A DNA stretch of 52,088 nt from Planctomycetota bacterium. Its GTDB lineage: Bacteria; Planctomycetota; Phycisphaerae; Phycisphaerales; SM1A02. The position numbers and the translations under genes were made by a program. The DNA is taken from contig JAFMML010000017.1 of the NCBI GenBank assembly GCA_017859745.1, forward strand, positions 1-52,088, in the 5' to 3' direction. Shown here piece by piece: positions 1 through 52,088 of this stretch. The notes under the pieces are model-generated. The model made no database searches. It had not been told where the DNA came from and saw only the letters and a list, made by a program, of their open reading frames with translations. Each line of letters begins with the position of its first letter. Position 1 is the stretch's first letter.

Positions 1-1
1 C

Positions 2-256
2 GTGCAACTCTCGCCCAGCGGATACATCGAGAGTCAGGCGACCTTCGCCGAACGATTCGCAGCCGCCATGCGGAGCCGTCTCGATCTGGACTGCCGGCTT
101 GAGTACGGTCGCCAGGAGCATTTCGACGAGCCTCGCATTCGAATCGGAACCACGCCGGCAACGTCTCTGGTGCCCGACTGGTCGGATGACGTCGCATGGG
201 ACGCCGTCGCGCAGTACTACGCGTCCCAGTTCGAACCTACGACCACGGCAGGATGA
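2..256 (+). CDS. C-terminal part of a protein of unknown function (5' end outside window)
   Basis: The frame is open from the window edge, so the 84 visible residues are probably the end of a longer protein, although a GTG at position 2 could formally start it. It is mixed-charge, ends with an aromatic segment (DAVAQYYASQF) and has no membrane segment. Its TGA overlaps the ATG of the following glycosyltransferase (ATGA, 253-256), so the two are translationally coupled. The partner suggests a role in surface polysaccharide synthesis, but I do not recognise the family. Confidence 0.5.
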   Translation: MQLSPSGYIESQATFAERFAAAMRSRLDLDCRLEYGRQEHFDEPRIRIGTTPATSLVPDWSDDVAWDAVAQYYASQFEPTTTAG

Positions 257-1335
257 ACTGGCCACCTAGACAACCCGTCCGCCTGCTCGTCGTGATGACG
301 GTCTACCGCTCCGCCGATCTCGCCGTCGAGTGTCTGCGGTCGCTGGAGTCGCAGATCGAAGATGTCCCGGGGACCTTCGTGGCGATCTGCGAGAACGGAA
401 GCGGCGCCGACGAGGCCCGTCGACTTCGAGAAGCGGTCGAAGCCAACGGTTGGAGTTCGTGGGTGGGCATTCGAGAGGTCGATCCCAATCGCGGATTCAC
501 CGGAGGCAACAACGCGATACTCGAACCTGCGATGCAGTGGCCCGAGCCTCCGGAACTTTTCCTTCTGCTGAACACCGACACGCTGGTCGGACCCGGGATG
601 CTCGCGAGGATGGTCGGGTTCTTGGAGGGGCGACCAGAAGTCGGAATCGCGACGCCACAGCTACTGGATCGGGACGGCGATTGCCAAGTCTGCGCATTCA
701 ACGATCCATCGGTTCTTGGCGAGTTTCTCCGAGCCGCAAGCACCGGAGTGTTCGACCATCTCTTCCCGAGGTTCCTGACGCGAAAGTCTCTCCCCCACGA
801 CGAGGGACCTCACGACTGGGTCTGCTTCGCATCTGCGTTCATACGTCGAGACGTCATCCAGACTGTCGGCGTTCTCGACGACGGCTACTTTCTCTATCTT
901 GACGACCCCGACTACTGTTGGCGGGCTCGTCGCGCTGGCTGGGACATTGCCATGTGCGATGCGGCGACCACGGTACACCTGGAAGGCGGCTCCAACGATG
1001 TGCCCGCGAGCGTCAAGGCCCGCCGTCGCCTGCCTCGGTTCTACTACCAGTCCCGCGCCCGCTACTTCGCCAAGCGACATGGCATCGTCGGACTCTGGCT
1101 CGCGAATCTCTGCTGGCACGCGGGGCGGTGCATCTCGTTCGCCCGCGACATCCTCCAATGGCGTCCGTGGAGCGTGCCAAAGTCCGCATGGCGGGACATC
1201 TGGACCAACGCGTTTCGGCCCTGGCACGCGCCACACCTGCCGCATCCGCCGCTCGAGGATGAAGATCGGGACGTCTCGACCGACACCGGCGGTGTGTCAC
1301 GCCGCGAGCCGGCGGCCTCCGGCTCCTCGCACTGA
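253..1335 (+). CDS. Glycosyltransferase family 2 (rhamnosyltransferase-like)
   Basis: A predicted 360-residue cytosolic GT-A glycosyltransferase that would move a sugar from a nucleotide donor onto a glycan or lipid-linked acceptor. The N-terminus has the GT2 opening strand (RLLVVMTVYRSADLAVECLRSL), followed by NRGFTGGNNAIL and LLLNTDTLV, where the D of NTD stands in the metal-binding DXD position. A later DGYFLYLDDPDYCWRARRAGW block matches the catalytic-base region of WbbL/RfbF-like rhamnosyltransferases. No transmembrane segment is visible. The ATG at 253 is chosen because it overlaps the upstream stop; an in-frame start at 196 would overlap the upstream gene by about 60 bases. The acceptor and the sugar cannot be told from sequence. 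Confidence 0.88.
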   Translation: MNWPPRQPVRLLVVMTVYRSADLAVECLRSLESQIEDVPGTFVAICENGSGADEARRLREAVEANGWSSWVGIREVDPNRGFTGGNNAILEPAMQWPEPPELFLLLNTDTLVGPGMLARMVGFLEGRPEVGIATPQLLDRDGDCQVCAFNDPSVLGEFLRAASTGVFDHLFPRFLTRKSLPHDEGPHDWVCFASAFIRRDVIQTVGVLDDGYFLYLDDPDYCWRARRAGWDIAMCDAATTVHLEGGSNDVPASVKARRRLPRFYYQSRARYFAKRHGIVGLWLANLCWHAGRCISFARDILQWRPWSVPKSAWRDIWTNAFRPWHAPHLPHPPLEDEDRDVSTDTGGVSRREPAASGSSH

Positions 1336-1487
1336 TCGCCGGGTCTGCGCTCCTCTCGACATGGCGTGCCCAACCGAGGACTCTCGTCGAGCTGCCGTCG
1401 AGCTGCGGTCGAGATGCCGTCGCGATCGCCTGCGATGGTCCGACCGAGACTTGTCTCGTCGAGAACCCTCCCACGCAGACCCCAACG

Positions 1488-1537
1488 AAAAACCCCGCAT
1501 CCCAAACGCCGATCGTGTCGGCACTTGCGATGCGGGG
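1488..1537 (-). terminator. Rho-independent terminator of the tRNA unit
   Basis: On the minus strand a 9-bp perfect stem (CCCCGCATC with GATGCGGGG) is followed directly by TTTTT. The 27-nt loop contains a second small hairpin (GCCGA/TCGGC). It lies about 30 bases beyond the 3' end of tRNA-Pro and is the only clear stem plus T-run terminator I found in the window. Confidence 0.85.
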
Positions 1538-1565
1538 CCTGGGGTTGTCCACCCCTGTCTGTCCA

Positions 1566-1639
1566 TCGGGCTAGGCGGATTCGAACCGCCGACCTCTTGA
1601 CCCCCAGTCAAGCGCGCTACCAAGCTGCGCTATAGCCCG
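1566..1639 (-). tRNA. tRNA-Pro (anticodon GGG)
   Basis: The 74-nt cloverleaf has a 7-bp acceptor stem (CGGGCTA with TAGCCCG), a D-arm, and an anticodon stem CTTGA/TCAAG closing the loop CTGGGGG, so the anticodon is GGG and reads CCC/CCU. The T-arm contains GGTTCGAATCC. The 3' CCA is not encoded and must be added by CCA-adding enzyme. It is the downstream member of a two-tRNA unit. Confidence 0.96.
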
Positions 1640-1777
1640 CCATGCCGGACGCGGTGCACGCTGTCGTGCGATCCGACGCCCGAACGCTGCGCTCTTCGTC
1701 GCCGGCTCCTTCGAACTCGACTCGAGACGGCGGGCCGTCGGAAGGCGATTCGAAACTCGAGCGCGACGCGAAGGAAG

Positions 1778-1864
1778 CGGACAGGGTGGGATTCGAACCC
1801 ACGGTACGGAAAACCGTACACAGCATTTCCAGTGCTGCTCCTTCAGCCGCTCGGACACCTGTCC
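1778..1864 (-). tRNA. tRNA-Ser (anticodon GGA)
   Basis: The 87-nt class II tRNA has acceptor stem GGACAGG/CCTGTCC with discriminator G, the typical serine start of the D-arm (TGTCCGAGCGGC), anticodon stem CAGCA/TGCTG around loop CTGGAAA (anticodon GGA), and a long variable-arm hairpin (GTACGG/CCGTAC) before the T-arm. CCA is not encoded. It is transcribed first, about 140 bases before tRNA-Pro. Confidence 0.96.
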
Positions 1865-1873
1865 GGACGGACT

Positions 1874-1901
1874 AGTCTATCGCGGAGATGCCCGAGGACA
1901 A
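1874..1901 (-). promoter_or_regulatory. Promoter of the tRNA-Ser/tRNA-Pro unit
   Basis: On the minus strand TTGTCC (1896-1901), 16 bp, TAGACT (1874-1879) lies about 10 bases before the tRNA-Ser 5' end, the expected place for a tRNA promoter. The -35 lies inside the first codons of truB. The reverse reading of the same -10 gives TAGTCT (1873-1878), 9 nt before the truB ATG. Confidence 0.6.
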
Positions 1902-2664
1902 CCAACCCACCCCCCCGCCGGACCGGCCGATCGAGGCCCCAAGACCGAGCGGCCTGCTCGTCGTGGACAAGCCCGAGGGTCCCTCGTCGATGGCGGCGGT
2001 GGCGGCGGTCCGCCGGCGGTTCCGCGCCTTCGGGAAGGTGAAGGTGGGCCACGGGGGCACCCTCGATCCGCTCGCGAGCGGGGTGCTGGTCCTGGGTGTC
2101 GGCTCGGCCACCCGAGTGCTCGAGCGGGTCGTCGCCGCGGACAAGCGATATCGCACCGCGGTGGATCTGTCGGCGTTCACGACGACCGACGATCGAGAGG
2201 GCGTCCGAACCGAACTGGCGGTCGACACCCCGCCGTCCGAGGCATCGGTCCGGGAGGCCCTGTCGTCGTTCTCCGGCATCGTGCAGCAGAGGCCGCCGGC
2301 GTTCTCGGCGATCAAGGTGAACGGCCGCCGGAGCTATCGCCTCGCCCGCGACGGGGCGCCACCCGAGCTGCCCGCCCGCCCGGTCAGAATCGACGAGGTT
2401 CGCCTCGTGTCCTACCGCTGGCCGATCGCCGAACTCGACATCCGCTGCGGCAAGGGCGTCTACGTCCGCTCGATCGCCCGAGACCTTGGATGCCTTCTCG
2501 GAGTCGGAGGCCATTGCGCTTGGCTTCGCCGAACCGCCGTGGGCATCTACGACGAGTCGCTGGCTCGGCCGCTCGACGAGTTGCCCGAGACGCTCGGACC
2601 CGAGGATCTGCTTGCAACACCGGACTCCCGGGCCTCCCGCGCCGCAGATCGATCGGCGCGATAG
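1888..2664 (+). CDS. truB: tRNA pseudouridine(55) synthase TruB
   Basis: TruB converts U55 to pseudouridine in the T-loop of most tRNAs. The 258-residue protein carries the family core LLVVDKPEGPSS followed by GHGGTLDPLASGVLVLGVG; the catalytic Asp is residue 60 in GTLDP. The later GVYVRSIARDLG block is also typical. The short length means the C-terminal PUA domain is minimal or absent, as in many non-enteric TruBs. The last 118 bases overlap lspA on the opposite strand, where both proteins have low-complexity tails. It diverges from a tRNA unit whose two tRNAs are expected substrates. Confidence 0.95.
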   Translation: MPEDNQPTPPPDRPIEAPRPSGLLVVDKPEGPSSMAAVAAVRRRFRAFGKVKVGHGGTLDPLASGVLVLGVGSATRVLERVVAADKRYRTAVDLSAFTTTDDREGVRTELAVDTPPSEASVREALSSFSGIVQQRPPAFSAIKVNGRRSYRLARDGAPPELPARPVRIDEVRLVSYRWPIAELDIRCGKGVYVRSIARDLGCLLGVGGHCAWLRRTAVGIYDESLARPLDELPETLGPEDLLATPDSRASRAADRSAR

Positions 2665-3269
2665 GCCTGGAACATCAGGAGCGCCATGCCTGCCAGCAGC
2701 AGCACGTCGGCCACGTTGAACACCCAGGGAAACAGCTCGGTGCTGCCTCCGGGCCACGCGAGATCGAACGGCAGGTGCCGCCTCGGCAACATGTGCAGGA
2801 AGTCGCGGACCGCCCCATAGAGGAATCGGTCGTAGAGGTTGCCGACGCCGCCGGCCAGCACCAGTCCGATCGCGACGTGCGACAGGCGACTGCGACGGTC
2901 GGTCCAGCCCGCGAACACCGCAAGGCCCGCAACCACCGCAACCACCGTGAGGGCGATGAAGACTCCACGACGGTGCTGGCCGATCCCGAACACGGCACCA
3001 CGATTGAGAACCAGATGGAAGTCCAGCAGGTCCGGCGGCACCACCTCGACGCCCGGATGCCACGGCAGTCGGTAGTCGGGGTTCTCCACGAGCAGGCCCG
3101 GCGTAAGCGCCACCGGCTCCGGCGCGACGTTTTCGAAGGACCAGTACTTCGTCCAGAGGTCGAGCGAGAGCCCCGCCGCGAAGGTGCTGCAGAGCACCAG
3201 CCACGCGAGGGGACATCGCCACGCCCGGACCGGGGCCGACTCCGAGGATGCGACGGGGTCGCCGCTCAT
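2547..3269 (-). CDS. lspA: Lipoprotein signal peptidase (signal peptidase II)
   Basis: LspA is the inner-membrane aspartyl peptidase that removes the signal peptide of prolipoproteins after diacylglyceryl transfer. In 240 residues there are four hydrophobic segments plus the family motifs NRGAVFGIG (about 89-97), GGVGNLYDRF with catalytic Asp147, and FNVADV with catalytic Asp188. A roughly 20-residue insertion precedes the NRGA motif, and the C-terminal 35 residues are Ser/Arg-rich. The ATG at 3269 is preceded by AGGGG at 7-nt spacing; a GTG two codons upstream is less likely. It follows the DksA-like gene by 67 bases, probably as one transcript. Several lipoproteins in this window are expected substrates. 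Confidence 0.95.
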   Translation of the reverse strand: MSGDPVASSESAPVRAWRCPLAWLVLCSTFAAGLSLDLWTKYWSFENVAPEPVALTPGLLVENPDYRLPWHPGVEVVPPDLLDFHLVLNRGAVFGIGQHRRGVFIALTVVAVVAGLAVFAGWTDRRSRLSHVAIGLVLAGGVGNLYDRFLYGAVRDFLHMLPRRHLPFDLAWPGGSTELFPWVFNVADVLLLAGMALLMFQAYRADRSAAREARESGVASRSSGPSVSGNSSSGRASDSS

Positions 3270-3336
3270 GATCACACCCCTGCCCCGTGCCGATCAGTGC
3301 GGCGTGCGGGCCCAAGAATCTCGGCGGATCCGATCC

Positions 3337-4557
3337 TCAACGATGCTGCCCGGACTCGACGAGCCGCGCCGCCTCGATGGTGTACTTCGCCCACGGCTTT
3401 GCGTTGAGCCGCATCTTCGGAATCGGCTTGCCGGTCATCTGACAGACTCCGTAGGTGCGGTCCGCGATGCGGACGAGAGCCTGATCGATCTCGAGCAGGA
3501 GCTTTCGCTCGGCCTCGGCCATGCCGAGGGTGAAGTCCTGGTCGTAGGTGTCGCTGCCGACGTCGGCCATGTGCAGGGGCATGTTGGAGAGGTTGCCGCC
3601 ACGTGAGCGGAGCGCCTCCTCCTCCATCACGTTGAGCACCCCCACCAGTTCCTGCCGACGCTCGAGAAGCATCTCGCGGTACTTCTGGAGCTCCGCCGCC
3701 TTGAGCTTCGTCTTGATCGCGCGAATGCGTTCGGCCTCGGCTTCGCCGTTGTCCTCGACGACCGCGGCGGCGCGGGGCCGCTTCTTGATGGTCAACCCCT
3801 TGGTCGAGATCATGCGGACGCGACGGCCCTTGATGATCACGTAGCCGTTGGACTCCGCCTCGCCGTCGGACCGCGAGATCGCCGCACCGATCACCGAACG
3901 GGGGTTTGCCGGCTTGGCCTCCTTGCGACCACCCGCACGGCGGGTCGTCTTCTTGGCGGTCTTGGAGGTCTTGGACTTCTCGGCCGTCTTGGTCGTCTTG
4001 GCCGTCTTGGTCGTCTTGGTCGTCTTGGTCGTCTTGGTCGTCGACTTCGAGGCGGTCGTGGTCGCGGACTTGGATCCCGCCTTCTTGCCAACCTTCGGCG
4101 AGCCGGCGGCCTTCGTCGTCGGGGCTTTCTTGGACGTCTTGCCGGATGCCTTGACTGGTTTCGCCTTCGCTGCAGGCGACGCGGACTTCACGGCCTTGCT
4201 GCGGGAGACCGCTGCGCCGGCCTTCTTGACCTTCTTCTCGACCTTCTTGACCCCCGTCTTCTTCCCAGGGGCCTTCTTGGCCGCGCTGCTCTTCGCCGTC
4301 GACTTCTTCGCCACCGTCTTCCTGGCCGCTGCCTTCTTGGCGACGGACTTCTTGGAAGTTCCCTTGGCAACTGATCGCGCGCCCTTGGAGCGATTGACCG
4401 GGGCACGGCTCGAGCCCGCGGCCGTGGTCTTGCGCCCCCCAGAAGCCTTCTTGCCGGGAGCCTTCTTGCCGGAAGCCGTCTTGCCAGAAGCCTTCTTGCC
4501 GGAGGCCTTGGCCGAGGTGGCCTTGCGAATGGGACGCTTGGAAGCGGTCTTGGGCAC
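3337..4557 (-). CDS. DksA/TraR-like protein with long lysine-rich histone-like N-terminus
   Basis: The 406-residue protein has two parts. Residues 1 to about 240 are almost entirely K, A, T, S and G with KKA, KTA and KTT repeats, resembling histone H1 or HU tails. The C-terminal 120 residues match the DksA/TraR family: a coiled coil starting near KYREMLLERRQEL, the DKxQ-like region, and a zinc-finger block YGVCQMTGKPIPKMRL. Only the first of the four zinc cysteines remains (CxxT, and YTIEAA for the second pair), so it probably folds without zinc. DksA proteins act in the RNA polymerase secondary channel; the tail implies nucleic acid binding as well, which is inference. GTG at 4557 follows AAGGG at 8-nt spacing; a TTG at 4692 would add 45 residues of unlikely composition. 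Confidence 0.85.
   Translation of the reverse strand: MPKTASKRPIRKATSAKASGKKASGKTASGKKAPGKKASGGRKTTAAGSSRAPVNRSKGARSVAKGTSKKSVAKKAAARKTVAKKSTAKSSAAKKAPGKKTGVKKVEKKVKKAGAAVSRSKAVKSASPAAKAKPVKASGKTSKKAPTTKAAGSPKVGKKAGSKSATTTASKSTTKTTKTTKTTKTAKTTKTAEKSKTSKTAKKTTRRAGGRKEAKPANPRSVIGAAISRSDGEAESNGYVIIKGRRVRMISTKGLTIKKRPRAAAVVEDNGEAEAERIRAIKTKLKAAELQKYREMLLERRQELVGVLNVMEEEALRSRGGNLSNMPLHMADVGSDTYDQDFTLGMAEAERKLLLEIDQALVRIADRTYGVCQMTGKPIPKMRLNAKPWAKYTIEAARLVESGQHR
3983..4045. repeat. 9-bp tandem coding repeat (KTT/KTA units)
   Basis: Seven consecutive 9-bp units of the form GTCGTCTTG or GCCGTCTTG on the plus strand encode a run of Lys-Thr-Thr/Ala units in the tail of the DksA-like protein. The near-perfect DNA identity suggests recent slippage expansion. 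Confidence 0.85.
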
Positions 4558-4912
4558 GTTGAGGACCCTTGGTTGACGCCCTTGAGGGGGACCCCCGAGG
4601 CGGCCCTGTGGCCGTCCACTGGCTCGATCCGGGCCCCCTGCGATCGATCGACGCGACCTGAGGCCGCATTCCGGGCTTGGATCGCAGGCCAAGCCTGGGA
4701 ACCTCGGACGCGACGGGCGTCCAAAACCCGGCCACTAGGGCGGGCAAAGGTAGCCCTCTCCACGCGGTTGGTCAACGAATCCGCCCGGGATCCCACCACA
4801 AGGCAGCCGCACCGGATCGAAGGATCTCTCCACTCGGCCCCAGGCGACGAGAGATGGGTGCGACAAGGCCCGATCCGACCGCATCAGTCGCGATCGGGTC
4901 GATCGGGCGAAG
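4558..4912. other. 355-bp intergenic region: leader and promoter of the DksA-like gene
   Basis: No gene is supported here. The minus-strand promoter at 4747-4775 would give a leader of about 183 nt, containing a self-complementary GGGGGTCCCCC element roughly 25 bases before the start codon. The rest (4776-4912) is the 3' flank of accA, with GATCGG-rich inverted repeats but no T-run terminator. Confidence 0.6.
4747..4775 (-). promoter_or_regulatory. Sigma70-type promoter of the DksA-like gene
   Basis: On the minus strand TTGACC (4770-4775), exactly 17 bp, TACCTT (4747-4752). This is one of the strongest sigma70-like matches in the window and is the only good promoter upstream of the dksA-like/lspA unit. 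Confidence 0.65.
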
Positions 4913-5902
4913 TCACTGGGGAATCGCTCGATCCACCACCATGCCGATGTTTCGAAACTTCTCGTGGCGTCGCCGGACCAGGGTCTCTGGCTTCAGGCGC
5001 GTGAGATCGTTCAGTTGCTCCACGATCCACGACTGGAGGTGCGCCGCTGCAGCCTCCGGATCCCGATGGGCTCCGCCCGCGGGCTCCTCGATCACATCGT
5101 CGATCAGGGCGTTTGAAAGATTGTCCCTCGCAGTCAGCCGGAGCGCTTCAGCCGCCCGAGAGTTGGTCTGCTCGTTCGACTCCTTCCAGAGGATCGCGGC
5201 ACACCCCTCGGGACTGATCACCGAGTACCACGCGTGCTCGAGCATCGCCACGCGATCCCCCACGCCGATGCCCAGCGCACCTCCGGATCCGCCCTCGCCG
5301 ATCACGATGCACACGATCGGGGTCTTCAGACGGCTCATCTCGAACAGATTTCGGGCGATCGACTCCGCCTGCCCCCGCTGCTCCGCACCGACTCCCGGGA
5401 ATGCCCCCTTGGTGTCGATCAGGGTCACGATCGGAAGACGGTACTTCTCGGCGAAACGCATCTTCTGAAGGGCCTTGCGATAGCCCTCCGGATGGGCGCA
5501 GCCGAAGTTGCAGGCGATCTTCTCCGCAGTGTCTCGTCCCCGTCGATGGCCGACCACCAGCACCTTGTGCGAACGGATCCTGCCGAGCCCCGTCACGATC
5601 GCCCGGTCGTCGGCGAACGCCCGGTCGCCGTGCAGTTCGACGAAGTCCCGGCAGATGCGGTCGATGAAGTCCGTGCTCTGAGGCCTCCCGGGGTGGCGTG
5701 CGACCTGCACGGTCTGCCAAGGGGTCAACGATGCGTAGGTCTTGGCGAGAAGGCGGTCGCGGGTCTCGCCGAGGTCGCGGATCTCGCTGGCGAACGCCTC
5801 GGCATCCGGACGGGACTCGAGACCGGAGATCTGACGCTCGATCTCGAGCACCGGCGTCTCGAAGGGCAGTTCGAAGGGACCCGAGTAGGTGGTGGCGGGC
5901 AT
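4913..5902 (-). CDS. accA: Acetyl-CoA carboxylase carboxyltransferase subunit alpha
   Basis: AccA forms, with AccD, the carboxyltransferase that moves CO2 from biotin-BCCP to acetyl-CoA to make malonyl-CoA, the first committed step of fatty acid synthesis. At 329 residues it has the usual length. It shows the N-terminal LEIERQISGLES helix, FVELHGDRAFADD, the crotonase-type core LVVGHRRGRDT, LIDTKGAFPGVGAEQRGQ, GEGGSGGALGIGVGD for the oxyanion hole, and YSVISPEGCAAILWK. ATG 5902 is supported by the family N-terminus and by a TACACT hexamer ending 6 nt before it. No accD, accB or accC is adjacent. It diverges from proC with under 100 bp between the start codons. Confidence 0.96.
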   Translation of the reverse strand: MPATTYSGPFELPFETPVLEIERQISGLESRPDAEAFASEIRDLGETRDRLLAKTYASLTPWQTVQVARHPGRPQSTDFIDRICRDFVELHGDRAFADDRAIVTGLGRIRSHKVLVVGHRRGRDTAEKIACNFGCAHPEGYRKALQKMRFAEKYRLPIVTLIDTKGAFPGVGAEQRGQAESIARNLFEMSRLKTPIVCIVIGEGGSGGALGIGVGDRVAMLEHAWYSVISPEGCAAILWKESNEQTNSRAAEALRLTARDNLSNALIDDVIEEPAGGAHRDPEAAAAHLQSWIVEQLNDLTRLKPETLVRRRHEKFRNIGMVVDRAIPQ

Positions 5903-5914
5903 GCGGGAAGTGTA
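5903..5914 (-). promoter_or_regulatory. Leaderless-type -10 element of accA
   Basis: On the minus strand TACACT (5909-5914) is followed by TCCCGC and then ATG. No Shine-Dalgarno sequence fits in between. It matches the TTCCCG(T)C-ATG form seen before gatC and two lipoprotein genes. Confidence 0.55.
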
Positions 5915-5960
5915 GTGCCGACCGCCGGTGGAGCCACCGATCGCGAAGCCCACTTGGCGA

Positions 5961-5995
5961 TTGACACGATGGTCGCGAACTTCGATCCTCGCCTC
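5961..5995 (+). promoter_or_regulatory. Leaderless-type promoter of proC
   Basis: A consensus -35 TTGACA (5961-5966), 17 bp, GATCCT (5984-5989), 6 nt, ATG (5996). The same arrangement, with TTGACC, occurs before the ChaN-type lipoprotein gene at 50842-50876. Confidence 0.65.
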
Positions 5996-6883
5996 ATGCC
6001 CCCAGATCCTCCAACTCCTCCGGCAGACCCACTCGCAGGCCTTGTGGTGTTGGGGTTCGGCCACCTAGGCAGCGCCGTCGCCGAAGGCGCCATTCGGCGA
6101 CGCCTCGTCCATCCCGGAGATGTGCTGGCGGTCGACGTCTCGGCGACGCGACGCAGCCATGCGGAACGTCTGGGATGCCGTGCGGACTCGGCGATCGGCG
6201 TCTTGCCGCCGAACGCCCCCATCCTGATCAGCGTGAAGCCCCAGATCTGGCCGGAGGTCGCCCCCGCTCTCGCCCGAGCGTTGCCGATCTCCGACGCCGA
6301 GAGTCCGCGCGGGATCGTGGTCTCGGTGATGGCGGGTCGCTCGAGCCGATCGATCGCCGAGTCGCTCGGCGACCGCGTCATCGTCGCCAGAGCCATGCCC
6401 AACACCCCCGCCCGGATCGGCCTCGCCATGACCGCCTTGGCGTGGCCTGAGGAGATCACCGACGAGGAGCGCCGGCCCGTGCGCGGGCTGTTCGAGTCGG
6501 TCGGGAATGTCGTCGAACTGCCGGAGTCCCTCCTGCATGCCGTCACCGCGGTCAGCGGATCCGGGCCCGCCTACATCTTTCGTTTCGCGGAGGCGATGGA
6601 GCATGCCGCGATCGAGCTCGGCATTCCGCAGGCGATCGCGCGACGTCTGGTCTCCGGAACGATCCGCGGCGCCGGGGGCATGCTGGTCGAAACCGACGCC
6701 GAACCCGCGACCCTGCGGGACGCCGTGACCAGCCGCGGCGGAACCACCGCCGCCGCGCTGGAGCAGTTCGAGAGATGGGGACTCGAACCTGCAGTCAGCG
6801 ACGCGATCCGGGCCGCGGAGGCGCGAAGCCGCGAGATCAGCGGCGATCCCCAGCCGGCCGAGTCCGAGTCCGAGTCCGATTGA
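5996..6883 (+). CDS. proC: Pyrroline-5-carboxylate reductase
   Basis: ProC reduces pyrroline-5-carboxylate to proline with NAD(P)H, the last step of proline synthesis. The 295-residue protein has the Rossmann motif LVVLGFGHLGSAVAEGA, ISVKPQ at the end of the nucleotide domain, ARAMPNTPARIG, and the family signature AVSGSGPAYIFRFAEAM with RGGTTAAALE near the C-terminus. The ATG at 5996 is preferred over an in-frame ATG at 5969, because 5969 lies within the spacer of the promoter (TTGACA at 5961) and 5996 sits 6 nt after its -10. Its TGA overlaps the next ATG (TGATG), so the permease is translationally coupled. Confidence 0.95.
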   Translation: MPPDPPTPPADPLAGLVVLGFGHLGSAVAEGAIRRRLVHPGDVLAVDVSATRRSHAERLGCRADSAIGVLPPNAPILISVKPQIWPEVAPALARALPISDAESPRGIVVSVMAGRSSRSIAESLGDRVIVARAMPNTPARIGLAMTALAWPEEITDEERRPVRGLFESVGNVVELPESLLHAVTAVSGSGPAYIFRFAEAMEHAAIELGIPQAIARRLVSGTIRGAGGMLVETDAEPATLRDAVTSRGGTTAAALEQFERWGLEPAVSDAIRAAEARSREISGDPQPAESESESD

Positions 6884-8427
6884 TGGCTCCGGACCATCGA
6901 CCGACTCGCTCGCGTTTCCGCGTGCAACCGGGCGATCCCGACAACGGCGGGGACGCCCGTCCCGAGCAGCAACGCCGGGTCATAGGGCCGGGCAGCGCTC
7001 TGGGCATCTGCATCGGCTCGATGATCGGTTCGGGCATCTTCGCGGTCACCGGCCAGATCGGTCCCCAACTCGTCTCGCCGCTGAACATCATGCTGGCATG
7101 GATCCTGGCGGGGGTGATCGCCCTGGCGGGCGCACTCACCCTGGCCGAGGTTGCGGCCATGCGCCCACGGGCGAGCGCCCAGTACGTCGTGGTGCACGAG
7201 ATGCTGGGACCACGCCTCGGCTACGTCAACGGCATGATCACGTTGCTGATCGGCTATCTCGCATCGATGGCCGCGGTGGCGATGATCGCCGGCGCCTACG
7301 TCGCACGACTCGTTCCCGACGTCGACGAGCGGATGATCGCCACGGTGCTGCTGCTGGGCCTTGGCGGGGTTCACGCGGCGACGGTCGTGGGCGGCACTCG
7401 GCTCAACGACGTGCTGGTGGTGCTGAAGTCGGCCGTCGTGGTGCTGCTCGCCGTCGCGGGGTTCACCGTGACGACCGAGCCGTTCGTTCCATCCACGAGC
7501 GTGCTCGAAGCCGCCAGGCTGCTCGAACCCGGATCGGTCCTCGCGACCGTTCCCGTCGATGCCACGGCCGCAGCCATCGACGCCCATCTGCGGACCGCCG
7601 CGTCGCCTCCGCTCCTTTCGGCGACGCTCGGCGCCGCGATCGTCGCGGTCACCTTCGCGTATCTGGGCTGGTCCAACGCCGCCGACGTCGCCGGAGAGGT
7701 GAGACGGCCCGGTCGAAACGTCCCGATCGCGATCGTCGGGAGTGTCCTTCTCGTCGGCTCGCTCTATCTGATCGTGAACCTCGTCTACCTTCGCGTCGTC
7801 CCGCCCGCAGCGATGGTCGAGGTCGGTCCCGACGGCCGCCTTCAACCGATGACCAGCATCGGCGCCGTCGTCGCGGAGCGTCTGCTCGGGCCGGTGGGCG
7901 GACGCCTTGTGACCGGCGCCATCGTGCTTCTCCTCGCCTCCACCTTGTCCGTGGCGGTGATGACCTGCGGTCGGGTGATCGCGGCCATGGCGTGGAAGGG
8001 CGAACTCCCGGCCGCGGCAGGCGGTCTGAATCGGAGAGGAGCGCCCACCGTCGCGATCGCAGCGCAGATCGCGGCATCGATCGGGATCGTCTGGATCACC
8101 GGCCTTCGATCGCTCCTCGAGTACGTCGGGGTCCTGGTGACCCTTGCGGTCGTGCTGACGATGCTCTCGGCGATGCTTCTGCGGCACCGCCGCCCCGACG
8201 ATCCTCGCCCCTTCCGCATGCCGCTGTACCCGCTGCCCCCACTGGTCTCGATCGGACTCGGCGGATGGCTCGTCGCAAGCGCCGCCGCCGAGGACTGGAT
8301 CCCCGTCGCGGCCGCCGCGGGAACGCTCGCCGCCATGGTCGCGGCCAGACCGCTTCTGACCCGGCCGCTGGAGATCGACGACATCGACGACATCGGCGAC
8401 CACGATGGGGCGTCTCGCGCCTCCTGA
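6883..8427 (+). CDS. APC-superfamily amino acid permease
   Basis: The 514-residue inner-membrane transporter has about 12 hydrophobic segments starting at IGPGSALGICIGSMIGSGIF, the APC helix-1 signature with a GSGIF unwound region that binds the substrate backbone. The segment TFAYLGWSNAADVAGEVRRPGRNVPIAI is the conserved helix 6 to cytoplasmic loop block of amino acid-polyamine carriers. An unusual 40-residue loop lies between TM5 and TM6. The C-terminal tail is acidic (EIDDIDDIGDHD). Coupling to proC suggests a substrate in the proline/glutamate group, but that is inference. The start at 6883 overlaps the proC stop by one base. Confidence 0.9.
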   Translation: MAPDHRPTRSRFRVQPGDPDNGGDARPEQQRRVIGPGSALGICIGSMIGSGIFAVTGQIGPQLVSPLNIMLAWILAGVIALAGALTLAEVAAMRPRASAQYVVVHEMLGPRLGYVNGMITLLIGYLASMAAVAMIAGAYVARLVPDVDERMIATVLLLGLGGVHAATVVGGTRLNDVLVVLKSAVVVLLAVAGFTVTTEPFVPSTSVLEAARLLEPGSVLATVPVDATAAAIDAHLRTAASPPLLSATLGAAIVAVTFAYLGWSNAADVAGEVRRPGRNVPIAIVGSVLLVGSLYLIVNLVYLRVVPPAAMVEVGPDGRLQPMTSIGAVVAERLLGPVGGRLVTGAIVLLLASTLSVAVMTCGRVIAAMAWKGELPAAAGGLNRRGAPTVAIAAQIAASIGIVWITGLRSLLEYVGVLVTLAVVLTMLSAMLLRHRRPDDPRPFRMPLYPLPPLVSIGLGGWLVASAAAEDWIPVAAAAGTLAAMVAARPLLTRPLEIDDIDDIGDHDGASRAS

Positions 8428-8433
8428 CCGCGA

Positions 8434-9627
8434 TCAGAAGTCCCGCCGCGCGAAGATCCAGGCGCCCAGCGTCAGCAGGCCGAGCTCGAAGAGGACGCTG
8501 GTTCCGATGATGAACCACGCGGAGGTCTCCCGCGTCTCGGCACTGGTCTGCCGCCGCGCTTCGCGCTCGGTCTCGCGCCGCTCTCGCCGCCGAGCCGAGC
8601 GATCGTCGGGCTCGACCGCCTCCTCCGGCTCGACCGCCTCCTCCGGCGCCGTCGCGTCGGCTGCGGGCTCCCGAAAGTCGCCGAGCATGATCTCGGTCAT
8701 CGTGTATCTCTCATCGGGCGACAGCCACCGGTCGAGCAGGCCGATCGTCTCCTGATTCTTCGGAAGCACCGCCATCGCGACCTCCAGAGGTCCGTGCCAC
8801 CGTCGAATCGCCGCGAGGCGGGCCTCCGCTTCGGCGAGGCGGGTCTGGTTGGCCTCGAACTCGACGCGGGATCGCTCCGCCTGACGCACCTCGCTCGGGC
8901 GCTCCGAACGGGCGAGGGCGTCGATTCGCTCCTGCTGCCCCTCCATGCGGGTCTCGATGCGTTCGACGCGGATCTCCTGCTCGGCGGCGACCTGCGACAG
9001 CACCCCCTCGCCGGACTGGACCGCGAAGAGCGCGAACCAGAACAGGGCGGTGAACAGCAGTGCCGCCAGCGAACTTCTCGTCAGCAGACCCATCAGCACG
9101 TTGAAGGCGTACAGGTAGGAGAAGAAGATCGTCACGAGCGGCACGGCCGCGAAGATCGGCCAGATCCACTCGTCGATGCGCACGCCGACGCAGATGAAGA
9201 TGCCCGTGCAGAAGATCAACACCTGCACGAAGACGAACAGCAGACTTCCAAGAAACTTGATCAGGAAGACCCGGACCCGGGAGATCGGCTTCGAGAGCAC
9301 CATCTCGATCGAGCCGGCGCTCATGAAGTCGGGGAAGACCGAACTGGTGGAGACGAGTGCGAGGATCGTCGCGGCCCAGGCGAGCCAGATCGTCACCACG
9401 AAGTTCGAGTAGATGCCCAGATAGAGCGTCTTCGCCCACGGACTTCCCGCAATGAAGAAGGGATCCTCCATCTCCCAGAGGCCGAAGAGGAGGCTGAGTC
9501 CGTTCTCCCCGAATCCGATCGACGCGTAGGCGGCCACCACCAGCGCGGAGATCCCGAGGCTGATCCAGAACAGCTTCCGGCTTCGCAGCATCCTCAGCGA
9601 ATCGAGCAGCAGGGCCGCAGTCTGCAT
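8434..9627 (-). CDS. ABC-2 type transporter permease with coiled-coil insertion
   Basis: The 397-residue membrane subunit pairs with the adjacent ATPase. Segments 1-5 (starting near ISLGISALVVAAYASI) and a final segment (AWFIIGTSVLFELGLLTLGAWIF) frame a cytoplasmic or periplasmic insertion of about 150 residues, predicted coiled coil (QEIRVERIETRMEGQQERID, then a heptad-rich stretch) followed by an acidic EEAVEP repeat and an RRER-rich tail. MSAGSIEMVLSKPISR matches ABC-2 permeases of the NosY/CcmB-like type. Its ATG overlaps the ATPase TGA by one base, so expression is coupled. It ends six bases from the convergent permease stop. The substrate is unknown. Confidence 0.85.
   Translation of the reverse strand: MQTAALLLDSLRMLRSRKLFWISLGISALVVAAYASIGFGENGLSLLFGLWEMEDPFFIAGSPWAKTLYLGIYSNFVVTIWLAWAATILALVSTSSVFPDFMSAGSIEMVLSKPISRVRVFLIKFLGSLLFVFVQVLIFCTGIFICVGVRIDEWIWPIFAAVPLVTIFFSYLYAFNVLMGLLTRSSLAALLFTALFWFALFAVQSGEGVLSQVAAEQEIRVERIETRMEGQQERIDALARSERPSEVRQAERSRVEFEANQTRLAEAEARLAAIRRWHGPLEVAMAVLPKNQETIGLLDRWLSPDERYTMTEIMLGDFREPAADATAPEEAVEPEEAVEPDDRSARRRERRETEREARRQTSAETRETSAWFIIGTSVLFELGLLTLGAWIFARRDF
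8611..8646. repeat. 18-bp perfect tandem duplication
   Basis: Two exact copies of an 18-bp unit (8611-8628, 8629-8646) inside the permease gene encode the duplicated EEAVEP segment. Confidence 0.9.
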
Positions 9628-10604
9628 CAGGGTCGCCCCCTCTCGGCGACGCCACCCACGCCACCTGCGCCATCGGACCCCACCGCCGCGACGAACAGGT
9701 CCTCGAGGGTGTCTCGCAGGGGTCGCATCGCCAGCACCGTCCGATCGGCGGCGCGTGCCGCGTCGAGCAGGGGCTGAAGCACCTCCGCATCGTGGCCGGG
9801 CACGACGATCCGCCAGCGATCCTCCGGCGGCTCCACCGCCTCGGCGGTTCCGCCGAGGCGTTCGACGAGACCGGCGATCGACTCGGGCAGGGACGTCCCG
9901 CCGCCCGCCAGATCGATCTCGTACCGCGCACCGCCGGCGAGTTCGGCGAGCGTGCCCTGACGAAGCACCTCGCCTCGATGGAGGATCGCCACCCGGGTGC
10001 AGACGCTCTCGACCTCGCTGAGGAGATGGCTGTTCAACAGCACGCTGCGGGTGCCTTCCCGAGCGGCGGCGAGCAGGATGTCGCGAATCTCCTTTCGTCC
10101 CACCGGATCGACGCCGTCGGTGGGTTCGTCGAGCACCAGCAGGTCGGGGTCGTTGACCAGTGCCGCCGCCAAGCCCACACGTTGCCGCATGCCCTTGGAG
10201 TAGGTGCGGACCAGCCGATCCGCCCAGCGCGTCATGCCCACGGTCTCGAGAAGCTCCGCCGCACGACGATGCCGCGTCCGCCGCGGGACGTTCGCCATCG
10301 ATGCGAAGTAGTCGACGGCCTGTCGCCCGGTGAGGTAGTCGGGGAAGCGGAGGTTCTCCGGGAGATATCCGACGCGGGCAAGGGTCGGACGATCGCCCAG
10401 AGGTCGCCCAAGCACCGTGCCCTGTCCACCGGTCGGGCGAACCAGGGTCAGCAGGATCTTGACCAGCGTGCTCTTGCCCGCCCCGTTGGGCCCGAGGAGA
10501 CCGAAGATCTCGCCGCGGGAGATCTTCAGGTCGGCGCCGCGAAGCGCCTCGACGCCTCGGTAGCGTTTCCGGATGCCCACGAGATCGACGGCGGAATCGC
10601 TCAC
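9627..10604 (-). CDS. ABC transporter ATP-binding protein
   Basis: The 325-residue ATPase of an ABC-2 exporter has Walker A GPNGAGKST (38-46), Q-loop replaced in YLPENLRF, signature YSKGMRQR (135-142), Walker B LLVLDEP (155-161) with D-loop GVDP, and H-loop His193 (NSHLLSEVE). The 90-residue C-terminal region (YEIDLAGG to PLRDTLEDLFVAAVG) is the usual regulatory extension of CcmA-like subunits. GTG 10604 starts MSDSAVDLVGIRKRY; upstream in-frame sequence has no family similarity, and TACCAT ends 8 nt before this GTG. It is divergent from the DUF1573 gene with 60 bases between start codons. Confidence 0.93.
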   Translation of the reverse strand: MSDSAVDLVGIRKRYRGVEALRGADLKISRGEIFGLLGPNGAGKSTLVKILLTLVRPTGGQGTVLGRPLGDRPTLARVGYLPENLRFPDYLTGRQAVDYFASMANVPRRTRHRRAAELLETVGMTRWADRLVRTYSKGMRQRVGLAAALVNDPDLLVLDEPTDGVDPVGRKEIRDILLAAAREGTRSVLLNSHLLSEVESVCTRVAILHRGEVLRQGTLAELAGGARYEIDLAGGGTSLPESIAGLVERLGGTAEAVEPPEDRWRIVVPGHDAEVLQPLLDAARAADRTVLAMRPLRDTLEDLFVAAVGSDGAGGVGGVAERGRP

Positions 10605-10618
10605 TGCCGACGATGGTA
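10605..10618 (-). promoter_or_regulatory. Leaderless-type -10 element of the ABC exporter operon
   Basis: On the minus strand TACCAT (10613-10618) is followed by 8 nt and the GTG start at 10604, without a Shine-Dalgarno sequence. Confidence 0.4.
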
Positions 10619-10652
10619 CGGATCGCCGAAGCGGGCGTTGCAGCGAGCCGAC

Positions 10653-10664
10653 TACACTCGGGCC
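10653..10664 (+). promoter_or_regulatory. Leaderless-type -10 element of the DUF1573 gene
   Basis: TACACT (10653-10658), then CGGGCC and ATG at 10665. The spacing is the same as at accA, and no -35 match is visible. Confidence 0.5.
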
Positions 10665-11789
10665 ATGAGCGCCCCAGTCCTCCGGCCGCAGTCGGCCCCA
10701 TCGCCGCGAAGAGCTCGCCTTGCCGGAGCCGTCTTCGCCGCCCTCGCTCTCGGCTCGCCACTGTTCGCCCAGTCCCCGCCGGGACCGCCGCCGCCGCCGC
10801 AACCCGGCTCCGGCCGATTCCCCGCCCCCGTGCCGAGTTCGCCCATCCGCATGGAGCCCGAGGCGATCGAGTTGGGGATCGTCGAACCCGGCTCCACCCA
10901 TCGTCGCACCTTCAGGATCGTCAACGACGGCCCGGTCCCGCTGCTGGTTCGGGCGGCGAGTCCGAGTTGCCGCTGCACCACCGTCGACGACATCGTCGGC
11001 AAGCAGGTTCCCGCCAACGGATTCCTCGAACTCGAGGCGGAGTTCGCCGCCCCCCCCACGCCCGGCTACAAGGACGCGAAGGTGAACGTGGTCCTCGAAG
11101 GCGCTCCCAGGCCGCTGGTGGCGAAGATCGGCGGCGACGTCACGCTTCCGATTCGAGTGACCCCGGCGTTCGTGGACGCCCTGAATGGTCGAATGGCGGG
11201 CTCGGTGACGCTCTCCGCGATCGACGGCCGGCCCTTCCGAGTCATCTCCGCGGGAGGCAAGGAGCCCGTCTTCGCCGGACCCGCGCCGACGGGGCCGCAA
11301 GCCGTGCAGCGACTGGCATGGAACGTGGCGGGCATCTCCTGCGAGCGAATGCCGCTGTGGTGGATCGTGATCACGGACCATCCCGACTGTCCGGTGGTGC
11401 CTCTTCGCATTCGGCACGACTGCACCGGAAGCAAGGCGGACATGGGCCGCTACGCCCGCTACTGGATTCCCAAGGACCAGCTCGTGAATCTCGGGCGGGT
11501 GCGAGTCGGTTCGCCGACCACCGCGGAACTGCAACTCGACCACTACAACCCCCGCGGTCGCGGCCGCATCGTTCGTCCCGACTTTCGGGAGGTTCGACGC
11601 GTCGAGGTGGACGCGCCCGAACTCGAGATCGAGCTCCTCGCCGCCCGCCCCGTCGCCGAGGATGCGGTGGTCCTCTCCTTCGCCGTCACCCCCCGTGCCG
11701 GCACCGCGGGGCCGATCGCGACCACGATGCGGATCACCACCGCCACCGGCACCGGCGAGGTTCCGCTGGTCGTGGTGGTGGAGCCGTGA
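10665..11789 (+). CDS. Exported DUF1573-domain protein
   Basis: The 374-residue secreted protein has a signal peptide (RRARLAGAVFAALALGSPLFAQ, cleavage probably after FAQ near residue 36) followed by a proline-rich linker. Residues from about 60 to 160 match DUF1573: ELGIVEPGSTHRRTFRIVNDG, then the cysteine motif PSCRCTTV and a repeated immunoglobulin-like beta pattern. DUF1573 domains belong to the ASH/MSP-like beta-sandwich group and are abundant in planctomycetes. The C-terminal 200 residues are beta-rich and unassigned. The function is not known. It is followed by a phosphatase and tsaB in the same orientation. Confidence 0.8.
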   Translation: MSAPVLRPQSAPSPRRARLAGAVFAALALGSPLFAQSPPGPPPPPQPGSGRFPAPVPSSPIRMEPEAIELGIVEPGSTHRRTFRIVNDGPVPLLVRAASPSCRCTTVDDIVGKQVPANGFLELEAEFAAPPTPGYKDAKVNVVLEGAPRPLVAKIGGDVTLPIRVTPAFVDALNGRMAGSVTLSAIDGRPFRVISAGGKEPVFAGPAPTGPQAVQRLAWNVAGISCERMPLWWIVITDHPDCPVVPLRIRHDCTGSKADMGRYARYWIPKDQLVNLGRVRVGSPTTAELQLDHYNPRGRGRIVRPDFREVRRVEVDAPELEIELLAARPVAEDAVVLSFAVTPRAGTAGPIATTMRITTATGTGEVPLVVVVEP

Positions 11790-11859
11790 ACCGAGTCGCC
11801 ATGGCGCGATCGGCTTCCGACACCGCCCCCGACGGAGCCGGCCCAGCGAGTCGAAACAC

Positions 11860-12762
11860 ATGAGTCGGGACGAACTGTCCGATGCGGGCGTGTTCATCGA
11901 ACGACTCGACGCCGCCGTCGGAGTCCTTCGAGACGACGCCAACCGGCGCGGTGCGACCGTGCATCTTCCCCGATCGGGTCGACTCACGATCACCGGCGAC
12001 CTCCACGACAATCCGCTCAATCTCGAGCGGATTCTGCGTTATGCCGACGTCGGCGGCGGCACCGATCGCCACGTGATCCTGCAGGAGATGATCCACGGCG
12101 ACCGTCTCGTCAATGGCGTCGATCTGAGCCATCGCATGCTCGGCCGAGTGGCGGCCCTGATCCTCGAGCATCCCGGACGGATCCATCCGCTGCTCGCCAA
12201 CCACGAACTCGCCCAGATGCGTGGCGACTCGGTCAGCAAGGGTGGCGGCGACAACGTCGCCCTCTTCGACGAAGGACTCGACTGGGTCTTCGGCGACGAT
12301 GCCGAGCCAGTCGCCGAGGCGATCGGCCGCTTCGTCGCGGCGATGCCGCTGGCACTGCGTACCGAGTCGGGCATCCTGTGCAGCCACTCCCTGCCCGCCG
12401 CCTCGTCGATGAAGTGGTTCGATCCGGGCATCCTCGATCGAGATCTGGTGGAGGAGGACTACGCGCCACCCCGCGGAGGGGCCTACGCGATGGTCTGGGG
12501 TCGCGGCCACACCCCGCCGCAGGTTCGGGATCTGGCCACCGCCTGGGGCGTCGAGCTGCTCTGTGTCGGTCACGGTTTCGCGGAGACTGGCGCGGAAGCG
12601 GTCTGCCCGGGTCTTCTCATGCTCAACAGCGATCATGAGCGTGCCGCGGCCTGGCGGGTCGAACTCGCCGCCCCACCGCCTTCCTCGGACGTCGCCGCCA
12701 TCGAGGCGATGCCGCTTGCCGCGGTCGACGCGATGGCCGATCTCGGACGCGATTCTCCCTGA
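11860..12762 (+). CDS. Calcineurin-like metallophosphatase (PPP family)
   Basis: The 300-residue predicted phosphoesterase has the metal-binding motifs in order: GDLHDNPLN (46-54; variant of GDxHG), GDRLVNG (GDxxDRG-like), LLANHE (GNHE-like), CSHSLP and a final VGHGFAETGAEAV. The variants are conservative, but the second motif lacks DRG, so activity toward phosphoserine/threonine is uncertain; a nucleotidase or bacterial PrpE-like role is possible. No signal peptide is visible. It starts 70 bases after the DUF1573 gene and ends 26 bases before tsaB, suggesting one transcript. Confidence 0.8.
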   Translation: MSRDELSDAGVFIERLDAAVGVLRDDANRRGATVHLPRSGRLTITGDLHDNPLNLERILRYADVGGGTDRHVILQEMIHGDRLVNGVDLSHRMLGRVAALILEHPGRIHPLLANHELAQMRGDSVSKGGGDNVALFDEGLDWVFGDDAEPVAEAIGRFVAAMPLALRTESGILCSHSLPAASSMKWFDPGILDRDLVEEDYAPPRGGAYAMVWGRGHTPPQVRDLATAWGVELLCVGHGFAETGAEAVCPGLLMLNSDHERAAAWRVELAAPPPSSDVAAIEAMPLAAVDAMADLGRDSP

Positions 12763-12788
12763 CCCCCTTCCGGCCAACTGCACGTCCC

Positions 12789-13535
12789 ATGACGAAACCG
12801 GACCGAAGGAAGTCCATCGCAGCCTCGTCGCGATCGATCCTCGCGATCGAGTGCTCGACGCCGAAGGCCTCGGTGGCGATCCGCAATGCCGCCGGAACCG
12901 TCGTCGAGCAGGCCGTGCCGACCGGAGATCGAACGGTCGATCGTCTGCCGCCGTCGATCGACCGTCTGATCCGCGACGCCGGACTCGACAGAGGCGATCT
13001 CGGCGGCATCGCGGTCTCGGAGGGCCCCGGCGGATTCACCGGGCTTCGAGTCTCGGTGGCCCTCGCCAAGGGCATCGCGGAGGCCTTGCGGATTCCGACG
13101 CTCGGCGTCTCCAGCGCCGCGGTGGCCGCGGCAAGCACCCTGACGGCGGAGGACTCGCGCGTCGCCATGGTGGTGATGGCCACCAAGCGCGGTACCGCCT
13201 GGGTCGAGACGGTCTTCCGGGACGAGGTCGCCGGTCGCAGAGTCTCCCGAGGGGGACGAATCGTCGACGTGCATTCCGCGCGCGAGGCGGCGCTCTTCGA
13301 TGCCGTCGAGGGTCGCGTCGTGCTTGCGGATGAACGCCAGGATCGGGAGATCGTTGCGGCGTTGACGGGCGTTCCGGCCGTGGAGCTGCGGCCTCGCCAT
13401 TCGGCAGGCGCACTTGTCGAACTCGCCGAGCGTGCCGCGGACGACGAGTGGGACGACCCGGCTCGTCTGTTGGTGCGCTACCCCCGGGTCCCGGAGGCCG
13501 TGACGCTCTGGAACGCCCAGCGAGGCGACCGATAA
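12789..13535 (+). CDS. tsaB: tRNA threonylcarbamoyladenosine biosynthesis protein TsaB
   Basis: TsaB is the inactive ASKHA-fold partner of TsaD in the complex (TsaBDE) that puts threonylcarbamoyl on A37 of ANN-decoding tRNAs. The 248-residue protein shows ILAIECSTPKASVAIR, the SEGPGGFTGLRVSVALAKGIAEAL signature, and GVSSAAVAAA. It lacks the TsaD metal-binding HxxxH pair, as expected. An N-terminal extension of about 15 residues precedes the fold. It follows the phosphatase by 26 bases. No tsaD, tsaE or rimI is nearby. Confidence 0.93.
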   Translation: MTKPDRRKSIAASSRSILAIECSTPKASVAIRNAAGTVVEQAVPTGDRTVDRLPPSIDRLIRDAGLDRGDLGGIAVSEGPGGFTGLRVSVALAKGIAEALRIPTLGVSSAAVAAASTLTAEDSRVAMVVMATKRGTAWVETVFRDEVAGRRVSRGGRIVDVHSAREAALFDAVEGRVVLADERQDREIVAALTGVPAVELRPRHSAGALVELAERAADDEWDDPARLLVRYPRVPEAVTLWNAQRGDR

Positions 13536-13701
13536 GTCCCGAGATCCCCCCGCTTCGCCCGCACGCCTCCCTTCACCTCCATCCCGAGTCGGCAAGACCG
13601 GCAATCTCGCCGTGCCTTGCCGAAGTTCGCCCGGATTCGGTCCGATCCCCTCTCTCGCTGCGATGGCGGGACCGCCCGTCGGCGGCCCACGGAGTCAAGC
13701 G

Positions 13702-14298
13702 ATGGACGGATCGGAACAGTCGCTCGAACACCTTCGCAACAAGGCGATCTTCACCACCGGCGAGGCGGCGGAGGTCTGCAACGTCTCCCAGCAGACCATC
13801 ATTCGTTGCTTCGACAACGGGCGTCTTCAGGGCTTCCGGGTCCCCGGGTCGAGGTTTCGGCGAATCCCCCGTGCCGACCTGATCCGGTTCATGCGCGAGA
13901 ACGAGATTCCCCTGGGCGTCCTGGGCGATGCCCGCCGGACCGCGTTGGTGGTGGACGACGATCCCGAACTCTCCCACCGGATCGACGAGGCGTTTCGCAG
14001 CGACAGCATGTGGCAGGTGATCACCGTCCCGACCGCACTGGAGGCGGGCGTCGCTCTCGAGCGGCACGAGCCGGACGTCGCCATCTTCGATGCGGGCATG
14101 AGCGAGATCGATGCCGACCGCATCTTCGAGATGCTGCGCCGCGACGATCGATTCGGCCTGGTCAGAGTGGTGTTCACCGGCACCGTTGGCGACGAGGAAC
14201 GTCTCCGGGCCGCTCGCCGATGTGGTGCCGTGGTGCTGAGAAAGCCCTTCGAGTTGGAGCAGTTCCGCCAGATCCTCCAGAACGGAGCGGCGGCATGA
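13702..14298 (+). CDS. HTH (excisionase/MerR-like) - receiver domain regulator
   Basis: The 198-residue protein has an inverted response-regulator layout. Residues 12-66 form an excisionase-type helix-turn-helix (FTTGEAAEVCNVSQQTIIRCFDNGRLQGFRVPGSRFRR). Residues 78-195 are a canonical receiver: acidic triad at Asp85-87, phospho-acceptor Asp130 (VAIFDAG), Thr159 (VVFTG) and Lys181 (LRKPF). No histidine kinase is adjacent. The ATG at 13702 opens just before the HTH; in-frame ATG 13663 or GTG 13612 would add 13-30 residues of unlike composition. Its TGA overlaps the next ATG (ATGA), so the two proteins are translationally coupled and probably act together. Confidence 0.85.
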   Translation: MDGSEQSLEHLRNKAIFTTGEAAEVCNVSQQTIIRCFDNGRLQGFRVPGSRFRRIPRADLIRFMRENEIPLGVLGDARRTALVVDDDPELSHRIDEAFRSDSMWQVITVPTALEAGVALERHEPDVAIFDAGMSEIDADRIFEMLRRDDRFGLVRVVFTGTVGDEERLRAARRCGAVVLRKPFELEQFRQILQNGAAA

Positions 14299-15554
14299 GC
14301 TCTCCCAACCGGGCACGCCGCATCGACCGCGCAGACGGCAAGGCCCGCGGAATCCCCGCACCGATCCGGCCTTCCTGCTCAACCGAATCGGCAGGCGCCC
14401 CGATGGGCTCGTCGGAGGCAGAGCCCATGTCCACATCGATCAAGACCAGCCCTCGCACAGAGGACCGCAACGATCCTCCCCGTGCCCGCCGCCGCGCACT
14501 CGTCCTCACCGGACGCAGTGGCCTCGGTGCGTCGCTCGAGCGTCGACTCGAATCGCTGGGCGTCGAGACCGACCGCCGCACCGACCCCCGCCGCGCCGCC
14601 CAGTCGGGCCGCGAGGAGGCGTACGACCTGTTGGTCATCGACGACTCGTTTCCGATCAGCATCCGCGAGTCGGTGGTCTCGGCGGTGCGAGAGCGAAGCC
14701 CCGGCGCCTCGGCGGTGTGGCTCTCCGAGTCCGCCTCGGTTGCGGAGACCGTCGCGGCCATGCGTGTCGGCTTTGGAGACATCGTGGCCCTTCCTCTGCG
14801 TCCGGAGGAGTTCGAGCAACGGGTCGGCGCCCTGCTCGTGCGCCTCGATTCGTTGCAGCGATCGAGCGAACGGGCCGCCCACTGGCGCCAGGTCTGCCGA
14901 AAGCTGAACCTCGCACGCCGCAAGGCCGATCGCGCTGCCGCCGAAGCACGCGTCGATCTCGACCATGCGAAGGAGGAGACCCGCCGCCAGGTCGAGGAGG
15001 CGGTGGTGTCCAGCGAGTTCCGAACGCTGCTTCGCCAGGAACTCGACGTCGAGAGCATGCTTCGCACGGCGATGGAGTACATGCTGACCAAGACCGGACC
15101 GACGAACGCCGCGGTGTTCCTCGACAACGGAGACGGTCGCTGGAATCTCGCGGCGTACGTCAACTACCGCATTCCACGGACCTCGATCGCCGCCGCGCTC
15201 GATCGGATCGCCGAAGAGGTGTGTCCCAACGTCGCAGGTCAGGAGGGCATCCTCCGGTTCAGCGACGTCGGCGAGTTCGTGGAGAGCATCGGTCCCGATG
15301 GCGAACCGCTGGCCGATCAGGAGGTCGTCGCCTTTGGATGCCGTCGCGACGACGAGTGCCTCGCGGTGGCGGTGCTGTTCCGAGATCGTCGAGAGCCCTT
15401 CCCCGATTCCTGCGCCGGCCTCTTCGACCTGCTTCGGCGGATCCTCGCCGACCAGATGTCCTCGATCGTCCGAATCCACCACCGCGCGAAGCCGCAGTGG
15501 CCGGAGGAGACCGGCGGCAGTTGCGACGAGGGCGACTGGGACATCGCGGCCTGA
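14295..15554 (+). CDS. Pseudo-receiver / coiled-coil / GAF-like signalling protein
   Basis: In 419 residues there are a disordered N-terminus (1-65), a receiver-like domain (66-183), a charged coiled coil (185-245) and a C-terminal alpha/beta domain (about 250-400, starting RQELDVESMLRTAMEYML) that resembles a GAF or similar sensor. The receiver is degenerate: the acidic pair is replaced by LTGRSG, Asp116/117 remain in LLVIDDS, and the conserved Lys position reads PLRP. There is no kinase or output enzyme. The start at 14295 overlaps the preceding stop; ATGs at 14403 and 14427 are alternatives. It may bind the coupled HTH-receiver protein, which is inference. Confidence 0.7.
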   Translation: MSSPNRARRIDRADGKARGIPAPIRPSCSTESAGAPMGSSEAEPMSTSIKTSPRTEDRNDPPRARRRALVLTGRSGLGASLERRLESLGVETDRRTDPRRAAQSGREEAYDLLVIDDSFPISIRESVVSAVRERSPGASAVWLSESASVAETVAAMRVGFGDIVALPLRPEEFEQRVGALLVRLDSLQRSSERAAHWRQVCRKLNLARRKADRAAAEARVDLDHAKEETRRQVEEAVVSSEFRTLLRQELDVESMLRTAMEYMLTKTGPTNAAVFLDNGDGRWNLAAYVNYRIPRTSIAAALDRIAEEVCPNVAGQEGILRFSDVGEFVESIGPDGEPLADQEVVAFGCRRDDECLAVAVLFRDRREPFPDSCAGLFDLLRRILADQMSSIVRIHHRAKPQWPEETGGSCDEGDWDIAA

Positions 15555-15580
15555 TCTCGAGACCCGCGTGGGGCCGACGT

Positions 15581-16369
15581 TCAGACCGAGGGAAGTCGAA
15601 CCAGGATCGTCACGCCGCCGACCACTCGGTCGCCGACGGCGACGAGCACCTCGACGTCTCCTCGATCCGGCACCACCAGTTCGGTGGTCGAGCCGACCTT
15701 GATCATGCCGAACCGCTGGCCGCGGGCGAATCGATCCCCCGCCGCGATGGGGCAGACGATCCGTCTCGCGATGGCGCCGGAGATCTGCTTCACACCGATC
15801 GGACGTCCGTCGTCGAGACGCAGCCGCACGAGATTCGACTCGTTGAGGGTGGCCGACGCCTCCGTCCGGGCATCGAGATAGCGGCCGGGCCGATGCTCGC
15901 AACCAAGCACCTCGACCGACGCGGGCATCCGATTGACGTGGACGTCGAGGACGCTGAGGAAGATCCGGACCACGATCGCGGGCTCGCCTTCCGTGGCCTC
16001 GTGGTCGGGCACCCGCAGCACCGCGCTGATGCGGCCGTCGGCGGGACTGGCGAGGTCCAACGGCGAGTCCGTCGCCGGCCGGCGGCCCATCGGATCGCGG
16101 AAGAACCACGCCGTCGCCGCGAACGCGATGATCGCGAACCCCGCGAGGGGCCACCATCCGGCGAGGAACGACGGCACCGCGACGGCGATGCTCGCGGCCA
16201 ACACGGTGGCCCATTCGCGAACGCCGTAGCCGGTCAGCAGCAACAGTGCATCCGTTGAGGTTGAACTCGGGTCGAACTCGGGCCGAGCTTGGGTCGAGCT
16301 CGGCTGGGACTCGGATCCGACTGGGGAATCGTCGAGCCGAGGGGGACGGTCAGGCAGGTCGCCTTCCAA
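15581..16369 (-). CDS. psd: Phosphatidylserine decarboxylase proenzyme
   Basis: Psd decarboxylates phosphatidylserine to phosphatidylethanolamine at the inner membrane, using a pyruvoyl group made by self-cleavage. The 262-residue protein has two N-terminal membrane segments (about 50-90), FFRDPMGR, SPADGRI, IFLSVLDVHVNR (catalytic His region), and KVGSTTEL, where cleavage is expected between Gly226 and Ser227. It belongs to the short archaeal/alpha-proteobacterial-type class. The only usable start is TTG 16369; no ATG precedes the membrane segments. The N-terminal linker is encoded by degenerate GTCGAACTCGG-type repeats (16267-16327). No pssA is seen in the window. Confidence 0.9.
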   Translation of the reverse strand: MEGDLPDRPPRLDDSPVGSESQPSSTQARPEFDPSSTSTDALLLLTGYGVREWATVLAASIAVAVPSFLAGWWPLAGFAIIAFAATAWFFRDPMGRRPATDSPLDLASPADGRISAVLRVPDHEATEGEPAIVVRIFLSVLDVHVNRMPASVEVLGCEHRPGRYLDARTEASATLNESNLVRLRLDDGRPIGVKQISGAIARRIVCPIAAGDRFARGQRFGMIKVGSTTELVVPDRGDVEVLVAVGDRVVGGVTILVRLPSV

Positions 16370-16444
16370 CGAGTGTCGTCGCTCGGAAGGCTCGCAGGGC
16401 AGACCCGGCGCAGGCCGTCGCCGACACGGCGGTCCTCTCGTCGA

Positions 16445-17278
16445 TCAGTCGACGGCGCGACCGATGAAGAAGCCCGCGACACCGCAGACGAGCACCGCGA
16501 CCACCAGTCCGCCGAGCCATGCCCAGAGATTGCCCGTGAAGGTGCTCGCAAGGCCGGCCGCTCCGCCGGCCGCCGCGGTCACCACGACCAGGGCGGCACC
16601 CAGAACGCCAAGAAGCGCGCCGAGCAGCAGACCCGCCGCAAGACCGGACCATCCCGGCTCGAGCTGCTCGATCGCGGAGGAAGCGACCATCGGAGAGAAC
16701 GGCTCCGCCGCGCCACCGCCCGAGACGATCGCCGGCCCACCACTCTCGCCATCGACCGGATCGAACAGGCCGCTGCTCGCCGCGGGGAGTTCGACATTGT
16801 CCTCGTCGCTGGAGTAGACCTCTTCGAGCAACTCCGCACCGAGCGAGGTCTCCTCCGACTCGCGGGTCAGATCGAGCAGTCCGCTGGTCTCGCCCTCGCT
16901 CGAGCCGCCGAAGGCACCGGCAGCACCGGTTCCAGAGTCCTCGAGGCCGATGACGCTGCCGCTCGCCCCGGAATCGAGGACCGTCATGCCGGTGCCGCTC
17001 AGATCGAGCGGCTCGGACACTTCATCGGTGCCTGGCTCATCGGCGCCTGGATCCGCCACGGTCGGGGCGAAGCTCTCGCCACTGTCGTCGAGGGCGAGCG
17101 GAATGCTGGGTTCACTCTCGTCGCCGGTCAGCAGATCGATCTGATCGACCTTGAACATGACCTTGTCGCGGTCTCGAAACTCCTGGATCTGTCCCCTCTT
17201 CGCCATTTCCATGACGTCCTCGACGGACTTGCCGAGCTTTTCGGCGACCTCCTCGGCGGTGTAGAACATCTTGGCCAT
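16445..17278 (-). CDS. Tail-anchored excisionase-type HTH protein
   Basis: The 277-residue protein starts with an excisionase-like helix-turn-helix (MFYTAEEVAEKLGKSVEDV through VMFKVDQIDLL, residues 4-50). A long acidic Ser/Gly/Asp-rich segment (50-195) follows, then two C-terminal transmembrane segments (about 205-235 and 250-272). This would place a DNA- or RNA-binding head on a flexible linker at the cytoplasmic membrane face. Similar HTH-linker-membrane proteins occur in planctomycetes; the role is unknown. The start codon overlaps that of mutY on the opposite strand. Promoter TTGCGG-17-TACCCT lies at 17358-17386, inside mutY. Confidence 0.75.
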   Translation of the reverse strand: MAKMFYTAEEVAEKLGKSVEDVMEMAKRGQIQEFRDRDKVMFKVDQIDLLTGDESEPSIPLALDDSGESFAPTVADPGADEPGTDEVSEPLDLSGTGMTVLDSGASGSVIGLEDSGTGAAGAFGGSSEGETSGLLDLTRESEETSLGAELLEEVYSSDEDNVELPAASSGLFDPVDGESGGPAIVSGGGAAEPFSPMVASSAIEQLEPGWSGLAAGLLLGALLGVLGAALVVVTAAAGGAAGLASTFTGNLWAWLGGLVVAVLVCGVAGFFIGRAVD

Positions 17279-18500
17279 GAAGCGGAATCCAAAGGGTGGG
17301 CGGACGGGAGTGCGAAAGCGTGGCGGATCGGCGTCCGGTCACGCGGCCGATCCCGAGAGGGTACCGGTCGATACCGAGTCCCGCAACGAATCCTCCGGCC
17401 CCGAACCTGCGGCGGTTGCCAGCGATCTCGAACCGTGGTTCGCAGGAAACGCCCGGGATCTGCCTTGGCGGCGGCGGCGGACCGGATACCGGGTCCTTGT
17501 CAGCGAGTCGATGCTCCAACAGACGCAGGTCTCGCGGGTCGCCGATCGGTTTCCCCGGTTCGTCGGCAGGTTCCCCACGATCCAGGACCTCGCAAGCAGT
17601 CCGATCGACGATGTGCTTCAGGAGTGGGAGGGCCTGGGGTACTACCGCCGGGCCCGCCTTCTCCATGCCGCGGCAGGGGCCATCGTCGAGAGGCACGGAG
17701 GCCGGGTCCCCTCGGATGCGGCGAAGTTGCGGGCGTTGCCGGGGGTCGGGCCGTACACGGCGGGTGCGGTGGCCTCGCTGGCCTTCGGTCGACGGGAGGC
17801 CATCGTCGACGGCAATGTCGGCAGAGTGCTGATCCGTCTCGCGGGCAAGGAAGCCTCCATCGACGATCCGAAGGCCCTGCGATGGTGCTGGTCGAGATCG
17901 CGGGAACTGGTGGAGGCCGCTGCGGATCCCGCGGTGCTCAACGAAGGCCTCATGGAACTCGGCGCCACGATCTGCACTCCGCGATCGCCGTCGTGCGGGA
18001 GCTGCCCCGTCGCAGGCCACTGCAAGGCCCGCCGCCTCGCGATCCAGGATCGAATTCCCGTGGCCAAGAGACGGCCCTCGAGACGGCAGGTGGTGCACCA
18101 CGTGCTCGTGCTGCCACCGAAGCGTCGTGGGACCCGGATGCTCGCGACGGTGCAACGACGCGCCCCCAACGGGCTCTGGGCATCGATGTGGGAGTTTCCC
18201 ACCGTCGAGACCGATCGCCCGTTGCAGGCGCGGACGTTCTCGAGGCGACTTGGCCTCGCTGCCGGCGATCTCCGTCGAATGGAGTCCTTCTCGCATGCCA
18301 CCACCCATCGCGAAGTGCGGTTCGTGGTGTTCGAAGCGATCTCCCAACGCTCGCCCACCTTCGAGCGCGAGGTCTCCCTGATCGAGGTGGAGCGCCTTGG
18401 GGAACTCGCGATGAGCGTGCCGCAGCGCCGAATCGCCGACGCCTGGGCCGCGAGATGGGCGACCGACGTTCAGCCGAGTTCGCGTTGGCCCGAGGACTGA
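17277..18500 (+). CDS. mutY: A/G-specific adenine DNA glycosylase MutY
   Basis: MutY removes adenine mispaired with 8-oxoguanine. The 407-residue protein has a 45-residue disordered N-terminus, the HhH-GPD core with catalytic Glu78 (SESMLQQTQ), hairpin LPGVGPYTAGAV, catalytic Asp178 (IVDGNVGRV), and the [4Fe-4S] ligands Cys233, Cys240, Cys243 and Cys249 with family spacing 6-2-5. The C-terminal NUDIX-like domain (WASMWEFPTVE and a conserved FSHATTHREV block) recognises 8-oxoG. The ATG at 17277 overlaps the divergent HTH gene start; a GTG about ten codons downstream is possible because the N-terminus is not conserved. It converges on the HD gene with a 31-bp overlap. Confidence 0.94.
   Translation: MKRNPKGGRTGVRKRGGSASGHAADPERVPVDTESRNESSGPEPAAVASDLEPWFAGNARDLPWRRRRTGYRVLVSESMLQQTQVSRVADRFPRFVGRFPTIQDLASSPIDDVLQEWEGLGYYRRARLLHAAAGAIVERHGGRVPSDAAKLRALPGVGPYTAGAVASLAFGRREAIVDGNVGRVLIRLAGKEASIDDPKALRWCWSRSRELVEAAADPAVLNEGLMELGATICTPRSPSCGSCPVAGHCKARRLAIQDRIPVAKRRPSRRQVVHHVLVLPPKRRGTRMLATVQRRAPNGLWASMWEFPTVETDRPLQARTFSRRLGLAAGDLRRMESFSHATTHREVRFVVFEAISQRSPTFEREVSLIEVERLGELAMSVPQRRIADAWAARWATDVQPSSRWPED
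17358..17386 (-). promoter_or_regulatory. Promoter of the tail-anchored HTH gene (within mutY)
   Basis: On the minus strand TTGCGG (17381-17386), 17 bp, TACCCT (17358-17363). It would give a leader of about 70 nt to the ATG at 17278 and antisense overlap with the mutY 5' end. Confidence 0.5.
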
Positions 18501-20860
18501 GCGATCTCGGCCGTCGGAACCGGATCAAGCCCGCCCGAGGCCGACGCCTCCGTCGGTTCGGACTCTCCGGCGACGTCCGAGGTCGAGCGGTAGCCGATCC
18601 TCCCGTGATGCAGCGACACGAGGCTCTTCACGATCGACTCCTCGATGCGACGCAACTCCTGGAACGTCAGGGCGCACTCGTCGAACTGCCCGTCCTCGAG
18701 ACGGATTCTCGCCAACTTCCGGACCAGCGCCTCGATCGCCTTCGGACTCGCTTCGGACAGGGTCCGCGAGGCGCTTTCGGCGGCGTCGCACAGCATGAGG
18801 ATCGCGGCCTCGCGGCTTCGCGGCTTCGGACCGGGATACCGGAAGTCCACTTCGGCGACGTCGCCCTCGGTCTCGCCGAGCGCCTCGGCCCGACTCACCG
18901 CGGCGCGATAGAAGTGCTCGACGAGGGTCGTGCCGTGGTGGCTCTCGATGAAGTGGTGCAGCACCTTCGGGAGCGCCTGCTCCTTCGCCATGGCGAGGCC
19001 GTCCTTCACGTGCCCGACGATCACGAGCAGGCTCATCGCCGGGCTCAGCTTGTCGTGCCGATTGAAGCCGTCGGTCTGGTTCTCGATGAAGTAGTCGGGC
19101 TTGTTGACCTTGCCGATGTCGTGGTAGAGCGCCCCGCAGTAGACGAGAAGTCCGTCGGCGCCGATCGCGTCGGCGGCGGTCTCGGCGAGCGTCGCGATCT
19201 GCAGCGAGTGGCTGTAGGTCCCGGGAGCGCGTTCCTGCAGCAGGCGCAGCAGCGGCTGTCTCGGATCGCGAAGCTCGCTCAACGTGAGTCCAGTGGCGAT
19301 GTCGAAGATCCGCTCGAGCGCCGGGAGCGTGCCGACGACGATGAATCCGATCGACAGGGCCGCCGCACCGGCCGCAAGTCCGTCGCCGAGAGCCTGTGCC
19401 CAACCTTCACCGAGGGGAACCACCTCGACCACCCCGAGAAGCAGGAACGCGACCGCGGCGACCACAGCCGCGGTCGCCGCCGCCCGAATGAGGCTCGCCC
19501 GGCTTCGCAGGTCCCGGAGACTGGCCACGGCGGCGCTGGCGACGACGAACAACGCCAACGCGAATCCGAGCCCGGTGCCGAGCACGCCCCCGAGCAGCAC
19601 CACCGCAAGCGCCGAGACGGCGATGCCGAGTCGCTCGTCGTAGCACAGCATGGCGTACATCGCCGACGCCGCGACGGCGAAGACCGCCGCGAAGATCGCA
19701 CCTCCCGGCCACATCACCACGCCTGCCACACCCACTGCTGCGAACCCGCTGGTCATCACGAGCAGGCCGAGGGTTCGGCCGGGATTGCGGAGCACCGCGG
19801 GTCGGGTCGCGGCGAGATGCAGGACGAACAGCGACGCGGCGGCCGCCACGAGGCCGGCGAACCCCAGTCGCTCGAGCCAGCGTCTCCACCAGCTCTCACC
19901 CTCCCGGGACGCGGCCGCACTCTCGAGGAGACGCTCGGCCTGACGGGCCGTGATCCGATCGCCGCGAGCGATGATCAAGTCGTTCCTGGGCGTTCGCACC
20001 ATCACCGGCTCGACCGCCGCCGCGGCTCCCCGTGCCGCGAGTTCGGTGCCTTCCTCGTCGAACACGATGGTCGGACGCGGATCGCGAAGGACGGGGGAGA
20101 TCACGAACCGCACGACCGGAACCGGAAATCCCGCACGATCGGCCAGTCGGGACACCGCCGCATCGATCGATCCTGCGCCGGCGGCGGCGAGGTCCAAGGC
20201 CGTCGTCAGGGTCACCGGTCCGGCGTCCACGGCGCTCTCCGCAGGCGGCATCACCTCACGTCGAAGGGTCGTGGCGAAGATCTGGTACTCCGATCCGGGC
20301 AGCAGCGGGTCCACGGCCCAGAGGCCGCGAATGAACCGCCTCGTCCACTCCCGCCAATCCGCGGAAGGACCGTCGACGGTGGCAAAGGCCTGCAGACGCG
20401 CAAGACCGTCGGCATCGAGCGCAAACTCCTCGCGCAGGCCGGCGTCGATCTCGGCGAGATCCGTCTTCTCGCGAACCGCGACCGGCAGTCCCTCGATCGA
20501 GGCTCGAAGCCTGTCGAGATAGATCGTGCTCGGGCGGTAGATGCGAGGAGCCGCGCGGCCGGCCTCGTCGCGCTTTCCGGCGGTCGCGGCTTCGTCGACG
20601 AGCTCGTACTCGAAGCGATTCAGGTGATCGGCCACCGCGATCCGACCGACCGCCACGGTCGCCTCCGACCGCGCCCACGACCAGAGTGCCGTCGCCGCCA
20701 CCGCGGTCGCCAGCACGAAGAGCACTCCGTGCAGCGTCTCCGGTCGACGGAGTCGTGCGGCCCCGCCTTGATCCGGACGGGCGAGATTGCGGCGAACCTC
20801 CTCCCGGCGGGATCGGGAATCCACGCCGCGTCGTCCGGAGATGCTCTGCCATCTGGCCAT
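18470..20860 (-). CDS. 7TM-HD family membrane phosphodiesterase (PgpH/YqfF-like)
   Basis: The 796-residue membrane protein has an N-terminal transmembrane segment (about 45-65), a large extracytoplasmic 7TMR-HDED region (65-315), seven hydrophobic segments (about 325-530), and a C-terminal HD domain. The HD core shows GTYSHSLQIATLAETAAD, LYHDIGK near residue 580, HHGTTLVEHFY and DAAESASRTL. Characterised members hydrolyse cyclic di-AMP to pApA; that substrate here is from family knowledge. It lacks the neighbouring ybeY that often accompanies the gene. The last 31 bases overlap mutY. A possible -10 TAGACT lies at 20939-20944. Confidence 0.88.
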   Translation of the reverse strand: MARWQSISGRRGVDSRSRREEVRRNLARPDQGGAARLRRPETLHGVLFVLATAVAATALWSWARSEATVAVGRIAVADHLNRFEYELVDEAATAGKRDEAGRAAPRIYRPSTIYLDRLRASIEGLPVAVREKTDLAEIDAGLREEFALDADGLARLQAFATVDGPSADWREWTRRFIRGLWAVDPLLPGSEYQIFATTLRREVMPPAESAVDAGPVTLTTALDLAAAGAGSIDAAVSRLADRAGFPVPVVRFVISPVLRDPRPTIVFDEEGTELAARGAAAAVEPVMVRTPRNDLIIARGDRITARQAERLLESAAASREGESWWRRWLERLGFAGLVAAAASLFVLHLAATRPAVLRNPGRTLGLLVMTSGFAAVGVAGVVMWPGGAIFAAVFAVAASAMYAMLCYDERLGIAVSALAVVLLGGVLGTGLGFALALFVVASAAVASLRDLRSRASLIRAAATAAVVAAVAFLLLGVVEVVPLGEGWAQALGDGLAAGAAALSIGFIVVGTLPALERIFDIATGLTLSELRDPRQPLLRLLQERAPGTYSHSLQIATLAETAADAIGADGLLVYCGALYHDIGKVNKPDYFIENQTDGFNRHDKLSPAMSLLVIVGHVKDGLAMAKEQALPKVLHHFIESHHGTTLVEHFYRAAVSRAEALGETEGDVAEVDFRYPGPKPRSREAAILMLCDAAESASRTLSEASPKAIEALVRKLARIRLEDGQFDECALTFQELRRIEESIVKSLVSLHHGRIGYRSTSDVAGESEPTEASASGGLDPVPTAEIAQSSGQRELG

Positions 20861-21095
20861 CGCAGCGGACTCGCTTGGCGGCCCCGGAGCCGCCCGGTCA
20901 CTCGAACGTCGCGGACCTCGACGGCGCCGCCGGTCCGGAGTCTACGCAGGTGCCCCACGGCCTGAAAGGACTGCCCGACGCACCGGTTCCAACGGCGGTT
21001 CTCGACCCGATTCCCCCTGGACTTCGACCCGAGTCCGACTCGTTCGAAGGGCGGAAGGCGGGTCCGAGAACATGCCCCCCGTCCCGCCCTGCCGA

Positions 21096-21108
21096 TACGC
21101 TTCCCGTC
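21096..21108 (+). promoter_or_regulatory. Leaderless-type -10 element of the 21109 lipoprotein gene
   Basis: TACGCT (21096-21101) is followed by TCCCGTC and ATG. The same string, with one extra C, precedes the lipoprotein gene at 43553. Confidence 0.55.
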
Positions 21109-21726
21109 ATGTCCCGAAGGTCCATTGGAGCGACCGGTCCCCGGCCCCGTGCGTCGTACGTCGGGCGAGTGGTCGTCGTCTCGGGACTTGGACTCGTCCT
21201 CGCGGCGTGCGGACCGAAGGTCGAGAACACGCCCGCCCTCGACGCCGAGACTCCGTCGCGCGACCGGGTCGCCGACGCATGGGCGACCCGCATGTTGGAC
21301 GACCGGGGACGCGAGGAGGTGCGTGGAGCGATGCGCCTCGCTGCGGGCGATCGCACCTCCGCCGACGTCGGCCCCGGTCCGGTCCAGAATCCCGCAGGTC
21401 GATGGAAGGACCTTCCCAACGCCGTCGCCGCCGCGGCCGGACCGCTCGGCGTGGCCATCGTCGCGACGCGCTTCGATCCACCCGACGCCGACATCGAGGA
21501 GGCCGTCGCGGTCGAGTTCGATCTGCTCACCCTCGCGAACGAACCGGGGCGCCTTCGGGTCGAGCGTCGCGACGCTCCCGAGATCTACGTCGCCACCGCG
21601 GAGATCGGTCTCTTCAGGCAGCGAGAGGAGACCGCCTCGAGGTTCATCGAGTCGATCGGAAGGCAACTCCGGCTGTGGGGCCGAAAGCCGGAACTGGCAC
21701 CTCTGGCCGGCGAACCACCGTCCTGA
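21109..21726 (+). CDS. Predicted lipoprotein of unknown function
   Basis: The 205-residue protein has a lipoprotein signal peptide with basic start, hydrophobic core (VGRVVVVSGLGLVLAAC) and lipobox LAAC, so lipidation is expected at Cys34. The mature part is soluble, acidic and mixed alpha/beta, with a VAVEFDLLTLANEPGRLRVER segment and a C-terminal amphipathic helix. I do not recognise the fold. The start is fixed by the signal peptide and by TACGCT 7 nt upstream. It stands alone and ends six bases from the convergent gatA stop. LspA in this window would be the processing peptidase. Confidence 0.75.
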   Translation: MSRRSIGATGPRPRASYVGRVVVVSGLGLVLAACGPKVENTPALDAETPSRDRVADAWATRMLDDRGREEVRGAMRLAAGDRTSADVGPGPVQNPAGRWKDLPNAVAAAAGPLGVAIVATRFDPPDADIEEAVAVEFDLLTLANEPGRLRVERRDAPEIYVATAEIGLFRQREETASRFIESIGRQLRLWGRKPELAPLAGEPPS

Positions 21727-21732
21727 TCGTGG

Positions 21733-23217
21733 TCAGGGCGACGAAGCGACCTCGGCCATCCCGAGCGCCGCCTCGAGCATCGACGCCGCCCGCAACAGTC
21801 GAGCCTCCTCGAACGCGGGCGCCTGGAGCTGCACTGCAAGCGGCAACGGACGGGCATCGGCCGTGGATCCGGCAGGAATCGAGATGCCGCAGATCCCGGC
21901 GATCGCGGCGTTCACGGTGTAGACGTCGCAGAGGTACATCGACAGCGGGTCCTTCTTGCCGCCGAGTTCGAAGGCGGGAGTCGGCGCCGTTGGTCCGAGC
22001 AGCACATCGCAACGCTCGAACGCTCGGCCGTACTCCTCGGCGATGAGGCGTCTCGCCTGCAGCGCCCGCCGGTAGTAGGCGTCGTGGTACCCGGCGCTCA
22101 GCACGTAGGTTCCGATCAGGATGCGTCGCTTGACCTCCGAGCCGAACCCCTCGGCGCGGCTCCGGGCATAGATCTCCTCCAGCGACTCGCCCGGTCGCGG
22201 CGCCGCACGTCGACCGTAGCGGATGCCGTCGAACCGCGCGAGGTTGCTCGAGGCCTCCGCCGGCGCCACCACGTAGTAGGTCGAAAGGCCGATGTCGGTC
22301 AGCGGCAGCTCGACCGGAACCGTCACGGCGCCCTGGTCCTCGAGCAGCGAGATCGCCCGCCGGACCGCCGCGTTGACCTCCGGCGCGTTGCGAGCGTCGA
22401 GAAACGACTCCGGAACCCCGACCCGAAGGCCCTCGATCGGCGAGGCGATCTCCTCGTCGCGCAATGCGGACCAGTCTCGATCGGCACTCGTCGAGTCGAA
22501 CCGGTCGCTGCCCGCCATCGCTGCGAACAGGGACGCCGCATCGGACACGGTCCGGGTCAGCGGACCGACCTGATCGAGGCTCGAGCCGAACGCCACGAGG
22601 CCGTGACGGCTGACGGCGCCGTAGCTCGGCTTCAACCCGACGCACCCGCAGAACGCCGCGGGCTGCCGAATCGATCCGCCGGTGTCGCTGCCGAGGGCCG
22701 CGTGACAGAGCCCCCCCGCCACCGCCGCCGCCGAACCCGCCGAGGAGCCGCCCGGAACCCGAGATCGATCATGCGGGTTTCGCACGGGTCCCCACGCACA
22801 GTGCTCGCCGGAGGATCCCATCGCGAACTCGTCGAGATTGGTCTTGCCGATCACGATCGCGCCGGCCTCGCGAATCCGCGTCACGCAGGTCGCTTCGAAC
22901 GGGCTTCTCCAGTTCTCGAGGATTCTCGAACTGCAGGTGGTCCGCCCCGTCGTGGTGGCGATGTTGTCCTTGATCGCGATCAGGGCACCCGCAAGCGGAC
23001 CGGGATCCTCGCCCGCCGCGACGACGCGATCGATTCGAGCGGCTTCCGCCCGGGCCTCTTCGGCGAAGACCTCGTGGTAGGCGTTGAGGCCCGACTCGCC
23101 GGCGTCGATCGCCTCGATCCGGGCGAGCATCGCCTCGAGGGTCTCGAGTGCCGACCGATCGCCGGCGCGAACGGCCTCGACGTGGTCTCCAAGCGTGGCG
23201 GGTGGATCAGGAGCCAT
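21733..23217 (-). CDS. gatA: Glutamyl-tRNA(Gln)/aspartyl-tRNA(Asn) amidotransferase subunit A
   Basis: GatA hydrolyses glutamine and feeds ammonia to GatB, which converts Glu-tRNA(Gln) to Gln-tRNA(Gln) (and, in species lacking AsnRS, Asp-tRNA(Asn)). The 494-residue amidase has the Ser-cisSer-Lys triad in IAIKDNI (Lys), PGGSSAGSAAA (cis-Ser) and LGSDTGGSIRQPA (nucleophile Ser). The C-terminal region (VYTVNAAIAGICGISIPAG) is also typical. ATG 23217 overlaps the end of gatC by 11 bases, so translation is coupled. gatB is not in the window. Confidence 0.96.
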   Translation of the reverse strand: MAPDPPATLGDHVEAVRAGDRSALETLEAMLARIEAIDAGESGLNAYHEVFAEEARAEAARIDRVVAAGEDPGPLAGALIAIKDNIATTTGRTTCSSRILENWRSPFEATCVTRIREAGAIVIGKTNLDEFAMGSSGEHCAWGPVRNPHDRSRVPGGSSAGSAAAVAGGLCHAALGSDTGGSIRQPAAFCGCVGLKPSYGAVSRHGLVAFGSSLDQVGPLTRTVSDAASLFAAMAGSDRFDSTSADRDWSALRDEEIASPIEGLRVGVPESFLDARNAPEVNAAVRRAISLLEDQGAVTVPVELPLTDIGLSTYYVVAPAEASSNLARFDGIRYGRRAAPRPGESLEEIYARSRAEGFGSEVKRRILIGTYVLSAGYHDAYYRRALQARRLIAEEYGRAFERCDVLLGPTAPTPAFELGGKKDPLSMYLCDVYTVNAAIAGICGISIPAGSTADARPLPLAVQLQAPAFEEARLLRAASMLEAALGMAEVASSP

Positions 23218-23569
23218 CGGCAAGGACCTTCGGCACGGCGATGAACGGTCCTTCCGACGCGGGGGCCGCGGCCCGCAGCGTCTCCGGATCGAGCGTCGGA
23301 CCCGGTTCGTCCGGGTCGAGTCGATTGACCCCACCATGGGGCCGGGTCATCGGTTCCACACCCTCCACATCGAGCGACTGCAGGCGATCGATGTGCCCGA
23401 GCACGTCGCGGAGTTCCCCGCCAAGACGCGCCACGACCTGCTCCTCCTCGACGGCGCCTTCGGCAAGCCGGATTCGGGCGAGACGGGCGAGTTTGCGGAC
23501 ATCCGCGGACGACAGCTCGACGGCCGTGTTCGCGGCATCCGACGCGGGATCGGCATCCGAACGGTTCAT
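23207..23569 (-). CDS. gatC: Amidotransferase subunit C
   Basis: GatC is the small subunit that wraps around GatA and stabilises the GatCAB amidotransferase. The 120-residue protein has the conserved LSSADVRKLARLARIRL helix, a DVLGHIDRLQSLDVEGVEPM block and a C-terminal strand rich in Pro and Asp that ends VPKVL. A 20-residue N-terminal extension precedes it. The ATG at 23569 sits 7 nt after TACCGT on the minus strand, without a Shine-Dalgarno sequence. The operon is gatC-gatA. Confidence 0.93.
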   Translation of the reverse strand: MNRSDADPASDAANTAVELSSADVRKLARLARIRLAEGAVEEEQVVARLGGELRDVLGHIDRLQSLDVEGVEPMTRPHGGVNRLDPDEPGPTLDPETLRAAAPASEGPFIAVPKVLADGS

Positions 23570-23582
23570 GACGGGAACGGTA
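23570..23582 (-). promoter_or_regulatory. Leaderless-type -10 element of gatCA
   Basis: On the minus strand TACCGT (23577-23582) is followed by TCCCGTC and ATG, almost identical to the element before the 21109 lipoprotein. Confidence 0.55.
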
Positions 23583-23655
23583 TCACCGAGGCGACCATTC
23601 GTTGCAGCCCGCGCCCGTTCGAACTCGAAGCGATGGAGACAACCTCCCCCGCCCG

Positions 23656-23663
23656 GATACCAT
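23656..23663 (+). promoter_or_regulatory. Candidate -10 element of the RND operon
   Basis: GATACCAT (23656-23663), with the hexamer TACCAT at 23658-23663, lies 34 nt before the ATG at 23698. It resembles the -10 elements of neighbouring genes but would leave a short leader. Confidence 0.35.
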
Positions 23664-23697
23664 CTCGATCTCCCACCGGTCCCACCACAAGCAGTCG

Positions 23698-25104
23698 ATG
23701 AACCAGAAACCCTCCGAGTCGGCGACCCCGGCGGAGCCCCGCAGTCGTGGCGGCGCCGCCGTCGCCCTGATCGTTCGAACCACGATCGGGGCCGTGGCGG
23801 TGCTCGCGGCGATCGGCATCGCCTACATGCTCTTCGCCACCCGCGAGGTGCTGGTGCCGAAGCCTGCTGAGGAGGCTCGGCCTCGACTGGTGGTCGTCGA
23901 GGCGATGCCACGACCGGTGCAACGGACCTTCACCGGATTCGGCACCGCGGGCAGCCTTCGTCAGAGCGACGTCCCCGCCGAGGTGGTCTCGGTCGTCGAG
24001 TCGATGCCCGACTCGACCGTCGAGGGGCGGTCGGTCCGAGCGGGCGACGTGCTGATGGCTCTCGACTCCCGCGACTTCAGCCGCCAGGCGGAGATCTCCG
24101 CGCAGACCCTTGCGGAGCTCGACACCCGCCTGGCGAGTCTCGACATCGAAGAGGTCGCGGCGAGGGAACGCCTTGCGCTTGCCGAGCGCGACGTGGAACT
24201 GGCCCGCATCGATCTCGAGCGGACCCGCCGCGCCGTCGAGGACGGTGCAGCGGTCGACCGCGAAGTCGATCGGGCGCAGCAGACGTTGATCATCGCCGAG
24301 CGGAGCCGTGTGCAGGCCCGCGAAATGGCCGAACTGTTCCCGCAGCGACGACTGTCGCTGGATGCGCAGGTGCGACGACAGCGGGCCGAGAAGCGCCTTG
24401 CCGAGCGGAATCTCGAACGGTGCACGGTCCGCAGCCCGATCGACGGGGTCATCGCCGCCATCGACGTCGAGCCCGGCGAAAGCGTCGCTCCCGGCATGAG
24501 AGTCGCTCGAGTCGTCGATCTTGCGGACATGGAGATCCCGCTCCAGCTGCCGGCGGCCGCACGACGATTCGTCCGGCCCGGCGACACGGTGCGTCTGGTC
24601 CGCGACGCCGATGCGGAGCAGGACTGGTCGGCGGCGGTGGTGCGAATCAACCCCGTGGACGAGCCGGGCAGTCGCACCTTCACGGCCTACGCGGAGTTGC
24701 GGCAGGATCCGTCGGATCCCCTTGCGCTCGTCCCGGGAACGTTCGTGTCGGGAGTCGTTCGCGGAGGAGTCCCGCTCGATCGCCTCGTCCTCCCCCGCCG
24801 CGCGGTGCGAGATGGACGGGTGCTTCGAGTCGGTGCGAACGCCGAAGGCGTCCCCACCATCGAGACCCTTCCGGTCGAGATCGCCTGGACGTTCGAAGCG
24901 AACCTCCCGGAGTTCGGCGTGCCGGACACCCAGTGGGTCGTCCTCGGCGACTCGACCGCCGAATCGCTCGGTGAAGGCGGTCTGGTGCTGCTCGACGGGA
25001 GTCGCGCCGTCGCCGACGGCACCACGATCCGCCCGGTGCGGGCCGACGGCACCGAACCCACGGCGACGGCCCGAGTCGCCGGCAGCGGATCGACCGGCTC
25101 ATGA
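23698..25104 (+). CDS. RND efflux periplasmic adaptor (membrane fusion protein)
   Basis: The 468-residue adaptor would link the adjacent RND pump to an outer-membrane channel. A disordered N-terminus is followed by one membrane anchor (about 20-43). The lipoyl/barrel-sandwich halves (residues about 70-125 and 245-275, the latter with RCTVRSPIDGVIAAIDVEPGE) flank a long alpha-helical hairpin (125-235). Beta-barrel and membrane-proximal domains follow, including GTFVSGVVRGGVPLDRLVLPRRAV. The order matches the HlyD/AcrA family. Its stop overlaps the RND ATG (ATGA at 25101). No outer-membrane factor gene is adjacent. Confidence 0.92.
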   Translation: MNQKPSESATPAEPRSRGGAAVALIVRTTIGAVAVLAAIGIAYMLFATREVLVPKPAEEARPRLVVVEAMPRPVQRTFTGFGTAGSLRQSDVPAEVVSVVESMPDSTVEGRSVRAGDVLMALDSRDFSRQAEISAQTLAELDTRLASLDIEEVAARERLALAERDVELARIDLERTRRAVEDGAAVDREVDRAQQTLIIAERSRVQAREMAELFPQRRLSLDAQVRRQRAEKRLAERNLERCTVRSPIDGVIAAIDVEPGESVAPGMRVARVVDLADMEIPLQLPAAARRFVRPGDTVRLVRDADAEQDWSAAVVRINPVDEPGSRTFTAYAELRQDPSDPLALVPGTFVSGVVRGGVPLDRLVLPRRAVRDGRVLRVGANAEGVPTIETLPVEIAWTFEANLPEFGVPDTQWVVLGDSTAESLGEGGLVLLDGSRAVADGTTIRPVRADGTEPTATARVAGSGSTGS

Positions 25105-28100
25105 GCCCGTCCCGCTTCGGCGTTCGCAATCCCGTACCCGCGAACCTGCTCGCGATCGCCCTCGTGCTCGGCGGGATCTACGCGGCGTTCTCCATGCGTC
25201 GCGAGTTCTTCCCCGAGAGCGATCCGGAGTCGCTCTCGGTGGCGATCCTCTATCCGGGCGCGACGCCGTCGGAGATCGAGGAGTCGATGGTCCGGAAGGT
25301 CGAGGACGCGGTCGCCGACCTCGAGGGCGTCAAGCAGCTGACCACCAGCATCGTCGAAGGCAGCGCCAGCGTGCTCATCGAGTTCGACCAGGGCACCGAC
25401 CTCGAGGACGCCCTTCGCGACGCCGAGCAGGCGGTCGAGAGCCTCCAGGATCTGCCCCCGGACGCCGAGCGGATCCGCGTCGTCGAGTTCGAGCCGACGC
25501 TTCCAGTGATCATGCTGTCGCTGCACGGCGATGCGGACGAGCGTCAGATGAAGACGGCGCTCCGCTCGATCGCCGACGATCTCCGCAGCCTGCCCGGCAT
25601 GGGCTCGGTCCTGCTCTCGGGCATCCGCGACAACGAGATCCGGGTCGAGGTCGACCCGGCGACCTCGCGACGCTACGGAATCGGCCTGCCCGAGATCTCC
25701 GACGCCATCGGTCGATGGATGCGGGAGGTTCCCAGCGGCTCCCTGCGAACGAGCGGGGGCACCATCAACGTCCGAACCCTCGGCGTCGCCGAACAGGGCG
25801 AGCGAATCGGCGAGATCGTGCTGCGCACCGATCCCGACGGAGCCTCCGTCCGCGTGTCCGACGTCGCCGAGGTGGTCGAGGGGTTCGTGGACGTCCCGAT
25901 CGAGCGACGCTTCAACGGCGATCGGGCAGTGAGCCTGACCGTCTTCAAGACCGCCGACGAGGATGCGGTGAAGATCGCGGAGATGGTCCGCAGCTACGTG
26001 GTGGGCCGTCGGGGACTTCCCTTCGAAGGCAGCGCCGTCGAGCATGCGCTGGGCTCCCACCGCCTCGACGCATGGCGCCTCGGCAGCGAGAACCCCGAAG
26101 CCCTGCCGGGCGGCATCGACACCCACTCGGATCTCGCCCGATTCATCGAGGGACGCCTCGATCTGCTGAGCCGCAACGCGCTTCAGGGTGCGGTGCTGGT
26201 CTTTCTGATGCTGTTCCTCGCCCTCAACCTTCGGGTGGCCTTCTGGGTGATGGTGGGTCTGGTGACGGCCCTCGCCGGCACCCTGCTCTTCATGCTGGCG
26301 TTGGGAGTGACGCTCAACCTGCTGACGATGTTCGGACTGCTGATCACCCTCGGCATGCTCACCGACGACGCGATCGTGGTCAGCGAGAACATCCTCGCCC
26401 GCCACGAACATGGCGAGTCGCCCGAGCAGGCGGCGATCTCCGGTGCCGAACAGGTGGGTTGGCCGGTGCTGGCCACGGTCTCGACCACGATCGTGGCGTT
26501 CCTGCCGCTGCTGTTCCTTCAGGGTCGCATCGGCACGCTCCTCGGGGCCCTGCCATGGGTGGTCCTTTGCGCCCTGACCGTGAGTCTGCTCGAGTCGCTG
26601 GTGGTCATGCCCGCCCACATGCGTCACGCCCTCGACGGCATGGACACCGGCGGCCGCGGAGTCGCCGCGCTCGGCGACCGCTTCGGTCGTTGGCGTGACC
26701 GGCGTGTGATCGCCCCGGCGGTCGAGGGATACTCGAGGCTGCTGCGATGGTGCCTCGCCCGCCGCTACTTCACCGCGGCGTTGACGGTGGCGTTGCTCGT
26801 GGCGAGCCTCGGCATGGTCGCGGGAGACCGAGTGCCCTTCACGTTCCTCTCCACCGACGACGCCGAGACCGTGGTCGTGGATCTGCGCATGCCCATCGGA
26901 ACGAGCATCGAGGAGACGCTCGTCGAGGCGTCCCGCATCGAACGGGTCGCCCTGGCCCAGCCCGAGTCCGACTCCGTCAGCGTCATCGTCGGTGAACGGG
27001 CCAATACCGAGACCGGGCAGTCCGACCCCGCCAGCACCAACGTGGGCCAGGTGATCATCGAGCTGAGCCCCGTCGAGGAGCGGGATCGATCCAGCGGTCA
27101 GGTCGTCGATGCGATCCGAGCCGAGGTGGGGCCGCTCGACCGGGCCGAACTGGTGGCGTACCGCGAGGTCAGCGGCGGACCCGACGGCGCCGACATCACC
27201 GTCGAGGTCACGGGCGACGACGAGCGGGCCCGAAACGAGGTGGTCGACGCGGTGAAGGCGGAACTGTCGCTGCTGCCCGGCGTGTTCGACATCGCCGACG
27301 ACGACTTCGGCGCGCAGCGGGAGGTGCAGATCGATCTCAAGCCGGGCGCCGCGGCGCTTGGATTCAACGTCGCCGGCGTGGCCCGACAGGTCCGAGCGGC
27401 CCTCTTCGGTCTCGAGGCCCATACCTACGCCGCCGACCGCGAGGACATCGACGTGCGAGTCCGCTTCGACGAAGGAAGCCGCCGCGAACTCGCCAGCATC
27501 GAAGCCATGTGGCTCGCAGCACCGGGTGGCGGCATGGTCCCGCTCTCGGAGGTGGCCTCGATCAGCGAGGGCAGCGGATACAGCGCCATCCGCCGCATCG
27601 ACCGTCGCCGCAGCGTCACCGTCACCGCCGACACCGACGACGCCACCAACCCCGAGGCGATCTCCGCGGCGTTGCAGCCCACGCTCGATCGCCTGCAATC
27701 TCGCTATTCCCAGATCGCGATCGACACCGGCGGGCGACAGCGCAACGTTCGGGAGGCCTTCGCGAGCCTGCCGATCGCCGCCGGCGCCGCGGTCCTCATG
27801 ATCTACGTGATCCTCGCCTGGCTCTTCGGCAGCTACTTCCAGCCGCTTGCGGTGATGCTGGCGATCCCCTTCGGCATGATCGGAGTGGTCTGGGGCCACT
27901 GGCTGCTCGGGTTCGACATGACCTTCCTGAGCCTCATCGGCTTCGTGGCCCTCGCGGGAGTGGTCGTCAACAACTCGCTGGTGCTCGTGGACTTCACCAA
28001 CGGGTTTCTGAAGAAGGGCCTCGGCCTCGGCGATGCACTGGTGGCCGCGGGCCGGCTTCGCCTGCGCCCGATCGTGCTGACGAGCCTCACCACGGTGCTG

Positions 28101-28343
28101 GGCCTCAGCCCCCTGATGCTCGAGCAGTCGTTCCAGGCCCGATTCCTGATCCCGATGGCGATCAGCATCTCGTTCGGTCTGATCAGCGCGACCGCCCTCA
28201 CCCTGGTGGTGCTGCCGGCGGTGCTGGTCATCATCGAGGACGCCAAGTTCCTCTCGAAGTGGGCCTGGACCGGCCGCCGGCCGAACCACCTCCTCGATAC
28301 GCCACCCGAGGATGCCCGATCAGCCGGTATCGTGCCCTCATGA
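25101..28343 (+). CDS. RND-family efflux transporter (AcrB/MdtB-like)
   Basis: The 1080-residue proton-driven inner-membrane pump has TM1 near NPVPANLLAIALVLGG, two large periplasmic porter domains, six central TMs (about 355-540), a second periplasmic half, and a final bundle of five TMs. The proton relay Asp pair is present in LGMLTDDAIVVSENI, and FLTFNxR-like symmetry is seen in LIGFVALAGVVVNNSLVLVDF. It belongs to the heavy-metal-independent hydrophobe/amphiphile group, but the substrate is unknown. Translation is coupled to the adaptor upstream and to the DUF1080 gene downstream (ATGA at 28340). Confidence 0.94.
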   Translation: MSPSRFGVRNPVPANLLAIALVLGGIYAAFSMRREFFPESDPESLSVAILYPGATPSEIEESMVRKVEDAVADLEGVKQLTTSIVEGSASVLIEFDQGTDLEDALRDAEQAVESLQDLPPDAERIRVVEFEPTLPVIMLSLHGDADERQMKTALRSIADDLRSLPGMGSVLLSGIRDNEIRVEVDPATSRRYGIGLPEISDAIGRWMREVPSGSLRTSGGTINVRTLGVAEQGERIGEIVLRTDPDGASVRVSDVAEVVEGFVDVPIERRFNGDRAVSLTVFKTADEDAVKIAEMVRSYVVGRRGLPFEGSAVEHALGSHRLDAWRLGSENPEALPGGIDTHSDLARFIEGRLDLLSRNALQGAVLVFLMLFLALNLRVAFWVMVGLVTALAGTLLFMLALGVTLNLLTMFGLLITLGMLTDDAIVVSENILARHEHGESPEQAAISGAEQVGWPVLATVSTTIVAFLPLLFLQGRIGTLLGALPWVVLCALTVSLLESLVVMPAHMRHALDGMDTGGRGVAALGDRFGRWRDRRVIAPAVEGYSRLLRWCLARRYFTAALTVALLVASLGMVAGDRVPFTFLSTDDAETVVVDLRMPIGTSIEETLVEASRIERVALAQPESDSVSVIVGERANTETGQSDPASTNVGQVIIELSPVEERDRSSGQVVDAIRAEVGPLDRAELVAYREVSGGPDGADITVEVTGDDERARNEVVDAVKAELSLLPGVFDIADDDFGAQREVQIDLKPGAAALGFNVAGVARQVRAALFGLEAHTYAADREDIDVRVRFDEGSRRELASIEAMWLAAPGGGMVPLSEVASISEGSGYSAIRRIDRRRSVTVTADTDDATNPEAISAALQPTLDRLQSRYSQIAIDTGGRQRNVREAFASLPIAAGAAVLMIYVILAWLFGSYFQPLAVMLAIPFGMIGVVWGHWLLGFDMTFLSLIGFVALAGVVVNNSLVLVDFTNGFLKKGLGLGDALVAAGRLRLRPIVLTSLTTVLGLSPLMLEQSFQARFLIPMAISISFGLISATALTLVVLPAVLVIIEDAKFLSKWAWTGRRPNHLLDTPPEDARSAGIVPS
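28328..28339 (+). promoter_or_regulatory. Possible internal leaderless-type -10 of the DUF1080 gene
   Basis: TATCGT (28328-28333), six nt, ATG (28340), located within the last codons of the RND gene. Confidence 0.35.
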
Positions 28344-29077
28344 TCAGCTTCCCCATCGCCCTCGCCGCAGTGTTGAGCCTCCCCCCGGCGGTCTCCGCCG
28401 GATCGACCACGCCCCCTTCGACCGCGGTCCGGCAGGACACGCCGGCACCCGAGGCGCCCACCCACCGAACCCCCGAGGGGTGGACCGCGATCTTCAACGG
28501 GCGGGATCTCGAGGGATGGCGTCCGTTCCTTCCCAACGGCGAGGATCCGTCCGGCACCTGGTCGGTCGTCGATGGCGTGCTCGTCTGCACCGGTCGGCCC
28601 ATCGGCTACATCCGCACCGAAAGGACCTACCGCAACTTCGAGTTGACGCTCGAGTGGCGATTCGATCCGGAGAAGGGCGCGGGCAACAGCGGCGTCCTCC
28701 TTCGCGTGCAGGAGCCGGACAAGGTCTGGCCGACCTCGATCGAGGCGCAACTGCATTCGGGGAATGCCGGCGACATCTGGAACATCGGGGAGTTTCCGAT
28801 GCAGGCCGCGAAGGAGCGGACCAATGGACGTCGCACCGTCAAGGCGCACGCCAGCAGCGAGAAGCCCCTCGGCGGCTGGAACCGCTACCGCATCGTGATG
28901 GACGGCACCGAGTTGAAGCTCTTCGTGAACAACGTGCTGCAGAACGTCGCCACAGGTTGCGAGATGAAGCCGGGCTTCATCGCCCTGCAGTCCGAGGGCG
29001 CCCACATCGAGTTCCGGCGCATCGAGCTCCGCGAGATCGCAGGCCCCGGCAAGCCTGCGGTCGATTCGGTCGACTGA
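28340..29077 (+). CDS. Secreted 3-keto-disaccharide hydrolase (DUF1080) domain protein
   Basis: The 245-residue exported protein has a signal peptide (IALAAVLSLPPAVSAG, cleavage near residue 20) and one DUF1080 concanavalin-like domain: GWTAIFNGRDLEGWRPF, GTWSVVDGVLVCTGRP, FELTLEWRFDPEKGAGNSGVLLR, NRYRIVMDGTELKLFVNNV and FIALQSEGAHIEFRRIELRE. Domains of this family cleave or bind 3-keto-glycosides and are much expanded in planctomycetes. The ATG at 28340 overlaps the RND TGA. The pairing with an efflux pump is unusual, so a functional link is uncertain. Confidence 0.9.
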   Translation: MISFPIALAAVLSLPPAVSAGSTTPPSTAVRQDTPAPEAPTHRTPEGWTAIFNGRDLEGWRPFLPNGEDPSGTWSVVDGVLVCTGRPIGYIRTERTYRNFELTLEWRFDPEKGAGNSGVLLRVQEPDKVWPTSIEAQLHSGNAGDIWNIGEFPMQAAKERTNGRRTVKAHASSEKPLGGWNRYRIVMDGTELKLFVNNVLQNVATGCEMKPGFIALQSEGAHIEFRRIELREIAGPGKPAVDSVD

Positions 29078-29156
29078 AGCGACCCGATCCCGATCGAATC
29101 CACGGGGCTTCGCTTCCCGCGGGGAATCGCCGGCGAGGGCGAGAACGTCGTCGCGG

Positions 29157-30062
29157 TCAGGCCAACGGCAGCGGACCCTCGTCCCGGGACGAGGTCGCCC
29201 TGACCGCCGTGCCGCGTGGCCGCACCTGCTCCTGCAGTTCCAGATCCTTCGCCTCCTGCCGGTCCTGCCACGCGACCGCCCAGTCGAGATGGCGTGCGAT
29301 CGAGAGGATCGACAGCGGCATCAGAAACAGCAGTCCGAGTCCGCAGGCGACCGCCAGCAGCGCCGCGAGAAGCATGAAGGGCGCGATCAGCGCCGCGAGG
29401 ACCACGAAGAGCACCGCCGCCGCGGGCACGCCCGCGACGCACCACAGATAGAGGCGGGCCCACTTGGCGGTGTCCTCGTCCTCCATCCAGTCCGCCCAGC
29501 CGACCAGCAGCAGCGCGAAGGCGATCAGCCCCGCGAAGCCGATCCCCCATGCGGCGACCGCCGACCACTCCAGCACGGGATGCAGCGGTCCACCGATGAG
29601 AAACGCCCCACCCCGATCGAGCACCACCCCGATCGGCCAGGCCAGTTGAAGGAACCTCGCGGCGCGCCGCAGATTCGAACGCGGACCGAGCCCGCGGTCG
29701 ACGGCTTCGGCGTCGTCGATCGGCGCCGCGAAGAGGAAGATGCCCGCGGCCCAGACCGTCTCGACGAGGAGACCGATCGATCCACCGACCAGCGGATCCG
29801 TCGGCGCCACTCCCGTGACCACAAGTCCTCGCCATGCGAGCGACGCCACCGCCGCCGATGCGGCGATCCACGCGGCCCGACGCACCCGACGAACGAGCGG
29901 CGACGGAAGATCCTGCACCCGACGCGGCGCAGCGCGACCGCGGCCTCGGACCCTTCGCCGCGTCGCATGTCCGCACTCCGGGCAGGGTCGTCCCGGACGA
30001 AGCCCTCGCCGCGAGTGCCCGCAGCGCCGGCAACGGGGCCCATCGTCGCCACGGAAGCTCAT
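29157..30062 (-). CDS. Zinc-ribbon multi-pass membrane protein
   Basis: The 301-residue protein opens with a double CxxC zinc ribbon (CRRCGHSRRG and CPECG, residues 10-31), an Arg-rich linker, and then about five transmembrane segments (from AAWIAASAAVASLAW to FMLLAALLAVACGLGLLFLMPLSI). The cytoplasmic tail is charged. This ribbon-plus-membrane layout is frequent in planctomycetes and the function is unknown. It starts 13 bases after the 3-hydroxyanthranilate dioxygenase stop, so the two are probably one transcript. No enzymatic motif is visible. Confidence 0.75.
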   Translation of the reverse strand: MSFRGDDGPRCRRCGHSRRGLRPGRPCPECGHATRRRVRGRGRAAPRRVQDLPSPLVRRVRRAAWIAASAAVASLAWRGLVVTGVAPTDPLVGGSIGLLVETVWAAGIFLFAAPIDDAEAVDRGLGPRSNLRRAARFLQLAWPIGVVLDRGGAFLIGGPLHPVLEWSAVAAWGIGFAGLIAFALLLVGWADWMEDEDTAKWARLYLWCVAGVPAAAVLFVVLAALIAPFMLLAALLAVACGLGLLFLMPLSILSIARHLDWAVAWQDRQEAKDLELQEQVRPRGTAVRATSSRDEGPLPLA

Positions 30063-30075
30063 GGACGAGGGTCGC

Positions 30076-30804
30076 TCAACGCGACGAGTTCGCGCGACTC
30101 GCGGTCCTTCGGCCCGACTTGCCGGCCGACATCTTGAAGGCCCCAGCCCGTTCGATCACGTTTCCGCAGTTGCCGCAGGTTCGGCGCTTCACCGGCCCGC
30201 TCCAGAACCGCTCCATGATCACCTTCAGGTCCTCGTCGATCTTCTTCAGTCGCCACTTGGCCTCGTGGACGAGTTCGTCGCACTCCGGGCAGTACCAGCG
30301 GAGGCCGTCCTTCTCGCCCTTGGGCCGGGGAAACTCGATGATCAGTCCGATGGTTCCGGCCGGCCTCTGCGGGCGATGCGGCACCCAGCGCGGCAGCAGG
30401 TACAGCTCGCCTTCTCGAACGACCACGTCGCGCGGGGGACTCCCGTCGAGCGGACGGATCCGAACCGCGATGTCGCCCTTCACCTGGAAGAAGAGCTCCT
30501 CCGTCGGATTGACGTGATAGTCGTTGCGAGTGTTGGGGCCACCCGAGACGAAGACGATCGCGTCGTCGCTGTCGGTGAAGAGCTGCCGGTTGCTCACCGG
30601 CGGCTTGAGATGCTTGCGGTTCTCCCGAATCCAGCGGTCGAGATGGAGGATCGCATCTCCCGGTCCGGCGGCGCCGGCTCGGCGGCGGGGCGAGACCTTC
30701 GCCTTGCGGGACCGGCTCGACGCGGACGTTCGCGTCGCAGCCTTGCGGGTCGATCGCTTCGCGGGTGCGGCGTCTCGGTTGGATCGGCGAGGGGTGTTGG
30801 GCAT
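30076..30804 (-). CDS. 3-hydroxyanthranilate 3,4-dioxygenase with basic tails
   Basis: This Fe(II) cupin opens the ring of 3-hydroxyanthranilate to the precursor of quinolinate in the kynurenine route to NAD or in tryptophan breakdown. The iron ligands are His97, Glu103 (YHVNPTEELFFQ) and His143 (VPHRPQRP). The bacterial rubredoxin-like second iron site is present as Cys172, Cys175, Cys210 and Cys213. Unusual features are a 45-residue Lys/Arg/Ser/Ala-rich N-terminal tail and a basic C-terminal tail. ATG 30804 lies 7 nt after TAGAGT. No other kynurenine pathway gene is nearby. Confidence 0.92.
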   Translation of the reverse strand: MPNTPRRSNRDAAPAKRSTRKAATRTSASSRSRKAKVSPRRRAGAAGPGDAILHLDRWIRENRKHLKPPVSNRQLFTDSDDAIVFVSGGPNTRNDYHVNPTEELFFQVKGDIAVRIRPLDGSPPRDVVVREGELYLLPRWVPHRPQRPAGTIGLIIEFPRPKGEKDGLRWYCPECDELVHEAKWRLKKIDEDLKVIMERFWSGPVKRRTCGNCGNVIERAGAFKMSAGKSGRRTASRANSSR

Positions 30805-30817
30805 GTCGCCAACTCTA
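30805..30817 (-). promoter_or_regulatory. Leaderless-type -10 element of the 3-hydroxyanthranilate dioxygenase gene
   Basis: On the minus strand TAGAGT (30812-30817), seven nt, ATG at 30804. The same TAGAGTTGGCG string recurs upstream of glutamate dehydrogenase. Confidence 0.5.
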
Positions 30818-30972
30818 ATGCAGTTGTCCGAGCATCGCAGCATCGGGGAACGCCGATGCCACATGACACTCCGACGGGAGCAGAGGGCCACCTGCGTCCG
30901 AACCGCCACCTCCGACCGGAACCACGGGCTCCGGAGAACGCCCCCGCGACCTCCGAGGCGTTCGGGGCTCCG

Positions 30973-31887
30973 TCAGGGAACCAGACGCCGCGGCCCCATC
31001 TCTTCGCGTCGCCCCTGACGTTCTGCCCCTTCGCGTTGGCGTCGGGCAAGACGCACCGCAGGCCCCTCCGAGATCCTGATCGGCCGAACCACGAACCCGT
31101 CGGCGGGTCCACGCATGCCCTCGCCCGCCTCGACCGGGGACGACCGGACGATTCGAGGCAGATCGGCGACTCGCTCCGCCGGACCCGGGGAAGACGATGC
31201 CTTCGCCGAAGACTCGTCGGCCGCGGCAGTCGGAGCGTCGATCTGGTTCACCAGGCGCCGCGACGTGCCCCGAAGACCGCGGCGACCCTGGAATCGACCC
31301 ACCAGGCCACCCATGCCGACGAGGCCGATGCCGCCGAGTTCAAGAATCCAGTTGAGACGCATGCCGGCAAGCTCCTGTCCAAGTCCGGAATCGATCGAAT
31401 GAAACGAAGCGGCGCGGATCGCCACGAAGACCAGCAGCGTCGCGAGGCCCACCAGCGCCAGGCCGCTCTCCGCCATGCGGCGTCGACTCCACCAAAGCAT
31501 GACTCCAAGAACGGCCACGCCTCCTGAAGCAAACACCCCAATGAAGATCGCCTGCAGGGTTCGACGGCTCTCGTAGAGATCGGCTCCCTCGAGCAGATCG
31601 CGGGCGGTCTGCGTCAGCAGCGACTGCAGGTCCAGTTGCTTGTTGATCGCGAGCGCCGCCGCGATTGCGGCGATCGCGACGGGAACGGTCCGGCGCCCGC
31701 GACCAGTGCCAACGGCCCACCAGAGACACGCCGCCGCGGCAAGCAGGTAGCCGCCGACCGTGATCCAGCCCATCACCGAGGGATCGCCGATGCTCGGTGT
31801 CCAGCGCCCATCGCCGCCGATGGCGGCGACAAGGGCCACGGACCCGTCGAAGATCGTCGTCGAAGATGGTGCGAGGTTGGCGAGCAT
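30973..31887 (-). CDS. Multi-pass membrane protein of unknown function
   Basis: The 304-residue protein has five predicted transmembrane segments: WITVGGYLLAAAACLWWAVG, VPVAIAAIAAALAI, AIFIGVFASGGVAVLGVMLWW, ALVGLATLLVFVAIRA and WILELGGIGLVGMGGLVG. Between and after them lie INKQLDLQ and IRAASFHSID, motifs I associate with a widespread uncharacterised membrane family. The C-terminal 90 residues are disordered and charged. The start is uncertain: ATG 31887 is used, while GTG 31935 and ATG 31773 are in frame, and the last begins just before TM1. No Shine-Dalgarno sequence is clear for any of them. Confidence 0.65.
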   Translation of the reverse strand: MLANLAPSSTTIFDGSVALVAAIGGDGRWTPSIGDPSVMGWITVGGYLLAAAACLWWAVGTGRGRRTVPVAIAAIAAALAINKQLDLQSLLTQTARDLLEGADLYESRRTLQAIFIGVFASGGVAVLGVMLWWSRRRMAESGLALVGLATLLVFVAIRAASFHSIDSGLGQELAGMRLNWILELGGIGLVGMGGLVGRFQGRRGLRGTSRRLVNQIDAPTAAADESSAKASSSPGPAERVADLPRIVRSSPVEAGEGMRGPADGFVVRPIRISEGPAVRLARRQREGAERQGRREEMGPRRLVP

Positions 31888-32146
31888 CGATCGTTGGGGT
31901 CGGGCGAGTGCGACCGGGTGGAGGACGCCCTTCACATGCGTCCACCGCCGCCGACTCCCCGCAGTGTGCCAGTTTCGATGGTCCGACTTGAGGCAAACTC
32001 TCGGACTCTCGGAAGAAAGCCACGGATTCGGGAGATTGCCCCCAGGTCCCCATCGGTTATCGAAGGCTCTCGGACCTTGGGCGCGACGCCCTCCAGGCGC
32101 GCACCTCGAGACGGCGGCCGTTCGCCGTCCCCACACCATCGGGCGT

Positions 32147-32605
32147 CTATGTCGTGGGGCGCGCGTCGCGGGCGATCGGATGATCTCCCGACGTCGTGGC
32201 CGCACGGTCGATCACGGACTTCGCGGCATCGAGGAACACCTCCGGCGGCAGGAACCCCAGCATGCGCCCGAGTTCCGTGCCTTCGGCATCGACGAGAACG
32301 AGCGTCGGATACGCCTCGACCATGAACGCCCAGGCCAGTTCCCCCTCCGCCTCCGCATCGATCTTCACCGGGATCGTGTTCGCATCGAGCCACGCGACCA
32401 CCGCCGGATCCTTCCACGTCGTCGAGTCGAGACGTCGGCACGGCGGGCACCACGACGCGTAGAAGTCGAGGAACACCACCTTGCCTTCACGGGCCGCCGC
32501 TTCGAGCGCCGCGTCGTAGTCGATCGGCCGAAAGGGCGGCGTCGCCGGATCGATCGGCGGCGTGCAGCCGAGCATCGAGAGCAGCAGCGCCGGAGTCCCC
32601 CACAT
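32147..32605 (-). CDS. Thioredoxin-like lipoprotein
   Basis: The 152-residue protein has a short signal with lipobox-like MLGC (Cys14) and one thioredoxin fold of the DsbD-gamma/thioredoxin-7 type: VVFLDFYASWCPPCRRLDSTTW (redox Cys53 and Cys56), then VKIDAEAEGELAWAFMVEAYPTLVLVD with the cis-Pro loop AYPT. It would act outside the cytoplasmic membrane as a disulfide reductase or in cytochrome maturation. ATG 32605 is chosen for the signal peptide; upstream in-frame sequence is Arg-rich and not signal-like. It lies 122 bases after gdhA in the same orientation. Confidence 0.8.
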   Translation of the reverse strand: MWGTPALLLSMLGCTPPIDPATPPFRPIDYDAALEAAAREGKVVFLDFYASWCPPCRRLDSTTWKDPAVVAWLDANTIPVKIDAEAEGELAWAFMVEAYPTLVLVDAEGTELGRMLGFLPPEVFLDAAKSVIDRAATTSGDHPIARDARPTT

Positions 32606-32727
32606 CGCGCTTCGGCGACGCCCCTTCGCCGTCGTGTCGATCGATGCCCGATCCCCCGTGGAGGGAAGCCCCTCGCGCGCGACGCCTCGGGGACCTCGCG
32701 AGCGTCGTCGATCCGCGAGACACCCGC

Positions 32728-34068
32728 TCACGGAAACACGCCTCGCAGGTCGTACACCTCGCCGATCCGCTCGCAGGCGGCGACGAACGCCGCGGTTCGG
32801 AGGTCGCAGTCGTAGCGAGCCCGGGCTTCACGGGTCCGCCGAGCCGCCGCAACCAGATGGTCGCGAAGCTGACCGTCCACCTCTTCGATCGACCACGAGC
32901 GTGCGGTGCGGTTCTGCACCCATTCGAAGTAGCTGGCGGTCACACCGCCCGCGTTGCAGAGGATCGCCGGCAGCACCTCGACTCCTCGCTGAAGCAGCAC
33001 GGAGTCCCCCTCGGGCGTGGTCGGTGCGTTGGCGCCCTCGGCGATCACCACGGCCTTGATCTCCGCCGCTCGCCGTTCATCGATCATCTGTTCGAGGGCC
33101 GCAGGCACGAAGACATCCACTTCGGTCGAGTAGAAGGCGTCCTCGTCGATTCCATCGGCCCCCGAGAAGTTGGCCACCCCTCCGTAGCGATCGACATGCT
33201 CGGCAAGTCGCCGGGGGTCGATGCCGCGACCGGCCCCGATGGCGCCGGTGTGGTCGAGCACGGCGACGAGCCTCGCCCCGCGCTCGCACAGCAGCTTCGC
33301 GGTCCATCCACCGACGTTTCCGAAGCCGATGACGCTGAAGGCGATCTTCGAAAGGTCGAGCCCGAGCTCCGGGAGCATCTCCTCGAGGACGTGGACGAGC
33401 CCCTGCCCCGTCGCCTTGTCGCGACCCCGCGATCCGCCGAACGGAACCGGCTTTCCGGTCACCACCCCCTGCACGTCCTGCCGGGAATGCTCGGGCGTCA
33501 TCTGGGCGTACGTGTCGGCGAACCAGGCCATGATGCGGCTGTCCGTGCCCACGTCGGGCGCCGGTATGTCGTAGTGCGGGCCGATCTGGTGACTGATCGC
33601 CGAGCAGAATCGACGGGTCACCCGGCGCAGTTCGTCCTCGCTGAGTTCACGTGGATTCAACTTGACGCCGCCCTTCGCGCCGCCGAAGGGCAGGCCCGCC
33701 AGCGAACACTTCATCGTCATCAGCACCGCGAGCGCCTTCACGTCGTCGAGCGCCACTCTCGGGTGGTACCGGATGCCGCCCTTGTACGGACCAAGCGCGT
33801 TGTTGTGCTGGACCCGATAGCCCTTGAACAGACGGTGATGCCCGTCGTCCATGAGCACCGGGAAGTGCACCATGACCTCGTTCTTGGGCTCGGCAAGGAT
33901 GATCCGCTGGTGGTGCTGCAGGCCCGCGAGATCGGCGGCGACGAGCACCTGCTCGATGGTCTGATGGAACAGGTTCGCCGGATCGCGAACGATGCCGACC
34001 TCCTCGAAGATGGACTCCGCGGGCGATCGGGCGGGATCGGGGGAACCTGGAGACGTTGAATCGACCAT
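32728..34068 (-). CDS. gdhA: Glutamate dehydrogenase (Glu/Leu/Phe/Val dehydrogenase family)
   Basis: This enzyme interconverts glutamate and 2-oxoglutarate plus ammonia. The 446-residue protein has FKGYRVQHNNALGPYKGGIRYHP, MTMKCSLAGLPFGGAKGGVKLNP (catalytic Lys), the DVGTD loop with catalytic Asp, and the nucleotide domain FSVIGFGNVGGWTAKLL followed by Asp (VAVLDHTG), which suggests NAD preference. Late motifs ILCNAGGVTASYFEWVQN are typical. Leucine or phenylalanine dehydrogenases are shorter, so glutamate is the best call. ATG 34068 starts the conserved acidic N-terminus. A -10 candidate TAGAGT (34128-34133) lies 59 bases upstream. Confidence 0.92.
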   Translation of the reverse strand: MVDSTSPGSPDPARSPAESIFEEVGIVRDPANLFHQTIEQVLVAADLAGLQHHQRIILAEPKNEVMVHFPVLMDDGHHRLFKGYRVQHNNALGPYKGGIRYHPRVALDDVKALAVLMTMKCSLAGLPFGGAKGGVKLNPRELSEDELRRVTRRFCSAISHQIGPHYDIPAPDVGTDSRIMAWFADTYAQMTPEHSRQDVQGVVTGKPVPFGGSRGRDKATGQGLVHVLEEMLPELGLDLSKIAFSVIGFGNVGGWTAKLLCERGARLVAVLDHTGAIGAGRGIDPRRLAEHVDRYGGVANFSGADGIDEDAFYSTEVDVFVPAALEQMIDERRAAEIKAVVIAEGANAPTTPEGDSVLLQRGVEVLPAILCNAGGVTASYFEWVQNRTARSWSIEEVDGQLRDHLVAAARRTREARARYDCDLRTAAFVAACERIGEVYDLRGVFP

Positions 34069-34127
34069 GGCGATGCCTCGGACTGTCGGTGCCACGCCGT
34101 GGCAGAGGGCGATGCCGCGGACCGCCA

Positions 34128-34133
34128 ACTCTA
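34128..34133 (-). promoter_or_regulatory. Candidate -10 element of gdhA
   Basis: TAGAGT on the minus strand in the context GATAGAGTTGGCGG, matching the element before the 3-hydroxyanthranilate dioxygenase gene but placed 59 nt before the ATG. Confidence 0.35.
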
Positions 34134-34163
34134 TCCCCGCCCGGGCACGCAGACGTCGCCCCC

Positions 34164-34203
34164 GATCCCGTGATCCCGTGATCCCGTGATCCCGCGATCA
34201 CGC
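34164..34203. repeat. 8-bp short tandem repeat
   Basis: Three perfect GATCCCGT units are followed by GATCCCGC and GATCACGC, in the intergenic space between gdhA and ppdK. Copy number is likely to vary by slippage. Confidence 0.85.
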
Positions 34204-34274
34204 GGCGTCGTGGCGTCGCGGCAAGAGCCCGGTCCTCGGCCGACGAGGCATTCGGGGCTCTCGACCCGGCCTCG

Positions 34275-36989
34275 CTACTTCGCGGCGACCCGGCCCGCCA
34301 CCTGCCCGGCGACGAGGCGCGCGACCGGCACCCGGAACGGCGAGCAGCTGACGTAGTCCAGACCGACCTCCTCGAAGAACCCGATGGACTCGGGATCGCC
34401 GCCGTGCTCGCCGCAGATCCCCAACTTCAGCTTCGCGTCCGTGGATCGGCCCTTCTCGCAGGCCATCCGCACCAGCTGCCCGACGCCGCCGGCGTCGAGG
34501 GTCTGGAAGGGGTCCTTCGGCAGCAGGTCCTGCTTGAGATAGTCGGGCAGGAACGAGTTGATGTCGTCGCGACTGAAGCCGAAGGCCATCTGGGTCAGAT
34601 CGTTGGTGCCGAAGCTGAAGAAGTCCGCGACCTCGGCGACCTCGTCGGCGGTCAGCGCGGCACGAGGGATCTCGATCATCGTCCCGACGGGGATGTCGAG
34701 TCGGCCCGCGAACTTCTTCGCCTTTCGAACCTCGTCGATGGTCTCGAGGGTCGAGGCCCGCAGCGCCGCAAGCTCGGCCCGCGTACCGACGAGCGGGATC
34801 ATGATCTCGGGCTTCGCGTCGATCCGCTTCTTGCGGCAGGCGATGGTCGCCTCGGCGATCGCCCGAACCTGCATCCGCAGGATCTCCGGATAGGTCACCG
34901 CGAGACGGCAGCCCCGATGCCCGAGCATCGGATTCTGCTCGTGCAGCATCGCGATGCGGCGGCGGATGTCGGCGACCTTGACGCCCGTCCGCTTCGCAAG
35001 GTCCTTCTGCGCCGCGTCGTCGTGGGGCACGAACTCGTGGAGCGGCGGATCGAGCAGGCGGACCGTCACCGGGCAGCCCTTCATGGCCGTGAAGATCCCG
35101 ACGAAGTCCTTTCGCTGGAAGGGCAGCAGCTTGCCGAGGGCCTTCTCTCGCTCCGCGGCGCTGTCGGCGAGGATCATCTCCCGCATCGCGGCGATCCGCT
35201 CGCCCTCGAAGAACATGTGCTCGGTCCGGCAGAGGCCGATGCCCACCGCCCCGAAGCCCCGCGCCCGGGAGGCGTCGGCGGGCGTGTCGGCGTTGGCCCG
35301 CACCTTCATCCGGGCGGCCGCGTCGGCCCAGCCGAGCACCGTCTCGAGATCGGCGGGCACCTTCTTCGGAACGATCCGCTCGACCTCGCCGAGCATCACC
35401 TCGCCGGTGGAGCCGTCGATCGACAGGACGTCCTTCCGCCCGAGCGTGCGGTTGCCGATTCGGATCTTGCCCTTCGCTGCGTCGATCGAGAGTGCGCCGG
35501 CGCCGGCGACGCAGCACTTGCCCCAGCCCCGGGCGACCACCGCGGCATGACTGGTCATGCCGCCGGTCGACGTGAGGATGCCCGCCGCATGGTGCATGCC
35601 CTCGACGTCCTCGGGCGAGGTCTCCTTGCGCACGAGCAGGACCTTCTCACCCTTCAGGGTTCGCTCGACCGCCTCGTCGGCGGTGAAGGCGAGGGCCCCG
35701 CAGGACGCTCCCGGCGAGGCCGGCAGACCCGTGGCGACGACCGTCGCGGAACGCTTGGCCTTGTCGTCGAACCGCGGCAGCAGCAGCTGGGTGATGTCCC
35801 CCGCCGGGATCCGCGCCATCGCCGTGCGGCGGTCGATGAGGCGCTCCTTCACCATCTCGACGGCGATCCGCACCGCGGCCGCGCCGGTGCGCTTGCCGTT
35901 GCGGGTCTGCAGCATGTGGAGCCGCCCGCGCTCGATGGTGAACTCGATGTCCTGCATGTCCCGGTAGTGCTTCTCGAGCTTCGTGCGGATCGTGGCGAGC
36001 TGCTTCGACACCTTCGCGTTCCAGCGGGCCATCTCCGAGAGCGGCCGCGGCGTGCGGATCCCCGCCACCACGTCCTCGCCCTGGGCGTTCACGAGGAACT
36101 CGCCGTAGAAGCGGTTCTCGCCGGTCGAGGGATTGCGGGTGAAGGCGACGCCGGTGCCGGAATCCTCGCCCATGTTTCCGAAGACCATGCTCTGGACGTT
36201 CACCGCGGTGCCCGCGAGCCCGCGGATGCCGTTGATGGTTCGATAGGAGATCGCGGTCGGCTTGTTCCAGCTTCGGAAGACCGCCTCGATGGCGAGTTCG
36301 ATCTGCTTCAGCGGATCCTGCGGGAACGCCTTGCCCACATGGCGGAGACAGACCTGCTTGTAGGACTCGCAGAGTTCCTCGAGCCCCTCCGCGGGGACGT
36401 CGGTATCGGCCTCGACGTGGTAGCGCTTCTTGACCGCATCGAAGGCCGCCTCGAAGTGGTGGTGGTGGACCCCCATCACCACGTCGCCGTACATGTTGAT
36501 CAGGCGGCGGTACGCGTCGTAGGCGAAGCGGGGATTGCCGGTCGCCTTGGCCAGACCGACCACCGCCGAGTCGTTGAGACCGAGATTGAGGATGGTGTCC
36601 ATCATGCCCGGCATCGAGACCGCGGCACCGGAGCGAACCGAGACCAGCAGCGGGTTGTCGGCGTCGCCGAACCGCTTGCCCGTCTCCTTCTCGAGGTGGG
36701 CGATCGCCGCCGCGACCTCCTTCATCAGACCCTTCGGCATGCGATTGCCCGACTTCTCGTAGGCCGCACAGGTCTCGGTGGTGATGGTGAATCCCGGCGG
36801 CACCGGCAGACCGATCGAGGTCATGTCCGCGAGGTTCGCGCCCTTGCCGCCAAGCAGGGCCTTCTGAGTGGCGTTGCCGTCGCAGCGGGCGGGGCCGAAC
36901 GAGTAGACCATCCGATTCGAGGAGGAGCCTCCGGCGCGGCGGGAGGAGGCGCGGGAGGAGGATCGGCGGCGCGGGGCGGAGGTGGGCAT
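34275..36989 (-). CDS. ppdK: Pyruvate, phosphate dikinase
   Basis: PPDK interconverts pyruvate, ATP and phosphate with PEP, AMP and PPi. The protein has the ATP-grasp N-terminal domain (LLGGKGANLADM, GFTITTETC, SVRSGAAVSMPGMMDTILNLGLND), the swivelling phosphohistidine domain with GGMTSHAAVVARGWGK, and the PEP/pyruvate barrel with GTMIEIPRAAL, SFGTNDLTQM and GICGEHGGDPESI, ending with the catalytic Cys region YVSCSPFRVPVARL. The start at 36989 gives 904 residues with a Ser/Arg-rich leader; ATG 36911 would give 878, the usual family length, and begins the conserved FGPARCDG. It is divergent from pabB. Confidence 0.95.
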   Translation of the reverse strand: MPTSAPRRRSSSRASSRRAGGSSSNRMVYSFGPARCDGNATQKALLGGKGANLADMTSIGLPVPPGFTITTETCAAYEKSGNRMPKGLMKEVAAAIAHLEKETGKRFGDADNPLLVSVRSGAAVSMPGMMDTILNLGLNDSAVVGLAKATGNPRFAYDAYRRLINMYGDVVMGVHHHHFEAAFDAVKKRYHVEADTDVPAEGLEELCESYKQVCLRHVGKAFPQDPLKQIELAIEAVFRSWNKPTAISYRTINGIRGLAGTAVNVQSMVFGNMGEDSGTGVAFTRNPSTGENRFYGEFLVNAQGEDVVAGIRTPRPLSEMARWNAKVSKQLATIRTKLEKHYRDMQDIEFTIERGRLHMLQTRNGKRTGAAAVRIAVEMVKERLIDRRTAMARIPAGDITQLLLPRFDDKAKRSATVVATGLPASPGASCGALAFTADEAVERTLKGEKVLLVRKETSPEDVEGMHHAAGILTSTGGMTSHAAVVARGWGKCCVAGAGALSIDAAKGKIRIGNRTLGRKDVLSIDGSTGEVMLGEVERIVPKKVPADLETVLGWADAAARMKVRANADTPADASRARGFGAVGIGLCRTEHMFFEGERIAAMREMILADSAAEREKALGKLLPFQRKDFVGIFTAMKGCPVTVRLLDPPLHEFVPHDDAAQKDLAKRTGVKVADIRRRIAMLHEQNPMLGHRGCRLAVTYPEILRMQVRAIAEATIACRKKRIDAKPEIMIPLVGTRAELAALRASTLETIDEVRKAKKFAGRLDIPVGTMIEIPRAALTADEVAEVADFFSFGTNDLTQMAFGFSRDDINSFLPDYLKQDLLPKDPFQTLDAGGVGQLVRMACEKGRSTDAKLKLGICGEHGGDPESIGFFEEVGLDYVSCSPFRVPVARLVAGQVAGRVAAK

Positions 36990-37067
36990 GTCTGGTGGAG
37001 GCTCGGGGGTCGTCGAAGAGATGATTCGCCGGCGTCCTTCGAGCACGCCGCCGATCGCGGGGCGGGG

Positions 37068-37073
37068 AGTCTA
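37068..37073 (-). promoter_or_regulatory. Candidate -10 element of ppdK
   Basis: TAGACT on the minus strand lies about 80 bases before ATG 36989. No -35 match is visible. Confidence 0.3.
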
Positions 37074-37123
37074 CCAGCGGCGCGGCCGGCCCCGGTCGGC
37101 CCACGACATGCGCCGGATCGGGA

Positions 37124-37135
37124 TACGCTCGCGGC
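37124..37135 (+). promoter_or_regulatory. Leaderless-type -10 element of pabB
   Basis: TACGCT (37124-37129), six nt (CGCGGC), ATG at 37136. The context GGATACGCT matches the element at 21094-21101. Confidence 0.5.
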
Positions 37136-38620
37136 ATGGTCGAGACGGAGACTCTCCGAGGTGCGAGTCGAAGGTCCGCGGTGTCGCCGTGGGATCTGCT
37201 TGTCTCGTGGCCCCGCAACCATCCGATCGCGGTGTTGAATCGCGGGGACGGGGCGGATCCCCTGCCCCGTTGGACGCTGGTGACCGCGCCGCTCGATCCC
37301 CGACGCCTTCCGGCGAAGCGCAGCGTCGAAGGAGACTCGGGGGTGGACCCGGCCGTCACCGCATGGCTTGGCGAGCAACTCCCGACGCACTCGTTGGCGG
37401 TGTCCTCGCTTCCCCACGAAGACCGCCCCCCCTGGACGACGGGTCGGCTGGTCCTTCTGGCCTACGAACTCGGCGCCCGCCTCGAGCCCGCCGCGGTCCT
37501 GAGCGACGAGAAGGGATCGACGCCGAGCGGCGTCGCAACCGGGTCGGAATCCGGCGACGCCTGGGACGCCTGGATCGTGGACGTGCCATGGAGTCTGGTG
37601 TTCGATCACCACGACCGATCCTGGCATCGGCATGGCCCGGTGCCGGCGTGGGCCGAGGCATCGCTGGCGGCCGCCACACCGCCGTCGGAGTTTCGGCTCG
37701 GGCCGCTGCAGCCGATCGAGTCGGACCGGTGGTACGAGTCGATCGTCGAGCGTTGCGTCGAACTCGTGCATGCCGGAGACCTCTTTCAAGCCAACCTGTC
37801 CCGGGGATTCGAAGCCGAACTCGACGGCGATCCCCGATCCCTGGCTGCGGCGGTCCTCGCCGGGGCCCCTCGCTTCGGGGCCTACGTCGAGACATCCGCG
37901 AACGAGGCGGTGCTGTCCGCGAGTCCGGAGATGCTTGCGAGCGTCGAACCCGGCGGAGTCGTCCGCTCATGCCCGATCAAGGGCACTCGCACCGCCGACG
38001 CCGATCTGGACGCCTTTGCAGCGAACCCCAAGGACGCTGCGGAGTTGGCCATGATCGTGGACCTCATGCGCAACGATCTCGGTCGGATCTGCCGCGCGGG
38101 ATCGATTCGGGTGGTCGAACCTCGTCGGTTCGAGCGACATCCCACCATCGTCCATGGGGTGGCCGAGATCGAGGGCCGCCTGCGCGACGACGTGACGCCA
38201 TCCTCGATGCTGCAGGCGATCTTCCCCGCCGGCTCGATCAGCGGCGCTCCCAAGATCAGAGCGATGCAGGTGATCGACACCCTCGAATCCGCGAGACGCG
38301 GCATCTACTGCGGAAGCATCGGGTGGTTCGGCATGGAGGGGGGAGCGCTTCTGAACGTCGCGATCCGAACCGCCACCCTCGCTCGCCTCGGAACGTCTGA
38401 TCGATGGCGACTGGCCTACCGGGCGGGCTGCGGCATCGTCGCGGACAGCGATCCGATCGCCGAGGGTCGCGAAAGTCGCGACAAGACCCGAGTGATCGGC
38501 CGACACGCGACCGAGGTCACGCGGCCCGTCGAGTCGCCGGCTCCTGACGCCGCTGCCGCGCCGCGATCGCGCCGATCACCTGCCGACCCACCAGCTTGGC
38601 GTGTTCCGCGTCGGCGGTGA
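37136..38620 (+). CDS. pabB: Aminodeoxychorismate synthase component I (PabB-like)
   Basis: A chorismate-utilising enzyme that, with a glutaminase, makes 4-amino-4-deoxychorismate for folate. The 494-residue protein has the N-terminal beta domain and a C-terminal catalytic domain (about 195-455) with GDLFQANLSRGF, SASPEMLASVE, CPIKGTRT (the Lys that distinguishes PabB from TrpE-type Ala), LMRNDLGRI, GSISGAPKIRAM and YRAGCGIVADSDP. The 35-residue tail after ESRDKTR is low complexity and is the part that overlaps the opposing PilZ-like gene by 104 bases. No pabA or pabC is adjacent. Anthranilate synthase is less likely because of the PIKGT lysine. Confidence 0.9.
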   Translation: MVETETLRGASRRSAVSPWDLLVSWPRNHPIAVLNRGDGADPLPRWTLVTAPLDPRRLPAKRSVEGDSGVDPAVTAWLGEQLPTHSLAVSSLPHEDRPPWTTGRLVLLAYELGARLEPAAVLSDEKGSTPSGVATGSESGDAWDAWIVDVPWSLVFDHHDRSWHRHGPVPAWAEASLAAATPPSEFRLGPLQPIESDRWYESIVERCVELVHAGDLFQANLSRGFEAELDGDPRSLAAAVLAGAPRFGAYVETSANEAVLSASPEMLASVEPGGVVRSCPIKGTRTADADLDAFAANPKDAAELAMIVDLMRNDLGRICRAGSIRVVEPRRFERHPTIVHGVAEIEGRLRDDVTPSSMLQAIFPAGSISGAPKIRAMQVIDTLESARRGIYCGSIGWFGMEGGALLNVAIRTATLARLGTSDRWRLAYRAGCGIVADSDPIAEGRESRDKTRVIGRHATEVTRPVESPAPDAAAAPRSRRSPADPPAWRVPRRR

Positions 38621-39410
38621 AGTCGAAGGCGACGCCGGCGTAGGTCGCCCCGGTGGACTCGAGATGGGTGTGGGCGATTCGGGCGGTGACGCACAGCGGA
38701 AGCGCCGACTCCGGACGGAGATCGATCTCCATCCAGAAGTGGCGATGGCTGGCGATCGCCGCGGCATCCGAGGGCTCCAGACGCAGGCCCGCGCCCCCGC
38801 CGCCGATGTTCATGAGGGTCGCGCCGAACTCCGGACCGAGCGTCGGACGGACCGACTCGTCCTCCCAGGTTCGATCCACCACCCGCTCTCCGCGCCCGAT
38901 CGCTTCGGCGGTGAGGGCGAGCGCCCGCTGGGCGGGGCGAACCGACGCGAGGTCGAGAAGCGGCCAGAGTCGCACCGTGGGCAGAGCGAGACTCGCCGAG
39001 TCCACGCGGAGATGGCGGCGACGGGTTCGCGCGACCTTCTCGGGCATCTCGATCTGGAAGGTCCCGGGGCTCGCGCCGATCGACATCGCATCGACGGACG
39101 CGACGACGCGACTGCGGAACATCCACCGGTTGGGACCGACGACGATCGCCGCCACCACCGTGGTGCCCTCGCGCACCGGCACGGAGCGATGAAGCATCTC
39201 GGGAAGTTCGAGTTCGATGCGATCCTCGCTGGTCGAGGCGATCCGAAGACGCCAGACGAAGTCCGCGGGCAGAGGGCCGGTCGACGGAGGATCACTGGAG
39301 TCGGCGACGTCGCTTGCCGGCGCGATCGCCACCTCGAGAGCCCCGCCGCGGCGGGCAAGTTGTTCGAGATTTCGTCGCCAGTGAAGCGTGCGGGATCGAA
39401 ATGCGGGCAT
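38517..39410 (-). CDS. PilZ-like (YcgR-type) protein
   Basis: The 297-residue protein resembles two-domain PilZ proteins: an N-terminal beta domain (about 45-120, LELPEMLHRSVPVREGTTVVAAIVV) and a second domain opening with an Arg-rich stretch (RTRRRHLRV, matching RxxxR) followed by a G-rich strand LMNIGGGGAGLRLE in place of the D/NxSxxG motif. Both are the cyclic-di-GMP contact points in PilZ. The second motif lacks the Ser, so ligand binding is uncertain. A roughly 40-residue insertion separates the two motifs. The ATG is preceded by GGAG at 6-nt spacing, one of the few clear Shine-Dalgarno sites here. Confidence 0.65.
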   Translation of the reverse strand: MPAFRSRTLHWRRNLEQLARRGGALEVAIAPASDVADSSDPPSTGPLPADFVWRLRIASTSEDRIELELPEMLHRSVPVREGTTVVAAIVVGPNRWMFRSRVVASVDAMSIGASPGTFQIEMPEKVARTRRRHLRVDSASLALPTVRLWPLLDLASVRPAQRALALTAEAIGRGERVVDRTWEDESVRPTLGPEFGATLMNIGGGGAGLRLEPSDAAAIASHRHFWMEIDLRPESALPLCVTARIAHTHLESTGATYAGVAFDFTADAEHAKLVGRQVIGAIAARQRRQEPATRRAA

Positions 39411-39603
39411 GCCGGGCTCCAGGTTCGCCTTGCGCCGATCGTCGCCGGATCGCGAGCGTCAAGGGCTGCTTCCGGTCGTCTTCGACCATGTTCGATCGCG
39501 AGTGAATCGAACTTCCCGGTCCCCCGAGCACCGGGCCGCCGGAAGTTTGCCCCACTTCACATCCCTGGGCCACATGGCGGTTCTGCGGACCTGCGCGAGA
39601 CCG

Positions 39604-41853
39604 TCAATGCGGTCGCCGAAGCAGGATCCGGAGCCGCTCGAGGCGTTGCCGGACATCGCCGAGTTGCGTGGTGGTGGGCACCTCGCCGGCGAACCGGCTT
39701 CGGTAGTGCAGGTCGACGATCGGCAGGCTCAACGCCACCGCCTCGGACCAACTTGCACCGAGAGACTGAAGGAACGCCCGGGGCGGCTGCCACGACGCCG
39801 GGGCCAGTCCCGCCCGGTCCCAGAGATCCATCGTCTCGAGATGGACCGAGGCGGCTTCGAGGGAGGCGGCTGGGGCGGACCTGGGCAGCCCGGAGCGCCG
39901 GCGGACCCGTCGACGGCGCCGCAGCACCAGTGCTCCTGCCGCCGCGCCAGCCATCAGAGTCGCCGAGACCGCAAGGAACCACACCGTCGCGGTGCGCCCG
40001 AGACTCAGACGCTGGGCAAGCCTGCTGCGTCCGTCATCGAGCCACGCCGCAACCCGATCGCCCGCACCTTCGAATTCGCGTCCCAGCCGTTCGGCGAGCG
40101 AGGCCTGCACCGCACCGTCGTAGCTGATGACTCGGCTGCTCCAGAACAGTTCGGCGCGGTCGTAGATCCAACGGAATCGATCGAACCAGCCCCGCCCCGA
40201 CGAGGCGATCGACTCGAGGCTCTCGGGGGGAGTGGGATCGATGCTCGACCAGAGGAACCGACCCGTCCTCACCTCCACCCATGCGTGGGCATTGGATTCG
40301 CGCACCAGGTACTGGCGCGTTCCGGGATCCCACTCCATCGCAACGAAGCCGGTGACCAGTCGCGCGTCCACACCCACCGAGCGACAAAGCGCCACCAGCG
40401 CCGACGCGAAGTACTCGCAGTGCCCGAACCGATGCCGCTGGAGAAACGCCACGATCGGATCCTCCCCGTCGAGGCGTATGAAGTCCCGAAGATCCGTGGT
40501 GTAGCGGAACCGAGCGGTGTCCTGAAGCCAGGACGCGAACGCCCGGGAGACGATTCGATTGCGCTCCCAACGGACCTCGGGGTCGGCCCGCGCCTGGTCG
40601 GCGGTCGGCAGTTCGCCGTCGACGAGATCCGAAAGCAGTTCCAAGGCGATCTCGCGGATCTCCGGGATCGGGAACTCCGGCAACGAGGGGACGGCGCCAC
40701 CGCGGCGACCGAGCAGCGGCGCCAACGTCTCGGGGCCCGGGTAGGGCTCGATCTGCACCTCGTAGGACTGGAGGCGACTGACCCGATCCAGGCCGATCTC
40801 CCGCACCACGAGGGTGCGTTCGTCGATCGCGAACGTTCTTCGTTCCTCGGTGTGGACGCCGATCGGAGCGAACGCCGCAAACGCCGTCGCGGTCGACATC
40901 GACCGCATCTCGACCTGCTGCCGATAGGTCTCGCTCCGTGGGCGGACCGAGGGAATCGACAACGGCGTCATCGGAAGATCCTCGCGGACCGTCACCGTCC
41001 GAGCTTGCGACGGCCCTCTCGCCGGGATCCATCGGTTCGAGACGACCTGGTAGCGATCCATGACCGCACCGCGCAGCAGCATCGGCTGGGGGAATCGGAC
41101 CGACTCGCCCTGCCGGTCGATCCAACGCACGCTGAAGACCTCTCGACGACTCTCGGTGATGCGCTCGCCCGAGAAGAGATCGACCTCGTCGACGAAGCCC
41201 GAGACCGGTCCGCCGCCGAAGGGCCTTCGAGGATCCGCATCGAGCCGCCGGGGAAAGACCGCGAACACCACCATCGCGGTCACGGTGGCGCCGGCGAGGG
41301 TGAATCCGACGGTTCGCCGGAGGCTCCGCGTGAATCGGCGTCCCGAAGCCGGACCACCGTCGGCCGCCGATCCGACCGACGCCGAAGCGGCGACCGAGGC
41401 GAGTTCGATCAACATCGCGACTCGCATCACATCCAGTCCGTACGCGACCAGAAGCACCGCGAAGAGCAGATCGATCGTCTCGAGGGTGCCGGAGATGACC
41501 AGCACCGCGGTGAGCGCAAGCAGCTGAGCGTCGTCTCGGGCACCACGGGATTCGTACAGCTTGAGCACCGTCAACCACATGGAGAAGCGGCCGAGGATGC
41601 TCATCGCCTCGCTGGGATCGGGACGGAGGAACCACTCCCAGCAGGCGTTGGCGACGATCACCCCCAGCGTCGCCAGCGACAACCACTTCGGCAGGCGGCG
41701 GCCCCGTGGCCCCTCGGTCACGTACCAGCTGAGGATCGCGAGGCCCGAAGCGAACAGGAACATCCCGAAGGACCGCTGACTGACGCAGAACGCCGCGATC
41801 GCCAGGACCGCGAGGATCAGCACCTCCAGTCGCACTCGTCGGCCGAGACTCAC
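39604..41853 (-). CDS. TgpA-like membrane transglutaminase
   Basis: The 749-residue protein has an N-terminal bundle of about six transmembrane segments (10-200), a periplasmic beta-rich part, and a transglutaminase-like core with Cys479 (FGHCEYFASALV), His523 (ESNAHAWVEV) and Asp539 (SSIDPTPPE). One more transmembrane segment (about 633-655) and a cytoplasmic tail resembling DUF4129 follow. This is the TgpA architecture. The intact triad suggests protease or transglutaminase activity on an envelope target. It starts at GTG 41853, overlapping the DUF58 stop (GTGA). The DUF58-transglutaminase pair is conserved widely; the usual MoxR ATPase is absent here. Confidence 0.9.
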   Translation of the reverse strand: MSLGRRVRLEVLILAVLAIAAFCVSQRSFGMFLFASGLAILSWYVTEGPRGRRLPKWLSLATLGVIVANACWEWFLRPDPSEAMSILGRFSMWLTVLKLYESRGARDDAQLLALTAVLVISGTLETIDLLFAVLLVAYGLDVMRVAMLIELASVAASASVGSAADGGPASGRRFTRSLRRTVGFTLAGATVTAMVVFAVFPRRLDADPRRPFGGGPVSGFVDEVDLFSGERITESRREVFSVRWIDRQGESVRFPQPMLLRGAVMDRYQVVSNRWIPARGPSQARTVTVREDLPMTPLSIPSVRPRSETYRQQVEMRSMSTATAFAAFAPIGVHTEERRTFAIDERTLVVREIGLDRVSRLQSYEVQIEPYPGPETLAPLLGRRGGAVPSLPEFPIPEIREIALELLSDLVDGELPTADQARADPEVRWERNRIVSRAFASWLQDTARFRYTTDLRDFIRLDGEDPIVAFLQRHRFGHCEYFASALVALCRSVGVDARLVTGFVAMEWDPGTRQYLVRESNAHAWVEVRTGRFLWSSIDPTPPESLESIASSGRGWFDRFRWIYDRAELFWSSRVISYDGAVQASLAERLGREFEGAGDRVAAWLDDGRSRLAQRLSLGRTATVWFLAVSATLMAGAAAGALVLRRRRRVRRRSGLPRSAPAASLEAASVHLETMDLWDRAGLAPASWQPPRAFLQSLGASWSEAVALSLPIVDLHYRSRFAGEVPTTTQLGDVRQRLERLRILLRRPH

Positions 41854-43025
41854 GTCGTCCCCGCCTCCGCATCGGCGACGAAGGCGTCGAGCCGCCCGCT
41901 GCCGAACCTCCAGGATCGCTCCGTGGCATCCAGCGTGGTCGCCTCGCCGGGCTCCACGACCACCCGAACCTCCCGCACATTGGAGGAGGCGCCGGCGGCA
42001 ACCCTCGTTCGCGGGGCCGTCAGATCGATGCGGGCGAGGGCGTCCATGATCCGTTCGAGCACGCGACGTCCCGACCGTGGTTCGATCCGCCTCGCCTCGA
42101 CGCCCACGATCTCCAGCCCGGTCTCGAAGCCCAGTTCGCCGGCCGCGGACGCGATCGATGCCACGAGTTCGATCGCCCGCTCCTCGGCGTCGCGGGCGTC
42201 CTCCCCGGCGCGGGTGCGGATCTCCTCCGGCCGGCGTCCGAGATCGAGGACCAGACGAAGTCGCGGCGGCCCGCCCGAACTCCGTTCGACGACCGCCAGA
42301 CGACTGGTTCCGGCGAGTCGCTTCCAGGCGAGGCGGCGAAGACTGTCGCCCGGGCGGTACTCGCGCACGCCGAGAAACTCGCCACCGGCGCCGGCCCGCC
42401 GACCGAGGTCGGAGATGCCCTCGGCTCGTCCCCGCAACGCGTCGAGAAGATCGCGGCGCAGCGGATGCACCTTCGGATGAACGAGGAGCGTCGCGGGCAG
42501 TTCATGGCGAAGCACCTTCTCCAGCAGACCGAACGGGAATCGGGTCGAAACCGCCACCTCGCGAAGACGCACGGCGCCGCGGCGACGGGGCTCGATCCAC
42601 GCCTCCGCCCGAACCGACTCGCCCGGGGGGATCTGCATCACGTGGGCCTGCGGCGTCTCGAGACCGTGTTCCCAACCGTCCATCTTCCCGACGGGATGCT
42701 CCCTGATCCACAGGGCGAACGCGCTCCAGAATCGGGAGCGGTTGGTCAGTTCGTAGCGAAGACGCGACGTCCGGCCCGCGATCGCGGTGCCCACGTCGAC
42801 GCGGCGAACCTCCAGTCGCATCAGCATGAATCCCGAGACCACGCCGGAGACCAGGATCGCTCCGAGCATCACCCCGAAGATCCAGACCAGCAGGTTGTTC
42901 GGCCGGGTGGCCGCGGCGACGCCGAGCAGCAGCGTCATGGCGAGATAGAGCAGACCCGCGAACCGGATGCGATACCGGTAGCGGATGCGCGTCCGGCCGA
43001 CTGGACGTCGCATCTTCTCAGGCAT
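41850..43025 (-). CDS. DUF58 domain-containing membrane protein
   Basis: The 391-residue protein has two N-terminal transmembrane segments (about 24-40 and 46-68), a beta-sandwich region with TRFPFGLLEK, and the DUF58 block GGEFLGVREYRPGDSLRRLAWK, followed by a von Willebrand A-like fold (RLVLDLG). DUF58 proteins are usually encoded with a MoxR ATPase and a TgpA-like transglutaminase. The stop overlaps the transglutaminase start, and the gene begins 21 bases after the preceding lipoprotein. An ATG four codons in (43013) is an alternative start. Confidence 0.88.
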   Translation of the reverse strand: MPEKMRRPVGRTRIRYRYRIRFAGLLYLAMTLLLGVAAATRPNNLLVWIFGVMLGAILVSGVVSGFMLMRLEVRRVDVGTAIAGRTSRLRYELTNRSRFWSAFALWIREHPVGKMDGWEHGLETPQAHVMQIPPGESVRAEAWIEPRRRGAVRLREVAVSTRFPFGLLEKVLRHELPATLLVHPKVHPLRRDLLDALRGRAEGISDLGRRAGAGGEFLGVREYRPGDSLRRLAWKRLAGTSRLAVVERSSGGPPRLRLVLDLGRRPEEIRTRAGEDARDAEERAIELVASIASAAGELGFETGLEIVGVEARRIEPRSGRRVLERIMDALARIDLTAPRTRVAAGASSNVREVRVVVEPGEATTLDATERSWRFGSGRLDAFVADAEAGTT

Positions 43026-43046
43026 CCGATCGGCGCGTGTCGGGAG

Positions 43047-43553
43047 TCACGGAGTGGACCATCGCTCGACCTCGTCGTAGAGATCCTCGCGACCACCGCC
43101 CCGCCGCTGGAGGTCGTCGATCTCGGAGGGATCGGCCTCGCGCAGTTCGATCAGCAGGACCTCGCCGGCACCCGGTCGCGGCATCCGCACCAGCCCCTCC
43201 GCAAGACCGATCCGGGATCGCACCGCCTGCACTCGCCACTCCTCGTCGAGCCAGCCCGCACCGAACTCCGCCAGCGGAATGACGAAGTCCCCATCGGCTT
43301 CGGAGACCCCGGTGGCGACCTGCCGGGCGTTGAGACGTCCAGGATCCCTCACGATGGTGATCCGGGCATTGCCGACGCCTTCGGCGCGCAGCCGGGGGTC
43401 GCCCTCGTCCACGACGGCGACGAGACCGCCGAACGAGCCGCTGACCACCCGGCCGCGAACCTCGTATCCGGCGCAGCCCGACAGGATCCAGCCGAGACCG
43501 CCCACGGCCAGCAGCAGGCGGAATCGAAGGATCGATCGAATGAGCGTCTGCAT
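43047..43553 (-). CDS. Lipoprotein with carboxypeptidase-regulatory-like domain
   Basis: The 168-residue lipoprotein has signal LLLAVGGLGWILSGC (Cys27). The mature domain shows a beta pattern YEVRGRVV, NARITIVRDPG, GVSEADGDFVIPLAE typical of transthyretin-like/carboxypeptidase-regulatory domains, often a surface-binding module. It is followed within 21 bases by DUF58 and the transglutaminase, so it is probably part of that system. Its ATG sits 8 nt after TACGCT with the TTCCCGTC string, which makes it the likely head of the lipoprotein-DUF58-transglutaminase transcript. Longer in-frame versions starting upstream are not signal-like. Confidence 0.7.
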   Translation of the reverse strand: MQTLIRSILRFRLLLAVGGLGWILSGCAGYEVRGRVVSGSFGGLVAVVDEGDPRLRAEGVGNARITIVRDPGRLNARQVATGVSEADGDFVIPLAEFGAGWLDEEWRVQAVRSRIGLAEGLVRMPRPGAGEVLLIELREADPSEIDDLQRRGGGREDLYDEVERWSTP

Positions 43554-43567
43554 GGACGGGAAGCGTA
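43554..43567 (-). promoter_or_regulatory. Leaderless-type -10 element of the lipoprotein-DUF58-transglutaminase unit
   Basis: On the minus strand TACGCT (43562-43567), eight nt (TCCCGTCC), ATG at 43553. Confidence 0.5.
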
Positions 43568-43627
43568 GCCGCCCCGCCCGCTGCAGATGACCCGCGGATC
43601 GCGGGTCGCGACATCCACCTGCGAGAG

Positions 43628-43861
43628 TCAACCCGCCGAGGAGCCGAGCGACTGCCACAGCCAGGCGACGACTGCCGCGAGTCCCACGAGCAGGCAACCC
43701 GCGGCGGCGAGCCATCCAAGCACCCGAAGCGTCACCGAGATGCCGTGGACGCGGCCACGGGTCTCCAGCACCCTGCGGACGCCGGCTTCGTCCGAATCGG
43801 TCCGGCCATCGCCGGCGGTCGCGTCGACGGGAGGAGAGGGCGATCTCGGCTCGACGGTCAT
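43628..43861 (-). CDS. Small single-pass membrane protein
   Basis: A 77-residue protein with an acidic N-terminus (about 25 residues), a short basic stretch (RRVLETRGRVHG) and one C-terminal transmembrane segment (VLGWLAAAGCLLVGLAAVVAWLW). It starts 4 bases after the stop of the unassigned 434-residue gene, so the two are surely co-transcribed. It lies 74 bases before the lipoprotein. A longer frame to 44068 would overlap the upstream gene and is rejected. The function is unknown. Confidence 0.65.
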   Translation of the reverse strand: MTVEPRSPSPPVDATAGDGRTDSDEAGVRRVLETRGRVHGISVTLRVLGWLAAAGCLLVGLAAVVAWLWQSLGSSAG

Positions 43862-43865
43862 GAGT

Positions 43866-45170
43866 TCATTCCACGGAACCGGTGGGGGCGACCGAAGGTC
43901 CGGTTCCCAGCAGGTTCGAAAGCGGCCCGGCATCCTCCGGACCGTGGACCGCACCGTCGAGTTCGATCCGCCAGTCGACGACCTGTCCACGGGCGACGAG
44001 GCGCTCCGATTCGCCCGCGGCAGGCCGGCCTGCGAGATCGAGCGGCTGCACGGACCACCCGGAACCAAGCGACTGGGTCACGACGCCCCAGAAGCCCTCC
44101 GAGCCGTGGTCCCCTGCCGCAAGCTGCACCTTCACATCGGGGCTCGCGACAAGCGCCGCGTCGACGAGATCGAGGCGCCTCTGGGCGAGTCGCTGCTGCC
44201 GAGCCGCAGCTCGCGGGCTGCGATGGACCGCGGCGCCGTCGATCAACGCCCGAAGCACCTCGATCGGAGCCGTCCAGATCCGTCGGTAGCTTCCGCGGGG
44301 CTGCGCTCCGCAGACGACCAGCGCATCGATCAGACCACCGGCGCCGGGAGGGACCTCTCCTCCGCGATGCCGTCGGGACCCGGCGGATCGCTCGTCGATC
44401 GTCTCGATCACCTCGTCGAGCGTTCGCGCCGACACCTCGAGCGACGGCCCCACCACCCACGCGCGATCTCGCGGCGGCGGCGTCACGCACGCGAGTCCCG
44501 ACAGGCCGTCGAGCAGCGCTGCGCCGACGTCCGCAAGTTCCTCGGGCACCTCGAGCATCTCGAGTTCGGGCAGACCGAGGCGGGCAAGGCCTTCCGTCGT
44601 CAACCAGACGCCTCGCCCCCCTTCGCGCCGGGTGGCCCGAATGCTCCAGAGGATCTCGTCGGGAAGCTGCAAGGCATCGGCCCCGTCGGATTCCGCATCC
44701 TTCGGCTCGCTCCACGACGACAGATGCTCCCGCTCGAACCAGCGACCGGTCGCCGGATCGAGCATCGGGCCGGGGCCACCGAGCGACTCGAGGAGCCGCG
44801 CCATCTCGAGCCATTCCTGCCAGGGATCGCCCCGGCCCGCGGGCGAGAGCAGCGTCTCCAATCCGAAGACGGCCTTGGCGGTGCCGACCTCCTCGGGAGC
44901 CCCGGGCATCGCCCGCGGGTCCGGACTCTCGATCCAGACCAGGCGTGTGGGGCGGTCGCGCCGATCGGAATGGATCGCCGCCGCCCAACGCACCGGATCC
45001 TCGATCGGCAACGAATCGACGGTCACCGGCCCGAGAAGAGCCTGAATCCGATCCAGGGTCGGCGGGGATGGCCGAGCAGACCAGAGCAACAGACGACTCG
45101 GCTCGACCGACCTGATCCAGCCGGTCGAGTCCGCTCCGTCTCCACATGCCGATGGTTCGGTGATGTGCAA
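43866..45170 (-). CDS. Unassigned 434-residue soluble protein
   Basis: I do not recognise this protein with confidence. It is soluble, alpha/beta, with segments RLVWIESPDPRAMPGAPEEVGTAK, a GVWLTTEGLARLGLPELEML block that recalls proteins with DUF2314/DUF4026-type domains, and a basic helix (RAAARQQRLAQRRLDLVDAAL). No signal peptide or catalytic motif is visible. No ATG fits; TTG 45170 is used because it follows a GGAGG (11-nt spacing) and starts where codon use becomes coding-like. TAGGGT upstream is a weak -10. Its close link to the small membrane protein suggests a shared role with the downstream transglutaminase cluster. Confidence 0.55.
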   Translation of the reverse strand: MHITEPSACGDGADSTGWIRSVEPSRLLLWSARPSPPTLDRIQALLGPVTVDSLPIEDPVRWAAAIHSDRRDRPTRLVWIESPDPRAMPGAPEEVGTAKAVFGLETLLSPAGRGDPWQEWLEMARLLESLGGPGPMLDPATGRWFEREHLSSWSEPKDAESDGADALQLPDEILWSIRATRREGGRGVWLTTEGLARLGLPELEMLEVPEELADVGAALLDGLSGLACVTPPPRDRAWVVGPSLEVSARTLDEVIETIDERSAGSRRHRGGEVPPGAGGLIDALVVCGAQPRGSYRRIWTAPIEVLRALIDGAAVHRSPRAAARQQRLAQRRLDLVDAALVASPDVKVQLAAGDHGSEGFWGVVTQSLGSGWSVQPLDLAGRPAAGESERLVARGQVVDWRIELDGAVHGPEDAGPLSNLLGTGPSVAPTGSVE

Positions 45171-45357
45171 GCCCGTTTCGACCTCCCTCAGACCTCTCGA
45201 ACACCCGATCCGGACCCTACCAAACCGAGATCTCCTCGGCGGACGAAGAACCGAACGCCGACTTGACACCCGTCGGGCGAGGACGCCGCCCGGACCTGAA
45301 CGACGCCCGCTCTTCCCCATCCTGCCGAGGTTGCCGAGCGTGATGGAACGTGGTTGA

Positions 45358-46044
45358 ATGAGCCCGGTGTCGTCGAACCCGCCCAACGCCGTGCGTGCCA
45401 CACTCGGCTGGGCCGCGGGCGTCTCGATGGTCGCGATCCTGACGTTCCTCACGCCTGCCGGCGGTCAGAGTCAGATGATCGAGGCACCGCCGCTCTCCAA
45501 CGAGGCTCTCGCCGATCGGGCGAACGTCATCGTCCACGGCCGAGTCGAGTCGATCGCGGTCGAGCGGGTCTTGAGCAACCTCTTCGACGATCGAAGCTAC
45601 GTGGCGACGTTCGTGGTGGACCGCGTCGAACAGGGGCTCGCCCTCGAGCCGGGCGCTCGCCTCGAGGTCCGCTACTGGCGGCGGGCGGCGTTCGACGAGT
45701 CCGCCGCGGACTCGGTCGCCGGCTTCATGCCCTTGCCTTCCGTCGGCGCCGAGAGCTGGCTCTTCGCCACGGAAGGCGAAGACGGCGTGTTCGCACCGGT
45801 GATGCCGAACGGCTGGCAACTCGATTCCGAGCCCACCGTCGATCCAACCGGTCTCTACGGTGGCACCGAGACCTTCGTCCGCGATCAGCGGACCAGCTCG
45901 ATGACGCCGTGGGCGATCGGAATGTTCGCCGCGTCGCTCGCGATCGGCGCGGCCGCACTTCGGGTCGGTCCACAGAGCCGACCCGCGGTGCTGCTGGTCG
46001 CCGCGGGAGTGGCCTTTTCGGGCGTCATCCTTCTCGTCCTTTGA
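45358..46044 (+). CDS. Membrane-anchored extracytoplasmic protein of unknown function
   Basis: The 228-residue protein has an N-terminal hydrophobic segment (LGWAAGVSMVAILTFLTPAGG, signal or anchor), an extracytoplasmic beta-rich domain (about 50-155: VIVHGRVESIAVE, YVATFVVDRVEQG, LEVRYWRR, SWLFA) and two short C-terminal hydrophobic segments (about 182-228). The beta pattern resembles an OB-like or NIMA-type domain but is not assignable. It is 26 bases upstream of panC, so the two are probably co-transcribed. No Shine-Dalgarno sequence or clear promoter precedes the ATG. Confidence 0.6.
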   Translation: MSPVSSNPPNAVRATLGWAAGVSMVAILTFLTPAGGQSQMIEAPPLSNEALADRANVIVHGRVESIAVERVLSNLFDDRSYVATFVVDRVEQGLALEPGARLEVRYWRRAAFDESAADSVAGFMPLPSVGAESWLFATEGEDGVFAPVMPNGWQLDSEPTVDPTGLYGGTETFVRDQRTSSMTPWAIGMFAASLAIGAAALRVGPQSRPAVLLVAAGVAFSGVILLVL

Positions 46045-46069
46045 CGACCTGATCTCTGGACGTGGCCAC

Positions 46070-46921
46070 GTGAAGGTCGTCTGCACCCTCGATGATCTCT
46101 CCTCGCACACCGGGGGATGCCTGGTGCCCACGATGGGCGCCCTGCACGAGGGCCATGCGTCGCTGATCGATCGGGGGGTGCGGGCGGGCATGCCCGTCGT
46201 GGTCTCGATCTTCGTCAACCCGACGCAGTTCGGACCAGCCGAGGACTTCGACCGCTATCCGCGAACGCTCGAGGCGGATCTCGAGATCTGCGAGCGTCAC
46301 GGTGCCGAGGCCGCGTGGACGCCGTCGGTCGAGGACCTCTATCCCGACGGCGCGGAAGCGGCGCGTGCCGCCGCGAACCACCTGCGGCTCCCGCCCGTCG
46401 CGACGACACCCCGACTCGAGGACGGCTGCCGGGCCGGTCATTTCGCAGGCGTCGCTCAGGTCGTGTCGCGACTCTTCGATCTCGCCCGTCCCGCGCTGTC
46501 GGTGTTCGGCGAGAAGGACTTCCAGCAGTTGCGGCTCATCGAGGAGTTGGTCGAGACGGACCGCCGCGGAGAGCGCCGCTGGCCCCACCTTCGGATCCTG
46601 CGCGGCGACACGGTTCGGGAAGCAGACGGTCTGGCGATGAGCAGCCGGAACCGATACCTGTCGCCGGACGATCGTTCTCGAGCCGTCGGCATCTCGAAGG
46701 CCCTGCAGACCGCACATGCCGCCCAGCAACCGGCGACCGCCGAGAATCTCATGGCCCAGACACTGGAGGCTCATGGACTCGAGGTCGAGTACGCCGTGGT
46801 GCGCGATCCCGCGAATCTCATGCCGGTCGACGATCTGCGAGGCCCGACCCGGGCCCTGATCGCAGCACGCCTCGGCGAGGTGAGGCTGATCGACAACGCC
46901 CCGCTCCCGGCCTGGCCCTGA
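46070..46921 (+). CDS. panC: Pantothenate synthetase
   Basis: PanC joins pantoate and beta-alanine with ATP to give pantothenate, the CoA precursor. The 283-residue protein shows the nucleotidyltransferase motif VPTMGALHEGHASLID (HxGH as HEGH), VSIFVNPTQFGPAEDFDRYPR, CRAGHFAGVAQVVSRLF, FGEKDFQQL and the ATP loop MSSRNRYLS. The start is GTG 46070. The other pantothenate genes (panB, panD) are not in the window. Confidence 0.95.
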   Translation: MKVVCTLDDLSSHTGGCLVPTMGALHEGHASLIDRGVRAGMPVVVSIFVNPTQFGPAEDFDRYPRTLEADLEICERHGAEAAWTPSVEDLYPDGAEAARAAANHLRLPPVATTPRLEDGCRAGHFAGVAQVVSRLFDLARPALSVFGEKDFQQLRLIEELVETDRRGERRWPHLRILRGDTVREADGLAMSSRNRYLSPDDRSRAVGISKALQTAHAAQQPATAENLMAQTLEAHGLEVEYAVVRDPANLMPVDDLRGPTRALIAARLGEVRLIDNAPLPAWP

Positions 46922-47008
46922 GGGCCGGAACTCGAGCTCCATGCCTCGCCGGGCCGCCTCGGGCCGGGAGCGAGACTCGGGCGCCGCGCAGTCTCGAAGG
47001 GCTCCGGT

Positions 47009-48472
47009 TCAGGAACCTCGCGTCCATCGACGCGGCGGCGCCGAGCCCGAATCCGGACCGGCCGATCCGGCCGATTGGCGATTGGCCTCGATGAGGCTCC
47101 GAATCGTCGCATCGTCGAGACGTTGCGGATGCCCCTGCCAGCGCACGACGCCGTCGCCGGAGACGATCGCGATGTGCGGGATCGCCGTGACCGCGAAGGC
47201 GCTCTTGACCCGGGCCTGCGGATCGCTGGCGATCGCGTAGCCGAAGTCCTCGGTCTTCATGTTGCGCTTCCGAAGTCCGTTGTCGTAGTTGCGACGACTC
47301 TCGTCGGTCAATCCGACCACGCAGACGTCCTGCGGATACGCCCGCGCCAGGGATCGAAGATGCGGGACCGATGCGATGCAGGGACCGCACCAGGTGGCGA
47401 AGAAGTCGATGACCAGCAGCCGCCCGTTCGGCGCATCGGCATCGCTCATCCACCGATCCACCACGAACGGTGGGGCCGCCTTTCCGCGGAGATCCCGCGC
47501 TCGCCCCACCGAGCCGGTGAAGGTCGGGAACGCCGCGGCGTCGTCGGCCACGGCCTCCGGCTGGTCGCGCACCGCCGCGGGCACCTCCGGGTCGTAGGAC
47601 TCGGCGGCGAGGACCTTGGCCGCCGCCGCGGCACCGTCGGCGGTGAGGCCTGCGTAGCGGACGTTCCCCTGTCGGTCGATCAACAGATTCGTCGGTCGCT
47701 TGTAGAAGCCGAACGCGTCGGCGACACGACCGGTCGAATCCACCAGCACCGGGTACGGGACCGGCTGCCTCTCGAGCACCTTCGGTGCGTGCTCGGCGCC
47801 CTCGGGGATGTGCACGAGAAGCACGGCGAGATCCTCGACCTGCGCCGCCTCGAGCGCTCGGGCGAGGCGTTCCGCGATGCGCACGCCGTTCATTCGACTC
47901 GTGAACGACTGCACGATCACCGGGCGACCCCGCCAATCCGACAGCGATTGCGGGCCTCGACCGATCCATGCGACGCCATCGACACCCTGCCAGGACGGTG
48001 CGACGTAGCCGAGCAGCGGCTCGAGGGCGGTGCGATCATCGCGGTCGAGTCGATCGACCCAGTCCCTCGGCGGAGCGTCGAAGGCCGCTCGAGTGCGGCT
48101 GGAGGAGGAGTTGCTCGAGGAGGACCGGTCGCGGGACGAGTCGCGAGATGAGGAACGATCGGAGTCGGACTGGCCCGAGCGGGACGACGACCGGTCCGAG
48201 TCGGAACTGCGCGAGGAGGAGGAGTCGGAGTCGGACTGTCGCGACGAAGAGGAGTCCGAGGAGGAGTTGCTCGACGACGAGCGATCCGAATCCGAACTGC
48301 TGGACGAGGACTGCTTCGACGAAGACTTCGAGGAAGAGCTCGATGAGGACTGTTTAGAGGAGGACTGGTTCGAATCCGAACCCGACTGGCCGTGGGCCGG
48401 ACCGGTGCCGAGTGCAAGACCGAGGCCGAGGATGCCCGCGGTGGCCAGGCGGATGGCGATGCTGGTGCTCAT
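47009..48472 (-). CDS. Tandem thioredoxin-fold protein with serine-rich linker
   Basis: The 487-residue exported protein has a signal peptide (1-28, GLALGTGPAHG), a serine/aspartate/arginine-rich linker (30-126), and two thioredoxin-like domains. The first (about 150-290) lacks the redox cysteines: the motif position reads SRMN, although the remaining fold (PYPVLVDSTGRVADAFG, PTNLLIDRQGNVRYAGL) is intact. The second (about 325-470) has WCGPC (361-365) and AIPHIAIV, as in TlpA/ResA-like proteins. It could act in thiol-disulfide chemistry outside the cytoplasm. ATG 48472 is preceded by AGGAG at 9-nt spacing. Confidence 0.85.
   Translation of the reverse strand: MSTSIAIRLATAGILGLGLALGTGPAHGQSGSDSNQSSSKQSSSSSSSKSSSKQSSSSSSDSDRSSSSNSSSDSSSSRQSDSDSSSSRSSDSDRSSSRSGQSDSDRSSSRDSSRDRSSSSNSSSSRTRAAFDAPPRDWVDRLDRDDRTALEPLLGYVAPSWQGVDGVAWIGRGPQSLSDWRGRPVIVQSFTSRMNGVRIAERLARALEAAQVEDLAVLLVHIPEGAEHAPKVLERQPVPYPVLVDSTGRVADAFGFYKRPTNLLIDRQGNVRYAGLTADGAAAAAKVLAAESYDPEVPAAVRDQPEAVADDAAAFPTFTGSVGRARDLRGKAAPPFVVDRWMSDADAPNGRLLVIDFFATWCGPCIASVPHLRSLARAYPQDVCVVGLTDESRRNYDNGLRKRNMKTEDFGYAIASDPQARVKSAFAVTAIPHIAIVSGDGVVRWQGHPQRLDDATIRSLIEANRQSAGSAGPDSGSAPPRRWTRGS
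48095..48385. repeat. Serine-rich low-complexity coding region
   Basis: Repeats of Ser-Ser-Ser/Asp-Arg codons encode residues 30-126 of the tandem thioredoxin protein. The opposite strand reads as an acidic ORF, which is only a shadow. Confidence 0.8.
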
Positions 48473-48679
48473 GGCTGGTTGCTCCTGGTCGATCTCGTCT
48501 TCGGGCGTTCGGGAAGTTGGGCGTTCGGGAAGTTGGACTTTCGGGATTGCCTTCAGGACTGCCGTCGGGTCTGCCGCCGACCCGGAACGCGTCGAGGCCG
48601 ACTCCTGCTGCTCTCGTTCCACGTTTCGATCCGACGGTTGCGGAGACCCGCTCCTGCACCGCGATTCGGCCGTGTCCAT

Positions 48680-49684
48680 TCAGTGGTTCCGATGGATCAC
48701 GGCCTCGGCCAACGACGCCAACAGGTCGCGGGCGGGCGACTCGGGCAGCATCGCGAGATGCTCCTTCGCCTCGAAGATGAACGCTGCGGCACGCGTGCGG
48801 GCGATCTCGACACCGCCATGTTCGGCCAGCTCCCGTCGGAGGGCATCCGCGTCCCGCCGGGCGATCGCATCGAGCATGGCTTCGCGGCGCTCGGGCCCCG
48901 AAGAAGCCAGATGCAGAACCGACGGAAGGGTCAGCTTGCCCTTCTCGAGATCGCGTCCGAGGGTCTTTCCCACCACCTCGGCATCGCCGGCGAGGTCGAG
49001 CAGGTCGTCCTGGATCTGGAACGCGATGCCGGTGGCTTCGCCGAACGCGGCGAGAGCCCGCTCCCGCTCGGCGTCGGCGCCGGCGAGGCGGCCTCCGAGC
49101 CGACATGCGCCCGCGACCAGCGCCGCGGTCTTGCGTCGCACGATCTCGATGCAGGTGGCCTCGTCGAGGGAAAGGTCGTCCCGATGATGAAGCTGCAGCA
49201 GTTCACCTTCGCAGACGGTGTTGGTCACCGAACCCAGTTCGAGGTTGATTCCGGGATCGTCGAGGCTCGAGCACAGGTGGAAGGCGTTGGAGATGAGGTA
49301 GTCCCCGAGCATCACCGCGGTCTCGTTGCCCCGCAGTCGATTCACGGTGGCGCCTCGCCGTCGAACATCCGCTTCGTCGAGGACGTCGTCGTGGACGAGG
49401 GTCGCCATGTGGATCATCTCCACCACAGCCCCGAGCACCCGGTGCCGATGCGACAGGCCCCGCTCGCGATCCGCGCCGGATGCGGCCAGGCCGGACAGCA
49501 GGACCAAGGTGGGTCGCAGGCGCTTGCCGCGGTATCTCTCGACATGGCGGCACAACTCGTTGACCGCCGGAAAGTCGCTGAGGAGTTGCGTCTCGAAGAT
49601 CGCCTCGACCTCCGCGAGGGCATCGCCGAGATCCTGCGACATGGATTCCTCGGCGTCGACGCCAGGCGGAAGGGGCGAGCTCAT
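48680..49684 (-). CDS. Polyprenyl (long-chain isoprenyl) diphosphate synthase
   Basis: A trans-prenyltransferase that extends FPP/GGPP with IPP, probably to make the side chain of a respiratory quinone. In 334 residues there are RGKRLRPTL, the first aspartate-rich motif DDVLD (99-103), GDYLISNAF, and the second motif DDLLD (226-230, in QIQDDLLD). The residue five before the first Asp is Ala94, a small side chain that permits long products. ATG 49684 is 6 nt after TATGAT with no Shine-Dalgarno sequence; an ATG 14 codons in is less conserved. Confidence 0.93.
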   Translation of the reverse strand: MSSPLPPGVDAEESMSQDLGDALAEVEAIFETQLLSDFPAVNELCRHVERYRGKRLRPTLVLLSGLAASGADRERGLSHRHRVLGAVVEMIHMATLVHDDVLDEADVRRRGATVNRLRGNETAVMLGDYLISNAFHLCSSLDDPGINLELGSVTNTVCEGELLQLHHRDDLSLDEATCIEIVRRKTAALVAGACRLGGRLAGADAERERALAAFGEATGIAFQIQDDLLDLAGDAEVVGKTLGRDLEKGKLTLPSVLHLASSGPERREAMLDAIARRDADALRRELAEHGGVEIARTRAAAFIFEAKEHLAMLPESPARDLLASLAEAVIHRNH

Positions 49685-49696
49685 GGGACGATCATA
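49685..49696 (-). promoter_or_regulatory. Leaderless-type -10 element of the polyprenyl synthase gene
   Basis: On the minus strand TATGAT (49691-49696), near consensus, six nt, ATG at 49684. Confidence 0.55.
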
Positions 49697-49717
49697 CGCA
49701 GGGTTCGACGGATCGCC

Positions 49718-50593
49718 TCAGTCCCGAGCCACCAGGTACGCGATCCAACCCTGGCACGCATCGCCCTCCCGGGTCGGCTTGAACTTGCCATCGCCCTCGC
49801 CGTCCTTCGTCGTGCCCTCCCACCACACCTCGACGGTGCCGAAACCGGCTTCGCGCAGGCACTCCTGGATCTCCGGCAAGGTCCAGAGCCTCCATTCGTA
49901 GACGAACGCCGAGTCGATCTCGCTGCCATCCGGGAATCGAAAGTGGATGCGGGTCACCACGTCGCCGGTGATGGGGTTGTAGCGATCGGTGTCCCAGACG
50001 TAGGTGAACCCCTTGAGCGGCCGATCCTCCTCGCCTTCCTCGAAGGACTCGCTGCCTCCGTATGCGTCGAGCAGGAAGATGCCGTCGGCCTTCAGGCCCC
50101 GCCTCGCCGCCTTGAAGTACGCGATCAGCTCCGGCCGCGTCTTGAAGAGGTAGTAGCTGAAGTTGAAGGCGCCGATGCAGTCGACCCGGGGGCACTTCAC
50201 GGTGCGGACGTCCTCGAGTCGAACGTCCACACGGCGGCGGGCATCCTCCGGAAGCGGATCGATGTGGCGTCGCATCCCCCAGGACTGGACCTCGTCATCC
50301 AGATCGACCGCGATCGCGGTGTTCTCCTTCCGATGGCGAACCCACGTCGATGCGAGATACATGGTCCCGGCGAAGTCCTCGCGAAAACTCTCGGCCTTGC
50401 GACCTCGGACCTTCCTCCAGACCTTGTCGATGAACCGGACCTCGTTCTCGGGCGCCTGCACCGACAACTCGTAGAGCTCGTGGCGATCGCTCGTGGCGGC
50501 GGTTCGTCTCGGCCTTCGAGACTTGCTCTTGCCGCTCCCACCCTTGCCGCCGGTGGACCGGGGCGACGATCCAGATGCCTGCTTGGAAGCCAC
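49718..50593 (-). CDS. Class I SAM-dependent methyltransferase with basic N-terminus
   Basis: The 291-residue protein has a 35-residue Gly/Lys/Ser/Arg-rich tail, then a methyltransferase domain: SFREDFAGTMYLASTWVRHR in the SAM-binding motif I position, NTAIAVDLDDEV (motif II acidic residue), and IGAFNFSYYLFK (motif IV region). The segment after it is beta-rich (FTYVWDTDRYNPITG, IHFRFPDG). The substrate is unknown. GTG 50593 is favoured because GGGAG lies 5 nt upstream; GTG 50599 is an alternative. A -10-like TACACT at 50689-50694 would leave a leader of about 90 nt. It lies 33 bases before the polyprenyl synthase gene. Confidence 0.78.
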   Translation of the reverse strand: MASKQASGSSPRSTGGKGGSGKSKSRRPRRTAATSDRHELYELSVQAPENEVRFIDKVWRKVRGRKAESFREDFAGTMYLASTWVRHRKENTAIAVDLDDEVQSWGMRRHIDPLPEDARRRVDVRLEDVRTVKCPRVDCIGAFNFSYYLFKTRPELIAYFKAARRGLKADGIFLLDAYGGSESFEEGEEDRPLKGFTYVWDTDRYNPITGDVVTRIHFRFPDGSEIDSAFVYEWRLWTLPEIQECLREAGFGTVEVWWEGTTKDGEGDGKFKPTREGDACQGWIAYLVARD

Positions 50594-50688
50594 GAACACT
50601 CCCTGTCTTCTCGATCCGGTCGAATCCGATCGGCGGCGGGGCGCATCGATCGCCACGTGGCCGTCGCGACACCCTGCCGCGGGGCGGG

Positions 50689-50694
50689 AGTGTA
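50689..50694 (-). promoter_or_regulatory. Candidate -10 element of the methyltransferase gene
   Basis: TACACT on the minus strand lies 95 bases before GTG 50593. No -35 match is visible. Confidence 0.3.
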
Positions 50695-50841
50695 CTCGCA
50701 GCGACATGCGACACGGCTCCATGCGGCGACTGAACGGTCGCCCGCGTCGACGTCCCCTCGTTCGACGGGCCGCTCCCGCGCCGACTGCGGCTCTCGCAAC
50801 ACGGCCGCTGCGCTACGCGGGGTTCGGTGGCGGCATCGGCG

Positions 50842-50876
50842 TTGACCCGGGGAGCCCGGGCGACGATCCTCGCGAC
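50842..50876 (+). promoter_or_regulatory. Leaderless-type promoter of the ChaN-like gene
   Basis: TTGACC (50842-50847), 17 bp, GATCCT (50865-50870), six nt, ATG (50877). This matches the proC promoter element by element. Confidence 0.65.
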
Positions 50877-51857
50877 ATGAACCCCTTCAAGTCCCCCGCC
50901 CGCGTCGTGGTCTGCGTGTCGCTTTCGACCCTCGCCGCCGCGCTGGCTTCCGGCTGCGCCTCGGCAGGCCGGTCCACCGTCGGCTCACAGGCCTTCGATC
51001 CTCCCCCGATGTCGGCGGAGATCGCCCGAACGCTGCCCGCCTTCGACGGGACCGGCCGATCGCTGACCTGGACGGAGGTGCTCGATCTCGCATCGGCGAG
51101 CGACGTGATCGTCGTGGGCGAACAGCACGACGATCCCGGCGCCCACGCCATCGAACTCGCCCTCGTGGAGGACCTGCTCGACCGGCACCCCGGGTCGATG
51201 GTGTCGATGGAGATGCTCGAGCGCCATGAACAGGCCGATCTCGATGCGTACCTCGCCGACGAGATCGATCTTGCGACCTTCATCGAGCGCACCGGCAGCG
51301 CCCGCTGGTCCGGATCGCAACGCTGGGAGGATTCCTACGGACGCCTCGTCGAGGCCGCCAAGGCCCGCGGCGGGCGCGTCGTCGCCGCGAATGCGCCGCG
51401 GAAGTACGTGCGCCGTGCCCGCGTCGAGGGATACGAGGCGCTCGAGGCCCTGCCCGAAGAGGAGCGTGTGCTGTTCGATCTGCCCGAGCGCCTCGACGAG
51501 GGCGCCTACCGCGAACGCTTCCGGGAGATCATGACGTCGATGCGCGAGGCCAACGGCAATCCCCCCCCTTCCGAGGAGTCGATCGAGAACCTGCTGAGGT
51601 CGCAGATGGTCTGGGACGCGACGATGGCCGCCTCGATCGCGAACGCCCTCGCCGATCCGGATCTGCCCGCGGATGCGAAGGTCGTCCACGCGGTGGGACG
51701 GTTCCACAGCGACTTCGAGGGGGGAACCATCCTCGAGCTCGCACGTCTGATGCCGGAGGCGCGGATCCTCGTGGTCAGCGTGACGCCCGATGGCGTCGCC
51801 CCGGGAGACGACGACCTCGGCCGAGCGGACGTGCTGGTCTTCGGCGGCGCCCGGTAG
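50877..51857 (+). CDS. ChaN-family (Tiki superfamily) lipoprotein
   Basis: The 326-residue lipoprotein has signal CVSLSTLAAALASGC (Cys27) and the haem-binding uptake/ChaN domain: DVIVVGEQHDDPGAHAIELALVEDLL (GEQHD motif), VSMEMLERHEQADLDAYL, RWEDSYGRLVEAAKARGGRVVAANAPRKYVRRA, VWDATMAASIAN and VVHAVGRFHSDFEGG. Related proteins bind haem or resemble Tiki-type proteases via the conserved Glu/His residues. The ATG is fixed by the signal peptide and the promoter 6 nt upstream. Its TAG directly abuts the convergent glycosyltransferase stop at 51858. Confidence 0.88.
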   Translation: MNPFKSPARVVVCVSLSTLAAALASGCASAGRSTVGSQAFDPPPMSAEIARTLPAFDGTGRSLTWTEVLDLASASDVIVVGEQHDDPGAHAIELALVEDLLDRHPGSMVSMEMLERHEQADLDAYLADEIDLATFIERTGSARWSGSQRWEDSYGRLVEAAKARGGRVVAANAPRKYVRRARVEGYEALEALPEEERVLFDLPERLDEGAYRERFREIMTSMREANGNPPPSEESIENLLRSQMVWDATMAASIANALADPDLPADAKVVHAVGRFHSDFEGGTILELARLMPEARILVVSVTPDGVAPGDDDLGRADVLVFGGAR

Positions 51858-52088
51858 TCACTTGTACTCGACGATCCGCGAGCCTCTGCGACGCATCCGA
51901 TCGATGCGATGCTTGATCAGGCCAACGCACCCCGCGAACTTCGAGATCACGCACGCCAGCGCGTACAGCGTCGAGTCTCCCAGCGACCGCCCTCCGCGGC
52001 GCGACGCGACGGCGATCCGAACGGCCTGAACTGCCAGCAAGAGGACATAGACGCCGATGCTGATGCCAAGGGTCGGCCAAGCCAGTGC
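51858..52088 (-). CDS. C-terminal end of a membrane protein, probably a family-2 glycosyltransferase (5' end outside window)
   Basis: The frame is open to the window edge on the 5' side, giving 77 codons. They encode one hydrophobic segment (LGISIGVYVLLLAVQAVRI), a second weaker one (LYALACVISKFAGCVGLI), and the tail HRIDRMRRRGSRIVEYK. Membrane glycosyltransferases of family 2 often end with a similar helix and a terminal I(E)YK sequence, so this is the best guess. An internal start would miss the first membrane segment. Confidence 0.5.
   Translation of the reverse strand, partial: ALAWPTLGISIGVYVLLLAVQAVRIAVASRRGGRSLGDSTLYALACVISKFAGCVGLIKHRIDRMRRRGSRIVEYK

Follow-up and report, generated by a model that had tools for sequence, protein, structure and literature searches.

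The stretch of DNA analysed here, referred to below as the window, comprises 52,088 nucleotides of a contig from a Planctomycetota bacterium of the order Phycisphaerales, and carries on its minus strand adjacent genes for a 434-residue soluble protein, a 77-residue membrane protein, a predicted lipoprotein, a DUF58 protein and a TgpA-like transglutaminase (Table 1). An ORF check confirmed all five reading frames at the coordinates listed, and the gaps of 4, 74, 21 and -4 bases between them, from upstream to downstream, had been given exactly by an initial sequence-only reading. Scans for sigma-70 promoters and terminators yielded nothing above shuffled sequences, and a comparison with NCBIfam gave nothing over any cut-off.

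Table 1. Genes of the DUF58-TgpA locus, in order of transcription, and the unlinked MoxR gene of the same genome
Feature	Coordinates	Strand	Remarks
434-residue soluble protein, DUF4026_C + DUF2314-type family	43866..45170	-	TTG start
77-residue single-TM protein	43628..43861	-	resembles C-terminal part of DUF2007-like + TM protein
168-residue predicted lipoprotein	43047..43553	-	LSGC/Cys27; one transthyretin-like/CarboxypepD_reg-like domain
DUF58 protein	41850..43025	-	two TM segments near the N-terminus; vWA metal site degenerate (LDLGRRP)
TgpA	39604..41853	-	N-terminal hydrophobic membrane segments, transglutaminase core, one later TM, C-terminal tail
YcgR/PilZ-like protein	38517..39410	-	just downstream of TgpA; left out of the sequence-only reading
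Unlinked C121-type MoxR	G000:C121:50158-51087		near groEL; AAA_3 205.9 bits

The window TgpA matches both TgpA_N (89.9 bits, cut-off 30) and Transglut_core (63.5 bits, cut-off 23), and its residues 462–547 match the sequence of structure 6g49 (2.3e-10), which we take to be the TgpA domain of P. aeruginosa. The Cys479-His523-Asp539 triad reported by the sequence-only reading is intact in the translation, and a loose form of the triad pattern was found in all 41 TgpA loci considered (the window and 40 orthologous stretches). The product of the gene directly upstream, which overlaps tgpA by four bases, contains a DUF58 domain (31.8 bits, cut-off 23.4). The absence of DxSxS, the vWA metal site, from this protein was considered as a sign of MoxR loss, an interpretation that was rejected because TgpA-linked DUF58 proteins with an adjacent MoxR also lack DxSxS (L202, L203, L211, L240). 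The TgpA-linked DUF58 proteins examined share a degenerate metal site, whether or not MoxR is adjacent; in the genome from which the window comes, DxSxS is kept in three of the four MoxR-linked DUF58 proteins, the fourth not being caught by the pattern.

MoxR is absent from the neighbourhood of this gene pair, as had been claimed. No MoxR was found by tblastn and HMM searches in any of 40 orthologous TgpA stretches of the order (9–20 kb); the tblastn queries were five of the six MoxRs of the window's genome, the C121 type not being included, and the HMM used on the stretches is able to detect that type. MoxR was likewise found in none of the 46 named stretches around the 434-residue protein gene, 30 of which hold DUF58; these two sets and the 16 stretches used for the leuS analysis overlap in genomes. 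The genome itself encodes six strong MoxRs and five DUF58 proteins: four MoxRs adjoin the other four DUF58 genes, leaving the window DUF58 without an adjacent MoxR and two MoxRs as orphans, on contigs C121 and C100. As a control, a Bacillus subtilis genome gave matches to the AAA_3, DUF58 and TgpA_N models.

The C121-type MoxR follows TgpA closely. With an ortholog line set by eye (best match of at least 276 bits, paralogs scoring 251 or less), it was detected in 123 of the 128 TgpA-positive and 3 of the 23 TgpA-negative genomes among the 151 surveyed, three of the 23 having been identified by elimination (Fisher p 2e-17, a value that overstates independence because the co-losses share ancestry). 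The matches of G024, G057 and G080 (g23; 276–292 bits) are no better than those of second TgpA-linked MoxRs elsewhere (280–285 bits), and without these three genomes the count is 120 of 128. In genomes at least 90% complete, it was detected in 103 of 104 with TgpA and 2 of 19 without. Two of the three exceptions in this subset resemble assembly cuts: the C121-type MoxR of G001 is truncated by the end of its contig (79.8% identity over 129 residues), and DUF58 lies at a contig start in G148, the expected place of TgpA falling beyond the contig; G028 (94% complete) keeps MoxR without TgpA. MoxR and TgpA are absent together in 12 genera or lineages, counted without a species tree, and both are missing from G043 but present in its congeners G070 and G090. 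The control orphan MoxR, C100, showed no clear tracking of TgpA (108 of 128 vs 16 of 23, p 0.13); its line (best E 1e-121), also set by eye, is not a sharp one, because another paralog scores close. Counts of orphan MoxRs in 25 genomes, an early indication of this pattern, were not clean, as G093, G095 and G097 have two orphans without TgpA, and G002 has TgpA and one orphan.

In a quick tree, the C121 type groups with 25 of 26 TgpA-linked MoxRs (SH-aLRT 96), apart from C100 and the DUF58-linked MoxRs of the same genome. It nests there among MoxRs encoded beside DUF58-TgpA in other lineages, although the border of this group is less sure in a larger tree, in which six TgpA-linked MoxRs fall outside and the base branch of the group has nearly zero length; of the 30 C121-type loci fetched, 12 were included in the first tree and six in the larger one. 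Beyond the order, but within the phylum, four genomes of family f32 and G312 have unlinked best-match MoxRs that group in the larger quick tree with the TgpA-linked MoxR of G266 (support 96), and a quick tree of DUF58 groups the DUF58 proteins of the same genomes likewise (support 85), together with that of G303.

These results suggest that the window probably encodes two arms, DUF58 and TgpA, of a MoxR-DUF58-TgpA envelope system, the MoxR arm of which is encoded apart, by the C121-type gene. The sequence-only reading of the locus is borne out in part: no MoxR adjoins the block, whereas a MoxR located elsewhere, which that reading had itself named as telling against it, is largely provided by this gene, with a presumed conserved function. 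To our knowledge, the role of MoxR as a functional partner of DUF58 and TgpA rests mostly on gene neighbourhood. Neighbourhood cannot explain the co-occurrence described here, because this MoxR is unlinked; its joint presence and absence with TgpA are evidence of a functional bond that does not depend on gene order, and single out this MoxR as the candidate partner of the window DUF58. An operon without MoxR does not, as a warning for such readings, mean a genome without MoxR. No published account of a split MoxR/DUF58-TgpA system was found among the papers listed from the openly available literature, and PMC7159879 and PMC4858521 gave nothing on this point in the passages seen.

In the scheme that follows, we infer the physical interaction of MoxR, DUF58 and TgpA, the membrane topology, the substrate and any role for PilZ. 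A cytosolic ring of the C121-type MoxR, an AAA+ protein, would bind and remodel the membrane-anchored DUF58 in trans, and the remodelled DUF58 would control TgpA, the Cys-His-Asp transglutaminase-like domain of which is expected to be periplasmic, with an envelope protein or glycan as its target. The transthyretin-like lipoprotein would be an order-wide neighbour, perhaps accessory or with a separate function, and the 77-residue DUF2007-like and 434-residue DUF4026/DUF2314 proteins mainly inherited neighbours.

The window 77-residue protein has no Pfam match, the DUF2007 domain included, and aligns only with the linker/TM part of DUF2007-like relatives at the same place; DUF2007 was weak in four of the five relatives tested (best 2e-5, all under the cut-off). 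Its sequence resembles the membrane-spanning end of such a protein. In 28 of the 40 fetched stretches, TgpA is followed by an ortholog of the YcgR/PilZ-like gene, and the PilZ domain of the window protein scores 19.6 bits (cut-off 22.5). PilZ receptors of c-di-GMP carry the motifs RxxxR and [DN]xSxxG. RxxxR is kept in all 29 YcgR/PilZ-like proteins, the second motif is replaced in the window by NxGGGG, and its serine is kept in 2 of 29; judged by its sequence, the window protein does not have both motifs of a c-di-GMP receptor.

The 434-residue protein had been described as unassigned and as a possible replacement for MoxR. Its start is uncertain, because the TTG lies inside a longer open frame of up to 528 codons. 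Its family turned out to be of the DUF4026_C/DUF2314 kind, with DUF4026_C in all 29 members, including that of the window (best 9.5e-20), and DUF2314 in 17 of 29 (best 4e-14), at E <= 0.1; the window protein itself scores 22.8 bits, below the curated cut-off of 27. No meaningful sequence match to a solved structure was found for the family, and the structural matches of the model are all below Z 7, so no fold is claimed. The replacement of MoxR by this protein as the partner of DUF58-TgpA, suggested by the adjacency of its gene to the window cluster and by its linkage to TgpA in 26 of the 69 family genomes with both, is strongly disfavoured: in addition to the family assignment, a Walker A motif is absent from all 35 members, and the protein is present in 69 of the 82 TgpA-positive and 7 of the 9 TgpA-negative genomes of family f1, with no tracking of TgpA. 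Moreover, all 76 matches among the 151 genomes fall in f1, yet other families of the order also lack an adjacent MoxR, and at five loci (L186, L188, L189, L190, L193) no DUF58 or TgpA was found beside the gene, which is followed there by PilZ. In 37 of the other 43 genomes with both, the gene and TgpA are split between contigs, some of which are short. Of the proposed functional set, the lipoprotein-DUF58-TgpA block is conserved, whereas the gene considered here is often a neighbour of leuS, which it immediately follows in 39 of 76 stretches. The gene has two addresses, either next to lipoprotein-DUF58-TgpA or 5–62 kb downstream of the C121-type MoxR. It shares one contig with this MoxR, always on the same strand, in 18 of the 66 genomes with both; in two of these 18 it is also TgpA-linked. 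This proximity to MoxR, considered as a functional link, is read as positional, given the recurrent order groEL ... MoxR ... leuS ... 434-residue gene (the identity of groEL and leuS being backed by Pfam matches on L148 and L107) and the frequent leuS adjacency. The two addresses of the gene and its place behind leuS, together with the lipoprotein and PilZ genes side by side at four loci where DUF58-TgpA was not found (L186, L188, L189, L190), fit a reading in which the upstream genes have no function in common and are passengers that owe their position to an inherited gene order surrounding leuS and the DUF58-TgpA-PilZ block. We regard this as a serious possibility, somewhat short of an even chance; against it stands the proximity of the lipoprotein gene to DUF58-TgpA in several Phycisphaerales families.

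The lipoprotein was proposed to be carboxypeptidase-regulatory-like and a substrate of the envelope-modifying system. The first of these proposals is borne out by its predicted transthyretin-like fold: the model of the mature protein (pLDDT 82.4) matches 5aq0 (Z 9.0, 81 of 82 residues aligned, rmsd 2.6), and 10 of 23 members match CarboxypepD_reg (E <= 0.1, best 2.7e-5), although the window protein itself has no such match. No meaningful sequence match to a solved structure was found for the family. LSGC occupies residues 24–27, and the hydrophobic stretch fell short of the hydropathy line used. The alignment with the window includes the 22 of 33 relatives with a recognised lipobox, 10 having none in the stretch searched and L167 being a fragment; the cysteine is invariant by construction, because the relatives were aligned from it. 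A role as TgpA substrate or dedicated adaptor, forming an envelope-modifying module with DUF58-TgpA, gains from the tight linkage of the two genes (within 5 kb and co-oriented in 37 of 39 genomes of the family and in 31 of 38 elsewhere in the order for which both could be placed; G012 and G117, without a listed TgpA position, are missing from these counts and included in those of presence), and from the best structural matches, which include 3e8v (Z 8.8), titled a possible transglutaminase-family fragment, and a shaft pilin. Such a role nevertheless seems unlikely, as a cross-linking substrate in particular: the mature window protein has no lysine, no alignment column holds lysine in more than 8 or glutamine in more than 4 of 23 rows, and the presence of the lipoprotein is not associated with that of TgpA (78 of 128 TgpA-positive vs 12 of 23 TgpA-negative genomes, Fisher p 0.49), 50 of the 128 having none at the search sensitivity used. 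The orphan MoxR C100, the lipoprotein and the 434-residue protein all fail to track TgpA in the same genomes, which, together with the placement of the C121 type among TgpA-linked MoxRs, also argues against a true loss of MoxR as partner, with DUF58-TgpA working alone and the C121 type and TgpA sharing a wider trait that was lost together. This alternative, to which we give a low probability, draws on co-losses that are not phylogenetically independent, and on P. aeruginosa, in which PA2875 and PA2874 are presumably MoxR and DUF58. There, PA2875, which opens the tgpA unit, was found to be non-essential and tgpA essential (PMC3507681), and MoxR may therefore be dispensable for the essential role of TgpA.

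The preferred reading, with MoxR encoded apart, might tentatively be extended, at somewhat less than even odds, to DUF58-TgpA pairs without an adjacent MoxR across Planctomycetota: a TgpA-subfamily MoxR would be kept elsewhere and co-evolve with them, the trio being obligate but genetically split, and the Phycisphaerales DUF58-TgpA arm, with its transthyretin-like lipoprotein and YcgR/PilZ-like regulator, may be under nucleotide-signal control.

Among known systems, DUF4026/DUF2314 (Imm34) proteins (PMC3482391 and PMC8466066) resemble the 434-residue family in their Pfam domains, whereas the gene considered here gave a single match per genome in 74 of 76 genomes and is often leuS-linked. The lipoprotein shares its predicted fold with carboxypeptidase regulatory-like/transthyretin-like domains such as 5aq0, and differs from carboxypeptidase regulatory-like proteins in being small and stand-alone, without an enzyme domain. 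The genes for MoxR, DUF58 and DUF3488/transglutaminase lie in one operon on Shewanella baltica pSbal01. The window resembles such operons in the order of DUF58 and TgpA, the intact triad, the degenerate vWA site and the matching-subfamily MoxR in the genome; it differs in the location of MoxR elsewhere, and in having a transthyretin-like lipoprotein gene upstream and a YcgR/PilZ-like gene downstream. PA2875-PA2874-tgpA of P. aeruginosa (PMC3507681) has the same combination of TgpA_N and transglutaminase domain, consistent with the 6g49 match, in a three-gene unit, whereas the window has a two-gene core with other neighbours.

A cluster of five genes on the minus strand of the window, which is contig C14 of a genome of 3.24 Mb (147 contigs, 96.96% complete), encodes a 434-aa protein, a 77-aa membrane protein, a 168-aa predicted lipoprotein, a DUF58 protein and TgpA. 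An ORF check confirmed this gene set and the spacings described in the sequence-only reading. TgpA has the TgpA_N domain and a transglutaminase core, with C479, H523 and D539 present, and matches the solved structure 6g49, presumably the P. aeruginosa TgpA domain. Hydropathy indicates N-terminal membrane segments in TgpA, then a long loop and one later transmembrane (TM) segment; by the same measure DUF58 has two TM segments, the 77-aa protein has a single one and the 434-aa protein lacks any.

Coordinates of the genes discussed (G000 is the genome containing the window)
Feature	Location	Strand	Remarks
434-aa protein	window 43866..45170	minus	
77-aa protein	window 43628..43861	minus	
Lipoprotein	window 43047..43553	minus	
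DUF58	window 41850..43025	minus	
TgpA	window 39604..41853	minus	
YcgR/PilZ-like gene	window 38517-39410		directly downstream of TgpA; outside the gene set first described
Protein with two AhpC/TSA-Redoxin domains	window 47009-48679		domains behind a long Ser-rich stretch
C121-type MoxR	G000:C121:50158-51087		near two groEL genes
C100 MoxR	G000:C100:7225-8238 (L147)		no DUF58 nearby; kept in many relatives irrespective of TgpA

In 40 TgpA neighborhoods retrieved from family and order, the arrangement 434-aa protein – small TM protein – lipoprotein – DUF58 – TgpA – PilZ – pabB (opposite strand) – PPDK recurs, whole or partial. A single-sequence search detected DUF58 in 40/40 stretches, the PilZ-like ortholog behind TgpA in 28/40, the lipoprotein in 25/40 and the 434-aa protein in 15/40. 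Searches found no MoxR in any of the 40, and none in 46 named stretches surrounding the 434-aa gene, of which 30 contain DUF58. In a quick tree, the window DUF58 and those from the 40 stretches fall into a single group (SH-aLRT 95). In L129 and L130, two loci of order family f2, two large proteins (about 11–12 membrane segments each on a crude hydropathy count) are encoded directly upstream of the lipoprotein. The PilZ-like protein retains RxxxR in 29/29 sequences, with the Ser of the motif replaced by Gly in 26/29, and the window has NxGGGG for the usual second motif; given this alteration, c-di-GMP control is only a suggestion.

The lack of an adjacent MoxR had led to the proposal that the 434-aa protein might replace it, or that the lipoprotein might be the substrate of an envelope-modifying system. 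Replacement is not supported: the Walker A motif is absent from 35/35 members of its protein family, leuS lies directly before the 434-aa gene in 39/76 stretches (some sharing a genome) and at another place in a further 23, and the gene is retained where DUF58 and TgpA were not found, side by side with the lipoprotein and PilZ genes (L186, L188, L189 and L190) or, where the lipoprotein was not found either, beside PilZ alone (L193). The family, window included, matches DUF4026_C in 29/29 members and DUF2314 in 17/29, the window member falling just under the cut-off; its model (pLDDT 87.7) gave no clear match in structural comparison. DUF2314 has been reported as Imm34 in polymorphic-toxin work (PMC3482391), and the DUF2314 domain of PA2504 as Tudor-like (PMC8466066). 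The order groEL – MoxR – ... – leuS – 434-aa protein recurs in family genomes (L272–L283). The lipoprotein looks a poor cross-linking substrate; its carboxypeptidase-regulatory-like label is supported at fold level, as its mature model (pLDDT 82.4) best matches transthyretin-like carboxypeptidase domains (5aq0, Z 9.0), another top match being a fragment titled possible transglutaminase-family protein (3e8v, Z 8.8). Relatives of the 77-aa protein combine a weak match to DUF2007 with a conserved acidic linker and a single TM segment; it is their C-terminal end that the 77-aa protein resembles.

The most interesting result, an unlinked MoxR, lies outside the window. The genome encodes six strong MoxRs and five DUF58s; four MoxRs adjoin the four non-window DUF58s, leaving two orphans, on C121 and C100. 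Among 25 genomes, four without TgpA (G003, G004, G092, G094) have at most one orphan and most TgpA-bearing genomes have two, a hint that is not clean (G093, G095 and G097 lack TgpA and have two; G002 has TgpA and one) and that suggested tracing the C121 type against TgpA. This MoxR is present in 123/128 TgpA-positive versus 3/23 TgpA-negative genomes (151 genomes), or 120/128 of the former without the three weakest orthologs (genus g23). Restricting the count to the 123 genomes with a completeness of 90% or more gives 103/104 with TgpA versus 2/19 without; two of the three exceptions look like assembly cuts (MoxR cut by a contig end in G001; DUF58 next to the lipoprotein at a contig start in G148), and G028 is a true exception. 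The two genes are missing together in 12 genera or lineages; within a single genus both states occur (G043 lacking both genes, G070 and G090 having both).

TgpA is not tracked by the control genes in these genomes: the C100 MoxR, for which the ortholog line is not sharp (108/128 with TgpA, 16/23 without, p 0.13), the adjacent lipoprotein (78/128 and 12/23, p 0.49) and, in family genomes only, the 434-aa protein (69/82 and 7/9, p 0.64). The unlinked MoxR thus follows TgpA far better than do TgpA's neighbors. A quick tree of 43 MoxRs, 12 of them C121-type, places that type in one group with 25/26 MoxRs adjoining DUF58-TgpA (SH-aLRT 96), and the genome's DUF58-linked MoxRs and other orphan fall outside; the group border is unsure, because six TgpA-linked MoxRs leave it in a larger tree. 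Within these limits, the sequence phylogeny appears consistent with the presence pattern.

Forty TgpA stretches mostly from outside the order, some stopping at contig ends, contain DUF58 in 36 cases and MoxR in 24 of those 36; the lipoprotein, 434-aa and PilZ profiles had no match in them at E 0.001. DUF58-TgpA also lacks an adjacent MoxR in one other family of the phylum, f32 (L209, L214, L215, L218, L232). A MoxR (46–52% identity to the query) was found in 11/11 searched genomes of other families with DUF58-TgpA and no adjacent MoxR, DUF58 being absent from the ~3.9 kb around the best match in 9/11. The best matches of four of the five f32 genomes and of G312 cluster with the TgpA-linked MoxR of G266 (support 96), and the DUF58s of the f32 family, G312 and G266 likewise cluster together (support 85); the DUF58 of G303 lies inside this DUF58 group, unlike its MoxR, which is placed elsewhere. 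Since these MoxRs were picked as best matches, only the partial congruence with DUF58 is informative.

We infer a contact by which MoxR, encoded in trans, would act on membrane-bound DUF58, which would control the periplasmic enzyme domain of TgpA. We take PA2875 to be the MoxR of the P. aeruginosa tgpA unit. PA2875-PA2874-tgpA are reported to be apparently co-transcribed, with tgpA essential and PA2875 apparently non-essential (PMC3507681); MoxR may therefore modulate the system instead of driving it. The window set is quite probably a split variant of the known MoxR-DUF58-TgpA system with its MoxR arm encoded apart.
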